DNA from: an uncultured Mailhella sp.
GTDB lineage: Bacteria > Desulfobacterota > Desulfovibrionia > Desulfovibrionales > Desulfovibrionaceae
Direction: 5' to 3'
Length of the DNA: 64,000 nt
Assembly: GCF_944324615.1 (NCBI RefSeq)
Contig: NZ_CALUWY010000005.1
Coordinates: forward strand, 34,014-98,013
The notes beneath the pieces are model-generated. The model was not told the DNA's origin. It saw nothing but the letters and a program-made list of their open reading frames with translations, and did no database searches. Positions 1-64,000 of the stretch are shown piece after piece; the stretch's first letter is position 1, and the number at the start of each line of letters is the position of its first letter. A program made the translations under genes and the position numbers.

Positions 1-55
1 GCTGAAAATCAGTCAGGGTCTTATGCTCAGCTATCAGTAATTACGGAGGATTCCC

Positions 56-391
56 GTGCAGATTGATACCTTTGTTCAGGACGGTGTGACCGTCTCCAAA
101 ATTTCGGGCCGCATGGACGCCACCACGGTCGCCCAGTTCAACGAGGAATGCCAGAAACTGCTTGCCGCAGGCGCCGGGCGCATCATCGTCGACCTTGAAG
201 GGCTGGAATACATAAGCTCCGCCGGACTGCGCGGCATTCTCACCATGGGCAAGGCCTGCAAAAGCGCGGGGACCGTGCTGGCCTTCTGCTCCATGCAGGC
301 CATGGTCGCGGACATGTTCAAGCTTTCCGGCTTCACCTCCATCCTCAAGGTCTACCCCAGCCTCAACGAGGCCCTTGCGGGAATGCGCTGA
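56..391 (+). CDS. STAS-domain anti-sigma factor antagonist
   Basis: A 111-residue single STAS domain. Proteins of this family bind and release an RsbW-type kinase according to phosphorylation of a serine. The segment DLEGLEYISSAGLRG (about residues 46-60) carries the typical phospho-site: the SS before AGLRG. The start is GTG, chosen because GGAGGA lies just upstream at 44-49. The gene sits 100 bp before an RsbW-like ATPase gene in the same direction, so the two probably form a partner-switching pair. The phosphatase or sigma factor they act on is not in the window. Family call is firm; the regulated process is unknown. Confidence 0.9.
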   Translation: MQIDTFVQDGVTVSKISGRMDATTVAQFNEECQKLLAAGAGRIIVDLEGLEYISSAGLRGILTMGKACKSAGTVLAFCSMQAMVADMFKLSGFTSILKVYPSLNEALAGMR

Positions 392-494
392 TTCCCGGAG
401 CCGCCGACACTGAAACGTAGCTCTGTGCCCTCCCCCGGGAAGGACAGAATTTTCCGCTTTCGCTCGTCATACCCGCATACCGCAGGAGGCCGCC

Positions 495-920
495 ATGCCG
501 CAGCTTCATGTTCCGGCGCGACTGGAACAGCTTGCCGCCGTCAACAGCTTTCTTAAAGACAATATACCGGAAAAGTTTCTGCCTCTGCTCCTCAATCTGG
601 AACTGGTGACGGAAGAACTTCTGGTCAACGTGTTCAGTTACGCCTATCCCGAAGGCGTCACGGGCAATGCGGAAATCGCGCTGAAGGAAATTTTCTTCGA
701 CGGAAGGGAAATGCTCTGCTTTTCCGTAAAGGACGCAGGCGAGCCCTTCAATCCCTTTGCCGAGGCGGCCACGCCGGATCTTTCCCTTGATACGGAAAGC
801 CGTCCCATCGGGGGGCTGGGCATCTACCTCATCCGCAGCGTCACCACCCATCAGGCCTATTCCCGCGAAGAAGGCCTGAACTGCATCGACGTCTACTTCG
901 CCCTGCCGGAAGAGGAATAA
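495..920 (+). CDS. RsbW-like anti-sigma serine/threonine kinase (HATPase_c fold)
   Basis: A 141-residue protein of the GHKL ATPase fold. The N-box is seen in TEELLVNVFSYAY (about residues 40-52) and the glycine-rich box in GGLGIYLIRS near residue 118. RBS GGAGG precedes the ATG. Such proteins phosphorylate a STAS antagonist and sequester a sigma factor or another output protein. The STAS gene directly upstream is the likely partner. The length is that of a stand-alone RsbW domain with no sensor part. The following transglycosylase gene starts 2 bp after the stop, so they may be cotranscribed. Confidence 0.88.
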   Translation: MPQLHVPARLEQLAAVNSFLKDNIPEKFLPLLLNLELVTEELLVNVFSYAYPEGVTGNAEIALKEIFFDGREMLCFSVKDAGEPFNPFAEAATPDLSLDTESRPIGGLGIYLIRSVTTHQAYSREEGLNCIDVYFALPEEE

Positions 921-922
921 CC

Positions 923-1639
923 GTGCCTGAAAAAAACGGACTGAGAACAACACGCCGCACGGGCATGCTCCGGAGCATTCTGCTTCCGCTATGGACCCTT
1001 GCGCTTTTTCTTGTTCCCTCAGGCCTTCAGGCGGGCGTCATACTTTCGGAAGAAGTGAGCGTTACGGAAACCAGCCTGCTGGAACGAAAACATACGCAGG
1101 AATTTCTCATCGACAGCATGGATGTTTCCAGCCTGTCGCCCTCGGCCCGTCTTCTGGCCCTGCCCCGGCCCATGGTGACGCCGGAACTGGCCGGAGCCAT
1201 GAGCTCGGGCAGGATCCATACCGCTCCGGAAGAATGGCGGCGCATCATAGAAAAGGCGGCAAAGGCCTACAACCTTCCGACCTCGCTCATTGCTGCGGTG
1301 ATACGGACGGAATCGGCCTTCCAGGCCCACGCCGTCTCCCCCAAGGGGGCGCGCGGCGCCATGCAGATCATGCCCGAGACGCAGAAGGAACTGGGGCTGG
1401 AAGATCCCTATGACGCCGAAGCCAACGTCATGGCCGGCAGCGCCTACCTCCGCCGTCAGCTCGACCGCTTCGGTTCCCTTGATCTGGCTCTTGCGGCGTA
1501 CAACGCCGGTCCGGCCAACGTCATCAAATACGGCGGCGTCCCACCCTTTCCTGAAACACAGGCCTACCTGCGGCAGGTAACGCGTCATCAGCAGGAGGAA
1601 AACGCCGCCTCAACGCGACGGGAAGACAGCCATGAATAA
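923..1639 (+). CDS. Lytic transglycosylase, SLT domain
   Basis: A 238-residue exported protein that should cleave peptidoglycan glycan strands. A hydrophobic stretch near residues 15-37 (RSILLPLWTLALFLV then SGLQAG) is a signal peptide. The SLT domain spans about residues 110-215. It has the catalytic glutamate in IRTESAFQ, then SPKGARGAMQIMP and LAAYNAGPANV, all hallmarks of the Slt/MltC type. The start is GTG at 923, two bases after the upstream stop. The 3' end overlaps the next gene by 8 bp, implying translational coupling. Confidence 0.9.
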   Translation: MPEKNGLRTTRRTGMLRSILLPLWTLALFLVPSGLQAGVILSEEVSVTETSLLERKHTQEFLIDSMDVSSLSPSARLLALPRPMVTPELAGAMSSGRIHTAPEEWRRIIEKAAKAYNLPTSLIAAVIRTESAFQAHAVSPKGARGAMQIMPETQKELGLEDPYDAEANVMAGSAYLRRQLDRFGSLDLALAAYNAGPANVIKYGGVPPFPETQAYLRQVTRHQQEENAASTRREDSHE

Positions 1640-2642
1640 ACTCCTCACCACCCTCATTGCCGCAAGCCTTGCGGCGCTTCTTCTGGCAGTCGGCTGCGGA
1701 GCATGGCTGTTCTGGCAGTCCTGGGAGGAAGGCAGACGCCTGGAACGGGAAAACCGTGAACTTCTGGCCTCTCTGGAAGCCTCCCGCATCCGTCTGGACA
1801 ACTTCTGCGAGTATCCCATGGATGCCCTCTGCGATGTGGACGGCAACCGGGGTACGGTCAGCGAGGCCATGAGCAGCCTGCCGGAACCTCCGGCCGTGCC
1901 TTCCGCCCCGCAGGCTGCTCCGGTGGAAAAAAAGGCCGTGCCGGAGGAGAAGGCCCCCGCCCCCGCTCTTTCGGAAAAGTCGGAAAAGAAGGAAGACGCA
2001 CCGGAAGGCAGCCATGTGTTTTCCGGAAAAATTTCGGATAAGGGACCGGTGCGGAAGGCAGAAGAAAAAAAGCCGGACGCAGGGAAGGCAGAGGTGCAGA
2101 AGGAAAAGGTGCAGAACACTCCCGCTTCCGCCGCAGCGGCAGCGCCGAAGGAAAAAGCGCACCCGGCAGGCTCCGGTGATTCCCCCGAAGTACAGAGCGC
2201 GCCCGCCCGGGAGCATGCGGCAAAGGCCTCCTCCCCGGAAAAGGCAGAGGCTTCTCTGCCCTTGAAGCAGAATTCCCCGCCTGCCGAAGCGGCAGCCATT
2301 GCGCCTGAAAAGAAAAAAGAAAGCGCCGATCCGAAAAAGGCGCCGAAAAAAACCTGGAGCTCGGTGACCCGGAACGCAGACAGTCTGATCTTCCGCCTTG
2401 CCGGAGCCGGCGACAGCCTGAAGGCGCAGGGAGAGCTGCGGGAAACGCCGCTCTGCTACGAAGTCACTCTGGAAGGCTCCTGGAAAATCAATTCCCGGGT
2501 GGTGAAAACCCGGCTGGTGGAAGACATGAAAACGGAATTCCGCCAGGGAAACACCATCATCATCTTCTCCCTTGCCCAAAAGCCCGCACATTGCGCGGTG
2601 GAACGGGAAGATGCGCGTACCATTTCCGTACGCATACGGTAA
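1632..2642 (+). CDS. Membrane-anchored protein with long Ala/Glu/Lys/Pro-rich linker
   Basis: A 336-residue protein of unknown function. An N-terminal transmembrane or signal-anchor segment (residues 6-30) is followed by a short helical part. Then comes a linker of roughly 170 residues rich in A, E, K, P and S. A C-terminal folded domain of about 95 residues (from WSSVTRNADS) looks all-beta, with LIFRLAGAG and IIIFSLAQKP. It is vaguely AMIN-like, but this is inference. Overlap with the transglycosylase gene suggests a cell-envelope role. The linker's low complexity explains several long spurious frames on the other strand. Confidence 0.8.
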   Translation: MNKLLTTLIAASLAALLLAVGCGAWLFWQSWEEGRRLERENRELLASLEASRIRLDNFCEYPMDALCDVDGNRGTVSEAMSSLPEPPAVPSAPQAAPVEKKAVPEEKAPAPALSEKSEKKEDAPEGSHVFSGKISDKGPVRKAEEKKPDAGKAEVQKEKVQNTPASAAAAAPKEKAHPAGSGDSPEVQSAPAREHAAKASSPEKAEASLPLKQNSPPAEAAAIAPEKKKESADPKKAPKKTWSSVTRNADSLIFRLAGAGDSLKAQGELRETPLCYEVTLEGSWKINSRVVKTRLVEDMKTEFRQGNTIIIFSLAQKPAHCAVEREDARTISVRIR

Positions 2643-2982
2643 CGCCCTCTGCCCGGATACGGCGCCTTCCGGGCGCAAGCCATGCCTTTCTCCCCGGACA
2701 AAGGCCGCGTAAGGCGTGCTTTCTGAAAAAATCGGCCGTGTTCAGGCAGAGCACGGTTCTCCCGCACGCCCCGGAAAGACTGAAGCCCCGGCAGAGGAGA
2801 AACGCCGCCCCCTCTCCCCTGAAAAGGCAAAAACGCTTCCCCGCCTCCCGGAACAGCACGGCAAACTCCACTTCCGGAATATGCCGGAACATACGGCCTT
2901 GCGCCCTTCGGCCGTGCTTTTAAGATACACGGCATCCTTTTCGCGGCGGATCTGCCGGAAAACGATTTTTTGCCGGGAACGT
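2643..2982. other. Intergenic region, no gene seen
   Basis: About 340 bp between the 3' ends of two convergent genes. Open frames here lack a credible ribosome-binding site and protein-like composition. I see GC-rich short inverted repeats but no clear terminator with a U-run. Confidence 0.5.
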
Positions 2983-3537
2983 TCAGGCTTCTTCTCGGGC
3001 CAGCACGATGGCCTCGCCGAGAATGAACATGACCTGCGCCGTGGCCTGCAGGAAAAGCATGGCCTCTTCCGGCTGCCTGTCCTTGACCGCACCGCTCATG
3101 GCGGCAAGGGCCATGATGCTCCAGCTGCCCTTGATGCAGGCCGCGAGGCGGTCGCCTTCCGGACTTCCTCCGGGAATGCCCGCAAGTTCCAGCGCCGTGT
3201 CGTCCAGATATTTCATGCCGCGTTCCCGGGACAGCAGCACGAAAAGGTTGCTTCTGAGCAGCTCTTCCCCTACGGCGTTCCACAGATGGGCGGCCGCCGC
3301 CCCCGCAAAACAGCAGGAACCCAGCACGGCCAGAGGCTCCACATGATCGTACAGGGAATGGTATTCCCTGACGCAGTGCTCAAAAAAGGAACGCACAAAA
3401 CCGGACAGTTCGGGAATACTGCGCACGGAATCCTTCAAAAAGCCCGTTTTCACGGCCTCCTGCGCAAGAATATTCTGAAGCCCGTTCCTGTATTCCGCAA
3501 CCGCTTTAAGAATTTCTCTGTCCTTGTCGCCTTCCAT
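2983..3537 (-). CDS. Hypothetical helical protein
   Basis: A 184-residue protein I do not recognise. The start at 3537 (MEGDKDREIL) is chosen over an upstream in-frame ATG because GAGGAGG lies 7 bases before it. The sequence is mostly alpha-helical and soluble, with a small Cys-Cys pair (GSCCFAGAAAAHLW) and no signal peptide. It stands alone on the minus strand with 340 bp of non-coding DNA on its 3' side and 427 bp on its 5' side. Confidence 0.75.
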   Translation of the reverse strand: MEGDKDREILKAVAEYRNGLQNILAQEAVKTGFLKDSVRSIPELSGFVRSFFEHCVREYHSLYDHVEPLAVLGSCCFAGAAAAHLWNAVGEELLRSNLFVLLSRERGMKYLDDTALELAGIPGGSPEGDRLAACIKGSWSIMALAAMSGAVKDRQPEEAMLFLQATAQVMFILGEAIVLAREEA

Positions 3538-3669
3538 GTACGGCCTCCTCTTCCATGAGTCTTTGCAGGCAAGGAAAACTAGCAGCAAGCCGGGAGCATT
3601 TCAAGAGCGCCGACTCCCGGTTTCCGGCACAAGGAGGCGGGCCGCCCGGCCATGCGGATGTTCTCAGGC

Positions 3670-3698
3670 GGAGAGCGGCGTATCCGCTGCCGCTCTCC
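3670..3698. repeat. Perfect 10-bp inverted repeat in divergent intergenic region
   Basis: GGAGAGCGGC at 3670-3679 is repeated inverted at 3689-3698 with a 9-base loop. It lies in the 427-bp space between a minus-strand gene and the SGNH hydrolase gene. There is no U-run, so it is not an obvious terminator. No other feature was seen in 3538-3964. Confidence 0.4.
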
Positions 3699-3964
3699 CT
3701 ATTCCACAAAGCGGGCGTCACGCTTGGCAGGCAGGGAAAAAAACGCTAGTACAGTGCTGCCGGGCAAGCCTCTGCGCACGGAATGCGCCGCTTCTTTTCC
3801 GATGGTCACGGCAGCGCCTGCCCTCTGCGGCGGCTGAACTTCTGCGCGTATGCCGGGCGACGTGCTTCCCCCTGTGCACAAAAACGCTCTCTCTGCCCGG
3901 ATACGCCTTTTTCCGGCAAACCTGGGCCCGCCCTTCGGCGGGACCTGCAATCTGCGAGGTTTCT

Positions 3965-4567
3965 ATGAAAATTTTTCATTTCTTCGGTGATTCCGTCACC
4001 CTCGGCGTGAACGACGCCCCCGCCGGGGGCTGGGTGGCAAGGCTGGCCGGCAAGGCGGCTGCCGCCGGTCTGCAGGTGCCGCCGGACACCTTTTACAACA
4101 TGGGCGTCCGCAGGCACTCCAGCGCCATGATCCGGGAACGCTGGGAAAGGGAATTTCAGGCCCGGACCATAGAGGGCGTCCCCTCCTTCCTTCTCTTCTG
4201 CTTCGGCACGGTGGATATGGCTGCGCCCAGGGGGTCCGTCAACATTCCTGTGGGAGAATCCGCCGCCAATGCCCGCGACATTCTGCAGAAGGCGAAGGAA
4301 TACGGTGCCGTGGCCATGATAAGCGCCCCTCCCGTGAAGGACAGGGAACACTGTGCACGCCTTGAAAGCCTCTGCACGGCCTATGCCTCCGTGTGCGCGG
4401 CCGTGGATGTGCCCTTCATCGACATCTTCCACCCCCTTCTGGAAGCAGGTTATGTCGACGATCTTTCCGACGGGGTGCACCCCGGTGCGGCAGGCAACGA
4501 AATGATCGCCGACGCCCTCATGCAGGCCGCTCCCCTGAAGGACTGGTTCCGTAAGAACGAAAATTAA
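3965..4567 (+). CDS. SGNH/GDSL-family hydrolase
   Basis: A 200-residue cytoplasmic-looking esterase or lipase of the SGNH superfamily. Block I is FFGDSVTLG at residues 5-13, with the nucleophile serine in GDS. A glycine follows in YNMGVRRHS, block III is near CFGTVD, and block V, DGVHPGAAGNEM, has the catalytic Asp/His pair. The ATG at 3965 is preferred because the block I motif normally sits at the very N-terminus. The substrate cannot be told from sequence. Confidence 0.87.
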   Translation: MKIFHFFGDSVTLGVNDAPAGGWVARLAGKAAAAGLQVPPDTFYNMGVRRHSSAMIRERWEREFQARTIEGVPSFLLFCFGTVDMAAPRGSVNIPVGESAANARDILQKAKEYGAVAMISAPPVKDREHCARLESLCTAYASVCAAVDVPFIDIFHPLLEAGYVDDLSDGVHPGAAGNEMIADALMQAAPLKDWFRKNEN

Positions 4568-4570
4568 TGC

Positions 4571-4599
4571 TTGACAGAACAGGCTGCTGCCTATAGATT
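4571..4599 (+). promoter_or_regulatory. Sigma70-type promoter for tRNA-Glu
   Basis: TTGACA at 4571-4576 and TAGATT at 4594-4599 are separated by 17 bases, 24 bp before the tRNA. A better -10 match, TATAGA at 4592, would have a 15-base spacer. Confidence 0.6.
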
Positions 4600-4622
4600 G
4601 CAACACGTCGAGCAAACGACAC

Positions 4623-4698
4623 GTCACCATCGTCTATCCGGTTAGGACAGAGGCCTCTCAAGCCTCCAAGACGGGTTCAAATCCCGTTGGTGACACCA
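4623..4698 (+). tRNA. tRNA-Glu (CTC)
   Basis: A 76-nt cloverleaf. The acceptor stem GTCACCA pairs with TGGTGAC, followed by A and an encoded CCA. The anticodon stem GAGGC/GCCTC encloses loop CTCTCAA with anticodon CTC at 4657-4659. The T-arm is CGGGTTCAAATCCCG. It is followed by a strong terminator, so it is a single-tRNA transcript. Confidence 0.95.
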
Positions 4699-4706
4699 GA
4701 GAATAC

Positions 4707-4753
4707 AAAAAGAAGGCTTTTCGATGCCAACCCATCGAAAAGCCTTCTTTTTT
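4707..4753 (+). terminator. Rho-independent terminator after tRNA-Glu
   Basis: A long perfect hairpin. AAGAAGGCTTTTCGATG pairs with CATCGAAAAGCCTTCTT around a short loop, followed by T6. Confidence 0.9.
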
Positions 4754-4780
4754 ATCTTTTATGCGATTCCATGCGGCCCC

Positions 4781-4825
4781 GGTACCCTTTGCTCAGACCA
4801 CAAATAAGGGTACCGTCAGGGGTAC
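4781..4825. other. Possible relic of an integrase-proximal site next to tRNA-Glu
   Basis: GGTACCCTT (4781-4789) and AAGGGTACC (4806-4814) form a perfect 9-bp inverted repeat. A further GGGGTAC follows at 4819-4825. Clustered GGGGTAC-like words downstream of a tRNA are often seen near P4-type integrase genes (general knowledge, not checked). No integrase frame remains here. The space 4754-5400 otherwise holds only hairpins and no credible gene. Confidence 0.3.
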
Positions 4826-4899
4826 AGAACCTGCTGTCAACAACATCCGTAACGTATCTATGAAATCTGGCTCCCGTTGCCGGCACCGGAGCAGAAAAA

Positions 4900-4934
4900 G
4901 GCCTCATGAGGAAACATCCTTATGAGGCCTTCCT
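4900..4934 (-). terminator. Hairpin, possible terminator on the minus strand
   Basis: AAGGCCTCATGAGG and CCTTATGAGGCCTT form a 14-bp stem with one wobble pair. Read on the minus strand it is followed by a short U-run (the plus-strand AAAAA just before it). No gene feeding it is evident, so its role is uncertain. Confidence 0.4.
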
Positions 4935-5319
4935 GCTGTATGTCGTTTTCCCCGCCTCTGCAGAGACAGGGCGCACATCCGGCCGGTTCCGCCCCGGAGA
5001 GGATAAGCCCGGGCGCTCAACAATGGAACGCAGGCACGGCAGAGCTGAAAAAAGCATCAGCCTGCGCAGCCTGAACATACCGGGCATCCCGCTGTTTCCG
5101 CCTCCTTCTGCCGGAAAGCCAGGCTTTCTTCCCCCTCAAAAAGCCTGTGCTGCGAACCTGCGCCCCGGTTCACGGGCTTTTTTGCCTCAGTATGCCTTCT
5201 ATACGGCATACCCGGGATGAGGCGGGACGGAATGTTCCCCGGGCTTGCAAAAAAATGTTTCCTCTCTGCCGGGAAAACTTGTCTGCCCGGCGCTCCACCC
5301 TTTCCTGAGCGGAGAGCGC

Positions 5320-5352
5320 AAAAAAAACGGCACGACCCGAAAGCCGTGCCGT
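5320..5352 (-). terminator. Rho-independent terminator of ssb
   Basis: On the minus strand ACGGCACG pairs with CGTGCCGT, followed by eight U residues (5320-5327 on the plus strand). It lies 52 bp after the ssb stop. Confidence 0.85.
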
Positions 5353-5403
5353 CACAGGCATACTGCTCTGCCGAAAGCCTCTGCTTCCGGCACAAACGCT
5401 GTC

Positions 5404-5904
5404 CTAGAAGGGAATATCGTCCATGGTGCTCGCTTCCGAGGGGAAGGCGGGGCCCAGGTCTTCGTAGCTGTCCTGCTGGGGAGCCTGGCGACGCTGAGGC
5501 GCGGGGCGGGAAGCCTGCGCCGGACGGGGCGCGGCCTGGCGGGGAGCATAGCCGTCGCCGTCCATGGGAGCGGAAGCGTTGCGGCGATCCAGGAACTGCA
5601 CGCGGTCGGCGCGGATTTCCGTGGTGTAACGGTCCTGCCCGTTCTGATCCTGCCACTTGCGGGTGGAAAGCTTGCCTTCCACATAAACAAGGCTGCCCTT
5701 GCGCAGGTACTGATTGCAGTTTTCCGCCGCACGCTGGAACACCACGATGCGATGCCATTCCGTGCGCTCCACGCGGTTGCCGTCCTTATCGGTATATGAT
5801 TCATCCGTGGCGACGCGCAGGGTGGTCACCGGGGAACCGCTCTGGGTATAGCGCAGTTCGGGGTCGGCCCCAAGGTGGCCGATGATCATGACTTTATTCA
5901 GCAT
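5404..5904 (-). CDS. ssb: Single-stranded DNA-binding protein
   Basis: A 166-residue SSB that coats single-stranded DNA in replication, recombination and repair. The OB fold covers about residues 1-105 ([19 protein letters not shown], then [15 protein letters not shown]). A proline/glutamine/arginine-rich linker follows. The acidic C-terminal tip is MDDIPF, which recruits partner proteins. The start at 5904 is preferred over an upstream in-frame ATG because AAGGA precedes it and the family begins MxNKV. It stands alone with its own terminator. Confidence 0.96.
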
Positions 5905-6132
5905 GGAAAAGAATCCTTCTTGCTCCAAAGGGTGAAAACGGGGGAGGCACTGCGGCTCTCATACGAGGTCAACATAGACCGAATGCCCATGGAACACAAG
6001 AAAAAACCTGCCGGAGCCTCCCTCCGCCCGGGTCCCTTCCATGCGCGGCACTCCTCTGCAACGCCCTCCTTCTGTCCGTTTCTTTTTTCCGCGCTCTTTT
6101 CCGGCCGGGGCCGGGGAGCGCCTCTGCTGCAT

Positions 6133-6150
6133 ACAATTTTACATAATTGT
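6133..6150. repeat. Inverted repeat ACAATT-N6-AATTGT between ssb and ilvE
   Basis: A perfect 6-bp inverted repeat with a 6-base spacer, in an AT-richer patch of the 450-bp divergent ssb/ilvE region. It could be an operator, but no known binding motif is recognised. Confidence 0.35.
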
Positions 6151-6216
6151 CACTCTTTCCTCGCACAAAAACAGCGGGAAAACTTGCCGGATACACAAAT
6201 TCCCCCATTCCGGGAC

Positions 6217-6245
6217 TTGACGAGTACGCCGTACAATGCCAGAAT
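6217..6245 (+). promoter_or_regulatory. Putative promoter of ilvE
   Basis: TTGACG at 6217-6222 and CAGAAT at 6240-6245 have a 17-base spacer, 112 bp before the ilvE start. The leader holds a small hairpin (TACACG/CGTGTA near 6320-6335). Confidence 0.45.
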
Positions 6246-6357
6246 TTTCCGAAAGTGTATCTCGCCGCAGGGTCACCCCGGCGGAAACGAAGGCTCCCGA
6301 CCACAAGGCCGGTCCCTATACACGCAATCTCGTGTACGCTGTCAGGAGATGTGTACC

Positions 6358-7383
6358 ATGGAAAAGAAGAATCTGGATTGGGCAAATCTGAGCTTTAGCT
6401 ACATGAAGACCGACAAGCGCTTCGTGTCCAACTACAAGGACGGGGCCTGGGATGACGGTCTGCTTACCGATGACGACAAGGTCGTCATTACCGAGTGCGC
6501 CGGCGTACTCCAGTATTCCCAGTCCTGCTTTGAAGGCCTGAAGGCCTACACCACCGAAGACGGTCATGTGGTCTGCTTCCGTCCCGACCTCAACGGTCAG
6601 CGCATGGAAGATTCCTGCCGCCGCCTGGAAATGCCGGTTTATCCCACCGAACGTTTTGTGAACGCCGTGGTGGAAACCGTGAAGGCCAACCTCGCCTGGG
6701 TGCCTCCCTACGGTTCCGGCGCGACCCTGTACATCCGCCCCTACATGTTCGCCAGCTCCGCCGTCATCGGTGTGAAGCCCGCTGAAGAATATCAGTTCCG
6801 CATTCTCGTCACCCCCGTGGGCCCCTACTTCAAGGGCGGCGCCAAGCCCATCGTCATCCGCGTGAGTGATTTCGACCGCGCCGCGCCCCATGGCACCGGC
6901 CACATCAAGGCCGGTCTGAACTATGCCATGAGCCTGCATGCCATCATGGACGCTCATCGTCAGGGCTATGCGGAAAACATGTACCTCGATCCTGCGACCC
7001 GTACCAAGGTTGAGGAAACCGGCGGTGCAAACTTCATCTTCATCACCAGGGACGGCAAGCTCGTCACTCCCAAGAGTGCCAGCATTCTGCCTTCCATCAC
7101 CCGTCGTTCCCTCCTCTATGTGGCTCAGCACTACCTGGGCATGGAAGTGGAAGAACGCGAAGTGCCCCTGGCCGAAGTGCCTTCCTTCGCGGAAGTGGGT
7201 CTGTGCGGCACCGCCGCCGTCATCTCGCCCGTGGGCAAGATCGTGGACCACGACAAGGAAATCATCGTGCCTTCCGGCATGGACAACATGGGCCCCGTGC
7301 TCAGCAAGCTGTATGACACGCTCACCGGCATACAGATGGGCCGCATCGAAGCCCCCGAAGGCTGGATCAAGCGCATTGCCTGA
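6358..7383 (+). CDS. ilvE: Branched-chain amino acid aminotransferase
   Basis: A 341-residue PLP enzyme of fold type IV that transfers amino groups between 2-oxoglutarate and the keto acids of Leu, Ile and Val. Visible landmarks are SQSCFEGLKAY near residue 55, the PLP-lysine region GHIKAGLNYAMS near 180, and YLDPATRTKVEETGGANF near 207, where the conserved Glu lies. The length and the EGLKAY signature match the longer, eukaryote-like BCAT group rather than the 309-residue E. coli type. Start ATG at 6358 follows AGGAG. A terminator at 7464 makes it monocistronic. Confidence 0.95.
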   Translation: MEKKNLDWANLSFSYMKTDKRFVSNYKDGAWDDGLLTDDDKVVITECAGVLQYSQSCFEGLKAYTTEDGHVVCFRPDLNGQRMEDSCRRLEMPVYPTERFVNAVVETVKANLAWVPPYGSGATLYIRPYMFASSAVIGVKPAEEYQFRILVTPVGPYFKGGAKPIVIRVSDFDRAAPHGTGHIKAGLNYAMSLHAIMDAHRQGYAENMYLDPATRTKVEETGGANFIFITRDGKLVTPKSASILPSITRRSLLYVAQHYLGMEVEEREVPLAEVPSFAEVGLCGTAAVISPVGKIVDHDKEIIVPSGMDNMGPVLSKLYDTLTGIQMGRIEAPEGWIKRIA

Positions 7384-7463
7384 TCTTCCGGCATAACGGC
7401 GCGGCGCCCGGCGGGCCCGCGCGTGCCGTGCTGAACCGGCTTCATCCGCCAGCCGCAACAGGA

Positions 7464-7495
7464 AAGGCCCCCCGCTTATGCGGGAGGCCTTTTTT
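7464..7495 (+). terminator. Rho-independent terminator of ilvE
   Basis: AGGCCcCCCGC and GCGGGaGGCCT form the stem around a short loop, followed by T6 or more. Confidence 0.85.
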
Positions 7496-7693
7496 GTTCT
7501 TCACGGTACGGGGGATTCCGCCGCCCGGCCTTCCCATGGCCGCAGAGGCGGAACACCGTATGCAAAGGAAGAGGCCGTCCTCTCTGCCGGAAGAGGGCCT
7601 CTTCCCGGCATGCGCAGTTTCCTGCACGGCGGAGGCAGACGCGCGTCGACGCGGGCGGAAGAACACGCCGCCCGACGGAATCTTCAGACCCGG

Positions 7694-8119
7694 TTAATAT
7701 TCGCAGAAAAATTCCAGGCTTTCCCCGGCAGGGCCGGTGCAGAAGCCGTTGCGCAGGCGGAAAGACTTCGTCGGTCTCCCGCCGCCGCAGGTCTCTTCCT
7801 CGGCCTGCACGCTGTCCGCCGGGCGGGAAAGGGTGCAGCCTGCGGCTATGCAGCGTTCCAGCATGGCGTCCACCTCTTCAGGGCGTTCCACCTGAAGCGC
7901 GATATGGGAAAACACGCCCGTACCCGTGCCTTCCGCACCGAAAACGATTTCCAGAATGCTGTTGCCGAAATCCAGCATGGTGATATGTCTCGCCCCTCTG
8001 GACCAGGTACGCAAAAGCGGCAGGCCGATGACATCCTTGTAAAACGCCACCGTCCTGTCATACGTTTCCCTGTCCTGAATGGCCATGGCCACATGATGCA
8101 GCCTTCCGCATCCGCTCAT
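7694..8119 (-). CDS. VOC-family (glyoxalase/dioxygenase fold) protein
   Basis: A 141-residue protein with the paired beta-alpha-beta-beta-beta units of the vicinal oxygen chelate superfamily. LHHVAMAIQD at residues 7-16 gives the first metal histidine. TVAFYKDVIGLPLL, FSHIALQVE near residue 78 and a C-terminal SLEFFCEY supply the other expected elements, including the Glu. The start at 8119 is set by GGGAGG upstream; a longer frame to 8290 lacks an RBS. The substrate is unknown; lactoylglutathione-like and fosfomycin-like relatives share these features. Confidence 0.85.
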   Translation of the reverse strand: MSGCGRLHHVAMAIQDRETYDRTVAFYKDVIGLPLLRTWSRGARHITMLDFGNSILEIVFGAEGTGTGVFSHIALQVERPEEVDAMLERCIAAGCTLSRPADSVQAEEETCGGGRPTKSFRLRNGFCTGPAGESLEFFCEY

Positions 8120-8435
8120 ACCAACCTCCCGCTCCTTCCGAAGCTGATCGAATTTTTCCCGGCTTCCGACGGGCAGCCGCCGGAACCGCGCCGCTTCCGC
8201 ATGTGGCCGCGCCCTGCGGCAACGGCCGGACATGCGAAGAGAAGTTTTTCCTTTTTCTGAATACACGCCGCGCGGCACGCCATGCCGCAACGCTGCGGCA
8301 AGCCTTTAATGCCTTCGGGGGCCTCAGGTATCCTTTCCGCACGGCATGGAACAGAACGCATGCGCAGGATCATGCCTTCCGCTCCCGTGCCTCATCCCTG
8401 CACGAAGGTGCAGAACAAAAAAGGCCGCGAAAAGT

Positions 8436-9026
8436 TCAGCTCCGCCCTTCCATGACGTTGCGGAAGGAATTTTTCTGATAAAATTCATCTACATACGGGA
8501 ACTGTTCCTTCATGATCTCCACGCGGCGCGGCAGATAGGCGCTGTAACTCTGGCGGGTGATGATTTCCGCCACAGGCTCGGCCAGAAGACGGCTCTTCTG
8601 CTCAAGTTCAAGGGCCTTTTCCAGCGTGACGGCGGAACGGGAGCTGTTTTCCATTTCATGCCAGTCAGTTGCGGCAAGGTGCAGCGTCCTGCACATGACC
8701 TGCAGGGAATACAGATTCCCGTACACGTCAATATCCCTGTCATCCTGAAGGATGAACAGGCGCGAATCAGCCCAGTTTTCCCAGGTGCGGCAGAAATACT
8801 CCACGGAATCGCGCAGCTGTTCCGGGGAGGAAATGCCGCTCATCACGCTCATCACCCCTTTTTCTATGGTGATGCGCGCCGCGTCCACATAGCTTTTTTC
8901 CCAGTCCTGCCCCTGCGTCGGCATCGTTTTCTCAAAACCCGCCACCGGGAGGGGAGCTGCACCGGAAGAGGCGGCCGGGCACAGCAGGCAGACCAGAACA
9001 AGACAGGAGACGAAAAGTTTCTTCAT
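8436..9026 (-). CDS. Secreted protein of unknown function
   Basis: A 196-residue protein with a clear signal peptide (MKKLFVSCLVLVCLLCPAA, cleavage likely after SSGAA or nearby). The mature part is about 170 residues, mostly helical, with two cysteines (EYFCRTW and VMCRTLH) that could form a disulfide in the periplasm. No family is recognised. A good minus-strand promoter lies at 9204-9232, leaving a leader of about 170 bases. Confidence 0.8.
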   Translation of the reverse strand: MKKLFVSCLVLVCLLCPAASSGAAPLPVAGFEKTMPTQGQDWEKSYVDAARITIEKGVMSVMSGISSPEQLRDSVEYFCRTWENWADSRLFILQDDRDIDVYGNLYSLQVMCRTLHLAATDWHEMENSSRSAVTLEKALELEQKSRLLAEPVAEIITRQSYSAYLPRRVEIMKEQFPYVDEFYQKNSFRNVMEGRS

Positions 9027-9203
9027 AAAAATCCGGTACCGGCAAAAAGCTCATGGTTAAGAATCACCATGGGCCGGACATCGCCCCTCCCGGCGGATAC
9101 GCCGCGCCGCTCTCGCAAGGAGCGGAATCCCCGGTCCATGAAAGCGCCGCGCCCCGGAGAAGAGAAGTTTCAACCCATGAGGAACGTTAATAAAAGGTGT
9201 TTT

Positions 9204-9232
9204 TTTATAGCGTAAATCAACGGCAACGACAA
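9204..9232 (-). promoter_or_regulatory. Putative promoter for the secreted protein gene
   Basis: Read on the minus strand, TTGTCG (9227-9232) and TATAAA (9204-9209) are 17 bases apart. Confidence 0.45.
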
Positions 9233-9621
9233 GACGCGGAAAAAAGCCGCCCTGTTCATGCCCGGACCGGGGATGTGCTTCAGCAGGGCAAAGTTTCCCT
9301 GAAAACCGTGCCTTCGCCCCGGCAGACAGCGGCCCCCGCAGGCTCCGGCCTCTCCGGCAGGAACCGTCCCGCCCCTCATCCACAGGGGCATGCCGGGGTA
9401 TGTTCTGGAATACCTTTTTCTGAAACGCTGTCGGAAAAGCCCCCGGCGGGCCTGCATACCGATGATGGAAGCCGGTATTGTTCCGCCCCGCCGGGCAGAG
9501 GCAGGAAGAAAAGAGCGTTTTCTCCCCCCCCCGCCCTTCTTCTGCAGGAGGGAAAAATATCACCCCCCGAAACATCCCATGAAAACAGCAGAAAACGTAT
9601 GTTTTCCCGCCCTGTGTCCGC
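9233..9621. other. Intergenic stretch, no gene seen
   Basis: Part of a 670-bp space between divergent genes. Frames on both strands are arginine/proline-rich and lack start signals, so I see no gene apart from the promoters at either end. Confidence 0.5.
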
Positions 9622-9650
9622 TTGACAGCACCTTGTCAGGTGACTTTAAT
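9622..9650 (+). promoter_or_regulatory. Strong promoter with internal palindromes upstream of mltB-like gene
   Basis: TTGACA (9622-9627) and TTTAAT (9645-9650) have an ideal 17-base spacer. The spacer contains CACCT-TGTC-AGGTG, and TGACA/TGTCA overlaps the -35. These dyads could be an operator; this is inference. Confidence 0.6.
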
Positions 9651-9697
9651 GACACCCGCCTGAAAAGCTGGCGATACGACCATAAAAAGGATATCTC

Positions 9698-10705
9698 ATG
9701 CGCTTTTCTTCTTTGAAATACCTTGTTCCGGTCCTTCTGATACTGCCCCTTTCCGCATGTTCACAGGCTGTTTCCCGGCAGAACTCTCCCTCTCCCACCG
9801 ACAGCAGGATGGAAGCTCCCCTCGACGGCGACGCGCTCTTTGCGTCCTCTTCGTGGCAGGAAAACTGGAAGCAGCTTGCCGCAAAGCTCCGGCACGACGG
9901 ACTGGACGCCGCCTTTACCGACGAGCTGTTCGCCCGCCTCGACATGCCGCCCTCCCCCATACCCATGGGCGTCAAGGTGCGGGAACTTTATACCAACGCC
10001 TTCATTCCCCGGCCCAAGGCCCGGCCGGCCCGGAGCTTTGAAACAAAACTCGGCATTCCCGGTCCGTGGTTCAAGGGCGTCGTCACCACCAGAAATGCAA
10101 AGCTCTGCCGGGAATTCATAAACAAGCACGCCGTGGCCTTTGCCAGAGCGGAACTCAATTACGGCGTGCCCTCGGAAGTGGCGGCGGCGCTGCTTTTTGT
10201 GGAAACAAGGCTCGGCGGCTACCTCGGCAAGCACAACGCCTTTTACATGCTGGCCAGCATGTCGGTGACCAGAGACCCCTCGGCCATTCCCGAATACATG
10301 AAAAAGCTCCCGGGATCGGAGCAGCATATTCCGTGGATACGCCAGAAGATGGCCGTCAAGGCCGACTGGGCCTACAAGGAACTGAAGGCCCTGCTTTCCT
10401 ACTGCCATGCCAACCACATCGACCCGTTCAAGGTCAAGGGTTCCGTGTACGGGGCCATAGGCCTGTGCCAGTTCATGCCCACCAACATTCCCCGCTACGG
10501 GGTGGACGGCAACGGCGACGGTATCATCGACCTTTTCTGCGTGGACGACGCCGTATCGAGCCTGAGCAACTACCTGCGCCGGAACGGCTGGAAAAAGGGC
10601 CTGAGCGTACAGCGGCAGACCAGAGTACTGCGTACCTACAACGCCATGGACATTTATGCCCACACCATTCTTGCCCTGGCAAAAACCATACGTCAGCTCC
10701 CGTAA
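9698..10705 (+). CDS. MltB-type lytic murein transglycosylase, lipoprotein
   Basis: A 335-residue outer-membrane-type lipoprotein that should cleave peptidoglycan. The signal ends in the lipobox LSAC at about residues 18-21. The catalytic region has FVETRLGGYLG, with the conserved Glu, near residue 168. YGAIGLCQFMP and GNGDGIIDLF near 250-280 are typical of the MltB (SLT_2) family. No C-terminal peptidoglycan-binding domain is present. A perfect 21-bp hairpin downstream ends the transcript. Confidence 0.9.
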   Translation: MRFSSLKYLVPVLLILPLSACSQAVSRQNSPSPTDSRMEAPLDGDALFASSSWQENWKQLAAKLRHDGLDAAFTDELFARLDMPPSPIPMGVKVRELYTNAFIPRPKARPARSFETKLGIPGPWFKGVVTTRNAKLCREFINKHAVAFARAELNYGVPSEVAAALLFVETRLGGYLGKHNAFYMLASMSVTRDPSAIPEYMKKLPGSEQHIPWIRQKMAVKADWAYKELKALLSYCHANHIDPFKVKGSVYGAIGLCQFMPTNIPRYGVDGNGDGIIDLFCVDDAVSSLSNYLRRNGWKKGLSVQRQTRVLRTYNAMDIYAHTILALAKTIRQLP

Positions 10706-10714
10706 GCTTTCAGC

Positions 10715-10761
10715 GCATGAAAAAAGCCGCCGGAATATCCTTCCGGCGGCTTTTTTCATGC
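10715..10761. terminator. Bidirectional terminator between mltB-like gene and tig
   Basis: Perfect 21-bp inverted arms (10715-10735 and 10741-10761) carry A6 on the left and T6 on the right. It can serve the upstream plus-strand gene and the convergent tig gene. Confidence 0.9.
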
Positions 10762-10819
10762 TGGCAGACTTTTCACAGACCGTCATCCCATTGATGGCTG
10801 ACGGCCTTCCCGACACCGG

Positions 10820-12154
10820 CTACGCGCCCTGCTTCTTCACCTCGGAAAAAGGCCTGAGCGTGGTCGATTCCGCCATGACCTTGCGCGCCGCGCCGTAAAG
10901 ACGATCCAGCGCCCGGTCGACGATCATGCGTTCCTGCATGGCGGTGATGACACCCGTTTCCCATATCGTCTTGCGCAGATCCTCATAGTTCTGCCCCGTG
11001 CCCTTGGTCATGGAGCGCACGGCCTCCTCGGCTTCCCTGCCGCTCACGCTGATGCCCTCCCGCTGGGCCAGCGCCAGAAGGAAGGTATGGCCCTTGGCCT
11101 TCTTGCGCGCGAATTCCATGGCCTCGTCGTGCATGTGTTCCAGCGTTTCGCGGATGGTCTGTTCATCGGCATGCTGCTTTTTGAGGTAATGTTCCGCATC
11201 ACGCAGGTGTTCGCGGTAAAAACGCTGTACCAGACTTTCCGGAAGGGGGAAATCCAGACGCGCAAGCTGCTCCTCCATGAGACGGTGCTTGCCTTCGCGC
11301 TGTATCTGGCGCATGTGTGCGGCAAAAGTCTGCTGCCACACTTCCTGCTTCAGATCGTCGAAGGTCTTGAAGCCCAGCTTCTGCGCCGTCTCATCGGTGA
11401 GCGGGGGCAGCACTTCGCGCTGTATGCGGCGAAGCACCACATCAAGCTGCACTTCACGGCCGCGAAGCGTGGGGTCGGGGTAATTGTCCGGGCAGATCAT
11501 CACGCCCTGCCCTCTTTCGCCCACGTTCAGCGCACGGACGATGGGATCCATTTCCGGCACCTTCGCCCCCGGACGCACGGGCAGAAGCTGAAGACGGAAA
11601 TTGTCCGCCGTCATGCCCGGCAGGGACCTGCCGTCCACGGTGCCGCGCACGTCCACGGTAAGAAGGTCATGATCCTGCGGCTTGCGGTCCGTCACATCCT
11701 CATACGCGGCCACGCGGCGCAGAGCCTGATCGAGCATGGCATTCAGCGCATCGTCGCCGGGCGCAGGATCGGGCACCACCACGGAAAGGGTTTCCAGATC
11801 GGGCAGGTCCACCTCGGGCAGCGTATCGAAGGTGGAGGAAAAGGCGAATTCCTTTCCTTCCTGCGCGGGCTCACCGTGATACTGCGAAGGACACAGAGGG
11901 CGGATTCCCTCCTTTTTGAGAATGTCCATCATGGTATCGTCGGCAAGAATTTCCGTGGCATCGGCGGCCACGCGGGAAGCGAAGCGGCTCTTTATGACAT
12001 TGACGGGAATTTTGCCCACGCGAAAACCGGGGAGATTCATGCCCTTGCCTATGGCCTTCGCCGCACGGTCAAAGGCCTTCTTCACTTCGTCGGCAGAGCA
12101 GGTCACCGCCAGGGAAACGGAAGTGGGGGATGTTTTCTCTATGCTGTATTCCAT
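10820..12154 (-). CDS. tig: Trigger factor, ribosome-associated chaperone
   Basis: A 444-residue trigger factor that binds the ribosome exit tunnel and nascent chains. The ribosome-binding signature GFRVGKIP lies near residues 44-51. The middle PPIase-like domain (about 150-245) and the helical C-terminal chaperone arms follow. Its RBS is GAGGAG. It lies 126 bp downstream of a second, clearly paralogous trigger-factor gene. It is slightly longer than the E. coli protein and is probably the main copy. Confidence 0.95.
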   Translation of the reverse strand: MEYSIEKTSPTSVSLAVTCSADEVKKAFDRAAKAIGKGMNLPGFRVGKIPVNVIKSRFASRVAADATEILADDTMMDILKKEGIRPLCPSQYHGEPAQEGKEFAFSSTFDTLPEVDLPDLETLSVVVPDPAPGDDALNAMLDQALRRVAAYEDVTDRKPQDHDLLTVDVRGTVDGRSLPGMTADNFRLQLLPVRPGAKVPEMDPIVRALNVGERGQGVMICPDNYPDPTLRGREVQLDVVLRRIQREVLPPLTDETAQKLGFKTFDDLKQEVWQQTFAAHMRQIQREGKHRLMEEQLARLDFPLPESLVQRFYREHLRDAEHYLKKQHADEQTIRETLEHMHDEAMEFARKKAKGHTFLLALAQREGISVSGREAEEAVRSMTKGTGQNYEDLRKTIWETGVITAMQERMIVDRALDRLYGAARKVMAESTTLRPFSEVKKQGA

Positions 12155-12280
12155 GAAAAGCTCCTCAAAAGAGAACGTGTTACCTTCTTGTTCCGGGAAA
12201 GGCGCGAAGCTCCGTCCGGCGGAAGCGCCCCGCGCCTGTCTCTTCAGACAGATTTTCGTCCATGTCTCCCGGGCGGGACA

Positions 12281-13561
12281 TCACGGCCTGCACACGCGCG
12301 AAAGAAGCGCCTCCAGCGCGCGTTCTTCCAGCATGGCCGCGCGCATCTCATACACCTCACCCGTGCGGGCAAGGCGGCGGGCAAAGGAGGCGGCATCCGT
12401 GTTCTGCGCGGCGGCACGGCCGGCAAGCACCTTCTGCAGTTCCGCCTCCGGCACGTCGATGCCTTCCCTGCGCGCCCAGCCGAGCAGAAGCGCACGTTTC
12501 ACGGCCTTCTTCCGACCCGTCTCTTCCGCTTCCTGTTTCATGAGGGCAAGAATTTCCTTCAGCCTGTCCGGCGAATCATACCGACTCTGCAGATACTGGC
12601 GGGAACGGCGCAAGGCCTCGCGGCGGCAGTGCTCCACAAGGCAGGCGGGAGCCTCGAAGGCTTCCCACGCTTCCAGACGTGATGCAAGATCCCGCTTAGC
12701 CTCCATGTGAAGGCGTGCGCGGCTCCGTTCCAGAGCCAGTTCATGCGCCCCGGCCTTCAGCGCCTCCACACTGCGGAAACCGAGACGCCGTGCCGTTTCC
12801 TCCGTCAGCGGAGGAAGAACTTCCCTTTCCACGGCGCGGAGCGTCACGGTAAGTTCAATATCTCTGCCGCGCAGGGAAGGATCGGGATAATTGTCCGGGC
12901 AGACCGTGGTGCCGGTGCCGGTTTCCCCCACGTTCAGACTGCGGACCACGGGATCCAGATCCGGGGCCTTTTCGCCCGGGCGGAGGGGCATGAGACGCAT
13001 GCGGCAGGGGCCGGTGTTCATGCCGGGCAGGATGCGGCCGTCGATGCGGCCCGTCACTTCCGCCTGCACGATGTCGCCATCCTGCGGGCGGCCCTCCTTC
13101 ACCGGAACTTTTCCGGCAATGCGGCTCAGCATGTCATGCAGGGCCGCGGCGTCCTCATCGGCATCCGCCTCAGGCGTCTTTTCTTCCAGCGAAAGGGCCG
13201 AAAAATCCGGCACGTCGCCCTCGACAAGCACGCCGAAGCTCACGCTGAAACGAAAATCCTGCCCGCGCATGGCGCCTTCCCCTTCCCAGGTGAAAGCGGT
13301 GACGGGAAGAAGCCCTTCCCCCGACAAGGCCTTTCTCACACCGCGCTCGACAAGAGCATCGGTGCTTTCTTCGGAAATCTGCCGCCCGAACTGCCTCTCC
13401 AGCACTTCCAGCGGAGCCTTGCCGGGCCTGAATCCCGCCATACGGAAAGAAGATGCAAAAGGCGCGGCAACCTTTTTCCACTCGGCAGTCACCTCCGCCG
13501 CAGAAAAGAAGCAGGAAAGGCGGCACTCTCCGTCCGCCCCTTTCTCCACATGGTATTCCAT
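12281..13561 (-). CDS. Second trigger factor paralogue
   Basis: A 426-residue homologue of the adjacent tig product along its whole length. The ribosome-binding loop is kept (GFRPGKAPLEVL, near residues 44-55). The PPIase-like region shares blocks such as CPDNYPDPSLRGR and REVLPPLTEETARRLG with the neighbour. The C-terminal arms are more diverged, with many Arg and Ala. It starts 27 bp after the GNAT gene stop, so GNAT, this gene and tig may be one transcript. Whether it is a working chaperone with a different clientele cannot be told here. Confidence 0.9.
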   Translation of the reverse strand: MEYHVEKGADGECRLSCFFSAAEVTAEWKKVAAPFASSFRMAGFRPGKAPLEVLERQFGRQISEESTDALVERGVRKALSGEGLLPVTAFTWEGEGAMRGQDFRFSVSFGVLVEGDVPDFSALSLEEKTPEADADEDAAALHDMLSRIAGKVPVKEGRPQDGDIVQAEVTGRIDGRILPGMNTGPCRMRLMPLRPGEKAPDLDPVVRSLNVGETGTGTTVCPDNYPDPSLRGRDIELTVTLRAVEREVLPPLTEETARRLGFRSVEALKAGAHELALERSRARLHMEAKRDLASRLEAWEAFEAPACLVEHCRREALRRSRQYLQSRYDSPDRLKEILALMKQEAEETGRKKAVKRALLLGWARREGIDVPEAELQKVLAGRAAAQNTDAASFARRLARTGEVYEMRAAMLEERALEALLSRVCRP

Positions 13562-13588
13562 ATTAAAACCTGAACCATTCCTTTAAGG

Positions 13589-14062
13589 TTAATCAACCGT
13601 CCGCGCAGGCGTCTCTTCCCCGGCGGGGCCTTGCGCAAAACCCATGATCAGTTCCTCATGCCCCGTCTTTCTTTCCACTCTCCGCTCAAGCACGGAAAGG
13701 CCCTGTTTCCGGTAAAAGGCCACGGCCCGCTCGTTTTCCCTGTACACGCACAGGGAAAGATCGGGGTGCATGCGCCTTGCAATGCGGAACAGACGGCTGC
13801 CGAGACCCATGCCCTGGGCGCCGGGAGCCACGAAAAGCGCGGCGAGAAACGTATCCACAAAGGCGAAGAACGCATCCACCTCCCCCGTGGCGTCGTCGGC
13901 ATGCACGACGATTTCATCGCTCACGGGAAGGTAAAGCTCGCGCATGTCCGCAGCCTCAGCCTCCCAGTATTCCGGGGCAATAAAGAAGTGTGCCTGAACA
14001 GATGCCTCCAGCCACAGCCGGATGACGGCATCCATGTCATCGTTGCAGAAAGGGCGTATCAT
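13589..14062 (-). CDS. GNAT-family N-acetyltransferase (YjaB-like)
   Basis: A 157-residue acetyltransferase of the GCN5 fold. The acetyl-CoA pyrophosphate loop is in APGAQGMGLGSRLF (about residues 79-92). NERAVAFYRKQGL near residue 114 and a strand before the loop (AALFVAP) complete the pattern. The start MIRPFCNDDMDAVIRLW is typical of YjaB-like members. It is upstream of the two trigger-factor genes and could be cotranscribed. The acetyl acceptor is unknown. Confidence 0.87.
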   Translation of the reverse strand: MIRPFCNDDMDAVIRLWLEASVQAHFFIAPEYWEAEAADMRELYLPVSDEIVVHADDATGEVDAFFAFVDTFLAALFVAPGAQGMGLGSRLFRIARRMHPDLSLCVYRENERAVAFYRKQGLSVLERRVERKTGHEELIMGFAQGPAGEETPARTVD

Positions 14063-14192
14063 ACAGCCTCCCCGCGGATATTGTATCAGAACAGAGGGAA
14101 TGGCAAGTTGCGGGGACGGGCCGCGAATCAGGCTTGCACTTGCCCCCGCCTCGTGTCATGCTGCGCTTTCAACCCTACAAGAGGTATATGCC

Positions 14193-14645
14193 ATGAATAT
14201 CGCTGTATTTCGGGCCGCGACCCTTGTCTTCGCGCTTTCCCTTCCCCTGCAGGCTCATGCCATGCCCGGCATGCAGGATGGCTCTTCCGCTCTCTCCGGC
14301 GACCCGGTGGAGCGCTTCCACGCCATGGATACCGACAAGGACGGCGCTCTGACCTGGGAGGAACTTTCCGCCGCAAGGCCCAACCTCAACCGCAACGCCT
14401 TCGACACCATAGACACCGGTCACGACGGCCGCATCAGCCTTGAGGAATGGAAGACCTTCTCCGCCGGGCACAGCGCTTCCGCAAAGATGCCCGATATGGA
14501 AGGCATGATGAAGGCCATGCGCGGCGCGGGCGACAAGGGTTCCGCCTCCGGCGGAGCCATGCCCCTCGTCATGCCCCCGGCGCAGAAAGACGCCCCCGCC
14601 GGCGGCATGCCGCTTCTCGTCACGCCCCCTGCGAAGGAAAACTGA
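14193..14645 (+). CDS. Periplasmic EF-hand calcium-binding protein
   Basis: A 150-residue exported protein. The signal peptide (residues 1-23) ends in QAHA. Two EF-hand loops follow: DTDKDGALTWEE near residues 46-57 and DTGHDGRISLEE near 74-85, with Asp/Asn at ligand positions and the last Glu in place. The C-terminal third is Met/Pro/Gly-rich with an imperfect repeat (GGAMPLVMPPAQKDAP, then GGMPLLVTPPAKE). It is probably a calcium sensor or buffer in the periplasm; the partner is not visible. Confidence 0.85.
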   Translation: MNIAVFRAATLVFALSLPLQAHAMPGMQDGSSALSGDPVERFHAMDTDKDGALTWEELSAARPNLNRNAFDTIDTGHDGRISLEEWKTFSAGHSASAKMPDMEGMMKAMRGAGDKGSASGGAMPLVMPPAQKDAPAGGMPLLVTPPAKEN

Positions 14646-14793
14646 ACGCTCCGCTCTCCCGCCTGAAGCCATGCCCTTTTTCTGCGCAGGGCGCCGGATG
14701 CCGCTACTGCGCAACAAGGCATGGACATGAAAAAGCAACCTGGACTCTTTCGCGCAGATGCTCTGCCGGAAGGGATATTCTGAGGAATGCAGC

Positions 14794-15984
14794 ATGAAGG
14801 ATTCCACCATTCTCACACACGCCGGGCGCGCGCCGCTGCGCGTCGGCGGCCCCGTCAACATGCCGGTGCACCGCGCCTCCACCATCGTTTCCCCCACGCT
14901 TGAGGAATTCGACGCCAACGAGGAAGGCGACGCCAAGTTCCGCAACGTCTGCTACGGCGCTCTGGGCACGGAAAATTCCTTTGCCCTGTGCGATGCCGTG
15001 AACAGGCTGGAACAGGGCGCAGGATCCATGGTGACAAGCTCCGGCCTTGCCGCGTGCACGCAGTCGCTCCTTGCCTTTGTGGGCGCGGGCGACCATGTGC
15101 TCATGCCCGACAGCGTCTACGGCCCGCAGCGCATGTTCTGCGAAAGCATTCTGCGCCGCTTCGGGGTGGAGACCACCTATTACGATCCCGCCATAGGCGA
15201 AGGCATAGACGTGCTCATCAAGGCGAACACCCGCGTCGTGTACACGGAGGCGCCGGGTTCGCTCACCTTTGAAATGCAGGACATCCCGGCCATAGTGCGG
15301 GCCGCCCATGCCCACGGCGCCGTGGTCATCATGGACAATACCTGGGCCGGTCCCCTCTACTTCAAGCCCCTCCTTGCAGGGGTGGACATCTGCGTGGAGG
15401 CGGCCACAAAGTTCATTGCCGGGCACTCCGACCTCGTCATGGGCATCATCACGGCGCGGACCCGGGAACTGTACCTCCGCATGCGCGCCTTCTGCGTACA
15501 GATGGGGGAAATCGCCTCTCCCGACGACTGCTACCTTGCCCTGCGCGGCCTGCGCACCATGAAGGTGCGCATGGAAAAGCAGTTCTCCCAGGCTCTGGAA
15601 CTGGCCCGCTGGCTGGAAACCCGGCCGGAAGTGCTGCAGGTGCTCTACCCTCCCCTTGAAAGTCACCCCGGGCACGCGCTCTGGGCGCGCGACTTCACAG
15701 GCGGCGGATCGCTCTTTTCCATCGTTCTGCCGAAGATGGAGAAAAAGGCCGTGGCCGCCATGCTCAACGGCTACAGGCTGTTCAGCATAGGCGCAAGCTG
15801 GGGCGGCTTCGACAGCCTTGTGGAACACTGTCATCCCGAACGCACGGCGCTGAACCGCAAGGCACCGGTGTGGAACGAAGACAACTGCACCCTCGTGCGC
15901 TACGCCATAGGGCTGGAAGACGTGGACGACCTCAAAGCCGACCTTGAGGAAGGATTCGCCCGCCTGCGCGCCGCCCTTTCCTGA
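14794..15984 (+). CDS. metC: Cystathionine beta-lyase / Cys-Met metabolism PLP enzyme
   Basis: A 396-residue PLP enzyme of the gamma family that would split cystathionine into homocysteine, pyruvate and ammonia. Seen are the tyrosine-bearing YGALGTEN near residue 50, SGLAACTQSLLAF, and DNTWAGP with the PLP-contacting Asp. The PLP lysine is in ATKFIAGHSD near residue 210. GASWGGFDSL near 335 is typical of MetC rather than MetB. The start at 14794 lies behind GAGGAA. It lies 133 bp before the HesB-like selenoprotein gene but has a separate promoter between. Confidence 0.88.
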   Translation: MKDSTILTHAGRAPLRVGGPVNMPVHRASTIVSPTLEEFDANEEGDAKFRNVCYGALGTENSFALCDAVNRLEQGAGSMVTSSGLAACTQSLLAFVGAGDHVLMPDSVYGPQRMFCESILRRFGVETTYYDPAIGEGIDVLIKANTRVVYTEAPGSLTFEMQDIPAIVRAAHAHGAVVIMDNTWAGPLYFKPLLAGVDICVEAATKFIAGHSDLVMGIITARTRELYLRMRAFCVQMGEIASPDDCYLALRGLRTMKVRMEKQFSQALELARWLETRPEVLQVLYPPLESHPGHALWARDFTGGGSLFSIVLPKMEKKAVAAMLNGYRLFSIGASWGGFDSLVEHCHPERTALNRKAPVWNEDNCTLVRYAIGLEDVDDLKADLEEGFARLRAALS

Positions 15985-16058
15985 GCCGGTATGCCGGTCA
16001 GGCTTTGTGCAAAGCGGAAGGCTCCGGCACAAAAAAGGAGAAATGCCCCTTCCGTCCA

Positions 16059-16087
16059 TTGACAAAGTCAAGAACGGTTCCTATTTT
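16059..16087 (+). promoter_or_regulatory. Promoter of the HesB-like selenoprotein pair
   Basis: TTGACA (16059-16064) and TATTTT (16082-16087) have a 17-base spacer, 31 bp upstream of the ATG. It separates the pair from metC. Confidence 0.6.
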
Positions 16088-16117
16088 TACCCAAAACAAT
16101 TTCTTCTGGAGATACGC

Positions 16118-16435
16118 ATGATTCATCTTTCCGATGCTGCCCGGCAGGAGCTGGAGGCTTTCTTCGCCGACAAGCCCAAGGCCGGCATCCGCGTCTACCT
16201 GGCCCCCGGCGGCTGAAGCGGCCCCCGTCTCGCACTGGCTCTGGATGAGCCTACCGACAACGACAAGGCCTTTGAAGTCAACGGTTTCACCTTCTGTCTG
16301 GAATCCTCGCTGCTGGAACGCATCGGCGGCGTAAGAATCGACGTGAGCTACATGGGCTTCATCGTCGATCCCGAAATCCCGCTTCAGGGCGGAAGCAGCT
16401 GCGGAACCTGCGGAAGCAGCTGCGGCAGCCACTGA
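16118..16435 (+). CDS. HesB/IscA-like selenoprotein (Sec33 encoded by in-frame TGA)
   Basis: A 105-residue protein if the TGA at 16214-16216 is read as selenocysteine. Before it lies RVYLAPGG; after it the frame stays open as SGPRLALALDEP to a TGA at 16433, ending in the Cys-rich tail CGTCGSSCGSH. HesB/IscA proteins bind iron or Fe-S clusters through one internal and two C-terminal cysteines, and Sec33 sits at the internal site. The next gene encodes a paralogue with Cys at exactly this position. A hairpin at 16237-16251 fits a SECIS element. TGGAG precedes the ATG by 6 bases. Seleno members of this family are known; the cluster-related function is inferred. Confidence 0.9.
16237..16251 (+). 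promoter_or_regulatory. Putative bacterial SECIS hairpin
   Basis: GGCTC and GAGCC form a 5-bp stem around loop TGGAT. The loop begins 26 bases after the UGA and has G at its second position, as bacterial SECIS rules require (a G in the first two loop bases, loop about 16-37 bases from UGA). The paralogous gene has lost this pairing at the same place. Confidence 0.65.
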
Positions 16436-16503
16436 TACCGTAGTCTTCCAGGGTTTTCTGGGGAGACATCCCCACAGGACCTTCTTACTTAATGGAGCAC
16501 ACT

Positions 16504-16839
16504 GTGTTTACTCTCACCGAAAGCGCCCGCACTGAACTTGACGCCTTTTTCGCCGACAAGGAAAAATCCGCCATCCGTCTGTATCTCGCCCCCGGCGGGT
16601 GCAGCGGCCCCCGCATCGGTCTGGCTCTTGACGATCCCAACGAACGGGATTTCGTCACCGAACAGGATGGCTACACCTTCTGCGCGACCAAGGATCTGTG
16701 GGCTACCATAGGCGGAGCCACGGTCGATGCCAGCCCCATGGGCTTCCTCGTCACCCCTGAAATTCCCCTGCCCAGCATGGGCGGCTGCGGCTGCTCCAGC
16801 TGCGGCACCGGCACCTGTGGCGGCGGCTGCCACCACTGA
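16504..16839 (+). CDS. HesB/IscA-like protein, cysteine form
   Basis: A 111-residue paralogue of the preceding selenoprotein. From the GTG at 16504 the two align without gaps: ADK at residues 17-19, YLAPGG at 27-32, then Cys33 where the neighbour has Sec. This start is preferred over ATG at 16492 because TGGAG lies 6 bases before the GTG, the same layout as in the seleno gene. The tail CGCSSCGTGTCGGGC is even richer in cysteine. Likely role: iron or Fe-S cluster binding or transfer, alone or as a pair with the Sec form. Confidence 0.88.
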   Translation: MFTLTESARTELDAFFADKEKSAIRLYLAPGGCSGPRIGLALDDPNERDFVTEQDGYTFCATKDLWATIGGATVDASPMGFLVTPEIPLPSMGGCGCSSCGTGTCGGGCHH

Positions 16840-16920
16840 TGCCTTCCCCGGCGGAGCCGTTTTTCCAACGGTTCCGCAAGCGGCCATGCCGCACCTGCGG
16901 GGGAAGATTCCCGCATGACA

Positions 16921-16953
16921 GGCCGCCGTGCGCAAGCATGGCGGCCTTTTCAT
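16921..16953 (+). terminator. Terminator after the HesB-like pair
   Basis: GGCCGCCGTG and CATGGCGGCC form a 10-bp stem with one wobble pair, followed by TTTT. Confidence 0.75.
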
Positions 16954-17085
16954 CTTCCGCCGGAGGCAGGGCATACTCCCCGCCATGCGGCGTTTCCCGG
17001 CCACACGCCGTGTCTTCCGGCATGTCTCCCTGCCCTGCTGAGGCCTCCGGCATATTCCGGCAGACATGCGCTTCAAGGAAAGCCT

Positions 17086-17934
17086 ATGTACGAATTCTGG
17101 AAAATCACCCCCGGCGGAAATCCGACCATTCTTCTGAGAGCCGAGGATTTCCCGCGGAATATGCGCGCTCAGGCGGCGGGCGCGGTCATGAGCGACCAGC
17201 ACATCGGTGCGGAACAGGTGGGCTATGTGCGCCTTTCGGGCAGGCCCCGGCTGGACATGATGGGCGGAGAATTCTGCCTCAACGCCACGCGCTCCTTTGC
17301 CGTGCTTCTTGCTCAGGAAGGGCTTCTTGCGGGAAACGGCCATGAATACTCAGGCAGCGTGGAAGTTTCCGGAGTGCCCGGCGACGTGGCCGTGCACGTG
17401 CGCCTTGAACCGGATCAGCTGCCCTTTGCCGAAGCCTGCCTGCACTTTGCCTCCCTGCCCGTGCCGGAAACGCTCCCGGAACAGGGCAGGCTCCTGCGCA
17501 TTCCCGGCATCATTCACATTGTGCAGGAAGGTTCCGTCCCTTCTCAGGACAAACTGCCCCTGTTCTGCGAAAGACAGCGCAAAACATGCGGTGTCGCCGC
17601 AGAGGAAGCCGTGGGGCATCTGTGGCTCTCGGGCCTGAAAAAGGACGGTGACAACGCCGAGGCGGAGCTTTATCCCGTGGTATGGGTGCGCGACACCGCC
17701 ACCCTCTGCCGCGAAAGCGCCTGCGGTTCGGGCACGCTGGCCTGTGCTCTGGCGCTGCACCACAGCCTTCACGTCACGCGCTGTGCCATACGCCAGCCCA
17801 GCGGGTTCCAGCTGAGCGTGCGCATGGAACACAGACCCGAAGGCTGGGATGTCTGGGTGGGCGGCCCCGTACGCATGACCGCGCACGGCCGCACCGACCT
17901 CACCGGCCTTCTGCCCTCCGGTCACACTTTGTAA
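17086..17934 (+). CDS. DapF-superfamily amino acid epimerase/racemase
   Basis: A 282-residue protein with the two-domain diaminopimelate epimerase fold. The two catalytic cysteines are visible: one in MGGEFCLNATRS near residue 66 and one in ESACGSGTLACAL near 213. The N-terminus (FWKITPGGNPT) departs from canonical DapF, which has GNDF there. This is more like the DapF-related racemases acting on other amino acids, such as histidine racemase. So dapF itself is possible but less likely; the substrate is open. It starts after AAGGAA and stands alone. Confidence 0.8.
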   Translation: MYEFWKITPGGNPTILLRAEDFPRNMRAQAAGAVMSDQHIGAEQVGYVRLSGRPRLDMMGGEFCLNATRSFAVLLAQEGLLAGNGHEYSGSVEVSGVPGDVAVHVRLEPDQLPFAEACLHFASLPVPETLPEQGRLLRIPGIIHIVQEGSVPSQDKLPLFCERQRKTCGVAAEEAVGHLWLSGLKKDGDNAEAELYPVVWVRDTATLCRESACGSGTLACALALHHSLHVTRCAIRQPSGFQLSVRMEHRPEGWDVWVGGPVRMTAHGRTDLTGLLPSGHTL

Positions 17935-18027
17935 CAGAGAAGGACGCCCTTTTCCCTTGCCAAGCGGCACAGGATGATTAGAGTTAACCCATCCTGTTCA
18001 CACATCCACTCTGTGAGGCTTTCCTCC

Positions 18028-18441
18028 ATGCTCTGCCCCAACTGCCATGCCGACATTCCCGACAACAGCACCTCCTGCCCCCGCTGCGGCCAGCCCGTCA
18101 TCCATGTCCGTGAAGTCGTGGATGCGGAACTGATGGACAGCCCCGGACGGGAACAGCACGGCACCTTCCACCAGCGCGTGGTCTTCATGCAGTCCCATTC
18201 CAACCAGATCCTGCCTTCCTGCCAGATGGGCATCATCACCCTTGCTCTGGCCTTTGCCATGGGGTTGAAATTCGGCCTGCTGGCCTGCATAGGCTTTCTG
18301 GTTTTCGCGGGCATAGCACGCGTCATCACCTTTGCCGTCAACATACAGCTCATGATGATGGGCCGTTCCATCAATCCGCTGATTCTGCAGATCGTTTCCT
18401 GGTTCTGCTGCTGGAGCCTCGTGGCCTGGCTCGCATCATGA
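18028..18441 (+). CDS. Zinc-ribbon membrane protein
   Basis: A 137-residue protein that begins with a zinc ribbon, CPNCHADIPDNSTSCPRCG (residues 3-21). Two hydrophobic helices follow in the second half (LALAFAMGLKFGLLACIGFLVFAG and LILQIVSWFCCWSLVAWLA). Start MLCPNC is chosen because the ribbon should be N-terminal. It is probably an inner-membrane protein with the ribbon in the cytoplasm. Function unknown. Confidence 0.75.
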   Translation: MLCPNCHADIPDNSTSCPRCGQPVIHVREVVDAELMDSPGREQHGTFHQRVVFMQSHSNQILPSCQMGIITLALAFAMGLKFGLLACIGFLVFAGIARVITFAVNIQLMMMGRSINPLILQIVSWFCCWSLVAWLAS

Positions 18442-18586
18442 CGCGCCCGTGACCTTGTGCTCTCCTCTGCCGATGCAGGAGGGCTCTGCTGCGGCCTTTG
18501 CCGTTTTTCCGTTCCGCTCTTTTTCCGGCAGTCGCTTCTGCCGGTGGCACTTCTACGCGCAGCTGCTGCGTTTTTTCTGGTGATCC

Positions 18587-19267
18587 ATGCCTTCTTCCAC
18601 GCCCCTTTCCTCCCCTTCCCTGGCCGAATACCTTTTTCTCGACCTCGACGGCACCCTGACCGACCCTTCGGAAGGCATTACCCGGGGCGTGATGTACGCG
18701 CTGGAACGCTTCGGCATCCATGAAAAAGACCCGCGCAGGCTCTATCCCTTCATCGGACCGCCTCTCTACGATTCCTTCATGCGCCACTACGGCTTCGATC
18801 TTCCCTCGGCCTACAAGGCCATCGAATACTTTCAGGAATACTACGGACAGCAGGGCATGTATGAGAATGTGCCCTATCCCGGCATCAGGGAACTGCTCTA
18901 CGCGTGGCAGGCGGAAGGCCGCAAGCTGGTGCTTGCCACCTCCAAGCCGGAAGTGTTCGCCGTGCGTATCCTGGAGCGCTTCGACATGGCCGGAGCCTTT
19001 CTCCTCATGGCCGGCGGCGACGTGGAGGAAAAACGGGTGGAGAAGCAGCTCGTCATAGGCTATGCCATGGAAAAACTCGGCCTTTCCCATGGCGAAGGTT
19101 GCGTCATGATCGGTGACCGCAAGTTCGACGTGCTCGGCGCGGGTGTACACGGCATCCCCGCCCTCGGCGTCCTCTACGGCTTCGGCAGCCGGGAGGAACT
19201 TTCCGAGGCCGGGGCATCGTGGCTCGCGCAGAGCGTGGAGGAGCTCGGCTCCCTCATGCGGCGCTGA
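18587..19267 (+). CDS. HAD-family phosphatase (phosphoglycolate phosphatase-like)
   Basis: A 226-residue HAD hydrolase. Motif I is FLDLDGTLTDP (about residues 17-27), with the nucleophile Asp. Motif II is LATSKP near 112 and motif IV is MIGDRKFDVLGA near 177. The cap helices between motifs I and II fit the Gph/PgmB subgroup. The substrate cannot be assigned. It ends 5 bp before the convergent gene, with no terminator in between. Confidence 0.88.
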   Translation: MPSSTPLSSPSLAEYLFLDLDGTLTDPSEGITRGVMYALERFGIHEKDPRRLYPFIGPPLYDSFMRHYGFDLPSAYKAIEYFQEYYGQQGMYENVPYPGIRELLYAWQAEGRKLVLATSKPEVFAVRILERFDMAGAFLLMAGGDVEEKRVEKQLVIGYAMEKLGLSHGEGCVMIGDRKFDVLGAGVHGIPALGVLYGFGSREELSEAGASWLAQSVEELGSLMRR

Positions 19268-19272
19268 GGCGC

Positions 19273-19707
19273 CTAGTCCATCCGCTCCATCCGGACGGAA
19301 GCGCCGTCTTCCAGCCCGGCAAAGTGCTCCATGCCGGATTCCACTCTCCCCAGGGGAACAAGCCCGCTGGAGGGACGGAAATCACGGTAGAACACGGCAA
19401 GATTGCCCCAGGGAGCATAATAGGTGAAGCTTCCTTCCGAAGGATCGCAGCCTGCGGGGGACTTTTCCGTATCCAGCTTTTCCGGCAGATAGGCGATCTT
19501 TTCCGTACCGTTGAAATCCTCAAAGGTCACGGTCAGAGGCAGCATGGCCGCAAAATCCCTGCATGCCGGATGATCCTCCAGGCGCACCACGGCTTCTCCG
19601 TCCGCAAACAGCACGCGCACTTTCTGCCCGGCATCCTCGGCGGCCGAAGCATGACCGCATAGTCCCATCACGGCCGCAAGGGCCAGCATACGCATCATTC
19701 CTTTCAT
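19273..19707 (-). CDS. Secreted cyclophilin-like protein from an internal start (alternative product)
   Basis: The same frame restarted at ATG 19707 gives 144 residues with a complete signal peptide (MKGMMRMLALAAVMGLCGHASA). AAGGAG is at the right distance. The mature part resembles small cyclophilin-like proteins, with GNLAVFYRDF and LVPLGRVESGM near the C-terminus. This independent start suggests that it was, or still is, a separate gene whose upstream neighbour lost its stop codon. Confidence 0.6.
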   Translation of the reverse strand: MKGMMRMLALAAVMGLCGHASAAEDAGQKVRVLFADGEAVVRLEDHPACRDFAAMLPLTVTFEDFNGTEKIAYLPEKLDTEKSPAGCDPSEGSFTYYAPWGNLAVFYRDFRPSSGLVPLGRVESGMEHFAGLEDGASVRMERMD

Positions 19708-20451
19708 CGCACACTCCTTGTTCACAAAAGTCCGTCCGTGCCTTTTTCCGTATGTTTCCCGCAGAGCTTCGCCGTTTGCGGCAGGCAGCGCCGCAGCGGC
19801 ATGTCGCGCCCCTTCCCTGCCCGGCCGGGAGCACATCCATGCCGCCCAGGCGAAAAGAAAGAACATGGCCCCGTAATCCATGAGCAGAAGACAGGCGCCG
19901 TCCTCTCCTCCCCAGGCCATGAAGGCGCTCCGCATGGTAAGCACATATTCCATGTCCCGCTCCGGGAAGGCGTGCACGCCGTACAGGGCAAAGGCTGCGC
20001 AGACAAAGCCCGATCCTCTGCGTGCAAAGGGAGAAAAACTTACCTTTCCGGAAGGCATGACTCTCCGCACATACAGCCCCGCATGCAGCGCCGCGAGAAG
20101 AAAGGCCCAGTGCGCGGAAAAGACATGCAGCGTTCTTGAAAACATGCCGCCTTCCAGTCCCAGGAAGGAAAACACCGTGCGGGAAATGGGCAGAACGCTG
20201 AACAGCGCGCACAAGAATGCCGGAAAAAGAAGCCCGTTCACCACAAGCCGGAGCATGCGGGAAGCAGGGTATCCGCCCCGGAAAAGGGTGCTGAACCAGT
20301 GTCTGTTCAGCCATACATGCCACGCCACCAGGCACGCCAGGCCCACGCCCAGCCATTCATGAGCCGCATTGCCCGTATGGCGACCGGCCATGAGCAGAAG
20401 AAACAATGCCGCCATCACTCCGTCAAGCCGGAGTCTGCCCGCTTTTTTCAT
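19273..20451 (-). CDS. DUF4405-like membrane protein running in frame into a cyclophilin-like domain
   Basis: A 392-residue open frame. Residues 1 to about 245 have six hydrophobic helices with histidines placed as in DUF4405 or cytochrome b-like proteins (LVAWHVWLNRHW, FSAHWAFLLAALHAG). Start MKKAGRLRLDGV follows GAGGAG. The frame continues without a stop through a short polar linker into MKGMMRMLALAAVMG, a signal-peptide-like helix, then a 120-residue cyclophilin-like fold (VRVLFADGEAVVRL, YYAPWGNLAVFYRDF, PLGRVESG). AAGGAG lies 6 bases before that internal ATG. It may be one fused protein, two proteins, or both. Confidence 0.75.
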   Translation of the reverse strand: MKKAGRLRLDGVMAALFLLLMAGRHTGNAAHEWLGVGLACLVAWHVWLNRHWFSTLFRGGYPASRMLRLVVNGLLFPAFLCALFSVLPISRTVFSFLGLEGGMFSRTLHVFSAHWAFLLAALHAGLYVRRVMPSGKVSFSPFARRGSGFVCAAFALYGVHAFPERDMEYVLTMRSAFMAWGGEDGACLLLMDYGAMFFLFAWAAWMCSRPGREGARHAAAALPAANGEALRETYGKRHGRTFVNKECAMKGMMRMLALAAVMGLCGHASAAEDAGQKVRVLFADGEAVVRLEDHPACRDFAAMLPLTVTFEDFNGTEKIAYLPEKLDTEKSPAGCDPSEGSFTYYAPWGNLAVFYRDFRPSSGLVPLGRVESGMEHFAGLEDGASVRMERMD

Positions 20452-20773
20452 GGTGTTCTCCTCATGCCGGATACTTCCGCCGGATGCGCTTCCGGCAGGA
20501 ACCCGGCATGAGAAAAAGATACGCGATTTCCCCCTGCCCGTTGAAGATACGCTTCTCGCAAATTCTTGCCCGATTCTTCCGGCGCATCCATGAAGCGGCA
20601 ACAAGGAGGCGGGATATACCTTCGGCGCAGAACGGCGTATGCTTCCACCAGAAACACATCCTTCAGAACGCGCATCCCTGCCGGAACCTGCGGCCCGCCG
20701 TGTGGCCGTACCCCGTAAAACACGTTCCGACCTCTGCCGGAGCGCGCTGAACCGGCCCTGCCGGGGAGAAACC

Positions 20774-21751
20774 ATGACACGCACGCACATTCCCGGCGCA
20801 GAAACGCCCCTCGTCATTTCCGCAAGCCGCGCCACGGATATTCCCGCCTTCCACGGCGCGTGGTTCATGGGCAGGCTGAAGGCCGGATTCTGCCGCCGGA
20901 AAAATCCGTTCAACGTAAGGCAGGAAAGCCTCATTTCCTTTGAAAAGACCCGCGTCATCGTTTTCTGGAGCAAGGATCCGGCCCCTTTTCTGAAACATCT
21001 CGCCGCCATAGGCGACGCAGGCTTTTCCTTTTACTTTCAGTTCACGCTGAACGACTACGAAAAAGAGAAGCTGGAGCCGCATCTTCCCTCCCTGCGGGCG
21101 AGAATCGACACCTTTCAGCGTCTGGCCGACCTCATCGGGCCGCAGCGCGTCATCTGGCGCTTCGATCCCGTCATTCTCGGCGGCGGCATGGAGGTGGACA
21201 CGGTTCTGGAACGGCTGGAGCGCCTGGGGCGGGAACTTTCCCCCTTTACGGAAAAGCTGGTATTCAGCTTTGTGGACATGTACCGCAAAACGGCCCGGGC
21301 GCTGCACAAGGCAGATCCCTCTTTCCGCGCCCCCTCCGAAGGGGAAATGGCATACTTTGCCCGGAACCTTGCGGACATGAACCGCTCCTGGCCGCATCCC
21401 CTCGCCCTTGCCTCCTGTGCCGAAGCCATGGACCTCGGCACCTGGGGCATGGAAAAAAATGCCTGCATCGACAAAAAGCTCATCGCCCGCCTGTGCCCTG
21501 AGGATGAAGAACTGCGGCAGATTCTCTCCCCGGAAAAAGAACAGCTTTCCCTCCTGCCCCTGAAGAAGGCTTCCGACAAGGACTCAGGCCAGCGCAAGGC
21601 CTGCAACTGTTTCCCCAGCAGGGACATCGGGGCCTACAGCACCTGCCCCCACCTCTGCACCTACTGCTACGCCAACCTTTCGGAAGAACTGGTGAGAAAA
21701 CATATGAAATACTGCCTCTCTCAGCCGGAAAAGCACGAAGCTATGCTCTGA
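20774..21751 (+). CDS. DUF1848 family protein with C-terminal cysteine cluster
   Basis: A 325-residue protein. The N-terminus, ISASRATDIPAFHGAWFM, and VFWSKDP near residue 60 are hallmarks of DUF1848. The C-terminus holds CNCFPSRDIGAYSTCPHLCTYCYAN, in which CPHLCTYCYA resembles a radical-SAM or Fe-S cysteine motif, but at the wrong end for a classical radical SAM enzyme. The start lies behind GGGGAG. Function is unknown; metal or Fe-S binding is likely. Confidence 0.85.
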   Translation: MTRTHIPGAETPLVISASRATDIPAFHGAWFMGRLKAGFCRRKNPFNVRQESLISFEKTRVIVFWSKDPAPFLKHLAAIGDAGFSFYFQFTLNDYEKEKLEPHLPSLRARIDTFQRLADLIGPQRVIWRFDPVILGGGMEVDTVLERLERLGRELSPFTEKLVFSFVDMYRKTARALHKADPSFRAPSEGEMAYFARNLADMNRSWPHPLALASCAEAMDLGTWGMEKNACIDKKLIARLCPEDEELRQILSPEKEQLSLLPLKKASDKDSGQRKACNCFPSRDIGAYSTCPHLCTYCYANLSEELVRKHMKYCLSQPEKHEAML

Positions 21752-21775
21752 AGAGCCTCATTTTTTAAAGAGGGT

Positions 21776-22927
21776 TCAGCGCTTTTTTCCGCCCCGGAAG
21801 AACACGGATCCTGCGGCAAGACAGAGGCATGCAGCAAGCACGATCAGCAAGGCGTCGGGAAGCCCCCTGTCACGGGCGACAAAGCCGAGAAACGGCGGGA
21901 AAAACAGCAGTCCGCTGTAGGAAAGCAGAGAAACCACGGCGCTTGCCCTGCCCGCGCTGATGCCGGGAACGCTCCCTGCACGGCTGAAAAACAGCGGCAC
22001 CAGCGGGGAAAGCCCGGCCCCCATGAGGGCATAGCCCGCAAGGCAGAGCGCCGCCGAAGAGGACCGGAGCACCACGAACATGCCGCAAAACGCCAGAAGG
22101 GAACCGGAAAGCAGCAGCGGAAAATCCCCCATGCCGCTGCGGAGCCTGTCGCCGAAAAGGCGGCAGAACACGGTGGTGAGAGAAAAGGCCGCAAACACAA
22201 GGGCGGCGGTTTCCTCCCCCGCTCCCTTGACCGTGAACAGCAGCAGACTGCCCCATTCGGCCACCGAACCTTCCGCGGCGTAGGCGAGCATGGACAACAC
22301 GCCGCACAGCACCACGAAAAGCGGCAGAGAGCCGGAAGCCTTTTCCCTGCCGGGGGAAGCCTCCGGCAGATCGTCCAGAAGGCGGCGGGAAGCCCACAGG
22401 CGGAAAAAGCTGTACACACCCAGCACGCACACGGCATTGACAAAAGGGCTCAGCCCCAGCGCCGCAGACAATGCCCCGGACAAAGAACCCGTCACGCCCC
22501 CGAAACTGTACGCGGCGTGCATGAACGACATGCAGCGCGAGCGGTAGCGCCTTTCTATCTGTATGCCCTGCGTATTGATGGAAACGTCCACAAGGCCCAT
22601 GCTCATGCCCGTCAGCAGGCATCCTGCGCCAAGCTGCACCGGACTCTGCGAAAGACAACACAGCGCCACGGCAAGGGCCAGTGCCAGAGAGGCCGTTCTC
22701 AATACCCGCGCGCTACCCCACCTGGCAATGGCGCGGCTGCTGCAGAAGAGCGCAACAAGGCTGGAAAGGCCGAGACAGAGCAGCAGAAGGCCTATTTCGG
22801 CCTCATCGGCGCCGGTCTGCATTTTCAGCGCGGGCATTCGGGAGGTAAGGACACCGTAGGCCAATCCGGGACAGATGAAAAAACAGGCGCACGCCGCGCG
22901 GACAACGGAATATTCTGCCTGATGCAT
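21776..22927 (-). CDS. Major facilitator superfamily transporter
   Basis: A 383-residue membrane protein with about twelve hydrophobic helices. It shows MFS features such as RMPALKMQTGADEAEIGLLL in the first loop and RWGSARVLR after TM2. Its overall size and first helices recall the sugar/fucose-permease-like or YbjJ-like group. It is divergent from a MerR regulator that probably controls it from a promoter with a 19-base spacer. This suggests induction by a drug or other small molecule; export is more likely than uptake. Confidence 0.87.
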   Translation of the reverse strand: MHQAEYSVVRAACACFFICPGLAYGVLTSRMPALKMQTGADEAEIGLLLLCLGLSSLVALFCSSRAIARWGSARVLRTASLALALAVALCCLSQSPVQLGAGCLLTGMSMGLVDVSINTQGIQIERRYRSRCMSFMHAAYSFGGVTGSLSGALSAALGLSPFVNAVCVLGVYSFFRLWASRRLLDDLPEASPGREKASGSLPLFVVLCGVLSMLAYAAEGSVAEWGSLLLFTVKGAGEETAALVFAAFSLTTVFCRLFGDRLRSGMGDFPLLLSGSLLAFCGMFVVLRSSSAALCLAGYALMGAGLSPLVPLFFSRAGSVPGISAGRASAVVSLLSYSGLLFFPPFLGFVARDRGLPDALLIVLAACLCLAAGSVFFRGGKKR

Positions 22928-22988
22928 GCCATGCTTCTCCTTTGATCTGCGCCGGAGCTGTCCGGCGGCTTTTCCTGAGCATCCGTTC

Positions 22989-23019
22989 AGCGTAAACTAC
23001 CGGGTAACACAAGGGTCAA
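22989..23019 (-). promoter_or_regulatory. MerR-type promoter with 19-base spacer for the MFS gene
   Basis: On the minus strand TTGACC (23014-23019) and TACGCT (22989-22994) are 19 bases apart, the over-long spacing that MerR regulators correct by bending DNA. It lies between the divergent MFS and merR genes. TACC/GGTA arms around 23003 may be the core of the operator. Confidence 0.6.
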
Positions 23020-23029
23020 GGAGAAAATC

Positions 23030-23896
23030 GTGGAACACGGAACTTTTCTGAATGTGGGTGAATTCGCCCGCATCTGCCACACTACCAGGGAAACGCTCCT
23101 GCACTATGACAGGAAGGGCCTTCTCAAGCCCGCCTATGTCGCGGAAAACGGGTACCGCCGCTACAGCATGAAGCAGTATTTCGACTTCGACCTCATCTGC
23201 CTGCTGAAGGAAGGAGGCAGTACGCTGGAAGAAATCAGAAACTGCCGCGCCTGCTGCGGAAAGGAGGGATTCCTGCCGCTGTTCCGGGAACGCATCGCCG
23301 CTCTCATGAAGGAACAGGAGCGCATCGAGCACCGGCTTTCCATGCTGAAAAAGCTCACGGCCATGAGCGAAGAGGCCCTTGCGGCGGATACGGACAAACT
23401 TTTCTTTGAAGAAAGGCCCGCGGAGGACATACTTATCTACCCCGTGGACTCCGACAAGATCACCGACAGGGAATCGAGCGTGGAATGCTATTCCGCCTGC
23501 CTGCTGAACAGCATGGCGGACGGCAACGCCATCGACCCGCCCCTCGGCGTCATCATTCCCGAAGAAGACGCCCGGCAGGGCCGCTTCCGCATCTGCCACA
23601 TCTTCACGGCCGCCTGGAACAACACAAGCCTGAAGAACGCTCTGCGCGTGGAAGAAGGCCGCTATGCCTGCCTCTTCCACAAAGGCACCCTGGAAAGCCA
23701 CGAAGAGGCCTTCCATGCGCTGCTCAGACAAACAGCGGCCATGGGGCTGCGTGTGTGCGGCCCCGTGTTCGCCTGTGATCAGATGAACTACGCCCTTGCC
23801 GAAACCGGCGAGGTCTATGTCGCAAAATACGCGGTGAGGGTGAAAAAGCAGCCCCAAGAGGAGCCTGCCCTGCAAAGCGGCCCCCGCATCCCCTGA
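23030..23896 (+). CDS. MerR-family regulator with effector-binding domain
   Basis: A 288-residue regulator. The N-terminal winged helix (FLNVGEFARICHTTRETLLHYDRKGLLKP, residues 5-33) is clearly MerR. A long dimerisation helix rich in charged residues follows at about 85-125. The C-terminal 150 residues have GyrI-like effector-binding character (YACLFHKGTLESHEEAFHALL and GPVFA), as in BmrR. Start is GTG at 23030 after AAGGAG. It probably senses a hydrophobic compound and activates the divergent transporter gene. Confidence 0.88.
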   Translation: MEHGTFLNVGEFARICHTTRETLLHYDRKGLLKPAYVAENGYRRYSMKQYFDFDLICLLKEGGSTLEEIRNCRACCGKEGFLPLFRERIAALMKEQERIEHRLSMLKKLTAMSEEALAADTDKLFFEERPAEDILIYPVDSDKITDRESSVECYSACLLNSMADGNAIDPPLGVIIPEEDARQGRFRICHIFTAAWNNTSLKNALRVEEGRYACLFHKGTLESHEEAFHALLRQTAAMGLRVCGPVFACDQMNYALAETGEVYVAKYAVRVKKQPQEEPALQSGPRIP

Positions 23897-24038
23897 ACGC
23901 CCCCTGCCGGGCATGGCGGAAACGTTCCATCTCCCCTGCCGTGAGCCGGAAGGAAAACCATGCCTGCCGCCCGGAAGGATGCCTGAGTCTGCGGGCATGA
24001 CCGCTCATCCCGAAGGCCGGCACGGCGCATCGGGCACA

Positions 24039-24078
24039 GAAAAGCGGCGGCTCCCTCACGGGAACCGCCGCTTTTCTC
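24039..24078 (-). terminator. Terminator of hslV
   Basis: GAAAAGCGGCGG and CCGCCGCTTTTC arms lie 15-50 bp past the hslV stop. On the minus strand the stem is followed by a short U-containing stretch. Confidence 0.7.
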
Positions 24079-24091
24079 TTTTTCTGCCGGA

Positions 24092-24631
24092 CTACTTTTC
24101 TATGACTTCCATGGTGAGATGCGTGTTGGTGAACACGCAGATATCCGCGGCAATGGCCATGGATTCCTTCACGATTTCCGAAGGCGTCATCTGCGTGTGC
24201 CGAAGCAGCGCACGCGCGGCGGAAAGGGCGTAGGCCCCGCCGGAGCCGATGGCGGCCACGCCGTCATCCGGTTCTATGACATCGCCCGTGCCGGTAAGAA
24301 TAAGCGTGCGGTCGGCATCGGCCACCAGCAGAAGCGCTTCGAGCTTGCGCAGGAACTTGTCCTGCCGCCAGTCCTTGGCCATTTCCACGGCGGCGCGCAG
24401 AAGATTGCCGCCCGATTCCTCAAGCTTGGCCTCAAAACGTTCAAACAGGGTGAAGGCGTCGGCCGTGGCTCCCGCGAAACCGGCCAGTACCTGGCCTCTG
24501 TACAGACGGCGCACCTTGCGGGCCGTGTGCTTCATCACCATGGTCTGGCCCATGGTCACCTGACCGTCCCCGCCGATGGCCACGCCGTGTTCATTGCGCA
24601 CGGCCAGAATGGTTGTTCCTCTCAGTTCCAT
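24092..24631 (-). CDS. hslV: ATP-dependent protease proteolytic subunit HslV
   Basis: A 179-residue N-terminal-nucleophile hydrolase that forms the peptidase core of Hsl[21 protein letters not shown] (from residue 6) gives the catalytic threonine after a short propeptide, [22 protein letters not shown] and [19 protein letters not shown] match HslV closely, as does AIGSGG. The start at 24631 follows AGGAG. The partner ATPase gene hslU is not adjacent in this window, unlike in many bacteria. Confidence 0.94.
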
Positions 24632-24791
24632 ATGGTCTCCTGCGTCGGGCAGCGTGCGGGAAAGGCGGCCCATCTCCGGCTCAGGCCGGAAAACGTATCC
24701 GCGATTCTCACATATCGCCGCCCTGCGTTGAATGTCTCCTGCCGGGCATTGTTCCGCCCGGAGTCTGTATGAAAGCGGAATGCCTCGCGAC

Positions 24792-26210
24792 TCAGCGGGC
24801 TTCCTTCATGATCCTGGCGCGCGCCGCCGCCTTTTCCTCATAGGTTTTAATGGCCTTCTTCTCCTCGGCGCTGCGCGCGGAGGCCTTCGCCTTTTCCAGC
24901 CAGCTTTCGGCCCGGCGCCGGTCGTTGCTGTAGAGGGCCGCATAGGCAAGGTGCAGATAGCCCTCGCAGAGCTTGTTCACCGCACCGAGGGACCTTCCGT
25001 AATAGGTATGCACCTCACTGTCTTCCGGCACATGGCGCAGAACCTCGCGGTAGCGCTGCTGGGCCCCGGCCCTGTCGCCGGCATCGTCCAGAAGGCGCGC
25101 GTAGAAGAACACCGCGTAATAATCCCCGGGGGAAAGGCGGAGCGACTGTTCCAGATAACGGCGGGCCCGGGTCACGTCGCCGCCCTTGGTGTATTCAAAA
25201 ATACCCGCCTCGCGCAGGATGAGGGCATCGTTCGGCGCAAGCTTCAAAGCCGAAGCGAACAGCCCTTCCGCATCCTTGATGCGGTTCTGCCGTGCCGCAA
25301 GCATGGCCCTGCCCATGAGGCAGACGGAATCCTTCTCCCCTCCCCGGGCAAAAATCTGCTCCGCATGGGCCGCGTCACCGTAGCGGGCCCAGAGCAGCGC
25401 CTGCACACGGCGGAAGCGCCCGTCGTCCTCCCTGCGGTTTGTCAGGTTCGCCGGCATGCTCTGAATATCGGCCCTCAGCTTTGCAAGGCGGATGTTCAGG
25501 TCGGGGTGGGTGGAAAGATAGGCGGGCATGGCCGAACCGCCGCCCCAGTCCTGGGAACGCAGCACCTCGAACGCGCCGCCCAGCCCCTTCGGGTTGTAGC
25601 CCGCATCCACCAGATATCTGAGGCCGAAACGGTCGGCGTCGTCTTCATCCAGGCGGCTGTAGTTGAGCATGGCGGCGGAACCTGCGGCCATGCTTCCCAC
25701 CATGGCCGCGCCGCCCGCGCTTCCGCCTCCGGCAAGGCCCGCCGCCACACCGGCCACCATGCCGAGAAGGGAGGCCATGGATATGACGCGGCCCCTTTCC
25801 ATGCGCCCGGCAATATGCCGCTGGGTGACGTGGGCCACTTCATGGGCGAGCACGCCCGCCAGCTCCGATTCATGGTTCAGGTGCATGATGAGCCCTGAAA
25901 ACACGAAGACGAAGCCGCCGGGCGCGGCAAAGGCGTTGAGGGAATTGTGCAGAACCACGTTGGCCGGGAATTTGTAGGGCTGGGGAGGCAGCGGCTTGAC
26001 GAGGCGGTCCACCACATCCTGCACATAGTCGTGCACCACCGGATCTTCAATGATGGGCATGGTCGATTTGACCAGAACTTCAAATTCCCGGCCCATCTTC
26101 ATTTCATCCTGAAGCGTGAAATCACCGAAAAGCCCTGCAAGGGCGGGCGACGGCGAAAGCAGCATGCCCGCCATGCAGACAACGGCGATGAGGCGACGAA
26201 CGCGCATCAT
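24792..26210 (-). CDS. bepA: BepA-like periplasmic M48 metalloprotease with TPR repeats
   Basis: A 472-residue exported protein. The signal peptide (residues 1-25) ends in ALA. The M48 zinc site is HEVAH near residue 122, with the third ligand Glu in [11 protein letters not shown] near 190. After about residue 260 the sequence is built of TPR-like helical repeats ([30 protein letters not shown]). This is the layout of BepA/YfgC, which assists or degrades outer-membrane proteins such as LptD. Gene symbol is by architecture. It directly follows cysS, with a gap of about 25 bp. Confidence 0.9.
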
Positions 26211-26236
26211 GTCTTATTCCCGGCCTTTCCGGCCCG

Positions 26237-27694
26237 TCAGGCGATATCCCACACCGCGCCGGAGGGCGTATCGCGTACTTCAATACCCATGGCGATGAGC
26301 GCGTCGCGCGTGGCGTCGGAACGGGCGAAATCCTTCGCGGCGCGGGCTTCGGCCCTTTCCGCCATGAGAGCGCGCACCTTTTCCATGTCGATGCCCGCAC
26401 GCTGTGCGCGGGTATCGCGCAGCTCTTCAAGGAAAACGGCAGGATCCGTGCCGAACACGCCGAGCACGTCGGCCCAGGCGCGGGAAAGCGCATCAAAGCG
26501 CTCCAGAAGCGCGCGGATGCCTTCCTTGTTGCGCAGGGCCTTGTCTTCAAGAATGCGGTTGATGAGGCGCACCATGCCGAACACATGGCCCAGGGCACCG
26601 GCGGTGTTGAGATCGTCATCCATGGCTTCAAAGAAGCCCTTTTCCAGAGGCTCGAATTCATCAAGCACGGAAGCCGGCACGTCGCCCTTCTTCCACGAGG
26701 CGCGGTTCTGCGCCTGCCTTGCGTCGCGCAGGCATTCGTAGACGCGCTTCAGGGCGCGTTCCGCCTCGTCCAGCCCTTCGAAGCTGAAGTCTATGGGGCT
26801 GCGGTAATGCTTGCCCAGCAGGAAGAAGCGCAGGGTTTCCGGCTGACGATGTTCCAGAATGTCGCGGATGGTTTTAAAGTTGTTGAGCGACTTGGACATC
26901 TTTTCGGAATTGATCTGCACAAAACCGTTGTGCACCCAGAAGTGGGCAAGTTCCTTGCCGGTGGAGGCCTCGCTCTGCGCTATCTCGTTCTCATGATGGG
27001 GGAAGATGAGGTCCTGACCGCCGCCGTGAATGTCGAGAGGCAGTTCGAGATTCTTCCTGCTCATGGCCGAGCATTCCAGGTGCCAGCCCGGGCGGCCCTT
27101 GCCCCACGGGCTTTCCCAGAAGGGTTCACCGGGTTTGGCTGCCTTCCACAGCGCAAAATCCAGCGGATCTTCCTTTTCCTCACCGATGGCGATGCGCGCG
27201 CCGGAACGGAGATCGTCCACATCTCTGCCGGAAAGCTTGCCGTAATCTTTAAAGGAACGGACGCGGAAATACACGTCGCCCGAAGGCACGGCATAGGCAT
27301 GCCCGCCCTCAATGAGCGTACGGATGAGATCCTGCATGTCGTCGATGTACTCGGTGGCGCGCGGTTCAATGTCGGCACGGCGCACGTTCAGGCGGTCCAT
27401 GTCCTCATGGAAGGCCGCAATATAGGTTTCGGCTATCTCGGTGCTCGTCTTTCCCTCGCGGATCGCACGGGCGATGATCTTGTCGTCCACGTCGGTGAAG
27501 TTGCGCACGAAGGTCACGTCGTAGCCGATATGGCGCAGATAGCGGTTCAGCACGTCGAACACGACGGCGGAACGGGCGTGGCCGATGTGGCTGAGGTCAT
27601 ACGCCGTGATGCCGCAGGCATACATGCCCACCCTGCCGGGCCTGAGGGGCTCGAAATTTTCCTTGCGGCGAGTCATGGAATTATACAACTGCAT
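26237..27694 (-). CDS. cysS: Cysteinyl-tRNA synthetase
   Basis: A 485-residue class I synthetase charging tRNA-Cys. Visible are CGITAYDLSHIGHARSAV with the zinc Cys and HIGH motif near residues 28-45. CSAM and HHENEIAQSEA supply further zinc ligands. KMSKSLNNF is near residue 265. The start MQLYNSMTRRKENF at 27694 follows GGGAG; an upstream in-frame extension is not supported. The length is normal. It precedes the bepA-like gene closely, perhaps in one transcript. Confidence 0.96.
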   Translation of the reverse strand: MQLYNSMTRRKENFEPLRPGRVGMYACGITAYDLSHIGHARSAVVFDVLNRYLRHIGYDVTFVRNFTDVDDKIIARAIREGKTSTEIAETYIAAFHEDMDRLNVRRADIEPRATEYIDDMQDLIRTLIEGGHAYAVPSGDVYFRVRSFKDYGKLSGRDVDDLRSGARIAIGEEKEDPLDFALWKAAKPGEPFWESPWGKGRPGWHLECSAMSRKNLELPLDIHGGGQDLIFPHHENEIAQSEASTGKELAHFWVHNGFVQINSEKMSKSLNNFKTIRDILEHRQPETLRFFLLGKHYRSPIDFSFEGLDEAERALKRVYECLRDARQAQNRASWKKGDVPASVLDEFEPLEKGFFEAMDDDLNTAGALGHVFGMVRLINRILEDKALRNKEGIRALLERFDALSRAWADVLGVFGTDPAVFLEELRDTRAQRAGIDMEKVRALMAERAEARAAKDFARSDATRDALIAMGIEVRDTPSGAVWDIA

Positions 27695-27958
27695 GAGAAT
27701 TCTCCCATTATGCGGCGTTCCTGCGGCCTTTCCCGCCGGAAGGACAACTTTCCTCTGCCTTCCCGGTGCGGAGAAATGAACGGTCTGCCGCCGCGCGTTT
27801 CTCTTATCGGAACTCATGTTGCCGGATGCAGGAAAAATTTCCCCGCATCCCGCGCCTTTCCGTTCCCGATGGAGAACGGACGGCTGAAACTGCACCTGCG
27901 CGCCTTCAGAAAAGAGCTTTCCCTCCCTGAGGCGCGCTTTCCGTATTAAATAAGCAGT

Positions 27959-27995
27959 CATCCGGTCCCGTCCAGAGTACGGACAGGGCCGGATG
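27959..27995. repeat. Strong hairpin between gltX and cysS
   Basis: CATCCGGTCCCGTCC and GGACAGGGCCGGATG form a 15-bp stem with two wobble pairs. There is no clean U-run on either strand. It may be a terminator remnant of gltX or a structured cysS leader. The rest of the 419-bp space 27695-28113 shows no gene. Confidence 0.4.
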
Positions 27996-28113
27996 AACGA
28001 AAAAGCGCTTTTTCCGGCCTGCGGAGCGCGGAAACGGCCGCGCCGCTCCCTTTTCTGCTCCGTACCTTCATGCCGGAGGCCCGGGGCCGGCCGGCATGAA
28101 GGAAGCATCCAGA

Positions 28114-29514
28114 CTACGCGTTCAGACTGGCTGCGCGCTCAATGCGCTTCAGGCTTTCCTCACGGCCCAGGGCGGCCATCACGTCATGGACGGAAGGCCC
28201 GCCGGCAAGACCGGTAAGGGCGGAACGCAGAGGCGGCCCCACCTGCTTGAACTTGAGCCCGCCCTTCTCCACATATTCATGCAGCAGCGTATCCAGCGCT
28301 TCCGCGCTGAACTCGGGCATGGAGGCGATCATGTCGTGCAGCACGGAAAGCTGATGCCTGCCGTCCTCGTTCAGAGCCTTCATGGCCTTTTCCTCGATCA
28401 CCAGCTCTTCGGCAGGCTTGAAGTAAATGGTCAGGGCCTGGGCGAGAGCCGCAAGGTCGGATGCACGCTCCACATACATGGGCAGAAGAGCCTCCACCTT
28501 TTCGGCGGGCACATCGTAGCCCAGCTTTTCCAGGAAGGGACGCACCATGGCGGCAAGCTGGGGGAACGGCGTGTTGCGCAGGTAGTGGGCGTTGAGCCAC
28601 TTCAGCTTTTCCGGATCGAAGGCGGCGGGAGAACTGTTCAGGTTGCTGCCGTCGAAAAGTTCCACCAGTTCCTTCAGGGAGAAGATTTCCTGATCGCCGT
28701 GGGACCAGCCGAGGCGCACCAGATAGTTGACCAGAGCCTGGGGCAGAAGTCCGTCCTGCTCGTATTCGATGACGGCGCGGGCGCCGTGACGCTTGGAGAG
28801 CTTCTGATGGTCGGGCCCGCAGATCATGGGCACATGACCGAAGGTGGGCACCTCGAAGCCGAAGGCGTTGTAGAGCAGAATCTGCTTGGGCGTGTTGGAC
28901 ACATGGTCGTCGCCGCGGATGACGTGGGTCACGCCCATGTCGTGGTCGTCCACCACCACGGCGAGGTTGTAGGTGGGCATGCCGTCGGTACGGCGGAGCA
29001 CCATGTCGTCGAGTTCGGAAACATCCACGGAAATGGTGCCCTTCACGATGTCGTTGAAGACGATGCGGCCTTCATCGGGAACACGCAGACGCACCACGCG
29101 GCCGGGGCCCGCGGTGAGGCCTCTGTCGCGGCACTTGCCGTTGTAGCGGGGCTTTTCCCCTCTGGCGCGGGCCACTTCACGCATGGCTTCCACTTCCTCG
29201 GGAGTGCAGTCGCACCAGTAGGCATGGCCGGTTTCCAGCAGCTTGTCGATATAGGCGTTGTAAATGTCGAGGCGCCTGCTCTGGTAGGTCAGATCGCCGT
29301 CCCAGTCCAGGCCCAGCCATTTCATGGAGGCGAGAATGGAATCGGTGTATTCCTGCTTCGAGCGCGTGGCGTCGGTATCTTCGATGCGCAGGCGGAACTC
29401 GCCGCCGAAATGGCGGGCGAGAAGCCAGCAGAAAATGGCGGTGCGGCCACCGCCGATGTGCAGATGGCCGGTAGGGCTGGGAGCGAATCTCGTAACGATT
29501 TTCATGAAGCTCAT
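28114..29514 (-). CDS. gltX: Glutamyl-tRNA synthetase
   Basis: A 466-residue class I enzyme charging tRNA-Glu. FAPSPTGHLHIGGGRTAIF near residues 10-28 contains the HIGH-type motif. RIEDTDATRS follows, and KLSKRHGA near residue 240 is the KMSKS-type motif. A Cys-rich zinc finger is reduced to YWCDCTPEEVEA. Start could be ATG 29514 (MSFMKIV) or 29505 (MKIV); neither has a strong RBS. The cognate-type tRNA-Glu gene is elsewhere in the window. Confidence 0.95.
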   Translation of the reverse strand: MSFMKIVTRFAPSPTGHLHIGGGRTAIFCWLLARHFGGEFRLRIEDTDATRSKQEYTDSILASMKWLGLDWDGDLTYQSRRLDIYNAYIDKLLETGHAYWCDCTPEEVEAMREVARARGEKPRYNGKCRDRGLTAGPGRVVRLRVPDEGRIVFNDIVKGTISVDVSELDDMVLRRTDGMPTYNLAVVVDDHDMGVTHVIRGDDHVSNTPKQILLYNAFGFEVPTFGHVPMICGPDHQKLSKRHGARAVIEYEQDGLLPQALVNYLVRLGWSHGDQEIFSLKELVELFDGSNLNSSPAAFDPEKLKWLNAHYLRNTPFPQLAAMVRPFLEKLGYDVPAEKVEALLPMYVERASDLAALAQALTIYFKPAEELVIEEKAMKALNEDGRHQLSVLHDMIASMPEFSAEALDTLLHEYVEKGGLKFKQVGPPLRSALTGLAGGPSVHDVMAALGREESLKRIERAASLNA

Positions 29515-29593
29515 CCCGAAAAAAGATCAGAAGGTTATGTAAAAGGAAGCCGGAGGGCCGAAACTTCCGCCGCTTCCGTTGGCGCAGACGATA

Positions 29594-30496
29594 CTACTCC
29601 GCATCCGCCTTGATGACAAGCCGGCTTTTTTTCAGAAAGCCCACCGGGTTATAAGTTTCCTTGGCCTGGCGCAGGCCGAGTTCCCCCATATCCTGCTCAC
29701 GATTGATGAGGGATACGCCCTGTGCGGAATGGTTGACGAAGGAATGGTTGATGGCCTGATAGACACCCTTGAGCTCCGCCTGCACCTTTTCAAAGTGCAC
29801 GACCATCATGTCCCCCACCTTTTCGCCCACGGCGAAGGCCCCTATCCTGTCCTCCACATACAGCGCCCCGCCCACCAGACCGGGCAGGCGGTTCCAGTTG
29901 CCCACCACGCGGAAAATGGCCTCGTTCTCCGCCTGAAGCGAAGGGCTGTTCTCGCAGTCGCGCCACCGGCACCACTCTTCCTGAAGCTGCAGGACATGCT
30001 CTATGCCGTCGGGGTTGGACGCGCCGCCGAGGGGTCGGTAATCCTCGCCGTAGCGGCGGTGATAGCCGTTGACGTGCGTTTTCTTCTTGTGGAACTTCGG
30101 GCCGGGAAGCTGGGCGAGTTCCTCGCGATCGTACAGGTATTCCCACTGATCGCGGTCTTCCGCCGCCGTCACGCGGTCGCCGAGCGCTTCCACCGCGATG
30201 GCGGCAAGCCTGTCCGGCACGCGGATCAGCTCCACGCCCCGGCGTATCTCCTCCTGGGCGCTCCAGTCCGCCGCCGCCCAGTCCCCCACGGGAGCCCAGT
30301 AGCGGACAAAGGGCTTTGTCTGGCATATCCAGCACAGATGTTCGCGCGGCGAAATGCCGAGACCGAAATATTCGGCCCAGCCCCAGAGATTGGTGAAGGT
30401 CAGATCCGCCGTCGGCTCGGGCGTGCGCTCGAAATAACGGCGATAGTCGTCATAAAGATCAAGAGTGAGAGGAACATATCCGGCAGGAAGGTTCAT
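29594..30496 (-). CDS. DUF2156-family protein (phosphatidylglycerol lysyltransferase-like fold)
   Basis: A 300-residue soluble protein with the double GNAT-like fold of DUF2156. LTFTNLWGWAEYFGLGISPREHLCW near residues 32-56, PGPKFHKKKTHVNGYHRRYG near 130 and VYQAINHSFVNHSAQGVSLINREQDMGELGLRQAKETYNP at 240-280 are family-typical, in part. Its start overlaps the end of the MATE gene by 4 bp (ATGA), so the two are translationally coupled. The acyl or aminoacyl substrate is unknown. Confidence 0.85.
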   Translation of the reverse strand: MNLPAGYVPLTLDLYDDYRRYFERTPEPTADLTFTNLWGWAEYFGLGISPREHLCWICQTKPFVRYWAPVGDWAAADWSAQEEIRRGVELIRVPDRLAAIAVEALGDRVTAAEDRDQWEYLYDREELAQLPGPKFHKKKTHVNGYHRRYGEDYRPLGGASNPDGIEHVLQLQEEWCRWRDCENSPSLQAENEAIFRVVGNWNRLPGLVGGALYVEDRIGAFAVGEKVGDMMVVHFEKVQAELKGVYQAINHSFVNHSAQGVSLINREQDMGELGLRQAKETYNPVGFLKKSRLVIKADAE

Positions 30497-31914
30497 GCCT
30501 TCTCCTTATGCTTGGAATGGGAGGATGATGCGCCCATGGCGAAGCGGGTCCAGTCCTTGCGGAAGAACACCCAGACCATGACGGAAGTCTGGATGGACAT
30601 GGAAAGGAACATGGCCATGTACACGCCGCAGGCGTCATGGAACACAAGGCGGGAAAGGCCCCAGCCGAAGGGCAGGCGGATGAGCCAGATGCTCGCGGTA
30701 TTGACGATGAGCGGATATATGGTGGCACCCGCTCCGTTCATCACCCCGTGCAGCACCAGCCCCGATACGGTGAAGGGCACAACCAGCACGTTGAAGAACA
30801 GATAATTCACAATCTGCGTCTGAACAGCGCTTTCCGTGGAAAAAAATGCGGCCAGATCGGGAATGAAGGGCCACATGCAGGCGGCCACGGAACTCATGGA
30901 AATACCGGAAATGAGGAAAAGCACCACGCCGATGCGCTTTGCCCCGGCCTTGTCCCCCGCGCCCAGGGCGTTGCCCACAAGAATGGACGCCGTGACCATG
31001 AAGGCGTTGGCGGGCATGTACAGCAGCGATTCTATGCGGTTGCCCGCCGTGAGCCCGGCAAGGGCCTCCACCCCGTCGGGCAGAGAGGCGGTGATGGCGT
31101 ACATGACGAGATAGCCCGTATGCCAGAGCAGGCTGTTTCCGCAGGCCGGAACCGCCACCTTGACGAGATAGGGAGCGCCGCTCCGGAGCCACCGCAGAGG
31201 CGGCAGCAGATGGCGGCTTATCAGTCCGCCCTTCTTCAGAAAAAGCAGGGTAAGCACGGCGGCCAGAGCGTTGGCGCTGAAGGTGGACCAGGCTATCCCC
31301 GTCATGCCCAGGGCGGGAAAGCCCAGCCAGCCCAGGCCGAAGCACAAGTCGCCGAACACATTGAGCATGCAGGCGGCCACGGCCACCAGAAGCGGCGCAA
31401 TGACCTGCCGTGCCGCGCGGAAAAGCGTGCCCCCCACCTGCATGATGTAAAAGGCGGGAAGCCCCATGAGCATGACGCGCACCATGTAATCCGTTGCGGG
31501 AAGAAGCGACGGCGGCGTCTGCAGCACGAAGAGCACCGGGCCGCGGAAAATCCAGGTAAGCAGCGCAAGCACAAAGGCCACGGCCGCACAGCTCATGAGC
31601 ACGAGGCTCACATAATTCTGCGCCCGCCCAAAGCGCCCTGCGCCCATGGACTGGCTGACGGCGGCCATGCCCCCCGCGCCCAGGGCCCAGCCGAACACCA
31701 TGAGAAAGACCTGCAGCTGAAAGGAAAGTCCCACGGCGGCCTGCACGTCGGAAGCCACGCGGCCTGCGGCCCAGATATCCGTAAGGTTCACCACGATGCT
31801 GCAGAAAAGCATCATCATCTGCGGCCAGACAAGCCCCCAGATGGTGCCGAAGGGCACCTCCCGGAGCCATGCGCCGAGACGCGGAAAGGAAAAGGAGGAA
31901 AACAGTGCTGGCAT
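30493..31914 (-). CDS. MATE-family efflux transporter
   Basis: A 473-residue membrane protein with about twelve helices in two homologous halves. GTIWGLVWPQMMMLFCSIVVNLTDIW near residue 23 and ALGAGGMAAVSQSMGAGRFG in the first half, and ALGAGDKAGAKRIG in the second, are MATE signatures. The start at 31914 (MPALFSSF) has GAGG upstream; the open frame extends further but without signal. It overlaps the DUF2156 gene by ATGA. Substrate unknown. Confidence 0.9.
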   Translation of the reverse strand: MPALFSSFSFPRLGAWLREVPFGTIWGLVWPQMMMLFCSIVVNLTDIWAAGRVASDVQAAVGLSFQLQVFLMVFGWALGAGGMAAVSQSMGAGRFGRAQNYVSLVLMSCAAVAFVLALLTWIFRGPVLFVLQTPPSLLPATDYMVRVMLMGLPAFYIMQVGGTLFRAARQVIAPLLVAVAACMLNVFGDLCFGLGWLGFPALGMTGIAWSTFSANALAAVLTLLFLKKGGLISRHLLPPLRWLRSGAPYLVKVAVPACGNSLLWHTGYLVMYAITASLPDGVEALAGLTAGNRIESLLYMPANAFMVTASILVGNALGAGDKAGAKRIGVVLFLISGISMSSVAACMWPFIPDLAAFFSTESAVQTQIVNYLFFNVLVVPFTVSGLVLHGVMNGAGATIYPLIVNTASIWLIRLPFGWGLSRLVFHDACGVYMAMFLSMSIQTSVMVWVFFRKDWTRFAMGASSSHSKHKEKA

Positions 31915-32104
31915 GGGTGGAACCTCATGCAGAGGTTGCGCCCCGGAAAGGCCGGGGCAGAACATGTTTCCGTCCGCAAAAGAGCGCGGAGGAAAACTTC
32001 GGGCCTGAAGGCGGCCCTGCCTGTTTGCAGAAAAAAACTTTCCGCGCGGCCCTGTTCCGCGCAGAAAAAGGCGCAACTGCCTGTGCTTCTCATCCCACAG
32101 GGAG

Positions 32105-32160
32105 GAAAAGGGCCGCTCAAGGCGGCCCCATGCTGCCCGTGCCGCAAGCCGCGGCACGGG
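32105..32160 (-). terminator. Double hairpin terminator after lysA
   Basis: CCCGTGCCGC/GCGGCACGGG (32136-32145 with 32151-32160) is followed on the minus strand by GGGCCGC/GCGGCCC (32110-32129) and then TTTTCC. Confidence 0.65.
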
Positions 32161-32185
32161 TCTTTGAAAAACGCGGTATTCCCGC

Positions 32186-33466
32186 TCAGGCTTCCTGTTC
32201 CGGCACGAAAAGGGCCGTCAGGTCGTCCAGCGTTTCGCGACGGCGGATGAGTCTTGCCCTGCCGTCCGCGCCGATGAGCACTTCCGCAGGACGCGTGCGC
32301 TGATTGTAGGTGGAGGCCATCACCCAGCCGTAGGCTCCCGCATCCAGCATGGCGACGACATCGCCCTGCTCCACGGGGGGAAGCATGCGGTCCCTGGCGA
32401 GGATGTCGCCGGATTCGCAGATATTGCCCACAATGGTCTGTTCCATGGTATCGGCGCAGGGACTGCCGTTTTCACGGTAGATTTCCACATCGTGGAAGGC
32501 GTCGTACAGCATGGGACGGGCAAGCACGGTGAAGCCTATGTCCGTGCCCACGAAACGGTGGGGTCCGTTGTTCTTCACGGCATGCACGGTGCCGAGCACC
32601 ACGCCGCATTCCGCCACCACATAGCGGCCGGGTTCGATGAAGAAACGCCCCTTGTAGCCCGTGGCGGATGCCCACTGGGAAAGGCGTTCGTGAATGGCGC
32701 GGCCGAGGGCCTCCATATCCAGGCGCTTCTGCCCTTCGTACTTGTGGTAGGGCATGCCGAAACCGCCGCCGAAGTCGATGATGTCCAGAGGGTAGCCCAG
32801 CTGGAGCAGCTTTTCCGCCATGGCAAGCAGAACGTTCATGGCTTCGAGATAGGGGCCTTCCTCCATGAACAGCGAACCTATGTGCTGGTTCACGCCCACA
32901 AAGGAGAGATCGTACTTTTTAATGATCTCGCGCACTTCGGGCAGCATGTCCGGATCCACGCCGAACTTGGTCTTCTTGCCGCCGGTCACCACCTTGTCGC
33001 TGTGGCCCGCGCCGATGCCGGGGTTGAAGCGCACCATGACGCGGCCGCCGGGGCAGACGCTGCCGAAAAGTTCCAGCTGGGCAAGAGAGTCCACGCTCAC
33101 CACGCAGCCGTGATCGGCGGCGTTCTTCAGCTCTTCGGCGCTCACGTTGTTGCAGACATAGGTGATTTCATCGGGCGTGAAGCCCGCAAGGCTGTTGATG
33201 TGAAGCTCGCCGGGGCTCATGGCATCCGCCACGCAGCCTTCGGAACGGATGATGCGAAGAAGCGCAGGATTGGTATTGGCCTTGGCGGAATAGTTCACAT
33301 GGAAGCCGGGAAGGCTGCTGAGCCCTGTAAGATCGCGGCAACGGGCGCGCAGAATGTTTTCATTGTACACATACAGGGGAGAGCCGAAACGGGAGACCAG
33401 TTCACGGGGGTCTTCCTGCCCATAAAAATGCATGCTGTCAGTATAGGTGGATCGTACGTTTGCCAT
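32186..33466 (-). CDS. lysA: Diaminopimelate decarboxylase
   Basis: A 426-residue PLP enzyme making L-lysine from meso-diaminopimelate. The PLP lysine is in HVNYSAKANTNPALL near residue 55. VGVNQHIGSLFMEEGPY, the glycine-rich IDFGGGFGMPY near 235 and NICESGDILARDR with the conserved Cys near 355 are all typical. Start MANVRSTYTDSMHF at 33466 follows AAGAGAA. A double hairpin terminator lies just past the stop. Confidence 0.95.
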   Translation of the reverse strand: MANVRSTYTDSMHFYGQEDPRELVSRFGSPLYVYNENILRARCRDLTGLSSLPGFHVNYSAKANTNPALLRIIRSEGCVADAMSPGELHINSLAGFTPDEITYVCNNVSAEELKNAADHGCVVSVDSLAQLELFGSVCPGGRVMVRFNPGIGAGHSDKVVTGGKKTKFGVDPDMLPEVREIIKKYDLSFVGVNQHIGSLFMEEGPYLEAMNVLLAMAEKLLQLGYPLDIIDFGGGFGMPYHKYEGQKRLDMEALGRAIHERLSQWASATGYKGRFFIEPGRYVVAECGVVLGTVHAVKNNGPHRFVGTDIGFTVLARPMLYDAFHDVEIYRENGSPCADTMEQTIVGNICESGDILARDRMLPPVEQGDVVAMLDAGAYGWVMASTYNQRTRPAEVLIGADGRARLIRRRETLDDLTALFVPEQEA

Positions 33467-33617
33467 GTTCTCTTTTGTACCTTGAAGGGAGAATGACGGG
33501 AATCCGGCCCGCGGCATGGAACGGCAAACCATGGCCTTTGGCCTGAAACACAAAAGAATGGCCGCGCCGCCTTGGCGGGAACGGCCACATCCGGCCCGGG
33601 GCGTACCCCGGGCCGAC

Positions 33618-33653
33618 AAAAAAACGCCCCTGCCGGAACGGCAGGGCCGGGCG
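33618..33653 (-). terminator. Terminator of the YdcH-like gene
   Basis: CCCTGCCG/CGGCAGGG with flanking CGCC/GGCG pairs forms the stem, followed on the minus strand by seven U residues (33618-33624). Confidence 0.85.
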
Positions 33654-33655
33654 TC

Positions 33656-33877
33656 TTACTTCTTATATTTATCAAGAGCGGCGGCCAGGCGGGTCTTGCC
33701 GTCCAGCTTCTGCTTCTTGAGCATCTTCACTTCCTGTTCTTCACTGGGGGTGAGGTAGCTCTTGCCTTCGTACTTGGCAAGCTGCTTTTCGTACAGCATG
33801 TGTTCTTCCCAGAGAGTCTTCAGTTCAGGATCAGTATCGCCGTACTGTTCCACAATCTTGAGATCACGTTCTTCCAT
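33656..33877 (-). CDS. YdcH/DUF465-type small coiled-coil protein
   Basis: A 73-residue highly charged helical protein, MEERDLKIVEQYG..., with the family's typical Lys/Glu heptads and YLTPSEEQEVKMLKKQKL. Length and spacing are those of DUF465 (YdcH) proteins, whose role is unknown. It lies 62 bp downstream of the YggT gene, with its own terminator. Confidence 0.85.
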   Translation of the reverse strand: MEERDLKIVEQYGDTDPELKTLWEEHMLYEKQLAKYEGKSYLTPSEEQEVKMLKKQKLDGKTRLAAALDKYKK

Positions 33878-33939
33878 GGCACAGACTCCATTGCGTTGGG
33901 GTGGAAGGGAACAAGCCGGCAGACCGGCTTCCTCTACAT

Positions 33940-34248
33940 TTACACGCCGGTCAGACGCAGCCCCAGCTGAAGAAGGGACTGCACGACCACGCCGTTTAAC
34001 AGTTGAAGGGCGACCAGCACCACGATGGGTGAAAGGTCGATGCCGTTGACCATGACAAAGGGAAACGCCTTGCGGACACGGTAGAATACCGGTTCCGTGA
34101 GTCCCCTCAGGGTACGGACAATGGCGTTATACGGATCGGGCTTCACCCATGAAAGGAAAGCCGCCACGATAACGACGAAGATGTAAAGATTGATCACCAG
34201 GCTCAGAAGCCCGGCAACGGTAGTGACAAGGTTCGCAAAGACGAACAT
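33940..34248 (-). CDS. YggT-family inner-membrane protein
   Basis: A 102-residue protein with two hydrophobic segments: LVTTVAGLLSLVINLYIFVVIVAAFLSWV and the C-terminal half, from IDLSPIVVLVALQLLNG. FLSWVKPDPYNAIVRTLRGLTEPVF is the conserved YggT core. GGAGG precedes the ATG. YggT proteins are linked to cell division, osmotic tolerance or membrane-protein assembly in various bacteria; the exact role here is not known. Confidence 0.9.
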   Translation of the reverse strand: MFVFANLVTTVAGLLSLVINLYIFVVIVAAFLSWVKPDPYNAIVRTLRGLTEPVFYRVRKAFPFVMVNGIDLSPIVVLVALQLLNGVVVQSLLQLGLRLTGV

Positions 34249-34452
34249 GGCGCCTCCATGAAAAGTCCTGTATTCAGAGTGTTGCCTGATTGGCCTTCGG
34301 ATGCAAGCAAAAAATGGATATTCCGTCCATAATTTTCGCGCCTTTTGCGCCGAAACGCCGCATGAAGGCGGACTGAGGAGGCCGGAGGCGACACCGCCGC
34401 CACCGATGCATGCGCTTCAGGCCGGAATCCGCCGCAGAAAAGCCTCGCCTTC

Positions 34453-34476
34453 TTCCGTGCCGTGCACGGCACGGAA
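34453..34476. repeat. Perfect 24-bp palindrome
   Basis: TTCCGTGCCGTG is followed directly by its reverse complement CACGGCACGGAA, with no spacer. It lies in the 293-bp gap between the YggT gene and the next minus-strand gene. It could be an operator or cruciform site; no U-run follows. Nothing else was seen in this gap. Confidence 0.5.
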
Positions 34477-34541
34477 CGGCGGATCGCGGCGCAACCGCCC
34501 TTTGAACCTGTCCCTCTGCAGAAATCGCTCTTCCTGAAGGA

Positions 34542-35045
34542 TCAGCAGACGCAGCGCAGACGCTTCACGCCGTCTTTGAACATCACGTCCATCTTGTCCG
34601 GGGGAAAGAGCTCCAGCACCGCGCCCGTGCCGAACACGGGATGATCCACCAGCGAATCCACGGCAAAGGTGCCGTTCATGCTGTAGGCGGCGGGAACGGC
34701 GGCCCTTCCGGCCACAAGGCTGTTCCAGCGCTGCTCGTTTTCTTCCATGCGGCGGGACATCTGCTGCTGTTCGCGGGTGGGGCGGGGAGCGGCGGCGCGC
34801 TTTTCGGCCTTCACGGTGGCGTCCCCGGCTTCCACCCGGTTGTGCCCGCCCTGCACGCGCACGGCCCTCTCCCCCCTCGGGCGGGCATGAACCTCGGGCG
34901 CGACATACTTATGCACACTGCCGCAGGCGCGGCACTCCACCTTGACAGGCACGCCGTCCAGGCATGCCATGACGACATGGCCAGTCACATCCTTGCAGCG
35001 CGTGCAGCGCGCCTCGATGATCTGGCCCGTAACAAAGGAACTCAT
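34542..35045 (-). CDS. Zinc-ribbon protein with C-terminal tudor/SH3-like segment
   Basis: A 167-residue protein of unknown function. The N-terminus has paired cysteines: CTRCKD near residues 14-19 and CRACGS near 38-43. A basic, disordered middle part follows (Arg/Lys/Ala/Gln). The C-terminus, VDHPVFGTGAVLELFPPDKMDVMFKDGVKRL, resembles the short barrel at the C-terminus of UvrD/PcrA-type proteins and related nucleic-acid-binding modules. It may contact RNA or RNA polymerase (inference). GGAG is rather far upstream of the chosen ATG. Confidence 0.78.
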   Translation of the reverse strand: MSSFVTGQIIEARCTRCKDVTGHVVMACLDGVPVKVECRACGSVHKYVAPEVHARPRGERAVRVQGGHNRVEAGDATVKAEKRAAAPRPTREQQQMSRRMEENEQRWNSLVAGRAAVPAAYSMNGTFAVDSLVDHPVFGTGAVLELFPPDKMDVMFKDGVKRLRCVC

Positions 35046-35160
35046 GAAACGAAAAACTCCAGATGGATTTTCGGCGCAGAACGGCCTGCGCTCGACACAA
35101 GGGAATACCAAGCCTTCCCTGAGGAAGGCTCACGACCGCAGATACGGCCGGAAATACACT

Positions 35161-35913
35161 TCAGTTGCCGGAAGGGACGCCCGCCGCCTTCATGGCGGCT
35201 ATCTCTTCGCGGATGATCTTTGCAGCGGCAAGGGCGGCCATCTGTTCGCTGTGAACCTGCCCTTCATCCATGCGCCGCTCAAGCTCATCCATGCGCCCCG
35301 CAAGGTCCTGCATGCTCAGAGGACTCTCCTCTTCCTGCTCCAGGGGGGCGGGAAGACGGGCATCGAGCATGTGGCTGACCATTTCTTCCATATTGAGACG
35401 GACGGAGGCATCTTCCAGGAACATGGCTCCGGCCTGGGCCAGCTGCTGGCTCAGGCTTTCCACATTCTCCGCCAGTTCCGCACAGGCCTTTTCCACGGCG
35501 GCAAGGCGCTCTTCCAGAGCGCGCACGGCGGCCTGATGGCTTTCCTCCAGCGCACGCAGACGCGCCTCACAGGCGGCGCAGCCGCCCTCCCCGCCTTCAG
35601 GTTCCACGGCCCGGGGGGCATCCGCCTCTCCGGGGACCGGACAGGGGGCATTCTCTTCCTGAAGAACCGGCTCTTCCACCTTTTCCTCGGGCAGATCCTC
35701 CTCTTCCGGAACGGATGCCTGCGCGTCCGCCTCCAGCTCAAGGAGCTCCTCGCCCGCAGGTTCTGCGGAAGCCGTCTCTTCTCCGGCGGCCAGAGGCGCG
35801 GGGTTCTCCTGCTCGCTCACGGCACCGGTCTTTTCACCGGCGGACTGCCCCACGATATCCAAAAGCTCGATGACCTCTTCAGGCTGCTCCGAAGAAAACG
35901 CTTTTTCTTCCAT
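35161..35913 (-). CDS. Acidic coiled-coil protein of unknown function
   Basis: A 250-residue, very acidic, soluble protein. The first 110 residues are Glu/Ala/Pro-rich and probably disordered. Then a CAAC pair (GGCAACEARL) leads into a long coiled coil (about residues 112-165), with a second helical part (MDELERRMDEG) near the end. No family is recognised. It precedes the zinc-ribbon gene in the same direction with about 115 bp between. Confidence 0.75.
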   Translation of the reverse strand: MEEKAFSSEQPEEVIELLDIVGQSAGEKTGAVSEQENPAPLAAGEETASAEPAGEELLELEADAQASVPEEEDLPEEKVEEPVLQEENAPCPVPGEADAPRAVEPEGGEGGCAACEARLRALEESHQAAVRALEERLAAVEKACAELAENVESLSQQLAQAGAMFLEDASVRLNMEEMVSHMLDARLPAPLEQEEESPLSMQDLAGRMDELERRMDEGQVHSEQMAALAAAKIIREEIAAMKAAGVPSGN

Positions 35914-35992
35914 GATCCCCTCTTGGCGGTAACAGAAAAATGTGGCTCAAAGATATACAACTGCCGATAAAAGGCAAGTCTTGCGTAAGCGC

Positions 35993-36016
35993 AAAAAAAA
36001 GCCCCCTTCCGGGGGC
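35993..36016 (-). terminator. Terminator of the cytochrome c3 gene
   Basis: GCCCCC-TTCC-GGGGGC, followed on the minus strand by eight U residues (35993-36000). Confidence 0.85.
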
Positions 36017-36089
36017 AGGACACAACGACAGAAACGCTGCTTGCGGCTTGCCCCGCCCCTCGACAGGCGGGGCAATACCGGAAAAACGC

Positions 36090-36572
36090 TTAGTTCTGCT
36101 TGGGATGGCAGGCGGAACCGGCACAGCCGGTGAGAGCCTGCTTCTTTTCAGGACGGGTCTTGGCTACCTGAGTATGGCAGCCGAGGCAGGAGTCGGCCAC
36201 ATGGCCCTTGCCGAAGATTTCGCGGTCATGCACGATCTTGAAATAGCTGCGTTCCGCCTGCTTGTCTTCAGGATTGTGGCAGCCTGCGGTGCCGCACTTG
36301 AACTTGGGAGTGGTTCCGGCCACCTTGTGATGGCATACGGCGCACTGCTTCTCCGTATCGACGGCCAGCGGGGGGAAGTGGGCGGGCATGCTGGAATGGC
36401 AGGCCGTGCAGTCCTGCGTGGTATGGATATTATGATCGAAGTACACGGGCTTGTCGGTCAATTCCATTTTAATGGGCCCGGCAGGGATATGTGCGAACTG
36501 CGCGGCGCCAGCCGGCAGAGCCAAAGCGGCGACTATCAGAGCGGCGGAGCCGAACGTCAGCAGCTTTTTCAT
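36090..36572 (-). CDS. Periplasmic cytochrome c3 with five heme-binding motifs
   Basis: A 160-residue class III cytochrome c with a signal peptide (residues 1-24). Classical c3 has four motifs; here five are seen: CTACH (55-59), CAVCHH (77-82), CGTAGCH (93-99), CLGCH (129-133) and CAGSACH (150-156). The last four match the usual c3 set. FDHNIH with CTACH also matches the usual start, so a segment of about 22 residues with an extra CxxCH seems inserted or duplicated. There are 12 histidines, enough for five bis-His hemes. Likely role: electron carrier between periplasmic hydrogenases or formate dehydrogenases and membrane complexes. Confidence 0.93.
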   Translation of the reverse strand: MKKLLTFGSAALIVAALALPAGAAQFAHIPAGPIKMELTDKPVYFDHNIHTTQDCTACHSSMPAHFPPLAVDTEKQCAVCHHKVAGTTPKFKCGTAGCHNPEDKQAERSYFKIVHDREIFGKGHVADSCLGCHTQVAKTRPEKKQALTGCAGSACHPKQN

Positions 36573-36637
36573 AGGGTGACCTCCTCCTGGTCTTTACACG
36601 AAACCAAAACTCACGCCGCAGAGGCATAAGCAGAATT

Positions 36638-36667
36638 ACGTTACTTCCAAAACAGAAATAATGTCAA
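36638..36667 (-). promoter_or_regulatory. Putative promoter of cytochrome c3 gene
   Basis: On the minus strand TTGACA (36662-36667) and TAACGT (36638-36643) have an 18-base spacer. The ATG lies about 65 bp downstream and has AGGAGGAGG before it. Confidence 0.5.
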
Positions 36668-36753
36668 GAGATGCAGCGCAAAGGACACCTCTCTTTCCCC
36701 GGGAAGAACCTGATATTCTGCCCTCCCCGCCCCACGGCACAAAACACCGCACG

Positions 36754-36786
36754 AAAAAGCCGGAGCGCTTCCGCGCCCCGGCTTTT
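36754..36786 (-). terminator. Terminator of ppiD
   Basis: AAAAGCCGG and CCGGCTTTT arms with a GC-rich inner stem, followed on the minus strand by a short U-run. Confidence 0.7.
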
Positions 36787-36845
36787 CTCATTTCCGGAAA
36801 AGATACCGCACGCAGGCTCCGGCCTTATCGCGGCATCTTCATGCC

Positions 36846-38747
36846 TCAGCTGCCCTTCCGGGAAAGCAGCGGAGAGTTATACATCTTGATGGTGGCCTGA
36901 GAGCCGAGCTGCGTCAGATAAATCTGGTAGATCACGCCGGCTCTGTCGGCGCCGAGGCGTTCCACCATCTGCGGTTCCGCCTGCTTCCACTCCTCTTCGG
37001 AGGGAGCCTCTATGGAGGAAACTCTGGCAAGCACGGCGCCGTCCTGCACGCGGTAGGGTTCGTTGAGCCAGGCATCGCTTATCGCAGGCACCTGGAAGGC
37101 GGCCTGGGCGAGCGCCGGGTCGGCGATGAGGTCGGCAATGTTGCCGTCGCGGCCGAAAGGTTCGCTGGTCTTGATCTCGGCGCCTTCGGCGGGCTTGCCG
37201 TTCTGGAAGGCGGCGCGGGCCTTGCGGGCTTCGTCCATGGCCATTTCAGCAGCCTTCTGACCGGTGAGGAATTCCACGATGAGCGGACGGACCTCTTCCA
37301 GAGGCTTCACGCTCTGCGGCTTGCTTTCCAGCACCTTGAGCACCAGCAGGGAATTGCCGGAAGCCACGGGAGCATCCAGCACCGTACCTGCGGCGGCAGT
37401 CATGATGCTCTGCACGTCCACGTCGCGGATATTGAGCTTTTCAGCCAGATCCTCGGCGGAGATCACACCGGTGCTCTCGGCCTTCACGGCCGGGGAAGCG
37501 GCGGCGGAGGCAGCTTCGGCCATGCTCTTTCCGGCAAGGGCCTGGGCGAGCACGGCGTCGGCCTTTTCCTCAAGACCGTGCGAGGCGGCCTCGGTGGCGA
37601 GATCGGCGCGCAGAGAGTCCTTCACTTCGTCAAAACCGTGCGTCACGGCAGCCTTGTGGCCTTCCTTCTTAATAAGATGGAAGCCGAACTGGGTGCGCAC
37701 GGGAGCGGACATTTCCCCGTCCTTCAGGGCAAAGGCGGCCTTGGAGAATTCCGGCACCATCTGACCGGCGGCAAACCAGCCGAGATCACCGCCCTGCGGG
37801 GCCGTTCCGTCCTGACCGTACTTCCTGGCGACTTCGGCAAAGTCTTCGCCGCCGCGGATGCGCGCTTCCAGCCCCTTGATCTCTTCCTCGGCCTTCTTCA
37901 CGTCGGCCTCGGGGGCGTTGGCGGGTACGCGGATGAGAATGTGGCGGGCCTGAATCTTTTCTTCTTCCGTATACTGCGCGATGCGGGCGTCATAGGCGGC
38001 GCGGAGCTCTTCCTCCGTCACGGCGGAAGGATCGCCCATGGTCGCCGGATCCAGACGGACGAATTCCACGTTCACGCTGGGCGGTACCGTGAAGCTGGCG
38101 CTCTGCGCCTCATAGGTCTTCACGATGTCCTCTTCGGAAGGAGCGGCCTTGTCCTTGTGGGCGGAGGCGGGGAACAGGATATAGTCCACGCGGCGGCGTT
38201 CGGCCGCATAATCGAAGATGGCCTTCACCGCGACGGGGGACACATAGGCTCCGGCCGTCACCAGACGCTGAAGCTTTGCCGGAAGCATGGACTTCGCCTG
38301 GTCGGTTTCAAACTGGCGGGGGGTGATGTGGTTCTTGCTGAGCACTTCCTTGTACACTTCAGGATCGAACTTGCCGTCCTTCTGGAAGTAGGGAAGCTGT
38401 TCCAGCAGAGCACGCAGCTCATAGGCGCTTATGGTAAGTCCGGCACGTTCCGCCTCGTCCTCAATGAGCTTTTCCTGAATGAGCGACTGAAGCACCCGCT
38501 GTTCCAGCTGGAAGCTTTCCAGCATTTCCTGCGTCATGTTGGGAATGGAACGGCGCAGGTTGTCTTCCATCATGGCATAGGCCCGCTGGAATTCCACCTC
38601 GGTGATGTTCTTGCCGTTGACGGAGGCCACAAGCCCCTTGGGGCCGGTGTAGGAACCGATGCCCCAGAAAACGAAGACCACGATAATGATGCCGAAAGCC
38701 AGTTTCACGCCCAGCGACTGGGCATTGGCTCTGATGCCGTCCAGCAT
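36846..38747 (-). CDS. ppiD: PpiD/SurA-type membrane-anchored peptidyl-prolyl isomerase
   Basis: A 633-residue periplasmic folding factor. An N-terminal anchor (VKLAFGIIIVVFVFWGIGSY, residues 14-33) follows MLDGIRANAQSLG, as in PpiD. A SurA_N-like helical domain spans about 40-230. The parvulin domain (about 260-360) shows IQARHILIRVPANAP, GGDLGWFAAGQMVPEF and FGFHLIKKEG. A second, degenerate chaperone region reaches the C-terminus. It assists outer-membrane and periplasmic proteins. Confidence 0.92.
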   Translation of the reverse strand: MLDGIRANAQSLGVKLAFGIIIVVFVFWGIGSYTGPKGLVASVNGKNITEVEFQRAYAMMEDNLRRSIPNMTQEMLESFQLEQRVLQSLIQEKLIEDEAERAGLTISAYELRALLEQLPYFQKDGKFDPEVYKEVLSKNHITPRQFETDQAKSMLPAKLQRLVTAGAYVSPVAVKAIFDYAAERRRVDYILFPASAHKDKAAPSEEDIVKTYEAQSASFTVPPSVNVEFVRLDPATMGDPSAVTEEELRAAYDARIAQYTEEEKIQARHILIRVPANAPEADVKKAEEEIKGLEARIRGGEDFAEVARKYGQDGTAPQGGDLGWFAAGQMVPEFSKAAFALKDGEMSAPVRTQFGFHLIKKEGHKAAVTHGFDEVKDSLRADLATEAASHGLEEKADAVLAQALAGKSMAEAASAAASPAVKAESTGVISAEDLAEKLNIRDVDVQSIMTAAAGTVLDAPVASGNSLLVLKVLESKPQSVKPLEEVRPLIVEFLTGQKAAEMAMDEARKARAAFQNGKPAEGAEIKTSEPFGRDGNIADLIADPALAQAAFQVPAISDAWLNEPYRVQDGAVLARVSSIEAPSEEEWKQAEPQMVERLGADRAGVIYQIYLTQLGSQATIKMYNSPLLSRKGS

Positions 38748-38807
38748 GACGACTCCTTGCTTGCTGTGTTATTGATGTTCACATGGCCGGCCGGAAATTC
38801 CGGCATA

Positions 38808-40748
38808 TCACCCGGCGCGACGGGCACGGACGGCGTTGAGCAGGCCGCCGGCCTGAAGCACGGCCCATTCCTTTTCGGAAAGGTCGTTGCGCACGGCCAC
38901 CTCGCCCGCGCCTTCGACAAAGAGCACGGCCTCCCCGCCCGCCGTCATGGAAGAGGTATCCAGACGCACGGCGGCGCCGAGCGCTACGCGTTCATAATCC
39001 TCTCCGTTCACAAAAATGAGCGGAAGAATGCCGAAATTGATGAGATTGGCTCTGTGGATGCGCGCGAACGACTTGGCAAGCACGGCGCGCACGCCCAGAT
39101 GACGGGGGGCAAGCGCCGCATGCTCGCGGCTGGACCCCTGGCCGTAGTTTTCCCCGGCCACGATGACGCCGGCCAGCCCTGCCGCCTTCACCTTGTCCTG
39201 CCGGGCCACGAAGCCTTCATCCGTACGGCTGAACACATAGCGGGCAATGGCGGGCACATTGGAACGCAGAGCGGTGATTTCGGCGCCTGCGGGCATGATG
39301 TGGTCGGTGGTGATGCCGTCGCCCACCTTGAGCGTGACCTCGCCGGTGAGATTGCCGGGCAGGGCCTCAAAGGTTTCCAGCGCCACGATGTTCGGGCCGC
39401 GCAGAATCTCCACGCCGGCGCGTTCCTCTTCCGTTTCCGCAGGGAACAGGAAATGATGCCGTCCGCCGGGAATATGGGCGGGAAAATCGGGATGAGCCGG
39501 AGCCTCGCCCCAGGTGGCCGGATCGGTGAAGCGGCCGTTCAGGGCGCACTGGGCCGCCGTGACCGGGCTGACCAGATAGACCTGCGCGTCGCGCGTGCCG
39601 CTGCGGCCCTCGAAATTGCGGTTGAAGGTACGCACGGACACGCCGCCGGAAACGGGCGAGCTGCCCATGCCGATGCACGGACCGCAGGCGCATTCCAGAA
39701 GCCTCACGCCGCTTTCCAGAAGCGCGGTGAGCGAACCTTCCTCCGTGAGCATGGCAAGCACCTGACGGGAACCGGGAGCCATGCAGGTGTCCGTGGTCGG
39801 GCAGACTCTGCGGCCTCGCATGGTTTCCGCCACCAGGTGCAGATCGGCGTAGGAAGAGTTGGTGCAGGAACCCATGGCCACCTGATCGACCTTCAGGCCG
39901 TCGAGTTCCGCCACGGGAACGACTCTGTCGGGCATGTGAGGCCTTGCCGCAAGGGGCACGATGGAGGAAAGATCCACTTCCATTTCCTCGTCGTACTGCG
40001 AGCCTTCGTCGGCACAAAGCGGTTCCCAGTCCTGTTCACGGCCCATCTGGCGGAGAAATTCCCGGGTGCGTTCATCGGAGGGGAAGAGCGACCCCGTGGC
40101 GCCGAGTTCCGCGCCCATGTTGGTGATGGTGGCGCGTTCGGGCACGGAAAGCGTGGCCACGCCCGGACCGCAGTATTCAAAGATGCGTCCCACCCCGCCC
40201 TTGACGCTCAGGCGGGAGAGCATGTGCAGGATCACGTCCTTGGCCTGCGCCCAGCCCTGAAGGCGGCCGGTGAGATGCACCTTCACCACTCTGGGCATGG
40301 GAATGGAATAAGGTTCCCCGGCCATGGCAAGGGCCACGGAAAGGCCGCCCGCGCCCATGGCAAGGCAGCCCATGCCGCCCGCATTGGGGGTGTGACTGTC
40401 GGAACCGAGAAGAATGCGCCCGGGGCGGGCGAAATTTTCCAGATGGAGCTGATGGCAGATACCGGTGCCCGGCGCGGAATACACGGCGCCGAAACGCTGG
40501 GCGCAGGTACGCAGGAAACGGTGATCGTCGGGGTTGCGGAAGCCCATCTGCAGGGTATTGTGGTCCACATAGCTTACCGAAAGCTCGGTACGCACGGAAG
40601 GCAGGCCCAGCGCTTCAAACTGAAGCCAGGCCATGGTGCCCGTGGCGTCCTGGGTGAGCGTCTGATCCACACGAAGCCCGATTTCCTTTCCGGGGATCAT
40701 TTCCCCTTCCAGAAGATGGGCGCTGATGATCTTGTGAGCGATATTCAT
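38808..40748 (-). CDS. Aconitate hydratase
   Basis: A 646-residue aconitase-superfamily enzyme interconverting citrate and isocitrate. Cluster ligands are visible in VAMGSCTNSS near residue 293 and ECACGPCIGMGSSP near 358. LLGSDSHTPNAGGMG, SVSYVDHNT and the C-terminal swivel with YGQGSSREHAALAPRHLG agree. The length is that of the compact aconitases of Desulfovibrio-type bacteria and Archaea; homoaconitase is a less likely alternative. Divergent from lpxI. Confidence 0.92.
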   Translation of the reverse strand: MNIAHKIISAHLLEGEMIPGKEIGLRVDQTLTQDATGTMAWLQFEALGLPSVRTELSVSYVDHNTLQMGFRNPDDHRFLRTCAQRFGAVYSAPGTGICHQLHLENFARPGRILLGSDSHTPNAGGMGCLAMGAGGLSVALAMAGEPYSIPMPRVVKVHLTGRLQGWAQAKDVILHMLSRLSVKGGVGRIFEYCGPGVATLSVPERATITNMGAELGATGSLFPSDERTREFLRQMGREQDWEPLCADEGSQYDEEMEVDLSSIVPLAARPHMPDRVVPVAELDGLKVDQVAMGSCTNSSYADLHLVAETMRGRRVCPTTDTCMAPGSRQVLAMLTEEGSLTALLESGVRLLECACGPCIGMGSSPVSGGVSVRTFNRNFEGRSGTRDAQVYLVSPVTAAQCALNGRFTDPATWGEAPAHPDFPAHIPGGRHHFLFPAETEEERAGVEILRGPNIVALETFEALPGNLTGEVTLKVGDGITTDHIMPAGAEITALRSNVPAIARYVFSRTDEGFVARQDKVKAAGLAGVIVAGENYGQGSSREHAALAPRHLGVRAVLAKSFARIHRANLINFGILPLIFVNGEDYERVALGAAVRLDTSSMTAGGEAVLFVEGAGEVAVRNDLSEKEWAVLQAGGLLNAVRARRAG

Positions 40749-40974
40749 GGCAAAAAACCTTTCCGGCCGGCGTAAGCGGCGCGTCTTCTACGGCAATTCA
40801 CAAAAAAAGGCCGCACTGTTCCCGCCTCTTCACCTTGTGCGAATGCTCAAGGCGAAGAGGCGGGGCGCTTGAAAGGTTCATTTATACAAACATAATGCCC
40901 GGAGGGCAAGCGCGGATATGGCTCCGGGCCTCTTCCTCCGGGCGCAGGCGCAGAACAGCGCCGGAAACGTGCGG

Positions 40975-41003
40975 TTGCAGAGACGGCACGATAAGCTTAT
41001 ACT
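40975..41003 (+). promoter_or_regulatory. Promoter of lpxI
   Basis: TTGCAG (40975-40980) and TATACT (40998-41003) have a 17-base spacer, 28 bp before the ATG. Confidence 0.6.
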
Positions 41004-41030
41004 GCCTGCGATTTTTCCTTCGGAGTTCCC

Positions 41031-41846
41031 ATGGCAGAAAACATCGGCATCATCGCGGGCGGCGGGCAGTTTCCCCGCCTTGTGGCACAGGAGGCCCGGG
41101 CCGCCGGCCTCGGCGTGATCATCTGCGGATTTCAGGGGCATACCGACCCTTCCACCGGGCAGTATGCCGACGTGTTCGAAATGCTCCATCTGGGGCAGCT
41201 GAACCGCATGGTCGACTTCTTCAAGGAACATCATGTGACAAGGGCCTGCATGGCCGGTTCCATCAGCAAGCCCAAGGCCCTGGACTTCAGGCCCGACTGG
41301 AGAGCCGCAAAGCTCCTCTTTTCCCTGAAGAAAAAAGGAGATGACTCACTGCTTCGCGCCATCATGGCCGATATTGAAAAAGACGGCATACGCATTGTCG
41401 CCTCGGCCGACCTCGCCCCCGGCCTGCGCGCGCCCGAAGGCACGCTCACCCGCCGCTCCCCCACCGATGCGGAATGGAAGGACATCCGTTACGGCTGGCC
41501 CATCGCCCGTTCCATGGGTTCCTTCGACATAGGCCAGTGCCTCATCGTGCGCGAAGGCATGGTCATGGCCGTGGAATGTCTGGAAGGCACCGACGCCACC
41601 ATCAGACGCGGCGGAGAACTCGGCGGCGACGGCTGCATCGCCATCAAAATGGTGAAGCCCGGGCAGGATGAACGGGTGGACCTGCCTTCCGTGGGCCTTG
41701 CCACCATACGCAACCTGGTGGAACACCATTATGCCGCACTGGCCATACAGGCGGGAAAAACACTGTTCTTCGACAGGGAGGAAGCCCTCGCCCTGGCCGA
41801 TGAACACGGTCTTGCCGTAGTGGCCCTTCCCGACGACTTCGCCTGA
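41031..41846 (+). CDS. lpxI: UDP-2,3-diacylglucosamine pyrophosphatase LpxI
   Basis: A 271-residue cytoplasmic enzyme of lipid A synthesis that hydrolyses UDP-diacylglucosamine to lipid X and UMP. The N-terminal GIIAGGGQFPRLVAQEAR and MAGSISKPKAL near residue 77 mark the family (DUF1009). The C-terminal domain has AVECLEGTDATIRRGGELGGDG near residue 182, with the conserved Glu/Asp, and KPGQDERVDLPSVG. It replaces LpxH, as is usual outside beta/gamma-proteobacteria. Confidence 0.93.
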   Translation: MAENIGIIAGGGQFPRLVAQEARAAGLGVIICGFQGHTDPSTGQYADVFEMLHLGQLNRMVDFFKEHHVTRACMAGSISKPKALDFRPDWRAAKLLFSLKKKGDDSLLRAIMADIEKDGIRIVASADLAPGLRAPEGTLTRRSPTDAEWKDIRYGWPIARSMGSFDIGQCLIVREGMVMAVECLEGTDATIRRGGELGGDGCIAIKMVKPGQDERVDLPSVGLATIRNLVEHHYAALAIQAGKTLFFDREEALALADEHGLAVVALPDDFA

Positions 41847-41852
41847 AAAAAC

Positions 41853-41872
41853 GCCCCCGCAAGGGGGCTTTC
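41853..41872 (+). terminator. Weak terminator between lpxI and the antiporter gene
   Basis: GCCCCC-GCAA-GGGGGC followed by TTTCT, inside the 28-bp gap. Partial read-through is likely. Confidence 0.5.
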
Positions 41873-41874
41873 TC

Positions 41875-43266
41875 ATGAGACACGCCATGCCTTCCCCCTC
41901 CAGGGCAGGCCGCGTCACGCGCGGCCAGATCGTCACGCTCACGCTCTTCGTTTCCGGCCTCGTCTGCTGCATACTCTGGGGCATTTCCCTGCTCTGGGCC
42001 CTCGGCTTCGGCCTTCTGTGCTTCTCAGGCTATGCCTTCAGCGTGGGCTTTTCTCTCCCCGTCATCGTCAGGCTGCTCTTTCAGGGCGTGCGCCGCATTG
42101 CAAACATTCTCACCATCTTCACGCTCATCGGCATACTCACCGGCGTATGGCGCATAAGCGGCACCATCCCCCTGCTCATCGACTGGGCGCTTTCCCTCAT
42201 CAATCCCACCTTCTTCGTGCTCTGGAGCTTTCTTCTGTGCGCCACGCTGAGCACGCTCATCGGCACGGCCTTCGGCACCGTGAGCACGCTCGGCGTGGTA
42301 TGCATGCTCATGGCCCATACGGCGGGCTTCAACGAGGTGCTGGTGGGCGGCGCCATTCTGAGCGGCATTTATGTGGGTGACCGCTGTTCCCCCATGTCCT
42401 CCAGCGCGGCGCTCATCTGCGCGCTCACCCATACCGACATCTACGGCAATTTCAAGCGAATGATGCGAAACGGCGCCCTGCCCTTTCTCCTGACATGTGC
42501 AGGCTATGCGCTCCTTTCCCTGCTGGGGCCGGAACACGTCATGCCCGAAGGCGCGACGGATGCCCTGCGCGAGCATTTCCGCTTCCACTTCATGGTGGTG
42601 CTGCCCGCGCTTGTCATCCTCATTTTCGGCCTTCTGCGCATCGACGTGAAAATCGCCATGGCCACAAGCATCGTGGCCGCCTCCCTTGCGGCGCTCATCT
42701 TTCAGGACGCGTCGTTTTCCGCCCTGCTCTCCGCCATGGTCCTCGGCTATGAAGCGCCGCTGGAGGAACTCGCCATGCTCAACGGCGGGGGCATCATCTC
42801 CATGGCGGGCGTGGCCGCCATCGTGGCCCTTTCCTCCTCCTATTCCGCGCTGTTTGAAAAGTCGGGCCTTCTGGACAGCTTCGAGTACATGATCGAGCGC
42901 CTCGCCCGGCGCACAGGAGCCTTCCGGGCCACGGCGCTGGTGGGGCTGCTGACCACGGGCCTTTCCTGCAACCAGACCCTTTCCATCATTCTCACCCGTC
43001 AGCTCTGCGCCCATGCCCAGCACAACCGCCGCGAAATGGCCATGTACCTGGAAAACAGCGTGGTGCTGCTTTCCGCCGTGCTGCCGTGGAGCATAGCCTT
43101 CTCCATGTGCGGACTCACCCTGCAGCAGGGGCCGGAAATCATTCCCTTCGCCCTGTATTTATGGATGGTGCCCCTGTACTGGTGCCTGCGCTCCCGCGAC
43201 GTGCATCAGTCCTGCCCGAGACCGCTTTTTCAGTTTCTTCTTGCAAAAAAACATCACCGGGATTAA
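41875..43266 (+). CDS. NhaC-family Na+/H+ antiporter-like transporter
   Basis: A 463-residue membrane protein with about eleven helices. The conserved NhaC-type stretches are seen in FGTVSTLGVVCMLMAHTAGF and GGAILSGIYVGDRCSPMSSSAAL near residues 145-183. The latter holds the DRxSPxS-like motif. LTTGLSCNQTLSIILTRQL lies near 360. NhaC relatives include malate/lactate antiporters, so the exchanged organic anion is unsure. The start at 41875 has a weak RBS; ATG 41887 is an alternative. Confidence 0.85.
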   Translation: MRHAMPSPSRAGRVTRGQIVTLTLFVSGLVCCILWGISLLWALGFGLLCFSGYAFSVGFSLPVIVRLLFQGVRRIANILTIFTLIGILTGVWRISGTIPLLIDWALSLINPTFFVLWSFLLCATLSTLIGTAFGTVSTLGVVCMLMAHTAGFNEVLVGGAILSGIYVGDRCSPMSSSAALICALTHTDIYGNFKRMMRNGALPFLLTCAGYALLSLLGPEHVMPEGATDALREHFRFHFMVVLPALVILIFGLLRIDVKIAMATSIVAASLAALIFQDASFSALLSAMVLGYEAPLEELAMLNGGGIISMAGVAAIVALSSSYSALFEKSGLLDSFEYMIERLARRTGAFRATALVGLLTTGLSCNQTLSIILTRQLCAHAQHNRREMAMYLENSVVLLSAVLPWSIAFSMCGLTLQQGPEIIPFALYLWMVPLYWCLRSRDVHQSCPRPLFQFLLAKKHHRD

Positions 43267-43280
43267 AAAAATCTCGTCCG

Positions 43281-43372
43281 CCAGCTAGGGGAGCCTTTAC
43301 GGCTGAGAAAGAGGATCATGCCTCTGACCCTTGGAACCTGATGCAGTCAGTACTGCCGAAGGGAAGCATGGT
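43281..43372 (+). promoter_or_regulatory. TPP riboswitch (thi-box)
   Basis: The sequence carries the conserved TPP aptamer words in order: GGGGAGCC, GGCTGAGAAAGAGG, GACCCTTGGAACCTGATGCAG, and CTGCCGAAGGGAAGCATGG. It lies directly upstream of thiS, with a terminator hairpin between. TPP binding should reduce expression of the thiSGHFE operon by favouring termination. Confidence 0.93.
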
Positions 43373-43390
43373 TTCCTTGCAGAAACCTCA

Positions 43391-43417
43391 CGTCCGCCCT
43401 TCCGGCGGACGTTTTTT
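43391..43417 (+). terminator. Riboswitch expression-platform terminator
   Basis: CGTCCGCC-CTTCC-GGCGGACG followed by T6. An identical CGTCCGCC also occurs at 43275-43282 before the aptamer and could compete for the 3' arm. Confidence 0.8.
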
Positions 43418-43439
43418 GTTTATCTTCAGCGAGGTTTCC

Positions 43440-43640
43440 ATGCGCATCACCGTCAACGGCGAAACAGAAGAGATCACCGAAGGCCTCACCCTGCTCGACC
43501 TCATCCGCGAACGGGGGCTCAACCCCGACATCGTGGTCGCCGAGCTCAACCGCGACATCGTTGCCAGAGACAACTTCGCTGCCGTTCGTCTCAACCCGGG
43601 CGACAGCCTGGAGCTCCTGCACTTTGTGGGAGGAGGTTAA
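43440..43640 (+). CDS. thiS: Thiamine biosynthesis sulfur carrier ThiS
   Basis: A 66-residue ubiquitin-like carrier ending in Gly-Gly-Gly; the C-terminal GG is adenylated and thiocarboxylated to supply sulfur for the thiazole ring. MRITVNGE and [23 protein letters not shown] are typical. It is first in the TPP-controlled operon and ends just before thiG. Confidence 0.93.
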
Positions 43641-43641
43641 C

Positions 43642-44409
43642 ATGCAGCAGGACAAGCTTGTCATCGGCGGCGTGGAACTGGACAGCCGCCTGTTCATCGG
43701 TACCGGAAAATACAGCGACGACGCCCTCATTCCGGCCGTATGCGAGGCCAGCGCCTCGCAGGTCATCACCGTGGCCATGCGCCGCGTGGACAGAGGCGGC
43801 ACCGGCGTCATGGGGCATATCCCCTCCTCCATGCGCCTTCTGCCCAACACTTCCGGCGCGCGCAATGCGGAAGAAGCCGTGCGCCTCGCCCGGCTGGCCC
43901 GCGCCGCAGGCTGCGGCGACTGGATCAAAATCGAAGTCATTTCCGATACGCGCCACCTTCTGCCCGACGGGTATGAAACCGCGAAAGCCACGGAAATTCT
44001 GGCCAAGGAAGGCTTCACCGTTCTTCCCTACATCAACCCCGATCTTTATGTGGCGCGCGCCTGCGTGAACGCCGGCGCCGCCGCCGTCATGCCTCTCGGC
44101 GCGCCCATAGGCACCAACCGCGGCCTGCGCACCAGGGAAATGATCGGCATTCTCATTGAGGAAATAGAGCTTCCCATCGTGGTGGATGCGGGCATCGGCC
44201 GTCCTTCCCAGGCCTGCGAAGCCATGGAAATGGGCGCCGCCGCCTGCCTGGTCAATACCGGCATCGCCTCTTCCGACGATCCCGTGACCATGGCCATGGC
44301 CTTCCGCCGCGCCGTGGAAGCGGGCCGTGCGGCCTACCTTGCCGGAGCAGGGGCCGTAAGTCACGGCGAAGCGGTGGCTTCCTCTCCGCTCACGGGCTTT
44401 CTGCGCTGA
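43642..44409 (+). CDS. thiG: Thiazole synthase ThiG
   Basis: A 255-residue TIM-barrel enzyme that joins ThiS-thiocarboxylate, deoxyxylulose phosphate and dehydroglycine into the thiazole. [16 protein letters not shown] at 9-24, VAMRR, the Schiff-base lysine in WIKIEVI near residue 97, and [13 protein letters not shown] near 148 are typical. The ATG at 43642 is preferred over longer frames because GGAGG lies 5 bases before it. Followed by a perfect 16-bp hairpin. Confidence 0.95.
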
Positions 44410-44452
44410 TTTTTCCGGGGCCTTCTGCCGTGTGCCGAAGGCCCCGGAAAAA
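44410..44452 (+). repeat. Perfect 16-bp hairpin between thiG and thiH
   Basis: TTTTTCCGGGGCCTTC pairs with GAAGGCCCCGGAAAAA around an 11-base loop. No U-run follows, so it is not a normal terminator. It may be an mRNA processing or stability element in the 217-bp gap. Confidence 0.6.
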
Positions 44453-44626
44453 CTTCCCGCTTCCTGCGGGCAGAGACCGCGCCCCTTCTTCTCCCTGCCG
44501 GGAGATATGTTCCGCCCCTCTGCCGGGGGGGCTCTTTCCGCATTCTTCCTTCACCATCCAGAAGGTGCAGGCGGACGTTCCCTTTTCCTTAAAAACGCCC
44601 GGGCTGCACCATAAGGGCATTATGCT

Positions 44627-45778
44627 ATGAATCATCCTGTTCTGGCTGATCACTTTGCGCCGGGAGAGGCGCATTTCGATGAATGTCTGGCCGAATGGCC
44701 GCGGGAACGCCGCGCAGCGCTTGCCGCAGCCGCCACAACGCACGACGTGCTCGCCGCACTGGAAAAAGACGTGCTGAGCCCGAAAGATTTCATGGCGCTG
44801 CTTTCCCCCGCCGCCGAACCCTTTCTTGAACAGATGGCCCGCCGCTCCCGGGAAATCACGCTCCGTTTCTTCGGCCGTGCCGTCAATATCTTCTCGCCGC
44901 TGTACATTTCCGACATCTGCACGAACCACTGCCGTTACTGCGGCTTCAATGCCGACAACCATCAGAAGCGCCGCCACCTCACCGTGGAGGAAGCCGCGGC
45001 CGAAGCCTTCGCTCTGGCCGACGCGGGCATCGCGCACATTCTGCTGCTCACCGGAGACGCACGCCACATTGCCTCCCCCGAATACATTGCGGAAGTGGCC
45101 GCGCGCATCAAGCCGCGCTTTGCTTCCGTGGGGGTGGAGGTCTACTCCCTCACGCTGGAGGAATACCGCCTGCTGCTGCAGAACGGCGTGGACAGCATGA
45201 CCATGTTCCAGGAAACCTACAACAGGGAACTTTATGAATGGCTGCATCCGGCAGGCCCCAAGCACGACTTTCTGTGGCGGCTGAACACGCCTGCCCGCGC
45301 CGCCAGGGCCGGGCTGCACGGCGTGGGAATCGGGGCGCTCATGGGGCTTGACGAATTCATACACGACGCCTTCTGCACGGGCCTGCACGCCTGGTGGCTG
45401 CAGAAGCACTTCCCCGGTGTGGACGTGAGCCTTTCCGTACCGCGCATGTGCCCTCATGAAGGCAGCTTTGAAGTGAAGCACGCCGTGAACGACAGGCAGT
45501 TCGTGCAGTACATCACGGCGCTGCGCTGCTTCCTGCCGCGCTGCGGCATCACGGTTTCCAGCAGGGAAAGCGCCTACATGCGCAACCACATCGTGCCCAT
45601 AGGCGTGACGCGCGTTTCCGCAGGCGTGTCCACGGCTGTGGGCGGCCGCGTGGTGGAAGCGGAAAACTCCGGTCAGTTCGACATTTCCGACCACCGCTCC
45701 GTGCCGGAAATGGTCCGCGACCTCGCCGCCCTGGGCTATCAGGCCGTGGCCAAGGACTGGGAAGCGTGCGACTTCTAG
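44627..45778 (+). CDS. thiH: 2-iminoacetate synthase ThiH
   Basis: A 383-residue radical SAM enzyme that splits tyrosine to dehydroglycine for thiazole formation. The radical SAM motif is CTNHCRYCGF near residues 103-112, preceded by FSPLYISD. LLLTGDAR, MTMFQETYNRELYEWLHPAGPKHDF (in part) and RVSAGVSTAVGG near the end are typical ThiH features. Use of ThiH rather than ThiO fits an anaerobe. Confidence 0.95.
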   Translation: MNHPVLADHFAPGEAHFDECLAEWPRERRAALAAAATTHDVLAALEKDVLSPKDFMALLSPAAEPFLEQMARRSREITLRFFGRAVNIFSPLYISDICTNHCRYCGFNADNHQKRRHLTVEEAAAEAFALADAGIAHILLLTGDARHIASPEYIAEVAARIKPRFASVGVEVYSLTLEEYRLLLQNGVDSMTMFQETYNRELYEWLHPAGPKHDFLWRLNTPARAARAGLHGVGIGALMGLDEFIHDAFCTGLHAWWLQKHFPGVDVSLSVPRMCPHEGSFEVKHAVNDRQFVQYITALRCFLPRCGITVSSRESAYMRNHIVPIGVTRVSAGVSTAVGGRVVEAENSGQFDISDHRSVPEMVRDLAALGYQAVAKDWEACDF

Positions 45779-45780
45779 CC

Positions 45781-46386
45781 ATGGATGAGGTGCTCTCCTC
45801 GCTGAGCGAAACGCAGAGGTCCCGGCTCCGGCATGCCCGTGTGGGTATTGCCGGGGCCGGAGGCCTCGGCTCCAACGTGGCCATGATGCTTGCCCGCTCC
45901 GGCGTGGGAACGCTTCTTGTCATCGACGGCGACAGGGTGGAACCTTCCAACCTCAACCGGCAGCACTACTTTCCCGTCCATGTGGGCCGCCTCAAGGTGG
46001 AAGCTCTGGCAGAGCAGCTTCTTGCCCTGAACCCCGGCATGAACGTGGAAACGCACGCCGTCTGGCTGGATAGAACCAATATTGCCCCCCTGCTTGCCGG
46101 GGCCGAGCTCTGGATAGAAGCCCTGGACGGGCCGGAAACCAAGGCTCTTTTCGCCACCTGCGCCCTGAGTGCGGCAAAGCCCGTCATCTGCGCCTCGGGC
46201 ATGGGCGGCGTCGGCGGATTCGCCATGAAGCGCCGCCTCATGGGCGGCATGACCGTGGTGGGAGATTTCCGCTCCGATGTCGCCGAACTTCCGCCGCTTG
46301 CGCCGCGCGTCATGCAGTGCGCCGCCATGCAGGCCGACGCCGCGCTGGAATGGCTGCTTACCGGAACCATGAAAGAACTGCTTTAA
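45781..46386 (+). CDS. thiF: ThiF-family adenylyltransferase
   Basis: A 201-residue E1-like enzyme that activates the ThiS C-terminus. RVGIAGAGGLGSNVAMMLARSGVG near residues 19-42 is the nucleotide loop. DGDRVEPSNLNRQHYF follows with the Asp and Arg of the active site. It is shorter than E. coli ThiF and lacks the C-terminal zinc cysteines, as in the compact ThiF family. GTG at 45766, inside thiH, is an alternative start with AAGGA upstream. Confidence 0.9.
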   Translation: MDEVLSSLSETQRSRLRHARVGIAGAGGLGSNVAMMLARSGVGTLLVIDGDRVEPSNLNRQHYFPVHVGRLKVEALAEQLLALNPGMNVETHAVWLDRTNIAPLLAGAELWIEALDGPETKALFATCALSAAKPVICASGMGGVGGFAMKRRLMGGMTVVGDFRSDVAELPPLAPRVMQCAAMQADAALEWLLTGTMKELL

Positions 46387-46396
46387 GGATACCGCC

Positions 46397-47032
46397 ATGC
46401 CCCGCATACTTCCCGGAGAAACCGATCTCTATGCCCTTACCGATTCCCGCCTTGCCCTCGGCAGAAGCGTGGAGGAACAGGCCCGCGCCCTGCTTTCGGC
46501 AGGTGTGAAAATAGTGCAGTACCGCGAAAAGCACGCCCATGCCGGGCGCATGCTGGAAGAATGCCGCATACTGCGCCGCCTCACCCTGGAGGCCGGAGCC
46601 GCCTTCATCGTCAACGACCATATCGACATCGCCATGCTGGTCGATGCCGACGGCGTCCATGTGGGACAGGAGGATCTGCCCGTTCCCGAAGTGCGCCGCC
46701 TGCTCGGGCCGGATAAAATCATCGGTCTTTCCACGCACAGCCCCGCTCAGGCAAAGGCTGCCGTGCTCGCCGGAGCCGACTACATAGGCGTGGGCCCCAT
46801 CTTCGCCACGCAGACCAAGGAAGACGTGTGCGCCCCGGTGGGATTTTCCTACCTGGAATGGGTGGCGGCCAACATCAGCCTGCCCTTCGTGGCCATAGGC
46901 GGCATCAAGGAACACAATATCGGCGAAGTGGCCGCGCGCGGCGCCCGCTGCTGCGCCCTGGTTTCCGAACTGGTGGGCGCACCGGACATTGCCGCCAAAG
47001 TGCGGGCCGTGCGTGCGGCCATGCACGCCTGA
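46397..47032 (+). CDS. thiE: Thiamine-phosphate synthase ThiE
   Basis: A 211-residue TIM-barrel enzyme that couples HMP-PP and thiazole phosphate to thiamine phosphate. LYALTDSRLALGRS, VQYREKHAHAGRM near residue 38, NDHIDIAMLVDADGVHVGQEDLP (in part), GLSTHSPAQA and GVGPIFATQTKED near 137 are the pyrophosphate-binding landmarks. It is last in the operon and is followed by a terminator. Confidence 0.95.
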   Translation: MPRILPGETDLYALTDSRLALGRSVEEQARALLSAGVKIVQYREKHAHAGRMLEECRILRRLTLEAGAAFIVNDHIDIAMLVDADGVHVGQEDLPVPEVRRLLGPDKIIGLSTHSPAQAKAAVLAGADYIGVGPIFATQTKEDVCAPVGFSYLEWVAANISLPFVAIGGIKEHNIGEVAARGARCCALVSELVGAPDIAAKVRAVRAAMHA

Positions 47033-47056
47033 TCCCGAACTTCCGCCGTCCTACCG

Positions 47057-47092
47057 AAAAAAGCGGGGCATGTTCCCATACCCCGCTTTTCC
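47057..47092 (+). terminator. Terminator of the thi operon
   Basis: AAAAGCGGGG and CCCCGCTTTT form the stem around a 12-base loop; the T-tract is part of the arm. Confidence 0.75.
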
Positions 47093-47318
47093 GGCATGAC
47101 GCCATGATCAGCATACCCGGCAGAAAAACAGGCTTCCCGGCCCTGCGTGCCGTTTCCGCGACGATCTCCAGGAGCGCCTGCGCGCGGCACAAAAGACACG
47201 TCCCCTCCGGCCTCTTCCGGCATGCCCGGCTCCTCCGCCATGGCCCGTGCAGGCCTGAAATACAGCGCGTCACGATGCCGGGCGGACTCTCTCCGCAGCG
47301 CTCTGCTGCAGAAAGGCC

Positions 47319-47597
47319 CTACTTTGCCCAGTCCGCGTCCATCACGGGCATGATGCGCGGCTCCTGCCATTCCTGATACCGGGAAAGAAGAATGGTAAAG
47401 AGCGCATTCTCGTCCTTCACGCCTTCCGGCACGTCGGACGGGGCGAGATAATAGGAAATTCTGGCATCCGAACCTTCCATGACGCTGCGGCTGGTCACAA
47501 ACACATACCCGCAGGCGCGGGCGAAGGCCTCCGCTTCGGCACGGGTGTCGAAAGGGTGCACGTTGCCTGCGGCATCATGAAATTCAAATCTGGTCAT
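47319..47597 (-). CDS. Hypothetical 92-residue protein
   Basis: A small soluble protein, MTRFEFHDAAGNVHPFDTRAE..., with FDTRAEAEAFARACGYVFV. AAGGATGAG lies before the ATG. No family is recognised. The 3' side faces the thi operon terminator and about 230 bp without a gene. Confidence 0.7.
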   Translation of the reverse strand: MTRFEFHDAAGNVHPFDTRAEAEAFARACGYVFVTSRSVMEGSDARISYYLAPSDVPEGVKDENALFTILLSRYQEWQEPRIMPVMDADWAK

Positions 47598-47835
47598 GAC
47601 TCATCCTTCACTTTTTCCATGCTTTCCCGCCCCGTGCGGGAGCTTTTCTCCCGTCAGAAAAAGCGCACGTTTCCCCGTCTCTGAAAACGCCAGGAAAAAC
47701 GGCCTGTTTCTTTAAAAAACGCGGGATTATCCTTTGCCCGCAACCTTAGCCCCGGCGGAAAACGGCCGTCAAGGCGGAATTTCCTTTTCCCTCTGCCCTG
47801 CCGCCTTTCCGCACAGCGGCAAATCGCCCGCCGAC

Positions 47836-47864
47836 TTGTCAGAGGCCGGGGAAAGCACTATAGG
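47836..47864 (+). promoter_or_regulatory. Promoter of the mrp gene
   Basis: TTGTCA (47836-47841) and TATAGG (47859-47864) have a 17-base spacer, 55 bp before the ATG. The rest of the 321-bp gap 47598-47918 shows no gene. Confidence 0.6.
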
Positions 47865-47918
47865 AAAAGAACGTACATTACCGGCGACCGTCCGCCGGAG
47901 AACAAAGGAAGTCTTATT

Positions 47919-48749
47919 ATGAGCGATTGCGATCACAAGTGCGGCAGCTGCGGCCAGGACTGCGCGGAACGCACCGAACCTGCCGACATGAAGGTGAAGC
48001 CTCACAAGTTCTCCACCATAAAGAAGGTCATCGGCGTGGTGAGCGGCAAGGGCGGCGTGGGTAAATCCCTGGTCACCGGCCTGCTCGCCTCCAAGATGCA
48101 GCGTCGCGGCTCCCATGCCGCCGTGCTCGACGCCGACATCACCGGCCCTTCCATTCCGCGCCTCTTCGGCGTCACCAGACGCATGTCGGGCACGCAGCTC
48201 GGCCTGAACCCCGTGCGCTCCGCCACCGGCGTGGACATCGCCTCCATGAACCTGCTGCTTGAGCACGACACCGATCCCGTGGTCTGGCGCGGCCCCGTCA
48301 TCGCCAACGTGGTGACCCAGTTCTGGTCGGAAGTCATCTGGAACAACGTGGATTACATGTTCGTGGACATGCCTCCCGGAACCGGCGACGTGCCCCTCAC
48401 CGTCTATCAGTCCCTGCCCATCGACGGCATCGTCATTGTGACCTCGCCGCAGGAACTCGTTTCCATGATCGTGGAAAAGGCCGTGAACATGGCCCGGCTG
48501 GACGGTCTGAACATCCCCGTCATCGGCCTTGTGGAAAACATGTCCTATTTTGAATGCCCGGACTGCGGCAAGCGTCATTTCATCTTCGGTGAAAGCCGTC
48601 TGGAAGAAATCGCCGCCCAGTACGGCATCAAGCACACGGCGCGCCTGCCCATTGATCCTGCCATCGCCCGTTCCTGCGACCAGGGCGCCATTGAAGCGGT
48701 GGACAGCCCCTGGCTGGACGATCTGGCCGACGCCATCAGCAGCCTGTAA
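47919..48749 (+). CDS. Mrp/NBP35-family P-loop ATPase, Fe-S carrier
   Basis: A 276-residue ATPase thought to carry and transfer Fe-S clusters. The N-terminal cysteine cluster CDHKCGSCGQDC is at residues 4-15. The deviant Walker A is SGKGGVGKS near 42-50. DADITGPSIPRLFG, VDMPPGTGD near 145 and the CPDCG pair near 208 that binds a bridging cluster follow. The N-terminal cluster is of NBP35 type. It may cooperate with the HesB-like proteins elsewhere in the window (inference). Confidence 0.92.
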   Translation: MSDCDHKCGSCGQDCAERTEPADMKVKPHKFSTIKKVIGVVSGKGGVGKSLVTGLLASKMQRRGSHAAVLDADITGPSIPRLFGVTRRMSGTQLGLNPVRSATGVDIASMNLLLEHDTDPVVWRGPVIANVVTQFWSEVIWNNVDYMFVDMPPGTGDVPLTVYQSLPIDGIVIVTSPQELVSMIVEKAVNMARLDGLNIPVIGLVENMSYFECPDCGKRHFIFGESRLEEIAAQYGIKHTARLPIDPAIARSCDQGAIEAVDSPWLDDLADAISSL

Positions 48750-48840
48750 CCAGGCCGCCGTCCATCCCTCGGAAAGGGCGGCGCTTCCGTCGCCCCGGCG
48801 CAGATCTTTCTCTGCACCGGGCAGCGCGCGGCAGACACAT

Positions 48841-48874
48841 AAAGAGCGGGGTACGCACCCCGCTCTTTTTTTTT
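48841..48874 (+). terminator. Terminator of the mrp gene
   Basis: AAAGAGCGGGG-tacgca-CCCCGCTCTTT followed by a T-run. Confidence 0.88.
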
Positions 48875-49045
48875 ATCCTGCAACCGGCACCTGAAAAACG
48901 CCGGGGCATGTTGGCAGCAGCCCCGCCTCAGGAACGCAGGAAAAATAAGCCCCGCGCCTCCGGCATCTTTTCCCCGAAAAAGGCATACCGGGCGCACACC
49001 GGGAACATGCAACAAACGCACGTCCCTTCCGGCAGACCGGAGCAC

Positions 49046-49085
49046 AAAAAAACGCCCTTCCCCCGCAGGGAAAGGGCGTTTTTTC
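49046..49085 (-). terminator. Terminator of feoB
   Basis: AACGCCCTT and AAGGGCGTT arms with inner CCC/GGG pairs, followed on the minus strand by seven U residues. The rest of 48875-49045 shows no gene. Confidence 0.8.
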
Positions 49086-49100
49086 CGGTACAGACTGCTC

Positions 49101-51320
49101 CTACCAGCGGGAAAGAATCTGATAGGTCGTGGTGGCCACCAGCATGGCCACGCAGGTATTGAAGGCAAAGCTGAACAGCGCCCATTTCACGGAGCCCGTT
49201 TCCATGCGTATGGTGGCAAGGCTCACGAAGCACGGCGCATACAGCAGCACGAACAGCAGGAAGGAAACCACGGAAGGAATGCTCCAGTTGTCGTCCCGGG
49301 CGATGAACTGGGCGAGCGTGGTGGAATCCTCCTCCGTATCATAAAGGGAATAGGCCGTGCCGAGCGTCGTCACAATGACTTCCTTGGCGGCAAGGCCGCC
49401 CAGAAGGGAGATGTTGGCTTCCCAGCTGAAGCCCGCATAACGGCTCACCGGTTCCATGGCGGCGCCTATGCGGCCTGCCACGGTATGGCGCAGCATTTCT
49501 TCGCTGAAGCGCCCGTTTTCCCCGCGGACGGCTTCTTCCAGCGTACGCTGAAGTTCCGATCCGGCAGGAGCGGCATCCAGCTGCTGCTGAAGCTCACGCA
49601 GCGTGAGCTCGTGGTTCTGCACCCTGTCTTCGGGCAGGCCCGGATAGGTCATGGCCGCCCACACCACGATGGATATGGCGAGAATGACGGTACCGGCCTT
49701 TTTCAGGTACTCCCAGGTCCGTTCCCCGGCATGAATGATCATGCCCTGCAGGGTAGGCATGCGGTAGGGAGGCAGTTCCATGACAAAGGGCGTGGCCGGC
49801 CCCTTGATGAAGGAGGAACGCAGAACGCGCGCCGCCAGCATGGCCACCACCCAGCCCGTGAGGGTAAGGCCGAACATGACAAGGGCCTCGTTTCCGGGGA
49901 AGAACACACCGGCAAACACGATGAATACGGGCAGTTTCGCCCCGCAGGCCATGAAGGGCACGGTAAGCAGCGTGGCAAGCTTCTCACGCGGGCTGCGCAG
50001 GGTGCGCGCGGCCATGATGCCGGGCACGGCGCAGCCGCCGGCAATGCCGCCGCCCAGGATGTAGGGCACCACGGAAGCGCCGTGCAGGCCGAAGATACGG
50101 AAGATGCGGTCCAGCATATAGGCCATGCGGGCCATGTAGCCGGAGTCTTCCAGAATGGCGATCTGCATGAAGATGAGCAGGATGAGGGGCACGAAGCACA
50201 TGACGCCGCCCACCCCGTCGATGATGCCCGACGTGATCATGGATTTCAGCACGCCGTCGGCCATGCCCGCGTCCACCACATCGCGCAGCCAGCCGAAAAG
50301 AGCCTCCACCCACTGCATGGGCACTTCGCCCAGGGTGAAGGTGATGCGGTACATGAGATACATGATGCCGAGCATGATGAGCGGGCCGAGAAACTGGTGG
50401 GTCAGAATATGGTCGGCCCGGTCGGAAAGATCCATGCGCTGGGCAATGTCGTCGCGCCGCGTGAGCACGCCGCGCAGAAGGGAACTGATGTAGCCGTAGC
50501 GGTAGTCGGCAATGATGGCTTCGGCGCTGGTGCCCAGCGTGGCCTTGAGGTGGGCTTCCACTTCGTCGAGATGTTCCTTGACATGGGCCATGACGTCGGG
50601 CTTGTCGTGACTCAGTTCGGAAAGGATTTCCTCATCGTTTTCCAGAAGCTTCAGCGCCAGCCAGCGCGTGGGATAGGGAGCGCAGCCCACGCCCTCCTCG
50701 TCCAGGGATTCCGTCAGATGATTCAGCACCGGATCCAGGTCCGGGCCGTAGGAAATATGCAGCGGCTTCCACGGCTGCCCTTCCTTGGAACGGCTGAAGG
50801 CCAGGGTTTCGCGCAGATACTCCTGCAGCCCTTCGCCCGTGCGGGCCACGGTTTCCACAACGGGAACGCCGAGCCTCTGAGAAAGGGTGGGCACGTCGAT
50901 GCTCATGCCCATGGCGCGGGCCTCGTCCATCATGTTCAGGCCTATGGATACGGGCACGCCCATTTCCATAAGCTGCACGGCAAGGTAAAGGTTGCGCTCC
51001 AGCGCCCCGGCATTGAGCAGCGCCATGACGGCCAGGGGCCTTTCCCTGCCGATGACGCGCCTTGCCACCCGCTCTTCCTGAGTATAGGCGGTAAGAGAAT
51101 AGGCACCGGGCAGATCGATGATGCGTATGGATTCCCCGTCGCAGTGGGCTATGCCTTCCTTCTGCTCCACGGTAATGCCGGGGTAGTTGCCCACATGCTG
51201 ACGGGCGCCGGTGAGGGCGTTGAACGATGTGGTCTTTCCTGAATTGGGATTTCCGGCGAGCGCCAGAGTGGGCATGCCGCTGTGCGTCAGCCCTTCATCA
51301 GAATGATGGAAGTAAGACAT
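49101..51320 (-). CDS. feoB: Ferrous iron transport protein B
   Basis: A 739-residue inner-membrane Fe(II) transporter. The N-terminal G domain has GNPNSGKT near residues 23-30, DLPGAYSLTAY near 69 and NMMDEA near 125. A helical GDI-like part follows. The membrane part from about residue 300 has GGGIAGGCAVPGIMAART and MACGAKLPVFIVF, with cysteines thought to line the path. Its start touches the feoA stop by one base (TGATG), so the two are coupled. Confidence 0.95.
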   Translation of the reverse strand: MSYFHHSDEGLTHSGMPTLALAGNPNSGKTTSFNALTGARQHVGNYPGITVEQKEGIAHCDGESIRIIDLPGAYSLTAYTQEERVARRVIGRERPLAVMALLNAGALERNLYLAVQLMEMGVPVSIGLNMMDEARAMGMSIDVPTLSQRLGVPVVETVARTGEGLQEYLRETLAFSRSKEGQPWKPLHISYGPDLDPVLNHLTESLDEEGVGCAPYPTRWLALKLLENDEEILSELSHDKPDVMAHVKEHLDEVEAHLKATLGTSAEAIIADYRYGYISSLLRGVLTRRDDIAQRMDLSDRADHILTHQFLGPLIMLGIMYLMYRITFTLGEVPMQWVEALFGWLRDVVDAGMADGVLKSMITSGIIDGVGGVMCFVPLILLIFMQIAILEDSGYMARMAYMLDRIFRIFGLHGASVVPYILGGGIAGGCAVPGIMAARTLRSPREKLATLLTVPFMACGAKLPVFIVFAGVFFPGNEALVMFGLTLTGWVVAMLAARVLRSSFIKGPATPFVMELPPYRMPTLQGMIIHAGERTWEYLKKAGTVILAISIVVWAAMTYPGLPEDRVQNHELTLRELQQQLDAAPAGSELQRTLEEAVRGENGRFSEEMLRHTVAGRIGAAMEPVSRYAGFSWEANISLLGGLAAKEVIVTTLGTAYSLYDTEEDSTTLAQFIARDDNWSIPSVVSFLLFVLLYAPCFVSLATIRMETGSVKWALFSFAFNTCVAMLVATTTYQILSRW

Positions 51321-51553
51321 CAGTCGTCAGTCTCCACCAGAATGAAATCAGCCTCGTTGTTGCGCAGGCTCAAGGTAAAACCGGGAAGACGGAGAGCGAC
51401 CGGATCGCGCAGAGGGGCGCGGCCGATCACTTCCACTTCGGCTCCGGTCACCAGTCCCATGTCGCGGATGCGGCGGCCCAGTTCCCCGTCGGCCAGTACG
51501 GAGGCGATGCGTGCCTTGCGACCCACGGGAAGAGAACGAAGAGGTATGCTCAT
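51320..51553 (-). CDS. feoA: Ferrous iron transport protein A
   Basis: A 77-residue SH3-like protein that assists FeoB. SIPLRSLPVGRKARIASVLADGELGRRIRDMGLVTGAEVEVI (in part) is typical. The start MSIPLRS at 51553 is chosen because AAGGATG precedes it; a longer frame to 51694 lacks signals. I saw no convincing Fur box in the 289 bp upstream. Confidence 0.92.
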   Translation of the reverse strand: MSIPLRSLPVGRKARIASVLADGELGRRIRDMGLVTGAEVEVIGRAPLRDPVALRLPGFTLSLRNNEADFILVETDD

Positions 51554-51842
51554 GGAAACATCCTTAAAATGCTGAGGTTCAGCTCCTCGCATCGGGAGTT
51601 CAGGGCCGCGCGGAGAAAGTCCGCTCTGTTCTGCAGGCTCCAGCCTGAAGCCCGCCTGTTCACTGAATGTCCCGACACTGATGCGTTGCAACAAGCTACC
51701 TCCCCAATGGCGGCCTTGTCAAATCATGCCCGCCCGTTCTTGCCCCGGAAGGCAAGCTGTGGCATAGTCGGGCCGTTGTTTCCAACAGCCCCCGTTCCCT
51801 GTAAAAATCCCTGCTTCCTCCTACCGCCACAGGCAGATTTCC

Positions 51843-52796
51843 ATGCTTCCCCTGCTCGACGTCCAGCATCTTACCGTTTCCTTCGGCAATGTTCCCGTGG
51901 TCCGCGACCTCAGCTTCCGTCTTTTTAAAGGACGCACGCTCTGTCTGGTGGGCGAATCCGGCTCAGGCAAAAGCATGACGGCATTCTCTCTCATGCGTCT
52001 GGTGCCGGAACCCGGCCGCATTGTTTCCGGTTCCCTTCTCTTTGCCGGGGAAGACCTGCTGAAGCTTGACGAAAAAGCCATGCGCGGCAGACGCGGGCGC
52101 GACATCTCCATGATCTTCCAGGAGCCCATGACCTCCCTGAACCCCGTACTCCGCATAGGCGGGCAGATCGCGGAACCTCTGGAGATCCATCAGAAGCTCA
52201 GCCACCGCGAGGCTCTGGAGAAGGCTGCGGAGCTCATGGCTCTTGTGGGCATTCCCGATCCTCACCGCCGCCTCTCCGACTACCCGCATCAGTTTTCCGG
52301 AGGCATGCGCCAGAGAGTGATGATCGCCATGGCTCTGGCCTGTTCGCCGAAGCTGCTTCTGGCCGACGAACCCACCACCGCACTGGACATCACCATACAG
52401 GGGCAGATTCTGCGGCTTCTCGGCCGCCTGGCCCGGGAACGCGACATGGGCGTGCTGCTCATCACCCACGATCTCGGCGTGGTGGCGGAAGCTGCGGACG
52501 ACGTGGCCGTCATGTACGCCGGGGAACTGGTGGAACAGGCCCCGGTAAACGCCTTTTTCGAGCGCCCCCTTCATCCCTATTCCGAAGGACTCATGGCCTG
52601 CGCGCCGCTGGTGGGCAATCACGACAGCAGCCGCCTCCCCTCCATTCCCGGCATGGTGCCCCTGCCTTCGGAACTGCCGGAGGGCTGCGCCTTCCGTCCG
52701 CGCTGCCCCCATGCTTCCCCTGAATGCCTGACCACGCCGCCCCTTCAGAGCATGGGCGAAGGGCATCTTGTCCGCTGCTGGAAACCCCTTGCATAA
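51843..52796 (+). CDS. Oligopeptide/dipeptide-type ABC transporter ATPase
   Basis: A 317-residue ATPase of the OppD/DppD group. Walker A is GESGSGKS near residues 38-45, followed by QEPMTSLNP at the Q-loop. The signature is FSGGMRQR near 156 and Walker [13 protein letters not shown]. The C-terminal [14 protein letters not shown] is the Fe-S-like cysteine motif of the oligo_HPY domain. Permease, binding-protein and OppF genes are not adjacent, so it looks like an orphan or displaced subunit. Peptide or nickel uptake is possible. Confidence 0.9.
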
Positions 52797-52824
52797 AAAA
52801 TTTACGTTAAACGAAAAAAAATGC

Positions 52825-52853
52825 TTGCCAAAGGGAGGCAAATTTACTAAGAA
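52825..52853 (+). promoter_or_regulatory. Promoter of tRNA-Leu
   Basis: TTGCCA (52825-52830) and TAAGAA (52848-52853) have a 17-base spacer, 9 bp before the tRNA. Confidence 0.55.
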
Positions 52854-52862
52854 CATTCCTGC

Positions 52863-52949
52863 GCCGAAGTGGTGAAATTGGTAGACACGCTAGGTTCAGG
52901 GTCTAGTTCCCGTTCGGGAGTAAGAGTTCGAGTCTCTTCTTCGGCACCA
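52863..52949 (+). tRNA. tRNA-Leu (CAG)
   Basis: An 87-nt class II tRNA. The acceptor stem GCCGAAG pairs with CTTCGGC, followed by A and CCA. The D-loop is AAATTGGTAGAC and the anticodon region TTCAGGG holds CAG. A long variable arm (CCCGTTCGGGA) and the T-arm GAGTTCGAGTCTC are present. Its own terminator follows. Confidence 0.95.
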
Positions 52950-52959
52950 GTAAGAAAGC

Positions 52960-52991
52960 AAGGGTCATGGTTTTTACCATGACCCTTTTTT
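52960..52991 (+). terminator. Terminator of tRNA-Leu
   Basis: AAGGGTCATGG-tttttA-CCATGACCCTT followed by T6. Confidence 0.9.
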
Positions 52992-53513
52992 CGTCTCTTC
53001 CTTATCGGTACTTCTTTCCTGCGTCGCTGCAGGGCACGGCGCTTCCGAGCTCACACAATGCTTTCTGCGGCTGTTGTTTTCCGCGTATCTTTTCCGCCGT
53101 GCCTTTTTAAAAAGAAAGACGCCGCCTTTTACAGCCTCTCCCCTCCCCTCACGGCTGTTTCTCTGCTTTTCAGGCAGGCCTGAATCCCGCTCCCTCTCAA
53201 AAGCAATGACCGGGACGTGTTTTCCCCGCGCTCTCCATCCCGGCCCCCGAGGGCACGCCGCTCCCGCACTCTGCACATGCTCCCGGATACATGTTTCTGC
53301 GGCACGTCCGGGCCCTGCGCAGGAACACGCCTTCCGGAATAATTCCGTGCAGCCCCTCCTTCCGCATGCCCGCACCGGAGGCACTCCCCTGCCCCACGCC
53401 GTCCGACATGAAGAGCTCTCTTTCCCGGAGCATCGGAAGCGGCATGATGTCCCGGGCATTCTTTTTCCCCGGAAAGCAGAAAAACATGCGCTCATTTCTG
53501 CAAAAAACACCGA
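52992..53513. other. Intergenic region between tRNA-Leu and the polysaccharide cluster, no gene seen
   Basis: About 500 bp with arginine/serine/proline-rich frames on both strands but no start signals. Base composition falls towards the AT-rich promoter at 53514. It may be the remains of an integrated element beside the tRNA. Confidence 0.4.
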
Positions 53514-53543
53514 TTGACAAAAATACAGAATCATTCGTAACAT
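53514..53543 (+). promoter_or_regulatory. Promoter in AT-rich patch before the integrase-like gene
   Basis: TTGACA (53514-53519) and TAACAT (53538-53543) have an 18-base spacer. This patch is far more AT-rich than its surroundings. It could drive the integrase-like gene and possibly the rfb cluster. Confidence 0.5.
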
Positions 53544-53648
53544 ATCAAAAAAATGTACTTTTTGAACGGATGGATTTTAAAGACAAAGCATTTTTTACTG
53601 GAATTTTCAAGGATTCCCTAATATAGCTCAGACTAACGACTGACACTA

Positions 53649-53665
53649 TTTCCTGTGACAGGAAA
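53649..53665. repeat. 17-bp palindrome TTTCCTGT-G-ACAGGAAA
   Basis: Perfect 8-bp arms with one central base, between the AT-rich promoter and the integrase-like gene start. It is a possible operator or recombinase site. Confidence 0.45.
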
Positions 53666-53699
53666 GCACTCTTCTTCGACACCGGGGGACAGAAGCATC

Positions 53700-54419
53700 A
53701 TGACGGAACAACAACATGATCTCAGCGGCATGATCTCCGGCTCCCCGCTTCTGTCCGGAAATTTCCTTATCCGCAGACATAAGCGCCGCTGGAATACGGA
53801 CGGACGGCACCTTTGCTCGCATGTTCTGCCCTGTCTGGATGCCCTCCCCCCTGCGGTTATCAAGGAAAACAAGCACAGAAACCGACTCTTCACGCTGAAC
53901 GTGACGGAGCTTTCCGTCTCCTGCTGCCGCATTTTCTGGCCGGTGAAAGACATCCGGAACTGCGCCGTGTGCCGGCATGTCCTTCCCGATGGGGAAACCT
54001 TCAGAAACGCCGCCTTCCCCGGAGAAAAACAACGCAGGATGCTCAGCCCGGAAGAAGCCTGCACGTTCACCCGCCTTCCGGAGAAATACGGCATAAGGCC
54101 CAGCGCCCAGGCCATCCATCTGCTTCTGCGCACAGGTACGGCCAAGTCGGAAATTCTGCATGCCCGCCGGGAAAACGTGAGTCTGAGATACGGCATTCTT
54201 GCCGCAAGCAGCACCTGCACGGAGTGCAGCCGCCTCATTCCGCTCAACAACGGGGCCATGAAGCGCATCTGTAATCTTCCAGAATACAAGAATGTCCCCT
54301 CTCCTTTCTCCTCTGCAAACGGCAACCGGTCCGCATCCCTTCACCTATACACGAAACCTTCTGCGCAAAAACAAACGGCAGACCGGAACTGCGCAGCATC
54401 ATGGACCTTACCGGCCTGA
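53700..54419 (+). CDS. Degenerate tyrosine-recombinase-like protein
   Basis: A 239-residue protein. Its second half resembles the core of tyrosine integrases: RRMLSPEEACTFTRLPE, then LLLRTGTAKSEILHARRENVSL near residues 140-165, then IPLNNGAMKRICNLPEY. In active enzymes the block reads TGxRxxE; here alanine stands at the catalytic arginine (TGTAKSE). The HxxR and tyrosine motifs are missing, and the frame ends after a low-similarity tail. It is therefore either a decayed integrase or a re-purposed DNA-binding protein. It lies 750 bp from tRNA-Leu and 48 bp before rfbA. Confidence 0.6.
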   Translation: MTEQQHDLSGMISGSPLLSGNFLIRRHKRRWNTDGRHLCSHVLPCLDALPPAVIKENKHRNRLFTLNVTELSVSCCRIFWPVKDIRNCAVCRHVLPDGETFRNAAFPGEKQRRMLSPEEACTFTRLPEKYGIRPSAQAIHLLLRTGTAKSEILHARRENVSLRYGILAASSTCTECSRLIPLNNGAMKRICNLPEYKNVPSPFSSANGNRSASLHLYTKPSAQKQTADRNCAASWTLPA

Positions 54420-54467
54420 AACTCCGACGCATAGACAACGTCATTCAACCGTACACAAGGACCCGTC

Positions 54468-55355
54468 ATGAAAGGCATACTTCTCGCAGGCGGCAGCGGC
54501 ACAAGGCTCTATCCGCTTACAAGGATCACCTCCAAGCAGCTTCTGCCCGTTTATGACAAGCCCATGATCTATTACCCGCTCTCCACGCTGATGCTCTTCG
54601 ACATCCGGGAGATTCTCATCATTTCCACGCCGCAGGACACGCCGAACATCGAGGCGCTCTTAGGCGACGGTTCGCAGCTGGGGCTGAAGCTTTCCTACAA
54701 GGTGCAGCCGGAACCGAAGGGCATAGCCCAGGCCTTCACCCTGGGGGCGGATTTCGTGGGGGATGAGGACGTGTGCCTCATTCTCGGCGACAACATCTTC
54801 TACATGGGCGATCAGATGAAGGTGTACCGCCGCGCGGTGAAGCAGAACACGGGGGTGCGGGCCACCATTTTCGCCTACCATGTTTCCGATCCCGAACGCT
54901 TCGGCGTGGTGGAATTCGACGAGAACCGCCGCGCCCTGAGCATTGAGGAAAAGCCCGAACATCCCAAGTCCAACTACGCTTCCGTGGGCCTTTACTTCTA
55001 CCCCGGGGACGTGTGCGGCAAGGCGGCCACCCTTGAGCCTTCGGCGCGCGGGGAGCTGGAAATCACCGACCTCAACAACATGTACCTGAAGGAAGGCCGC
55101 ATGAGCGTGGTGCCCATGGGCCGCGGCATCGTGTGGCTGGACGCGGGCACGCCCGATTCTCTGGCCGACGCCACGCACTTCATGCAGGTCATTGAAAAGC
55201 GCCAGGGCCTCAAGATCGCCTGCGTGGAGGAAATCGCCTACCGCAAGGGCTTCATCGACGACGCGGGCATGAAACGTCTCATCAACTCCATGAAAAAAGG
55301 CGCGTACCGCGAGTACTGCGTCAAAGTGTTCGAGGAAAGCCATGAACTTTATTAA
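54468..55355 (+). CDS. rfbA: Glucose-1-phosphate thymidylyltransferase
   Basis: A 295-residue nucleotidyltransferase making dTDP-glucose, the first step to dTDP-L-rhamnose. MKGILLAGGSGTRLYPLTR with the GGSGTRL loop is at residues 1-19. KQLLPVYDKPMIYYP, LGDNIFYMGDQ near 107 and GVVEFDENR are typical RmlA features. Full length. It overlaps rfbC by 14 bp and begins the polysaccharide operon. Confidence 0.96.
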   Translation: MKGILLAGGSGTRLYPLTRITSKQLLPVYDKPMIYYPLSTLMLFDIREILIISTPQDTPNIEALLGDGSQLGLKLSYKVQPEPKGIAQAFTLGADFVGDEDVCLILGDNIFYMGDQMKVYRRAVKQNTGVRATIFAYHVSDPERFGVVEFDENRRALSIEEKPEHPKSNYASVGLYFYPGDVCGKAATLEPSARGELEITDLNNMYLKEGRMSVVPMGRGIVWLDAGTPDSLADATHFMQVIEKRQGLKIACVEEIAYRKGFIDDAGMKRLINSMKKGAYREYCVKVFEESHELY

Positions 55356-55890
55356 AACGGCCCTTGAGGGCGTCTTCATCATAGAACCCCGCGTCTTCAC
55401 CGACAATCGCGGTTATTTTTTTGAAAGCTACAGCAAGGCGGCCTTTGAGGCGGCCGGGCTTTTCTACGACTTCGTGCAGGACAATCAGTCAAAGTCCTCC
55501 TACGGTACGGTGCGTGGTCTGCATTTTCAGAAGGGCGAACACGCCCAGGCCAAGCTGGTGCGCGTGCTGGAAGGGGTGGTGCTCGATGTGGCCGTGGACC
55601 TTCGCCGCGCCTCTCCCACCTACGGGCAGCATGTGGCCGTGGAGCTTTCTGCGGAAAACAACCGCCAGCTCATGATTCCGCGCGGCTTTGCCCACGGCTT
55701 TTCCGTGCTGAGTGAAACGGCGGTGTTCGCCTACAAGTGCGACAACCTCTATTGCAGGGAATCCGAAGGCGGCATCCGCTTTGACGACCCCACCCTTGCC
55801 ATCGACTGGCGTATCGACATGGCAAAGGCCCTCACTTCGGAAAAGGATAAGCAGCACCCGTATTTCTCGGAGTTTGAAACATGTTTCTAG
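55342..55890 (+). CDS. rfbC: dTDP-4-dehydrorhamnose 3,5-epimerase
   Basis: A 182-residue cupin epimerase. FTDNRGYFFESY near residue 20, QDNQSKSSYGTVRGLHFQ near 46-63 with the catalytic His, and IPRGFAHGFSVLSE near 112 are RmlC hallmarks. It overlaps both neighbours (14 bp with rfbA, 10 bp with rfbD), which indicates translational coupling. Confidence 0.96.
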   Translation: MNFIKTALEGVFIIEPRVFTDNRGYFFESYSKAAFEAAGLFYDFVQDNQSKSSYGTVRGLHFQKGEHAQAKLVRVLEGVVLDVAVDLRRASPTYGQHVAVELSAENNRQLMIPRGFAHGFSVLSETAVFAYKCDNLYCRESEGGIRFDDPTLAIDWRIDMAKALTSEKDKQHPYFSEFETCF

Positions 55891-56711
55891 TTACCGGAGC
55901 CGGCGGCCAGCTCGGCAGTGAACTGAGGCTTCTTCTGGGCGAAGAGGCCGTGTATGTCGGGCACGGGGAACTCGACATCACGGATGAAGAGGCGGTGAAG
56001 GCCTTTTTTGCCGGAAACAGCTTCGATTTCGTCATCAACTGCGCGGCCTACACGGCGGTGGACAAGGCCGAGGACGACACAGAGGCGGCGGAGAAGGTGA
56101 ACTCGCTCGGCCCCCTGTACCTTGCGCGCTACGGCCGCCGCATCGTACAGATTTCCACGGATTATGTGTTCGACGGCACCTCCTGCCGCCCCTATACGGA
56201 AAAGGATGCCCCGAATCCGGTTTCCGTATACGGCAGAACCAAGCTTGCCGGGGAAAACGCCGTGCTTGCCGGGGCCGAATGCGCCGTCGTCATCCGCACC
56301 TCGTGGCTCTACTCCTCCTTCGGGGCAAATTTCGTGAAGACCATGCGCCGCCTGGGCGCGGAACGCGAGAGCCTCGGCGTGGTGTTCGATCAGGCGGGTA
56401 CCCCCACCTATGCGGCGGATCTTGCCGCGGCCATTGTCTCCATGCTGCCGCAGATCAGGCCCGGCATGAAGGAAGTGTATCACTTCAGCAACGAGGGCGT
56501 GACCAGCTGGTACGATTTCGCCGTGGCCATCATGGAAGAATCGCACCTTGCCTGCGCCGTGCGCCCCATCGAAAGTTCGGCATACCCCACCCGTGCCGTG
56601 CGTCCGGCCTACAGCGTGCTCAACAAGGCGAAAATCAGGCAGGATTTCGGCCTCACCATCCCTCACTGGAGAGACGGACTGAAAAGGTGTGTCCGAATCA
56701 TAGAAAATTAA
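55881..56711 (+). CDS. rfbD: dTDP-4-dehydrorhamnose reductase
   Basis: A 276-residue short-chain dehydrogenase producing dTDP-L-rhamnose. VTGAGGQLGSEL at 4-15 is the nucleotide loop. INCAAYTAVDKAEDD and STDYVFDGT near residue 92 follow, then YGRTKLAGE with the catalytic Tyr-x3-Lys. It is the last of the compact rfbACD block; GC content drops sharply just after it. Confidence 0.96.
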   Translation: MFLVTGAGGQLGSELRLLLGEEAVYVGHGELDITDEEAVKAFFAGNSFDFVINCAAYTAVDKAEDDTEAAEKVNSLGPLYLARYGRRIVQISTDYVFDGTSCRPYTEKDAPNPVSVYGRTKLAGENAVLAGAECAVVIRTSWLYSSFGANFVKTMRRLGAERESLGVVFDQAGTPTYAADLAAAIVSMLPQIRPGMKEVYHFSNEGVTSWYDFAVAIMEESHLACAVRPIESSAYPTRAVRPAYSVLNKAKIRQDFGLTIPHWRDGLKRCVRIIEN

Positions 56712-56797
56712 AAAAATTACCATCTATGATGTAACAATATCCTTTCATAAAAGTCTGACCTTATAACTTTCAATATGCCAATACAGGAGTATTGAGT

Positions 56798-59110
56798 ATG
56801 AATAAATATATAAAAAAATATTACTGGAAATTACATAAAATGATATTTTCCAAAAATTTTTTTCCTGAAGGTTATCTATGCCTTTATCCTGATGTTGAAA
56901 AGTCAGGAACAGATCCATGGGAGCACTATGTTAAATATGGAAAAAAAGAAGGTCGTGTAAAAAACATTATAAGAAAAATGCCCTTTTCATCAAATGAAAA
57001 AGATAATTTAGATATTTTTATAGATAATATAAATATGATAAAAGACATATCTGAATCTGAAGATTCAGTTGCCATTGCCTGCTGGGAAGGCTGTCATAAT
57101 CCGATTGGAAGAGCAAAAGTTCTTTATGATATATTGGAAAATGCAGGACGCCCCGTAGTGTTATTTGCGTTCTCCATGGGATCTTTTGGTGAAAAAATCT
57201 GGTCCCCCATAGACGATGGAAAAAGTCATATTTTTATTATTCCATGGAGTGAAAGAAATATATATTTCAATATATTAAATTTATTCAACATTACCTTTAA
57301 AACCGTATGGATATCAAAGAATCGTTTGCCAAGTCTTATACTTGCGTCGAATTTATCAAATAATAATACAAAATTTATTCTTGATATAGATGATTTTGAA
57401 GAATTATTTTATGATAATGACAATTATAACTACATTTATAGTACAATATCTAAAAATATTTGTAATGAGTTAACTCAAAATATACACTCTAAAACAGTTT
57501 CAAGTTGTACACTTAAAGAAAAATTCGGTGGTCTTATATGCAGACACGCAAGAAAAAAACAAAATATTACACTTAATAGAAATACAGATAATTTTTTTCA
57601 TATATGCTTTGCGGGAACGGTCAGAAAGCATAAAGACATTCTTGGGATGATACGAATCATTCACACATTCAATACAAATAATGACTTACAAATTAAATTA
57701 CACATTTATGGAGATATCGACGAAGAGACATTACAAACGATTAAAGAAAACAAAAATATTACTATAGAAAATAGGCTCATTTCAAGAGAAGAGCTCTATA
57801 CTATTATTTCATCGATGGATGCATCCATAACAGGAGGACCGGAGGAATCGACAGTTTCCCATTATCAGATATCATCAAAAATTGGTGATGCTCTTGCTGC
57901 AGGCATACCAGTACTGGTTCCAGACAGTCCATCAGTGGCAGATATTAAAGATATAGATGGCATTTTTATATATGATGAGGACAATTTTGAATCTATTATA
58001 TATCATATCTCCAAAGCAAAAAAAATATATCCCATGCCTTATGAGTTTACCCTGGAAAGGGGCTATGAGATATTTTGTAATGCTGAAAAAGCTGCATCAA
58101 ATTCCGACAGCATGCTTTCGCTTCGTGAAAATAATATTCAGCATAAACAACAAAACCTTGTATTAATTTGGAAACAATTTGATGCCGGGCTGTATGGAAG
58201 AAGAATTGATCAAATAGCCCGCACATACAAGTATCATAATAAAAATTGCCGTGTTATCGTATTAGAGATAGCTTCTCATCAAGTTTATGTAAATTTAAAT
58301 TCAGAACTTTTAAATATGGACTCCGATGCAAATTTAAAATACAGCTTATTACAAAAAAAATATAATACCTATATTCAAAATGGTGTGGAATATATATCCA
58401 TTTTTTATGAGAATGATGATATAAATAAGGAATTTGTTAAATTCATACATAATAACGAGTTGTCTGTTTTAAACACATGTATGATTATATTTCCCATAAT
58501 ACCCGACCAGAGAATATTAAAAATTGTCAGTATGTATCATACCATAGCTGATATTGTAGACAATAATCTTATGTGGGATAAAGAAAAATATGATATAAAA
58601 AGTCAATATTACAAAGAAGTATTCAGCTTATCAAGCTTGAATATATTCAATTCTAAATATAATATGGATTATTTCAACAAACTTTTCCTGTCGGACAGGC
58701 AAGATAAGAGTGTACTTATACAAAATTGGTATACATGGTATAAAGAATACAGTCCAAAGAAACATGACTGTATAAATATTATCTATTCAGGAAATATGAA
58801 TGACCGTATTGACTGGGACCTGTTTATTAAAACAGCTGAAGTCTTTAAAAATTCAAAAATACATATTGTTGGTGTTGCAAACAATTCACAAAGTGATTTG
58901 TATAAAATTTTAAAATATAACAATGTTATTTATTATGGACCATTAAATGAAGAACGACTTATCCGCCTTATCGAATATTGTGATATTTTGATAATTCCTC
59001 ACAAAAATGATGATATATCGTACTATATGAACCCGTTGAAAGTCATGATGTATGACTTTTTTCAATATACCTGTAGTTTCAACAGACGTAAACGGTATAT
59101 ACAACAGTAA
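56798..59110 (+). CDS. AT-rich two-domain glycosyltransferase, frameshifted 5' part
   Basis: The frame gives 770 residues. The N-terminus has the FPEGYLCLYPDV...HYVKYGKKEGR element seen in many surface-polysaccharide transferases. A first GT4-like domain (about 240-420) contains CFAGTVRKHKD and GDALAAGIPVLVPDSPSV. A second begins near residue 450 with WKQFDAGLYGRRIDQIA and reaches IYSGNMNDRIDW. The frame then breaks at a T6 tract (59057-59062): the expected continuation, NIPVVSTDVNG, is in the next frame. The gene is much richer in A and T than its neighbours, a sign of recent transfer. ATG at 56798 follows AGGAG. Confidence 0.85.
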   Translation: MNKYIKKYYWKLHKMIFSKNFFPEGYLCLYPDVEKSGTDPWEHYVKYGKKEGRVKNIIRKMPFSSNEKDNLDIFIDNINMIKDISESEDSVAIACWEGCHNPIGRAKVLYDILENAGRPVVLFAFSMGSFGEKIWSPIDDGKSHIFIIPWSERNIYFNILNLFNITFKTVWISKNRLPSLILASNLSNNNTKFILDIDDFEELFYDNDNYNYIYSTISKNICNELTQNIHSKTVSSCTLKEKFGGLICRHARKKQNITLNRNTDNFFHICFAGTVRKHKDILGMIRIIHTFNTNNDLQIKLHIYGDIDEETLQTIKENKNITIENRLISREELYTIISSMDASITGGPEESTVSHYQISSKIGDALAAGIPVLVPDSPSVADIKDIDGIFIYDEDNFESIIYHISKAKKIYPMPYEFTLERGYEIFCNAEKAASNSDSMLSLRENNIQHKQQNLVLIWKQFDAGLYGRRIDQIARTYKYHNKNCRVIVLEIASHQVYVNLNSELLNMDSDANLKYSLLQKKYNTYIQNGVEYISIFYENDDINKEFVKFIHNNELSVLNTCMIIFPIIPDQRILKIVSMYHTIADIVDNNLMWDKEKYDIKSQYYKEVFSLSSLNIFNSKYNMDYFNKLFLSDRQDKSVLIQNWYTWYKEYSPKKHDCINIIYSGNMNDRIDWDLFIKTAEVFKNSKIHIVGVANNSQSDLYKILKYNNVIYYGPLNEERLIRLIEYCDILIIPHKNDDISYYMNPLKVMMYDFFQYTCSFNRRKRYIQQ

Positions 59111-59279
59111 TAATATATACATAGCAAAAAATCATGATGAATTTATTACATTTATAGAAGGCATAATAAACAAAAAAATAAAAATAAAAAAACATGATGA
59201 AAAGTGTAATTATGGAGATACCTATAATAAATATATAGATATGTCATTCATTGAAATTGGCAGGAGAAAGATTGGATGA
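59052..59279 (+). pseudogene. Frameshifted C-terminal end of the glycosyltransferase
   Basis: This frame reads FFNIPVVSTDVNGIYNSNNIYIAKNHDEF... to 59279, the normal end of a GT4 domain. It joins the preceding frame if one T is removed from T6 at 59057-59062, giving about 828 residues in all. Its stop overlaps the ugd start by ATGA, so the original gene was coupled to ugd. Phase variation, slippage, a fixed mutation or a sequencing error are all possible. Confidence 0.75.
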
Positions 59280-60568
59280 ATATTGCAATTGCAGGTACCG
59301 GTTATGTTGGCCTTGTCTCCGGGGTATGTCTTGCGGAGAAAGGACATCATGTCACCTGTGTGGATATTGATGAAGCAAAGCTCGAACTCATGCGCCAGGG
59401 GCACTCCCCCATTTATGAGAATGATCTTGAGGAGCTGATGCGCAACAACAATGCGGCGGGACGTTTGCACTATACCTCGGATTACCGTTCCGCCTACGCT
59501 CATGCCGATGCCATTTTCATCGGTGTGGGGACGCCGGAAATGGCGGACGGCAGCGCAAACCTCAGCTATTTGTCCGATGTCTGCAGGCAGATTGCGGAAA
59601 GTGTGGAGCAGGACTGCCTTGTCGTGATCAAATCCACGGTTCCGGTCGGCACCAATGACAAGGTGGAGCGTTTTCTGCACGACTTTCAGAAACATCCCGT
59701 GAAGATAGAAGTGGCGTCCAATCCCGAATTTCTGGCTCAGGGAACGGCCGTGCACGACACCCTCAAGGCCGCACGCATCGTCATAGGGACAGAGTCTGCC
59801 GAAGCGGAGGCCGTGTTGAGAGAGATTTATGAACCTTTCGGGCTGCCCATAGTCTCCGTCAGCCGCCGCAGTGCGGAAATGATCAAATACGCCTCCAACG
59901 GCTTTCTGGCACTCAAGATTTCCTATATCAACGATATTGCAAACTTATGCGAACTTGTCGGCGCCAGCATCGATGATGTGGTGGAAGGCATGAAGTATGA
60001 CTCACGCATCGGTGAAAAGTTTTTGCATGCGGGCATAGGGTACGGCGGCAGCTGCTTCCCCAAGGATACCAGTGCACTGTTTTCTCTTGCCAATTCCCTG
60101 CATTACGAACTCAAGACCGTGGACGCGGCCATACAGATCAACAGGAAGCAGAAACTCCGCCTTTTCCAGAAGGCCAGGGAAAGACTGCTGACGCTGCAGG
60201 GGCTGAAGGTGGCCGTGCTGGGACTGACCTTCAAGCCGGGAACGGATGATCTGCGCGAAGCCCCGTCGCTGGTGAATATTCCGCTGCTTCTTGAAGCGGG
60301 GGCGGACGTGTATGCCTATGATCCGGCGGGCATTCCCCATTTCCGCAAAAAGTATCCTTCGGAAGTCACCTATTGCGCGTCGGTGAAAGAAGCGTTAACC
60401 GATGCTGATGCCTGCTTCATTTTTACGGAATGGCCGGAAATTGCATCTCTTGAGCCGGGCATGTTCAAGTCATGGATGAAGAATGCGCTGGTATTTGATG
60501 GCCGCAACATCTGGAAGCCTGAAAAAATGGCGGAAAGCGGCGTGGAATATTACAGTATCGGCCGATAA
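59276..60568 (+). CDS. ugd: UDP-glucose/GDP-mannose-type 6-dehydrogenase
   Basis: A 430-residue enzyme oxidising UDP-glucose to UDP-glucuronate. MNIAIAGTGYVGLVSGVCLAEKGH is the NAD loop. VGTPEMADGSANL, EMIKYASNGFLALKISYINDIAN and GIGYGGSCFPKD with the catalytic Cys near residue 260 follow, then GLTFKPGTDDLREAPS. The four-base ATGA overlap with the glycosyltransferase frame shows it came in with, or adapted to, that gene. UDP-glucuronate would feed an acidic polysaccharide. Confidence 0.94.
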   Translation: MNIAIAGTGYVGLVSGVCLAEKGHHVTCVDIDEAKLELMRQGHSPIYENDLEELMRNNNAAGRLHYTSDYRSAYAHADAIFIGVGTPEMADGSANLSYLSDVCRQIAESVEQDCLVVIKSTVPVGTNDKVERFLHDFQKHPVKIEVASNPEFLAQGTAVHDTLKAARIVIGTESAEAEAVLREIYEPFGLPIVSVSRRSAEMIKYASNGFLALKISYINDIANLCELVGASIDDVVEGMKYDSRIGEKFLHAGIGYGGSCFPKDTSALFSLANSLHYELKTVDAAIQINRKQKLRLFQKARERLLTLQGLKVAVLGLTFKPGTDDLREAPSLVNIPLLLEAGADVYAYDPAGIPHFRKKYPSEVTYCASVKEALTDADACFIFTEWPEIASLEPGMFKSWMKNALVFDGRNIWKPEKMAESGVEYYSIGR

Positions 60569-60590
60569 TGTTAATTCAACAGGATAAGTC

Positions 60591-61604
60591 ATGACCTCCA
60601 TTCTCGTCACCGGCGGAGCCGGATTCATCGGATCCAACTTTGTACCGTACTTCTGCGAAAAGTACCCGGATTATCACATCATCAATCTCGACAAGCTCAC
60701 CTACGCGGGCAATCTCGACAACCTGAAGGAATGCGAGGGCCTGCCCAACTATACCTTTGTGCAGGGGGATATCTGCGACGAGGCGCTTGTTGAGAAGCTG
60801 TTCACCGAATACGACATCAGGGGCGTTGTTCATTTTGCGGCGGAAAGCCATGTGGACAACTCCATCAAGGGCCCCCGCGCCTTCATGGAAACCAACCTTA
60901 TGGGCACCTTCACCCTTATTGAAACCGCGCGCCGCCACTGGATGGAGGCCCCGGGCAAGGTGAAGGCGGGCTATGAGAACGCACGCTTCCACCACATTTC
61001 CACGGATGAGGTGTACGGCACCCTGGGTGAAACCGGATTCTTTGCCGAAACCACGCCCTATGCGCCCAACTCCCCCTATTCCGCGAGCAAGGCGGGTTCG
61101 GATTTCATCGTGCGCGCCTATCACCACACCTACGGCATGAACGTGACCACGTCCAACTGCTCCAACAACTACGGCCCCAAACAGCACTTTGAAAAGTTCA
61201 TTCCAGTCATCATCTCAAAGTGCCTTGTCGGGCAGCCCATCCCCGTGTACGGCAACGGCGCGAACATCCGCGACTGGCTCTATGTGCTCGACCACTGCAA
61301 GGCCATCGACCTCATCTTCCACAAGGGCAGAAGCGGCGAAACCTACAATATAGGCGGCCACAACGAGCGCGACAATCTCCAGATTCTGCACAAGGTGTGC
61401 GGCATTCTCGACGAAATGCGGCCCCGCGCCAACGGCGCAAAGTACGAAGAGCTCATGACCTTTGTGGCCGACCGCCCGGGACACGACAGGCGCTACGCCA
61501 TCGACCCCACCAAAATCGTCACGGAACTGGGGTGGAAACCGGATGAAAACTTTGATTCCGGCATTGTGAAGACTGTGGAGTGGTATCTGGAAAAGCTGGG
61601 ATAG
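60591..61604 (+). CDS. rfbB: dTDP-glucose 4,6-dehydratase
   Basis: A 337-residue SDR enzyme. TGGAGFIGSNFV at 7-18 is the NAD loop. HFAAESHVDNSI, STDEVYGTLG near residue 138, YSASKAGSDF with Tyr-x3-Lys and NCSNNYGPKQHFEKFIP are RmlB signatures. It is the second step of dTDP-rhamnose synthesis but is separated from rfbACD by the glycosyltransferase and ugd. RgpF-like genes follow after 3 bp. Confidence 0.96.
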   Translation: MTSILVTGGAGFIGSNFVPYFCEKYPDYHIINLDKLTYAGNLDNLKECEGLPNYTFVQGDICDEALVEKLFTEYDIRGVVHFAAESHVDNSIKGPRAFMETNLMGTFTLIETARRHWMEAPGKVKAGYENARFHHISTDEVYGTLGETGFFAETTPYAPNSPYSASKAGSDFIVRAYHHTYGMNVTTSNCSNNYGPKQHFEKFIPVIISKCLVGQPIPVYGNGANIRDWLYVLDHCKAIDLIFHKGRSGETYNIGGHNERDNLQILHKVCGILDEMRPRANGAKYEELMTFVADRPGHDRRYAIDPTKIVTELGWKPDENFDSGIVKTVEWYLEKLG

Positions 61605-61607
61605 TTC

Positions 61608-63515
61608 ATGAACCGCCTCGCTCTTTATGTATTCTGGGAAAAAGACGGCATAGTCCGTGACTATGTAACGTATTATCTGAACGCCCTGAAGGAAGTTGCG
61701 CAGGATATCATCGTCATTGTCAACGGGAAGCTGTCCGCCGAAGGCAGAAAGAAGCTGGAAGAACTCGGCGCAGACATTCTCGTCAGGGAGAATGAAGGGC
61801 TGGACTTTGCGGCGTGGAAGGCTGCGCTTGAGGATATCGGATGGGATAAGCTTTCCCTGTACGATGAGCTTATTCTCTGCAACTCATCCTGCTATGGACC
61901 GGTGTATCCCTTTTCCGAAGCGTTCCGGACCATGGAAGCGCGTGAATGCGACTTCTGGGGCATGGCCCGGCACCCGAAAACAGCACGACGTCTCCTTTCG
62001 GATGACCCGGAACGCAGTATTAAAGAGCATATCCAGTCTTTTTTTATGGTGTTCCGCAAAAAAGTCCTCTCCGGTGAGCATTTCCGCCGCTGGTGGGAAG
62101 AACTTGATCCCGCAAAGGGCTTTGTGGAGGAGGTTGATCATCCTGAAGTAACCTTTACGGAATACCTTGAGTCCGCAGGCTATACGTCGTCCTGCCTTGT
62201 GGACATGAAAAAATATTTTGATCTTGCGCCTGATGACAATGTCACGCTTCTTTATGCGGACAAAATGCTTGTGTCAGACCGGATGCCGCTGATACAGCGA
62301 AAGCTTTTCGTGCATGACCCGCGATGGTGGATACGCAGGTGCATGGGGCATGTGGCAAGAGACGTCTTCCGCCTGCTGAAGGAGCGCACCGGCTATCCCG
62401 AGGCCTTCATCTGGCAGGATCTGCTCGCCACACAGAAATTTTCTGAAGTGAAGGACGCCCTGCACCTCAACTACATTCTGCCTTCGGAGCTTTCGGAGAA
62501 GACGGAAGAAAAAACAGATACGGCGCTTCTGTGCTTTGCCTACTATCCCGATCTGTGCGCCTTCATGTGCCGCTACATCGCCTCCATGCCCGAGGATGCG
62601 CATATCTGCATCATTTCATCCCGGGAAGACACGCTGGATGCCTACCGGGAGGAAATGGCGAAACTTCCCTTCCGCAACGTGGAATACCGCCTCAAGCCCA
62701 ACCGGGGAAGGGACGTGTCGGCCTACCTTGTCACCGGCCGGGATATTCTGCAGAACCATGAACTTGTCTGCTGTGTTCACGACAAGAAGTCGAAGCAGCT
62801 CTCCTGCCAGATCATGGCGGAGGACTTCGGCTATCACTGCATGGAATGCTGCCTGCACAGTAAAGATTATATGCGCAATATCATAGAACTTTTCCATAAG
62901 GAACCGTTCTGCGGACTGCTTGTCCCGCCCACGGTGTATTATGGGGATTTCTGCACGCTGGGGGCGGAATCCTTCCGTAACAGGAAGTCGATGACGGAGG
63001 CCTGTGAGATGCTTTCCCTTTCCTGCCCCATGGATGATACCCCCGTGGCGCCCTTCGGGGCGTATTTCTGGGCCAGAGGGGCGGCCCTTGCGGCCATGTT
63101 CCGCCACGACTGGAAGTATGAGGATTTCCCCGACGAGCCGCTTCCCGTGGATTCCACCATTTCCCATGGTATGGAACGGATATACCCTCTTGCGGTGCAG
63201 GATGAAGGCTACTATACGGCCTGGTGTTCTCCCGACATTCATGCATCTCTGTATATGAACAATTTATCCTATATGATGCGTGAATACAATAAGCGCCTGT
63301 ATAAACTTTATGAATTCAATAACTGGACGGGTATGGTTGAAACGCTCGACAGGGATATTCATGACAAATTTTCCTTCCTTGTCGATAGGAAATTCAATAA
63401 GATTACCTATTATAAATATAAAGTGCTTTCAAAAATAACATTCGGCAGTATACGCAGTCATTACAAGAAGAAATATAAGTTCCTCAAGAAATGGAAACGG
63501 CAGCAGGAAGATTGA
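61608..63515 (+). CDS. RgpF-like rhamnan-synthesis glycosyltransferase, first copy
   Basis: A 635-residue protein. The N-terminal domain has ALYVFWEKDGIVRDYVTYYL, GLDFAAWKAAL and YDELILCNSSCYGP, the RgpF (rhamnan synthesis F) pattern. A second domain from about residue 300 has FAYYPDLCAFMCRYIASMP and RGRDVSAYLVTGRDIL, then CVHDKKSKQL and GLLVPPTVYYG. The C-terminus is basic (YKKKYKFLKKWKRQ), probably a membrane contact. Given the dTDP-rhamnose genes it likely makes or decorates a rhamnose-containing polymer. A second copy starts 103 bp downstream. Confidence 0.9.
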   Translation: MNRLALYVFWEKDGIVRDYVTYYLNALKEVAQDIIVIVNGKLSAEGRKKLEELGADILVRENEGLDFAAWKAALEDIGWDKLSLYDELILCNSSCYGPVYPFSEAFRTMEARECDFWGMARHPKTARRLLSDDPERSIKEHIQSFFMVFRKKVLSGEHFRRWWEELDPAKGFVEEVDHPEVTFTEYLESAGYTSSCLVDMKKYFDLAPDDNVTLLYADKMLVSDRMPLIQRKLFVHDPRWWIRRCMGHVARDVFRLLKERTGYPEAFIWQDLLATQKFSEVKDALHLNYILPSELSEKTEEKTDTALLCFAYYPDLCAFMCRYIASMPEDAHICIISSREDTLDAYREEMAKLPFRNVEYRLKPNRGRDVSAYLVTGRDILQNHELVCCVHDKKSKQLSCQIMAEDFGYHCMECCLHSKDYMRNIIELFHKEPFCGLLVPPTVYYGDFCTLGAESFRNRKSMTEACEMLSLSCPMDDTPVAPFGAYFWARGAALAAMFRHDWKYEDFPDEPLPVDSTISHGMERIYPLAVQDEGYYTAWCSPDIHASLYMNNLSYMMREYNKRLYKLYEFNNWTGMVETLDRDIHDKFSFLVDRKFNKITYYKYKVLSKITFGSIRSHYKKKYKFLKKWKRQQED

Positions 63516-63617
63516 TCCGTGCAGGGTACTCACGAAAACGGAGGGGAAGCCGGAACAGGCGGATCCTCCGGCGGCATGAATGCGGGGAATCGGCATGAGA
63601 ACAGGGCTGGGAATCGC

Positions 63618-64000
63618 ATGAACCGCCTCGCTCTTTATGTGTTCTGGGAACGGAACGGGGACGTGCATGACCATGTTGCGTATTACCTCAGGGGACTTTC
63701 TGAGGTGGCGCGGGATGTGGTGGTCATTGTCAACGGCACGCTGTCCGGAGAGGGAAAAAAGCGCCTTGAGGCGCTGGGTGTGGACTTTTTTGTCCGCGAA
63801 AACAGGGGAATCGACTTTGCGGCATGGCAGGCGGCCCTTGCCCGCACAGGATGGGAGACGCTTTCCCGGTACGATGAGCTTATTCTCTGCAACTCGTCCT
63901 GTTACGGCCCCATGTATCCTTTCTCCGAAATGTTCCGGGCCATGGAAGGGCGGGAATGCGATTTCTGGGGCATCAACCGGCAGCCGGAAGTACCGGAAAA
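63618..64000 (+). CDS. RgpF-like glycosyltransferase, second copy (cut by window end)
   Basis: The first 127 codons, open to the window edge. They read MNRLALYVFWERNGDVHDHV..., GIDFAAWQAAL and YDELILCNSSCYGPMYPFSE, and align without gaps to the start of the preceding gene. Several DNA stretches are identical. The ATG at 63618 corresponds exactly to the first copy's start. The rest is outside the window. Confidence 0.88.
   Translation, partial: MNRLALYVFWERNGDVHDHVAYYLRGLSEVARDVVVIVNGTLSGEGKKRLEALGVDFFVRENRGIDFAAWQAALARTGWETLSRYDELILCNSSCYGPMYPFSEMFRAMEGRECDFWGINRQPEVPE
63618..64000. repeat. Diverged direct repeat of 61608-61990
   Basis: The starts of the two rgpF-like genes match base for base over long words, for example ATGAACCGCCTCGCTCTTTA and TACGATGAGCTTATTCTCTG. 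Differences are scattered, as expected for an older tandem duplication or for gene conversion. Confidence 0.8.

Follow-up and report, generated by a model that had tools for sequence, protein, structure and literature searches.

Tandem genes of the IscA/HesB family for a predicted selenoprotein and its cysteine counterpart in a Mailhella genome, and their likely repeated origin in related bacteria

Why some proteins keep selenocysteine (Sec) when cysteine (Cys) seems enough is a long-standing question, and it is raised in compact form by a locus of an uncultured Mailhella sp. (Desulfovibrionaceae), where a gene with an in-frame TGA is followed by a similar gene carrying a Cys codon at the aligned position. 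The locus lies within a stretch of 64,000 nucleotides, referred to here as the window, taken from a genome assembly of 126 contigs that is 98.5% complete. In our best explanation, to which we give a probability of roughly 0.6, the genes encode a tandem pair of IscA/HesB proteins resembling A-type carriers, one with a predicted Sec33 and the other with Cys33, which would carry Fe-S clusters in a selenium-dependent and a selenium-independent way, respectively; the carrier function and the reason why both copies are kept are what we infer.

Both genes lie on the plus strand. The Sec gene (16118..16435) opens with ATG at 16118 and runs through 32 codons to the TGA at 16214..16216, then through 72 further sense codons to a final TGA at 16433-16435, giving a protein of 105 residues plus stop in which residue 33 is the predicted Sec. 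After 68 bases follows the Cys gene (16504..16839; 111 residues, GTG start and TGA stop), whose TGC codon at 16600..16602 encodes the Cys33 aligned with Sec33. The two proteins align without gaps over residues 1-89, with 52/89 positions identical (58%), and their Cys-rich tails differ. Each gene is preceded by a TGGAG ribosome-binding site, at 16107..16111 for the Sec gene (GGAG or GGGAG at the same place in relatives) and at 16493..16497 for the Cys gene (GGAG in 16/16 relatives). An earlier sequence-only reading of this DNA had proposed the long frame across the TGA, the gap-free alignment with Cys at the Sec position, and the GTG at 16504 as a conditional start, and all three hold; in particular, a GTG or ATG stands at the position of 16504 behind GGAG in 16/16 same-genus relatives, while the in-frame ATG at 16492 of the window overlaps the ribosome-binding site of the Cys gene and is not common in frame to the relatives (G127 and G131 have an ATG at that place, out of frame). 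Its expectation that an ordinary gene caller would report a 32-codon stub was mistaken, as the mechanical list of open reading frames gives instead a 90-codon frame with a TTG start (15944-16216) that ends at the TGA.

A sigma-70-type promoter-like site, TTGACA-17-TATTTT, with 10/12 consensus matches, is located 5' of the pair at 16059..16087 on the plus strand, and the sequence TTGACAAA is aligned and identical in 17/17 of the same-genus upstream regions aligned, including that of G042, which has the Cys gene only. We also asked whether a palindrome over the -35 box, TTGACaaaGTCAA, might be an operator, but rejected this because only its TTGACAAA half is conserved. No promoter- or terminator-like call falls within the 68 bases between the genes; a promoter-like call is also found inside the Cys gene. 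Downstream of the pair, a terminator-like hairpin of 12 pairs followed by a T-rich tail occupies 16920..16947 on the plus strand, a statistically weak call given two such sites against a mean of 1.5 in shuffled sequences, the second being a weak one of 5 pairs inside the Sec gene (16141-16154). An Rfam search around the genes returned four matches only, all under the gathering score.

The neighbourhood comparison, which relied on crude ORF calling, gave no functional partner for the pair, and the recurrent neighbours, read by eye as PyrR-like, ArgB and HslU, look positional. In the window, a cystathionine beta-lyase gene (14758-15984; 441 bits, TIGR01324) lies directly 5' of the pair, and the gene on its 3' side (17086-17931) is histidine-racemase-like, at 86.8 bits far below the cut-off of 400 of NF052224 and with no Pfam match at 0.001. 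Two tandem trigger-factor-like genes on the minus strand (10820-12154 and 12281-13561), each with Trigger_N and Trigger_C over cut-off, constitute a second duplicated pair nearby.

Is the TGA read as Sec? The sequence-only reading had staked its claim on the presence of the Sec machinery, and SelA, SelB, SelD and tRNA-Sec are all found in the genome of the window, each over its curated cut-off. Further, within the matched part of selD, codon 9 is an in-frame TGA (U9, in a UxxK motif; L075 1501-2442), which makes selD itself a predicted selenoprotein gene. With the machinery present and a TGA inside selD, it is very likely that UGA is read as Sec. The same reading had suggested folding the bases after the TGA in search of a SECIS element, and a hairpin with a 5-bp stem, GGCTC-TGGAT-GAGCC, was located at 16237..16251 on the plus strand, 20 nt 3' of the UGA. 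In the fetched loci of 134 genomes or records, which contain 224 distinct family genes, this stem is complete in 120/120 Sec genes vs 3/96 Cys genes (the set includes 8 genes with neither residue), while the amino acids encoded at the hairpin are nearly the same in Sec and Cys genes. Compensating stem variants occur in Sec genes (GGTTC/GAACC, GGCCC/GGGCC, AGCTC/GAGCT and TGCTC/GAGCA), and the GGCCC/GGGCC stem costs a Glu to Gly change in G011. Of the stem-bearing Cys genes, that of G010 has the exact motif, likely as a remnant, and those of G016 and G115 have a different loop (TCGAC for TGGAY). The hairpin of the window taken alone has no unusual stability (z -0.60), and whole-stretch folding energy 3' of the codon gives a modest separation of Sec and Cys genes, with the Sec gene lower in 14/22 genera; the signal that distinguishes them is thus the position-specific stem rather than the folding energy of the whole stretch, and it is conservation, not single-sequence stability, that supports a SECIS-type hairpin here.

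Homologues in relatives, the other check proposed beforehand, keep both the TGA and the frame downstream of it. Within the genus, 15/15 other Sec genes compared have TGA at codon 33, and in each comparison pN is lower than pS on either side of it. Ten named loci contain a relative of the Sec protein; nine of them, from Mailhella or Desulfovibrionaceae, are 85-94% identical, and that of Desulfonauticus 52%.

Regarding the nature of the proteins, the sequence-only reading had correctly pointed to HesB-like selenoproteins as a family; both proteins score over the cut-off (85 bits) of NF038090, IscA_HesB_Se, with 104.8 bits for the Sec and 89.3 bits for the Cys protein. PF01521 places them on either side of its cut-off of 26.3 (29.1 and 22.5 bits, respectively). 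The TIGR01911 model (HesB_rel_seleno) is reached by neither, at 41 and 26 bits vs 66.35, and the UxGP motif is present in the Sec protein as U33-S-G-P. Scores are likewise below the cut-offs of TIGR00049 (39.3 and 34.7 bits vs 58.8) and of the IscA model (29.6 and 22.1 bits vs 150.6), and both proteins fall far under the curated cut-offs of the IscA, SufA and ErpA models.

The AF2 model of the Sec protein, with Sec drawn as Cys, is confident (mean pLDDT 85) except for the Cys-rich tail, which is disordered (residues 93-105, pLDDT <50). Its fold is IscA-like: the best Foldseek match in the PDB is 1x0g, an IscA with a [2Fe-2S] cluster (E 4.9e-07, TM 0.60), further matches are other IscA and SufA structures (1r94, 1s98, 2d2a), and TM values range over about 0.53-0.75 among the best nine matches. 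The AF2 model of the Cys protein has strands and helices in the same order. In E. coli IscA, the residue aligned with position 33 is the mid-chain Cys, and both window proteins have the expected ligand set of one mid-chain and two C-terminal Cys, namely Sec/Cys33 and at least three Cys in the tail; C33, C95, C98 and C102 are each present at no less than 90% in a 73-row alignment in which Sec is written as Cys. Two tails were unusual. In the otherwise conserved Sec gene of G123 (L061), two tail Cys are replaced by Trp (RSWGSWGSSC), and in the Sec copy of G016 (L122, from 5008) the Cys-rich tail, as read by eye, runs past a further TGA (SC-TGA-NCPSTC), which may be a stop or a second Sec.

TIGR00049 was over cut-off in 0/27 genomes searched, whereas 8/14 control genomes pass; all 49 weaker matches in the 27 genomes sit on IscA_HesB_Se family genes, and in the genome of the window on exactly the Sec and the Cys gene. 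For PF01521, 12/13 hits of the genome search were on family genes, the remaining one being in G048; this search missed the Sec gene of the window itself, so genome searches are not fully sensitive and the absence of canonical carriers is suggestive. Judged from these searches, the pair likely represents the only A-type carriers in the genomes examined. From the IscA-like fold, the alignment of residue 33 and the lack of any TIGR00049 match over cut-off, we infer that A-type carrier function is provided by the pair. No family match was obtained in some near-complete genomes (G101, 91% complete; G125, 93%), and the family is therefore not universally essential.

How widespread is the pairing? 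In the same genus, a family match was obtained in 17/19 genomes searched, and Sec then Cys genes are adjacent in 16/17, in agreement with the proposal of a duplication with one Sec and one Cys copy; the exception, G042, has a single Cys gene. Beyond the genus, a subset of loci was chosen as family matches regardless of residue, and pairs were counted as adjacent when on the same strand and at most 700 bases apart. Among 76 such pairs, 67 consist of one Sec and one Cys gene (53 in the order Sec-Cys, 14 Cys-Sec) and none of two Sec genes; the others are four Cys-neither pairs (third copies, g26), three Sec-neither (g40), one neither-Sec (G112) and one Cys-Cys (a third copy, G091). The 67 Sec/Cys pairs come from 67 genomes, of 21 genera of the taxonomic family of the window and of families f12, f13 and f30. 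In a sample of the phylum, 172/297 genomes gave a match, 13 of the matching ones belonging to the taxonomic family of the window, and most of the matches listed outside it carry TGA. Copies whose key position is occupied by a residue other than Sec or Cys (L094, L089, L099 and L092 in g26; L151, L153 and L154 in g40; L100 in G112) adjoin a pair or a Sec gene and represent a third fate of the duplicate; in g40 and G112 such a copy stands beside a Sec gene, so Cys is not the sole outcome. A candidate double-Sec protein in G331, with two TGA codons, was rejected, since it is explained more simply by the normal stop.

The origin of the pairs was addressed with trees of only about 110 columns. In a careful one, of 63 genes and with column 33 left out, Sec genes group with Cys genes of the same genus at bootstrap values of 98-100 in g11, g16, g17, g22, g24, g25, g27, g33, g41 and g42 (non-adjacent copies in the case of g16 and g17), and the AU test rejects a single Sec clade, with a log-likelihood difference of 373.5. 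On an 88-gene tree, parsimony needs 27 changes, 19 of them forced by well-supported branches, a number not below that obtained after shuffling the labels (mean 28, and as low in 205/500). With a Sec root, all 27 are explicable as Sec to Cys, with none back and at no extra cost. For the genus of the window, the grouping of Sec with Cys is moderate (84/93, 88-gene tree), and a larger quick tree puts the Cys genes of this genus elsewhere. The Sec tip is nearer to the common ancestor of the pair than the Cys tip in 13/15 small pair clades, and in 25/31 genomes overall; fast Cys branches can mislead trees, and a tree shaped by gene conversion would look no different in topology from one shaped by repeated duplication.

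A single early duplication, basal to the family, after which gene conversion drew the copies within each genus together but left codon 33 untouched, is a history that we regard as possible, if on the unlikely side. It would accommodate the tandem in 21 genera of the taxonomic family among the loci fetched, as well as the fact that within a genus mainly Sec groups with Sec and Cys with Cys. However, gene order is Cys-Sec in g10, g11 and g42, of both kinds in g22 and Sec-Cys in most others, and these differences argue for separate duplications in g10, g11, g42 and g22, gene conversion being possible elsewhere; genera whose fetched loci contain one Sec copy only (e.g. g8, g18, g32, g38) are interspersed with paired ones, and what is left of the hairpin in the Cys genes of G010 and G016 points to a recent origin from Sec genes. 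The trees thus indicate that the pairs are not one old duplication kept cleanly, and they make it likely that the matched pairs arose many separate times in related bacteria.

The distribution of TGA copies follows that of SelA in the taxonomic family. SelA was over cut-off in 99/119 genomes, and 90 of these 99 have a TGA copy, a count that includes G068, whose copy is 0.5 bits below the family cut-off, and G040 and G114, detected with a purpose-built HMM only. The nine others comprise G001 and G026 (weak TGA hits only), G042, G063 and G111 (Cys only), and G003, G018, G081 and G101 (no match). In G095, SelA was found only as a fragment below cut-off, and a Cys copy is present. Of 19 genomes with no SelA match, 8 are at least 90% complete and 11 less so. 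None of the 8 has a TGA copy over cut-off (G107 has one weak TGA hit, 24.5 bits), and among the 11, four do (G012, G022, G053, G113) and G027 has a weak one, for which missing contigs are a simple explanation.

This distribution bears on whether the Cys gene is a mere backup for selenium shortage, taking over an identical task whenever Sec is unavailable, in the manner of the Sec/Cys isoenzymes of Methanococcus. A non-TGA match is present in all 8 SelA-negative genomes that are near-complete (weak in G006, 56.9 bits), in G042 the same promoter stands before a lone Cys gene, and Methanococcus maripaludis, according to the portion consulted of PMC11097638, uses Cys enzymes in selenium depletion. 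Against this, both genes of the pair lie behind a single promoter-like site, so that no switch is visible, and the faster evolution of the Cys copies together with their different tails points to divergence rather than a spare; we find a pure backup role improbable.

For the pairing itself, the sequence-only reading had offered two redox or metal-affinity states or a heterodimer as possibilities. Were the heterodimer obligate, a single cluster might be held jointly by one Sec and one Cys. In A-type carriers, clusters sit between subunits; the two genes lie in close tandem, and pairing is mostly one-plus-one (67/76 adjacent pairs). Nevertheless, many genomes among the phylum matches listed have a single TGA match and several SelA-negative genomes a single Cys copy, so each can exist alone, and an obligate complex is quite doubtful. 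Finally, ordinary reading would end the first gene at TGA 16214 and make it a pseudogene truncated by a stop; this is scarcely credible, since both Sec codon and hairpin are retained across 120 family genes, purifying selection acts 3' of the codon in 15/15 comparisons and the genome has the full Sec machinery.

We therefore return to a selenium-dependent and a selenium-independent carrier encoded in tandem. On this explanation, the two genes would be co-transcribed from near 16087, and SelB, together with the hairpin, would allow the UGA to be read as Sec; the cluster ligands would be residue 33 and the Cys-rich tail, on the model of IscA. When Sec decoding is limiting, carrier function would be maintained by the Cys copy, which may have diverged towards targets of its own. 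From the trees, the Sec gene would be the ancestral one; in many lineages a second copy, newly formed or renewed through gene conversion, would have lost Sec for Cys together with the hairpin and then evolved faster. A bolder version, which we offer tentatively and consider less probable than its opposite, is that the canonical A-type carriers of these relatives of sulfate reducers were replaced by a two-ligand Sec and Cys system, the pair arising convergently well over ten times, mostly in tandem and one-way from Sec to Cys, because each ligand has a task of its own in Fe-S delivery.

The selenoprotein family is already known. HesB-like selenoproteins are listed in D. vulgaris and D. desulfuricans, and two Sec-to-Cys events with no Cys-to-Sec event are given for HesB-like proteins, in the portion consulted of Zhang 2006 (PMC1794560); the part consulted of a 2026 review (PMC13188914) lists the UxGP motif for the HesB_rel_seleno family. 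The window pair resembles the HesB-like and IscA_HesB_Se proteins (NF038090, TIGR01911) in family, UxGP motif and Sec at the aligned Cys, and differs from the account in those pages of PMC1794560 in the adjacent Sec and Cys genes, here in 21 genera plus f12, f13 and f30, and in the 27 Sec-to-Cys changes by parsimony (88-gene tree). With IscA, SufA and ErpA it shares the fold, the position of the first ligand and a Cys-containing C-terminus, and differs in the Sec of one copy, a longer Gly/Ser/Cys tail and scores far below the curated cut-offs. A Sec/Cys tandem of the HesB family receives no mention in the portions consulted of PMC1794560, PMC9312934, PMC2682760, PMC12013277 and PMC7144353, nor in the titles and abstract beginnings found among open-licence PMC papers. 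Hence, the recurrent bacterial Sec/Cys tandem appears to be new, being unreported in the open-licence PMC literature searched.

Similar arrangements are known elsewhere. In metazoan SPS1/SPS2, as described in part of PMC4561486, a Sec gene was repeatedly and independently duplicated with one copy losing Sec, as proposed here; these are animal genes, however, in which SPS1 carries residues other than Sec or Cys, and the Sec copy is the faster one after duplication, whereas in our pairs it is the Cys copy. Methanococcus maripaludis also has Sec and Cys forms of a protein in one organism; in the portion consulted of PMC11097638 they are selenium-regulated alternative enzymes, mostly of methanogenesis, whereas the genes studied here form one apparent transcription unit.

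Taken together, 67 genomes of the set examined offer natural matched pairs, of the same fold, adjacent, and with Se or S at the key site, often as apparently separate events. Such pairs constitute natural experiments on why cells use selenium, a question that may be addressed in culturable relatives of the organism of the window. They also provide a clean comparative set for bacterial SECIS elements, because near-identical Sec and Cys paralogues differ in synonymous codons exactly at the hairpin. If the pair is truly the only A-type carrier set of these bacteria, their selenium supply would be tied to Fe-S delivery.
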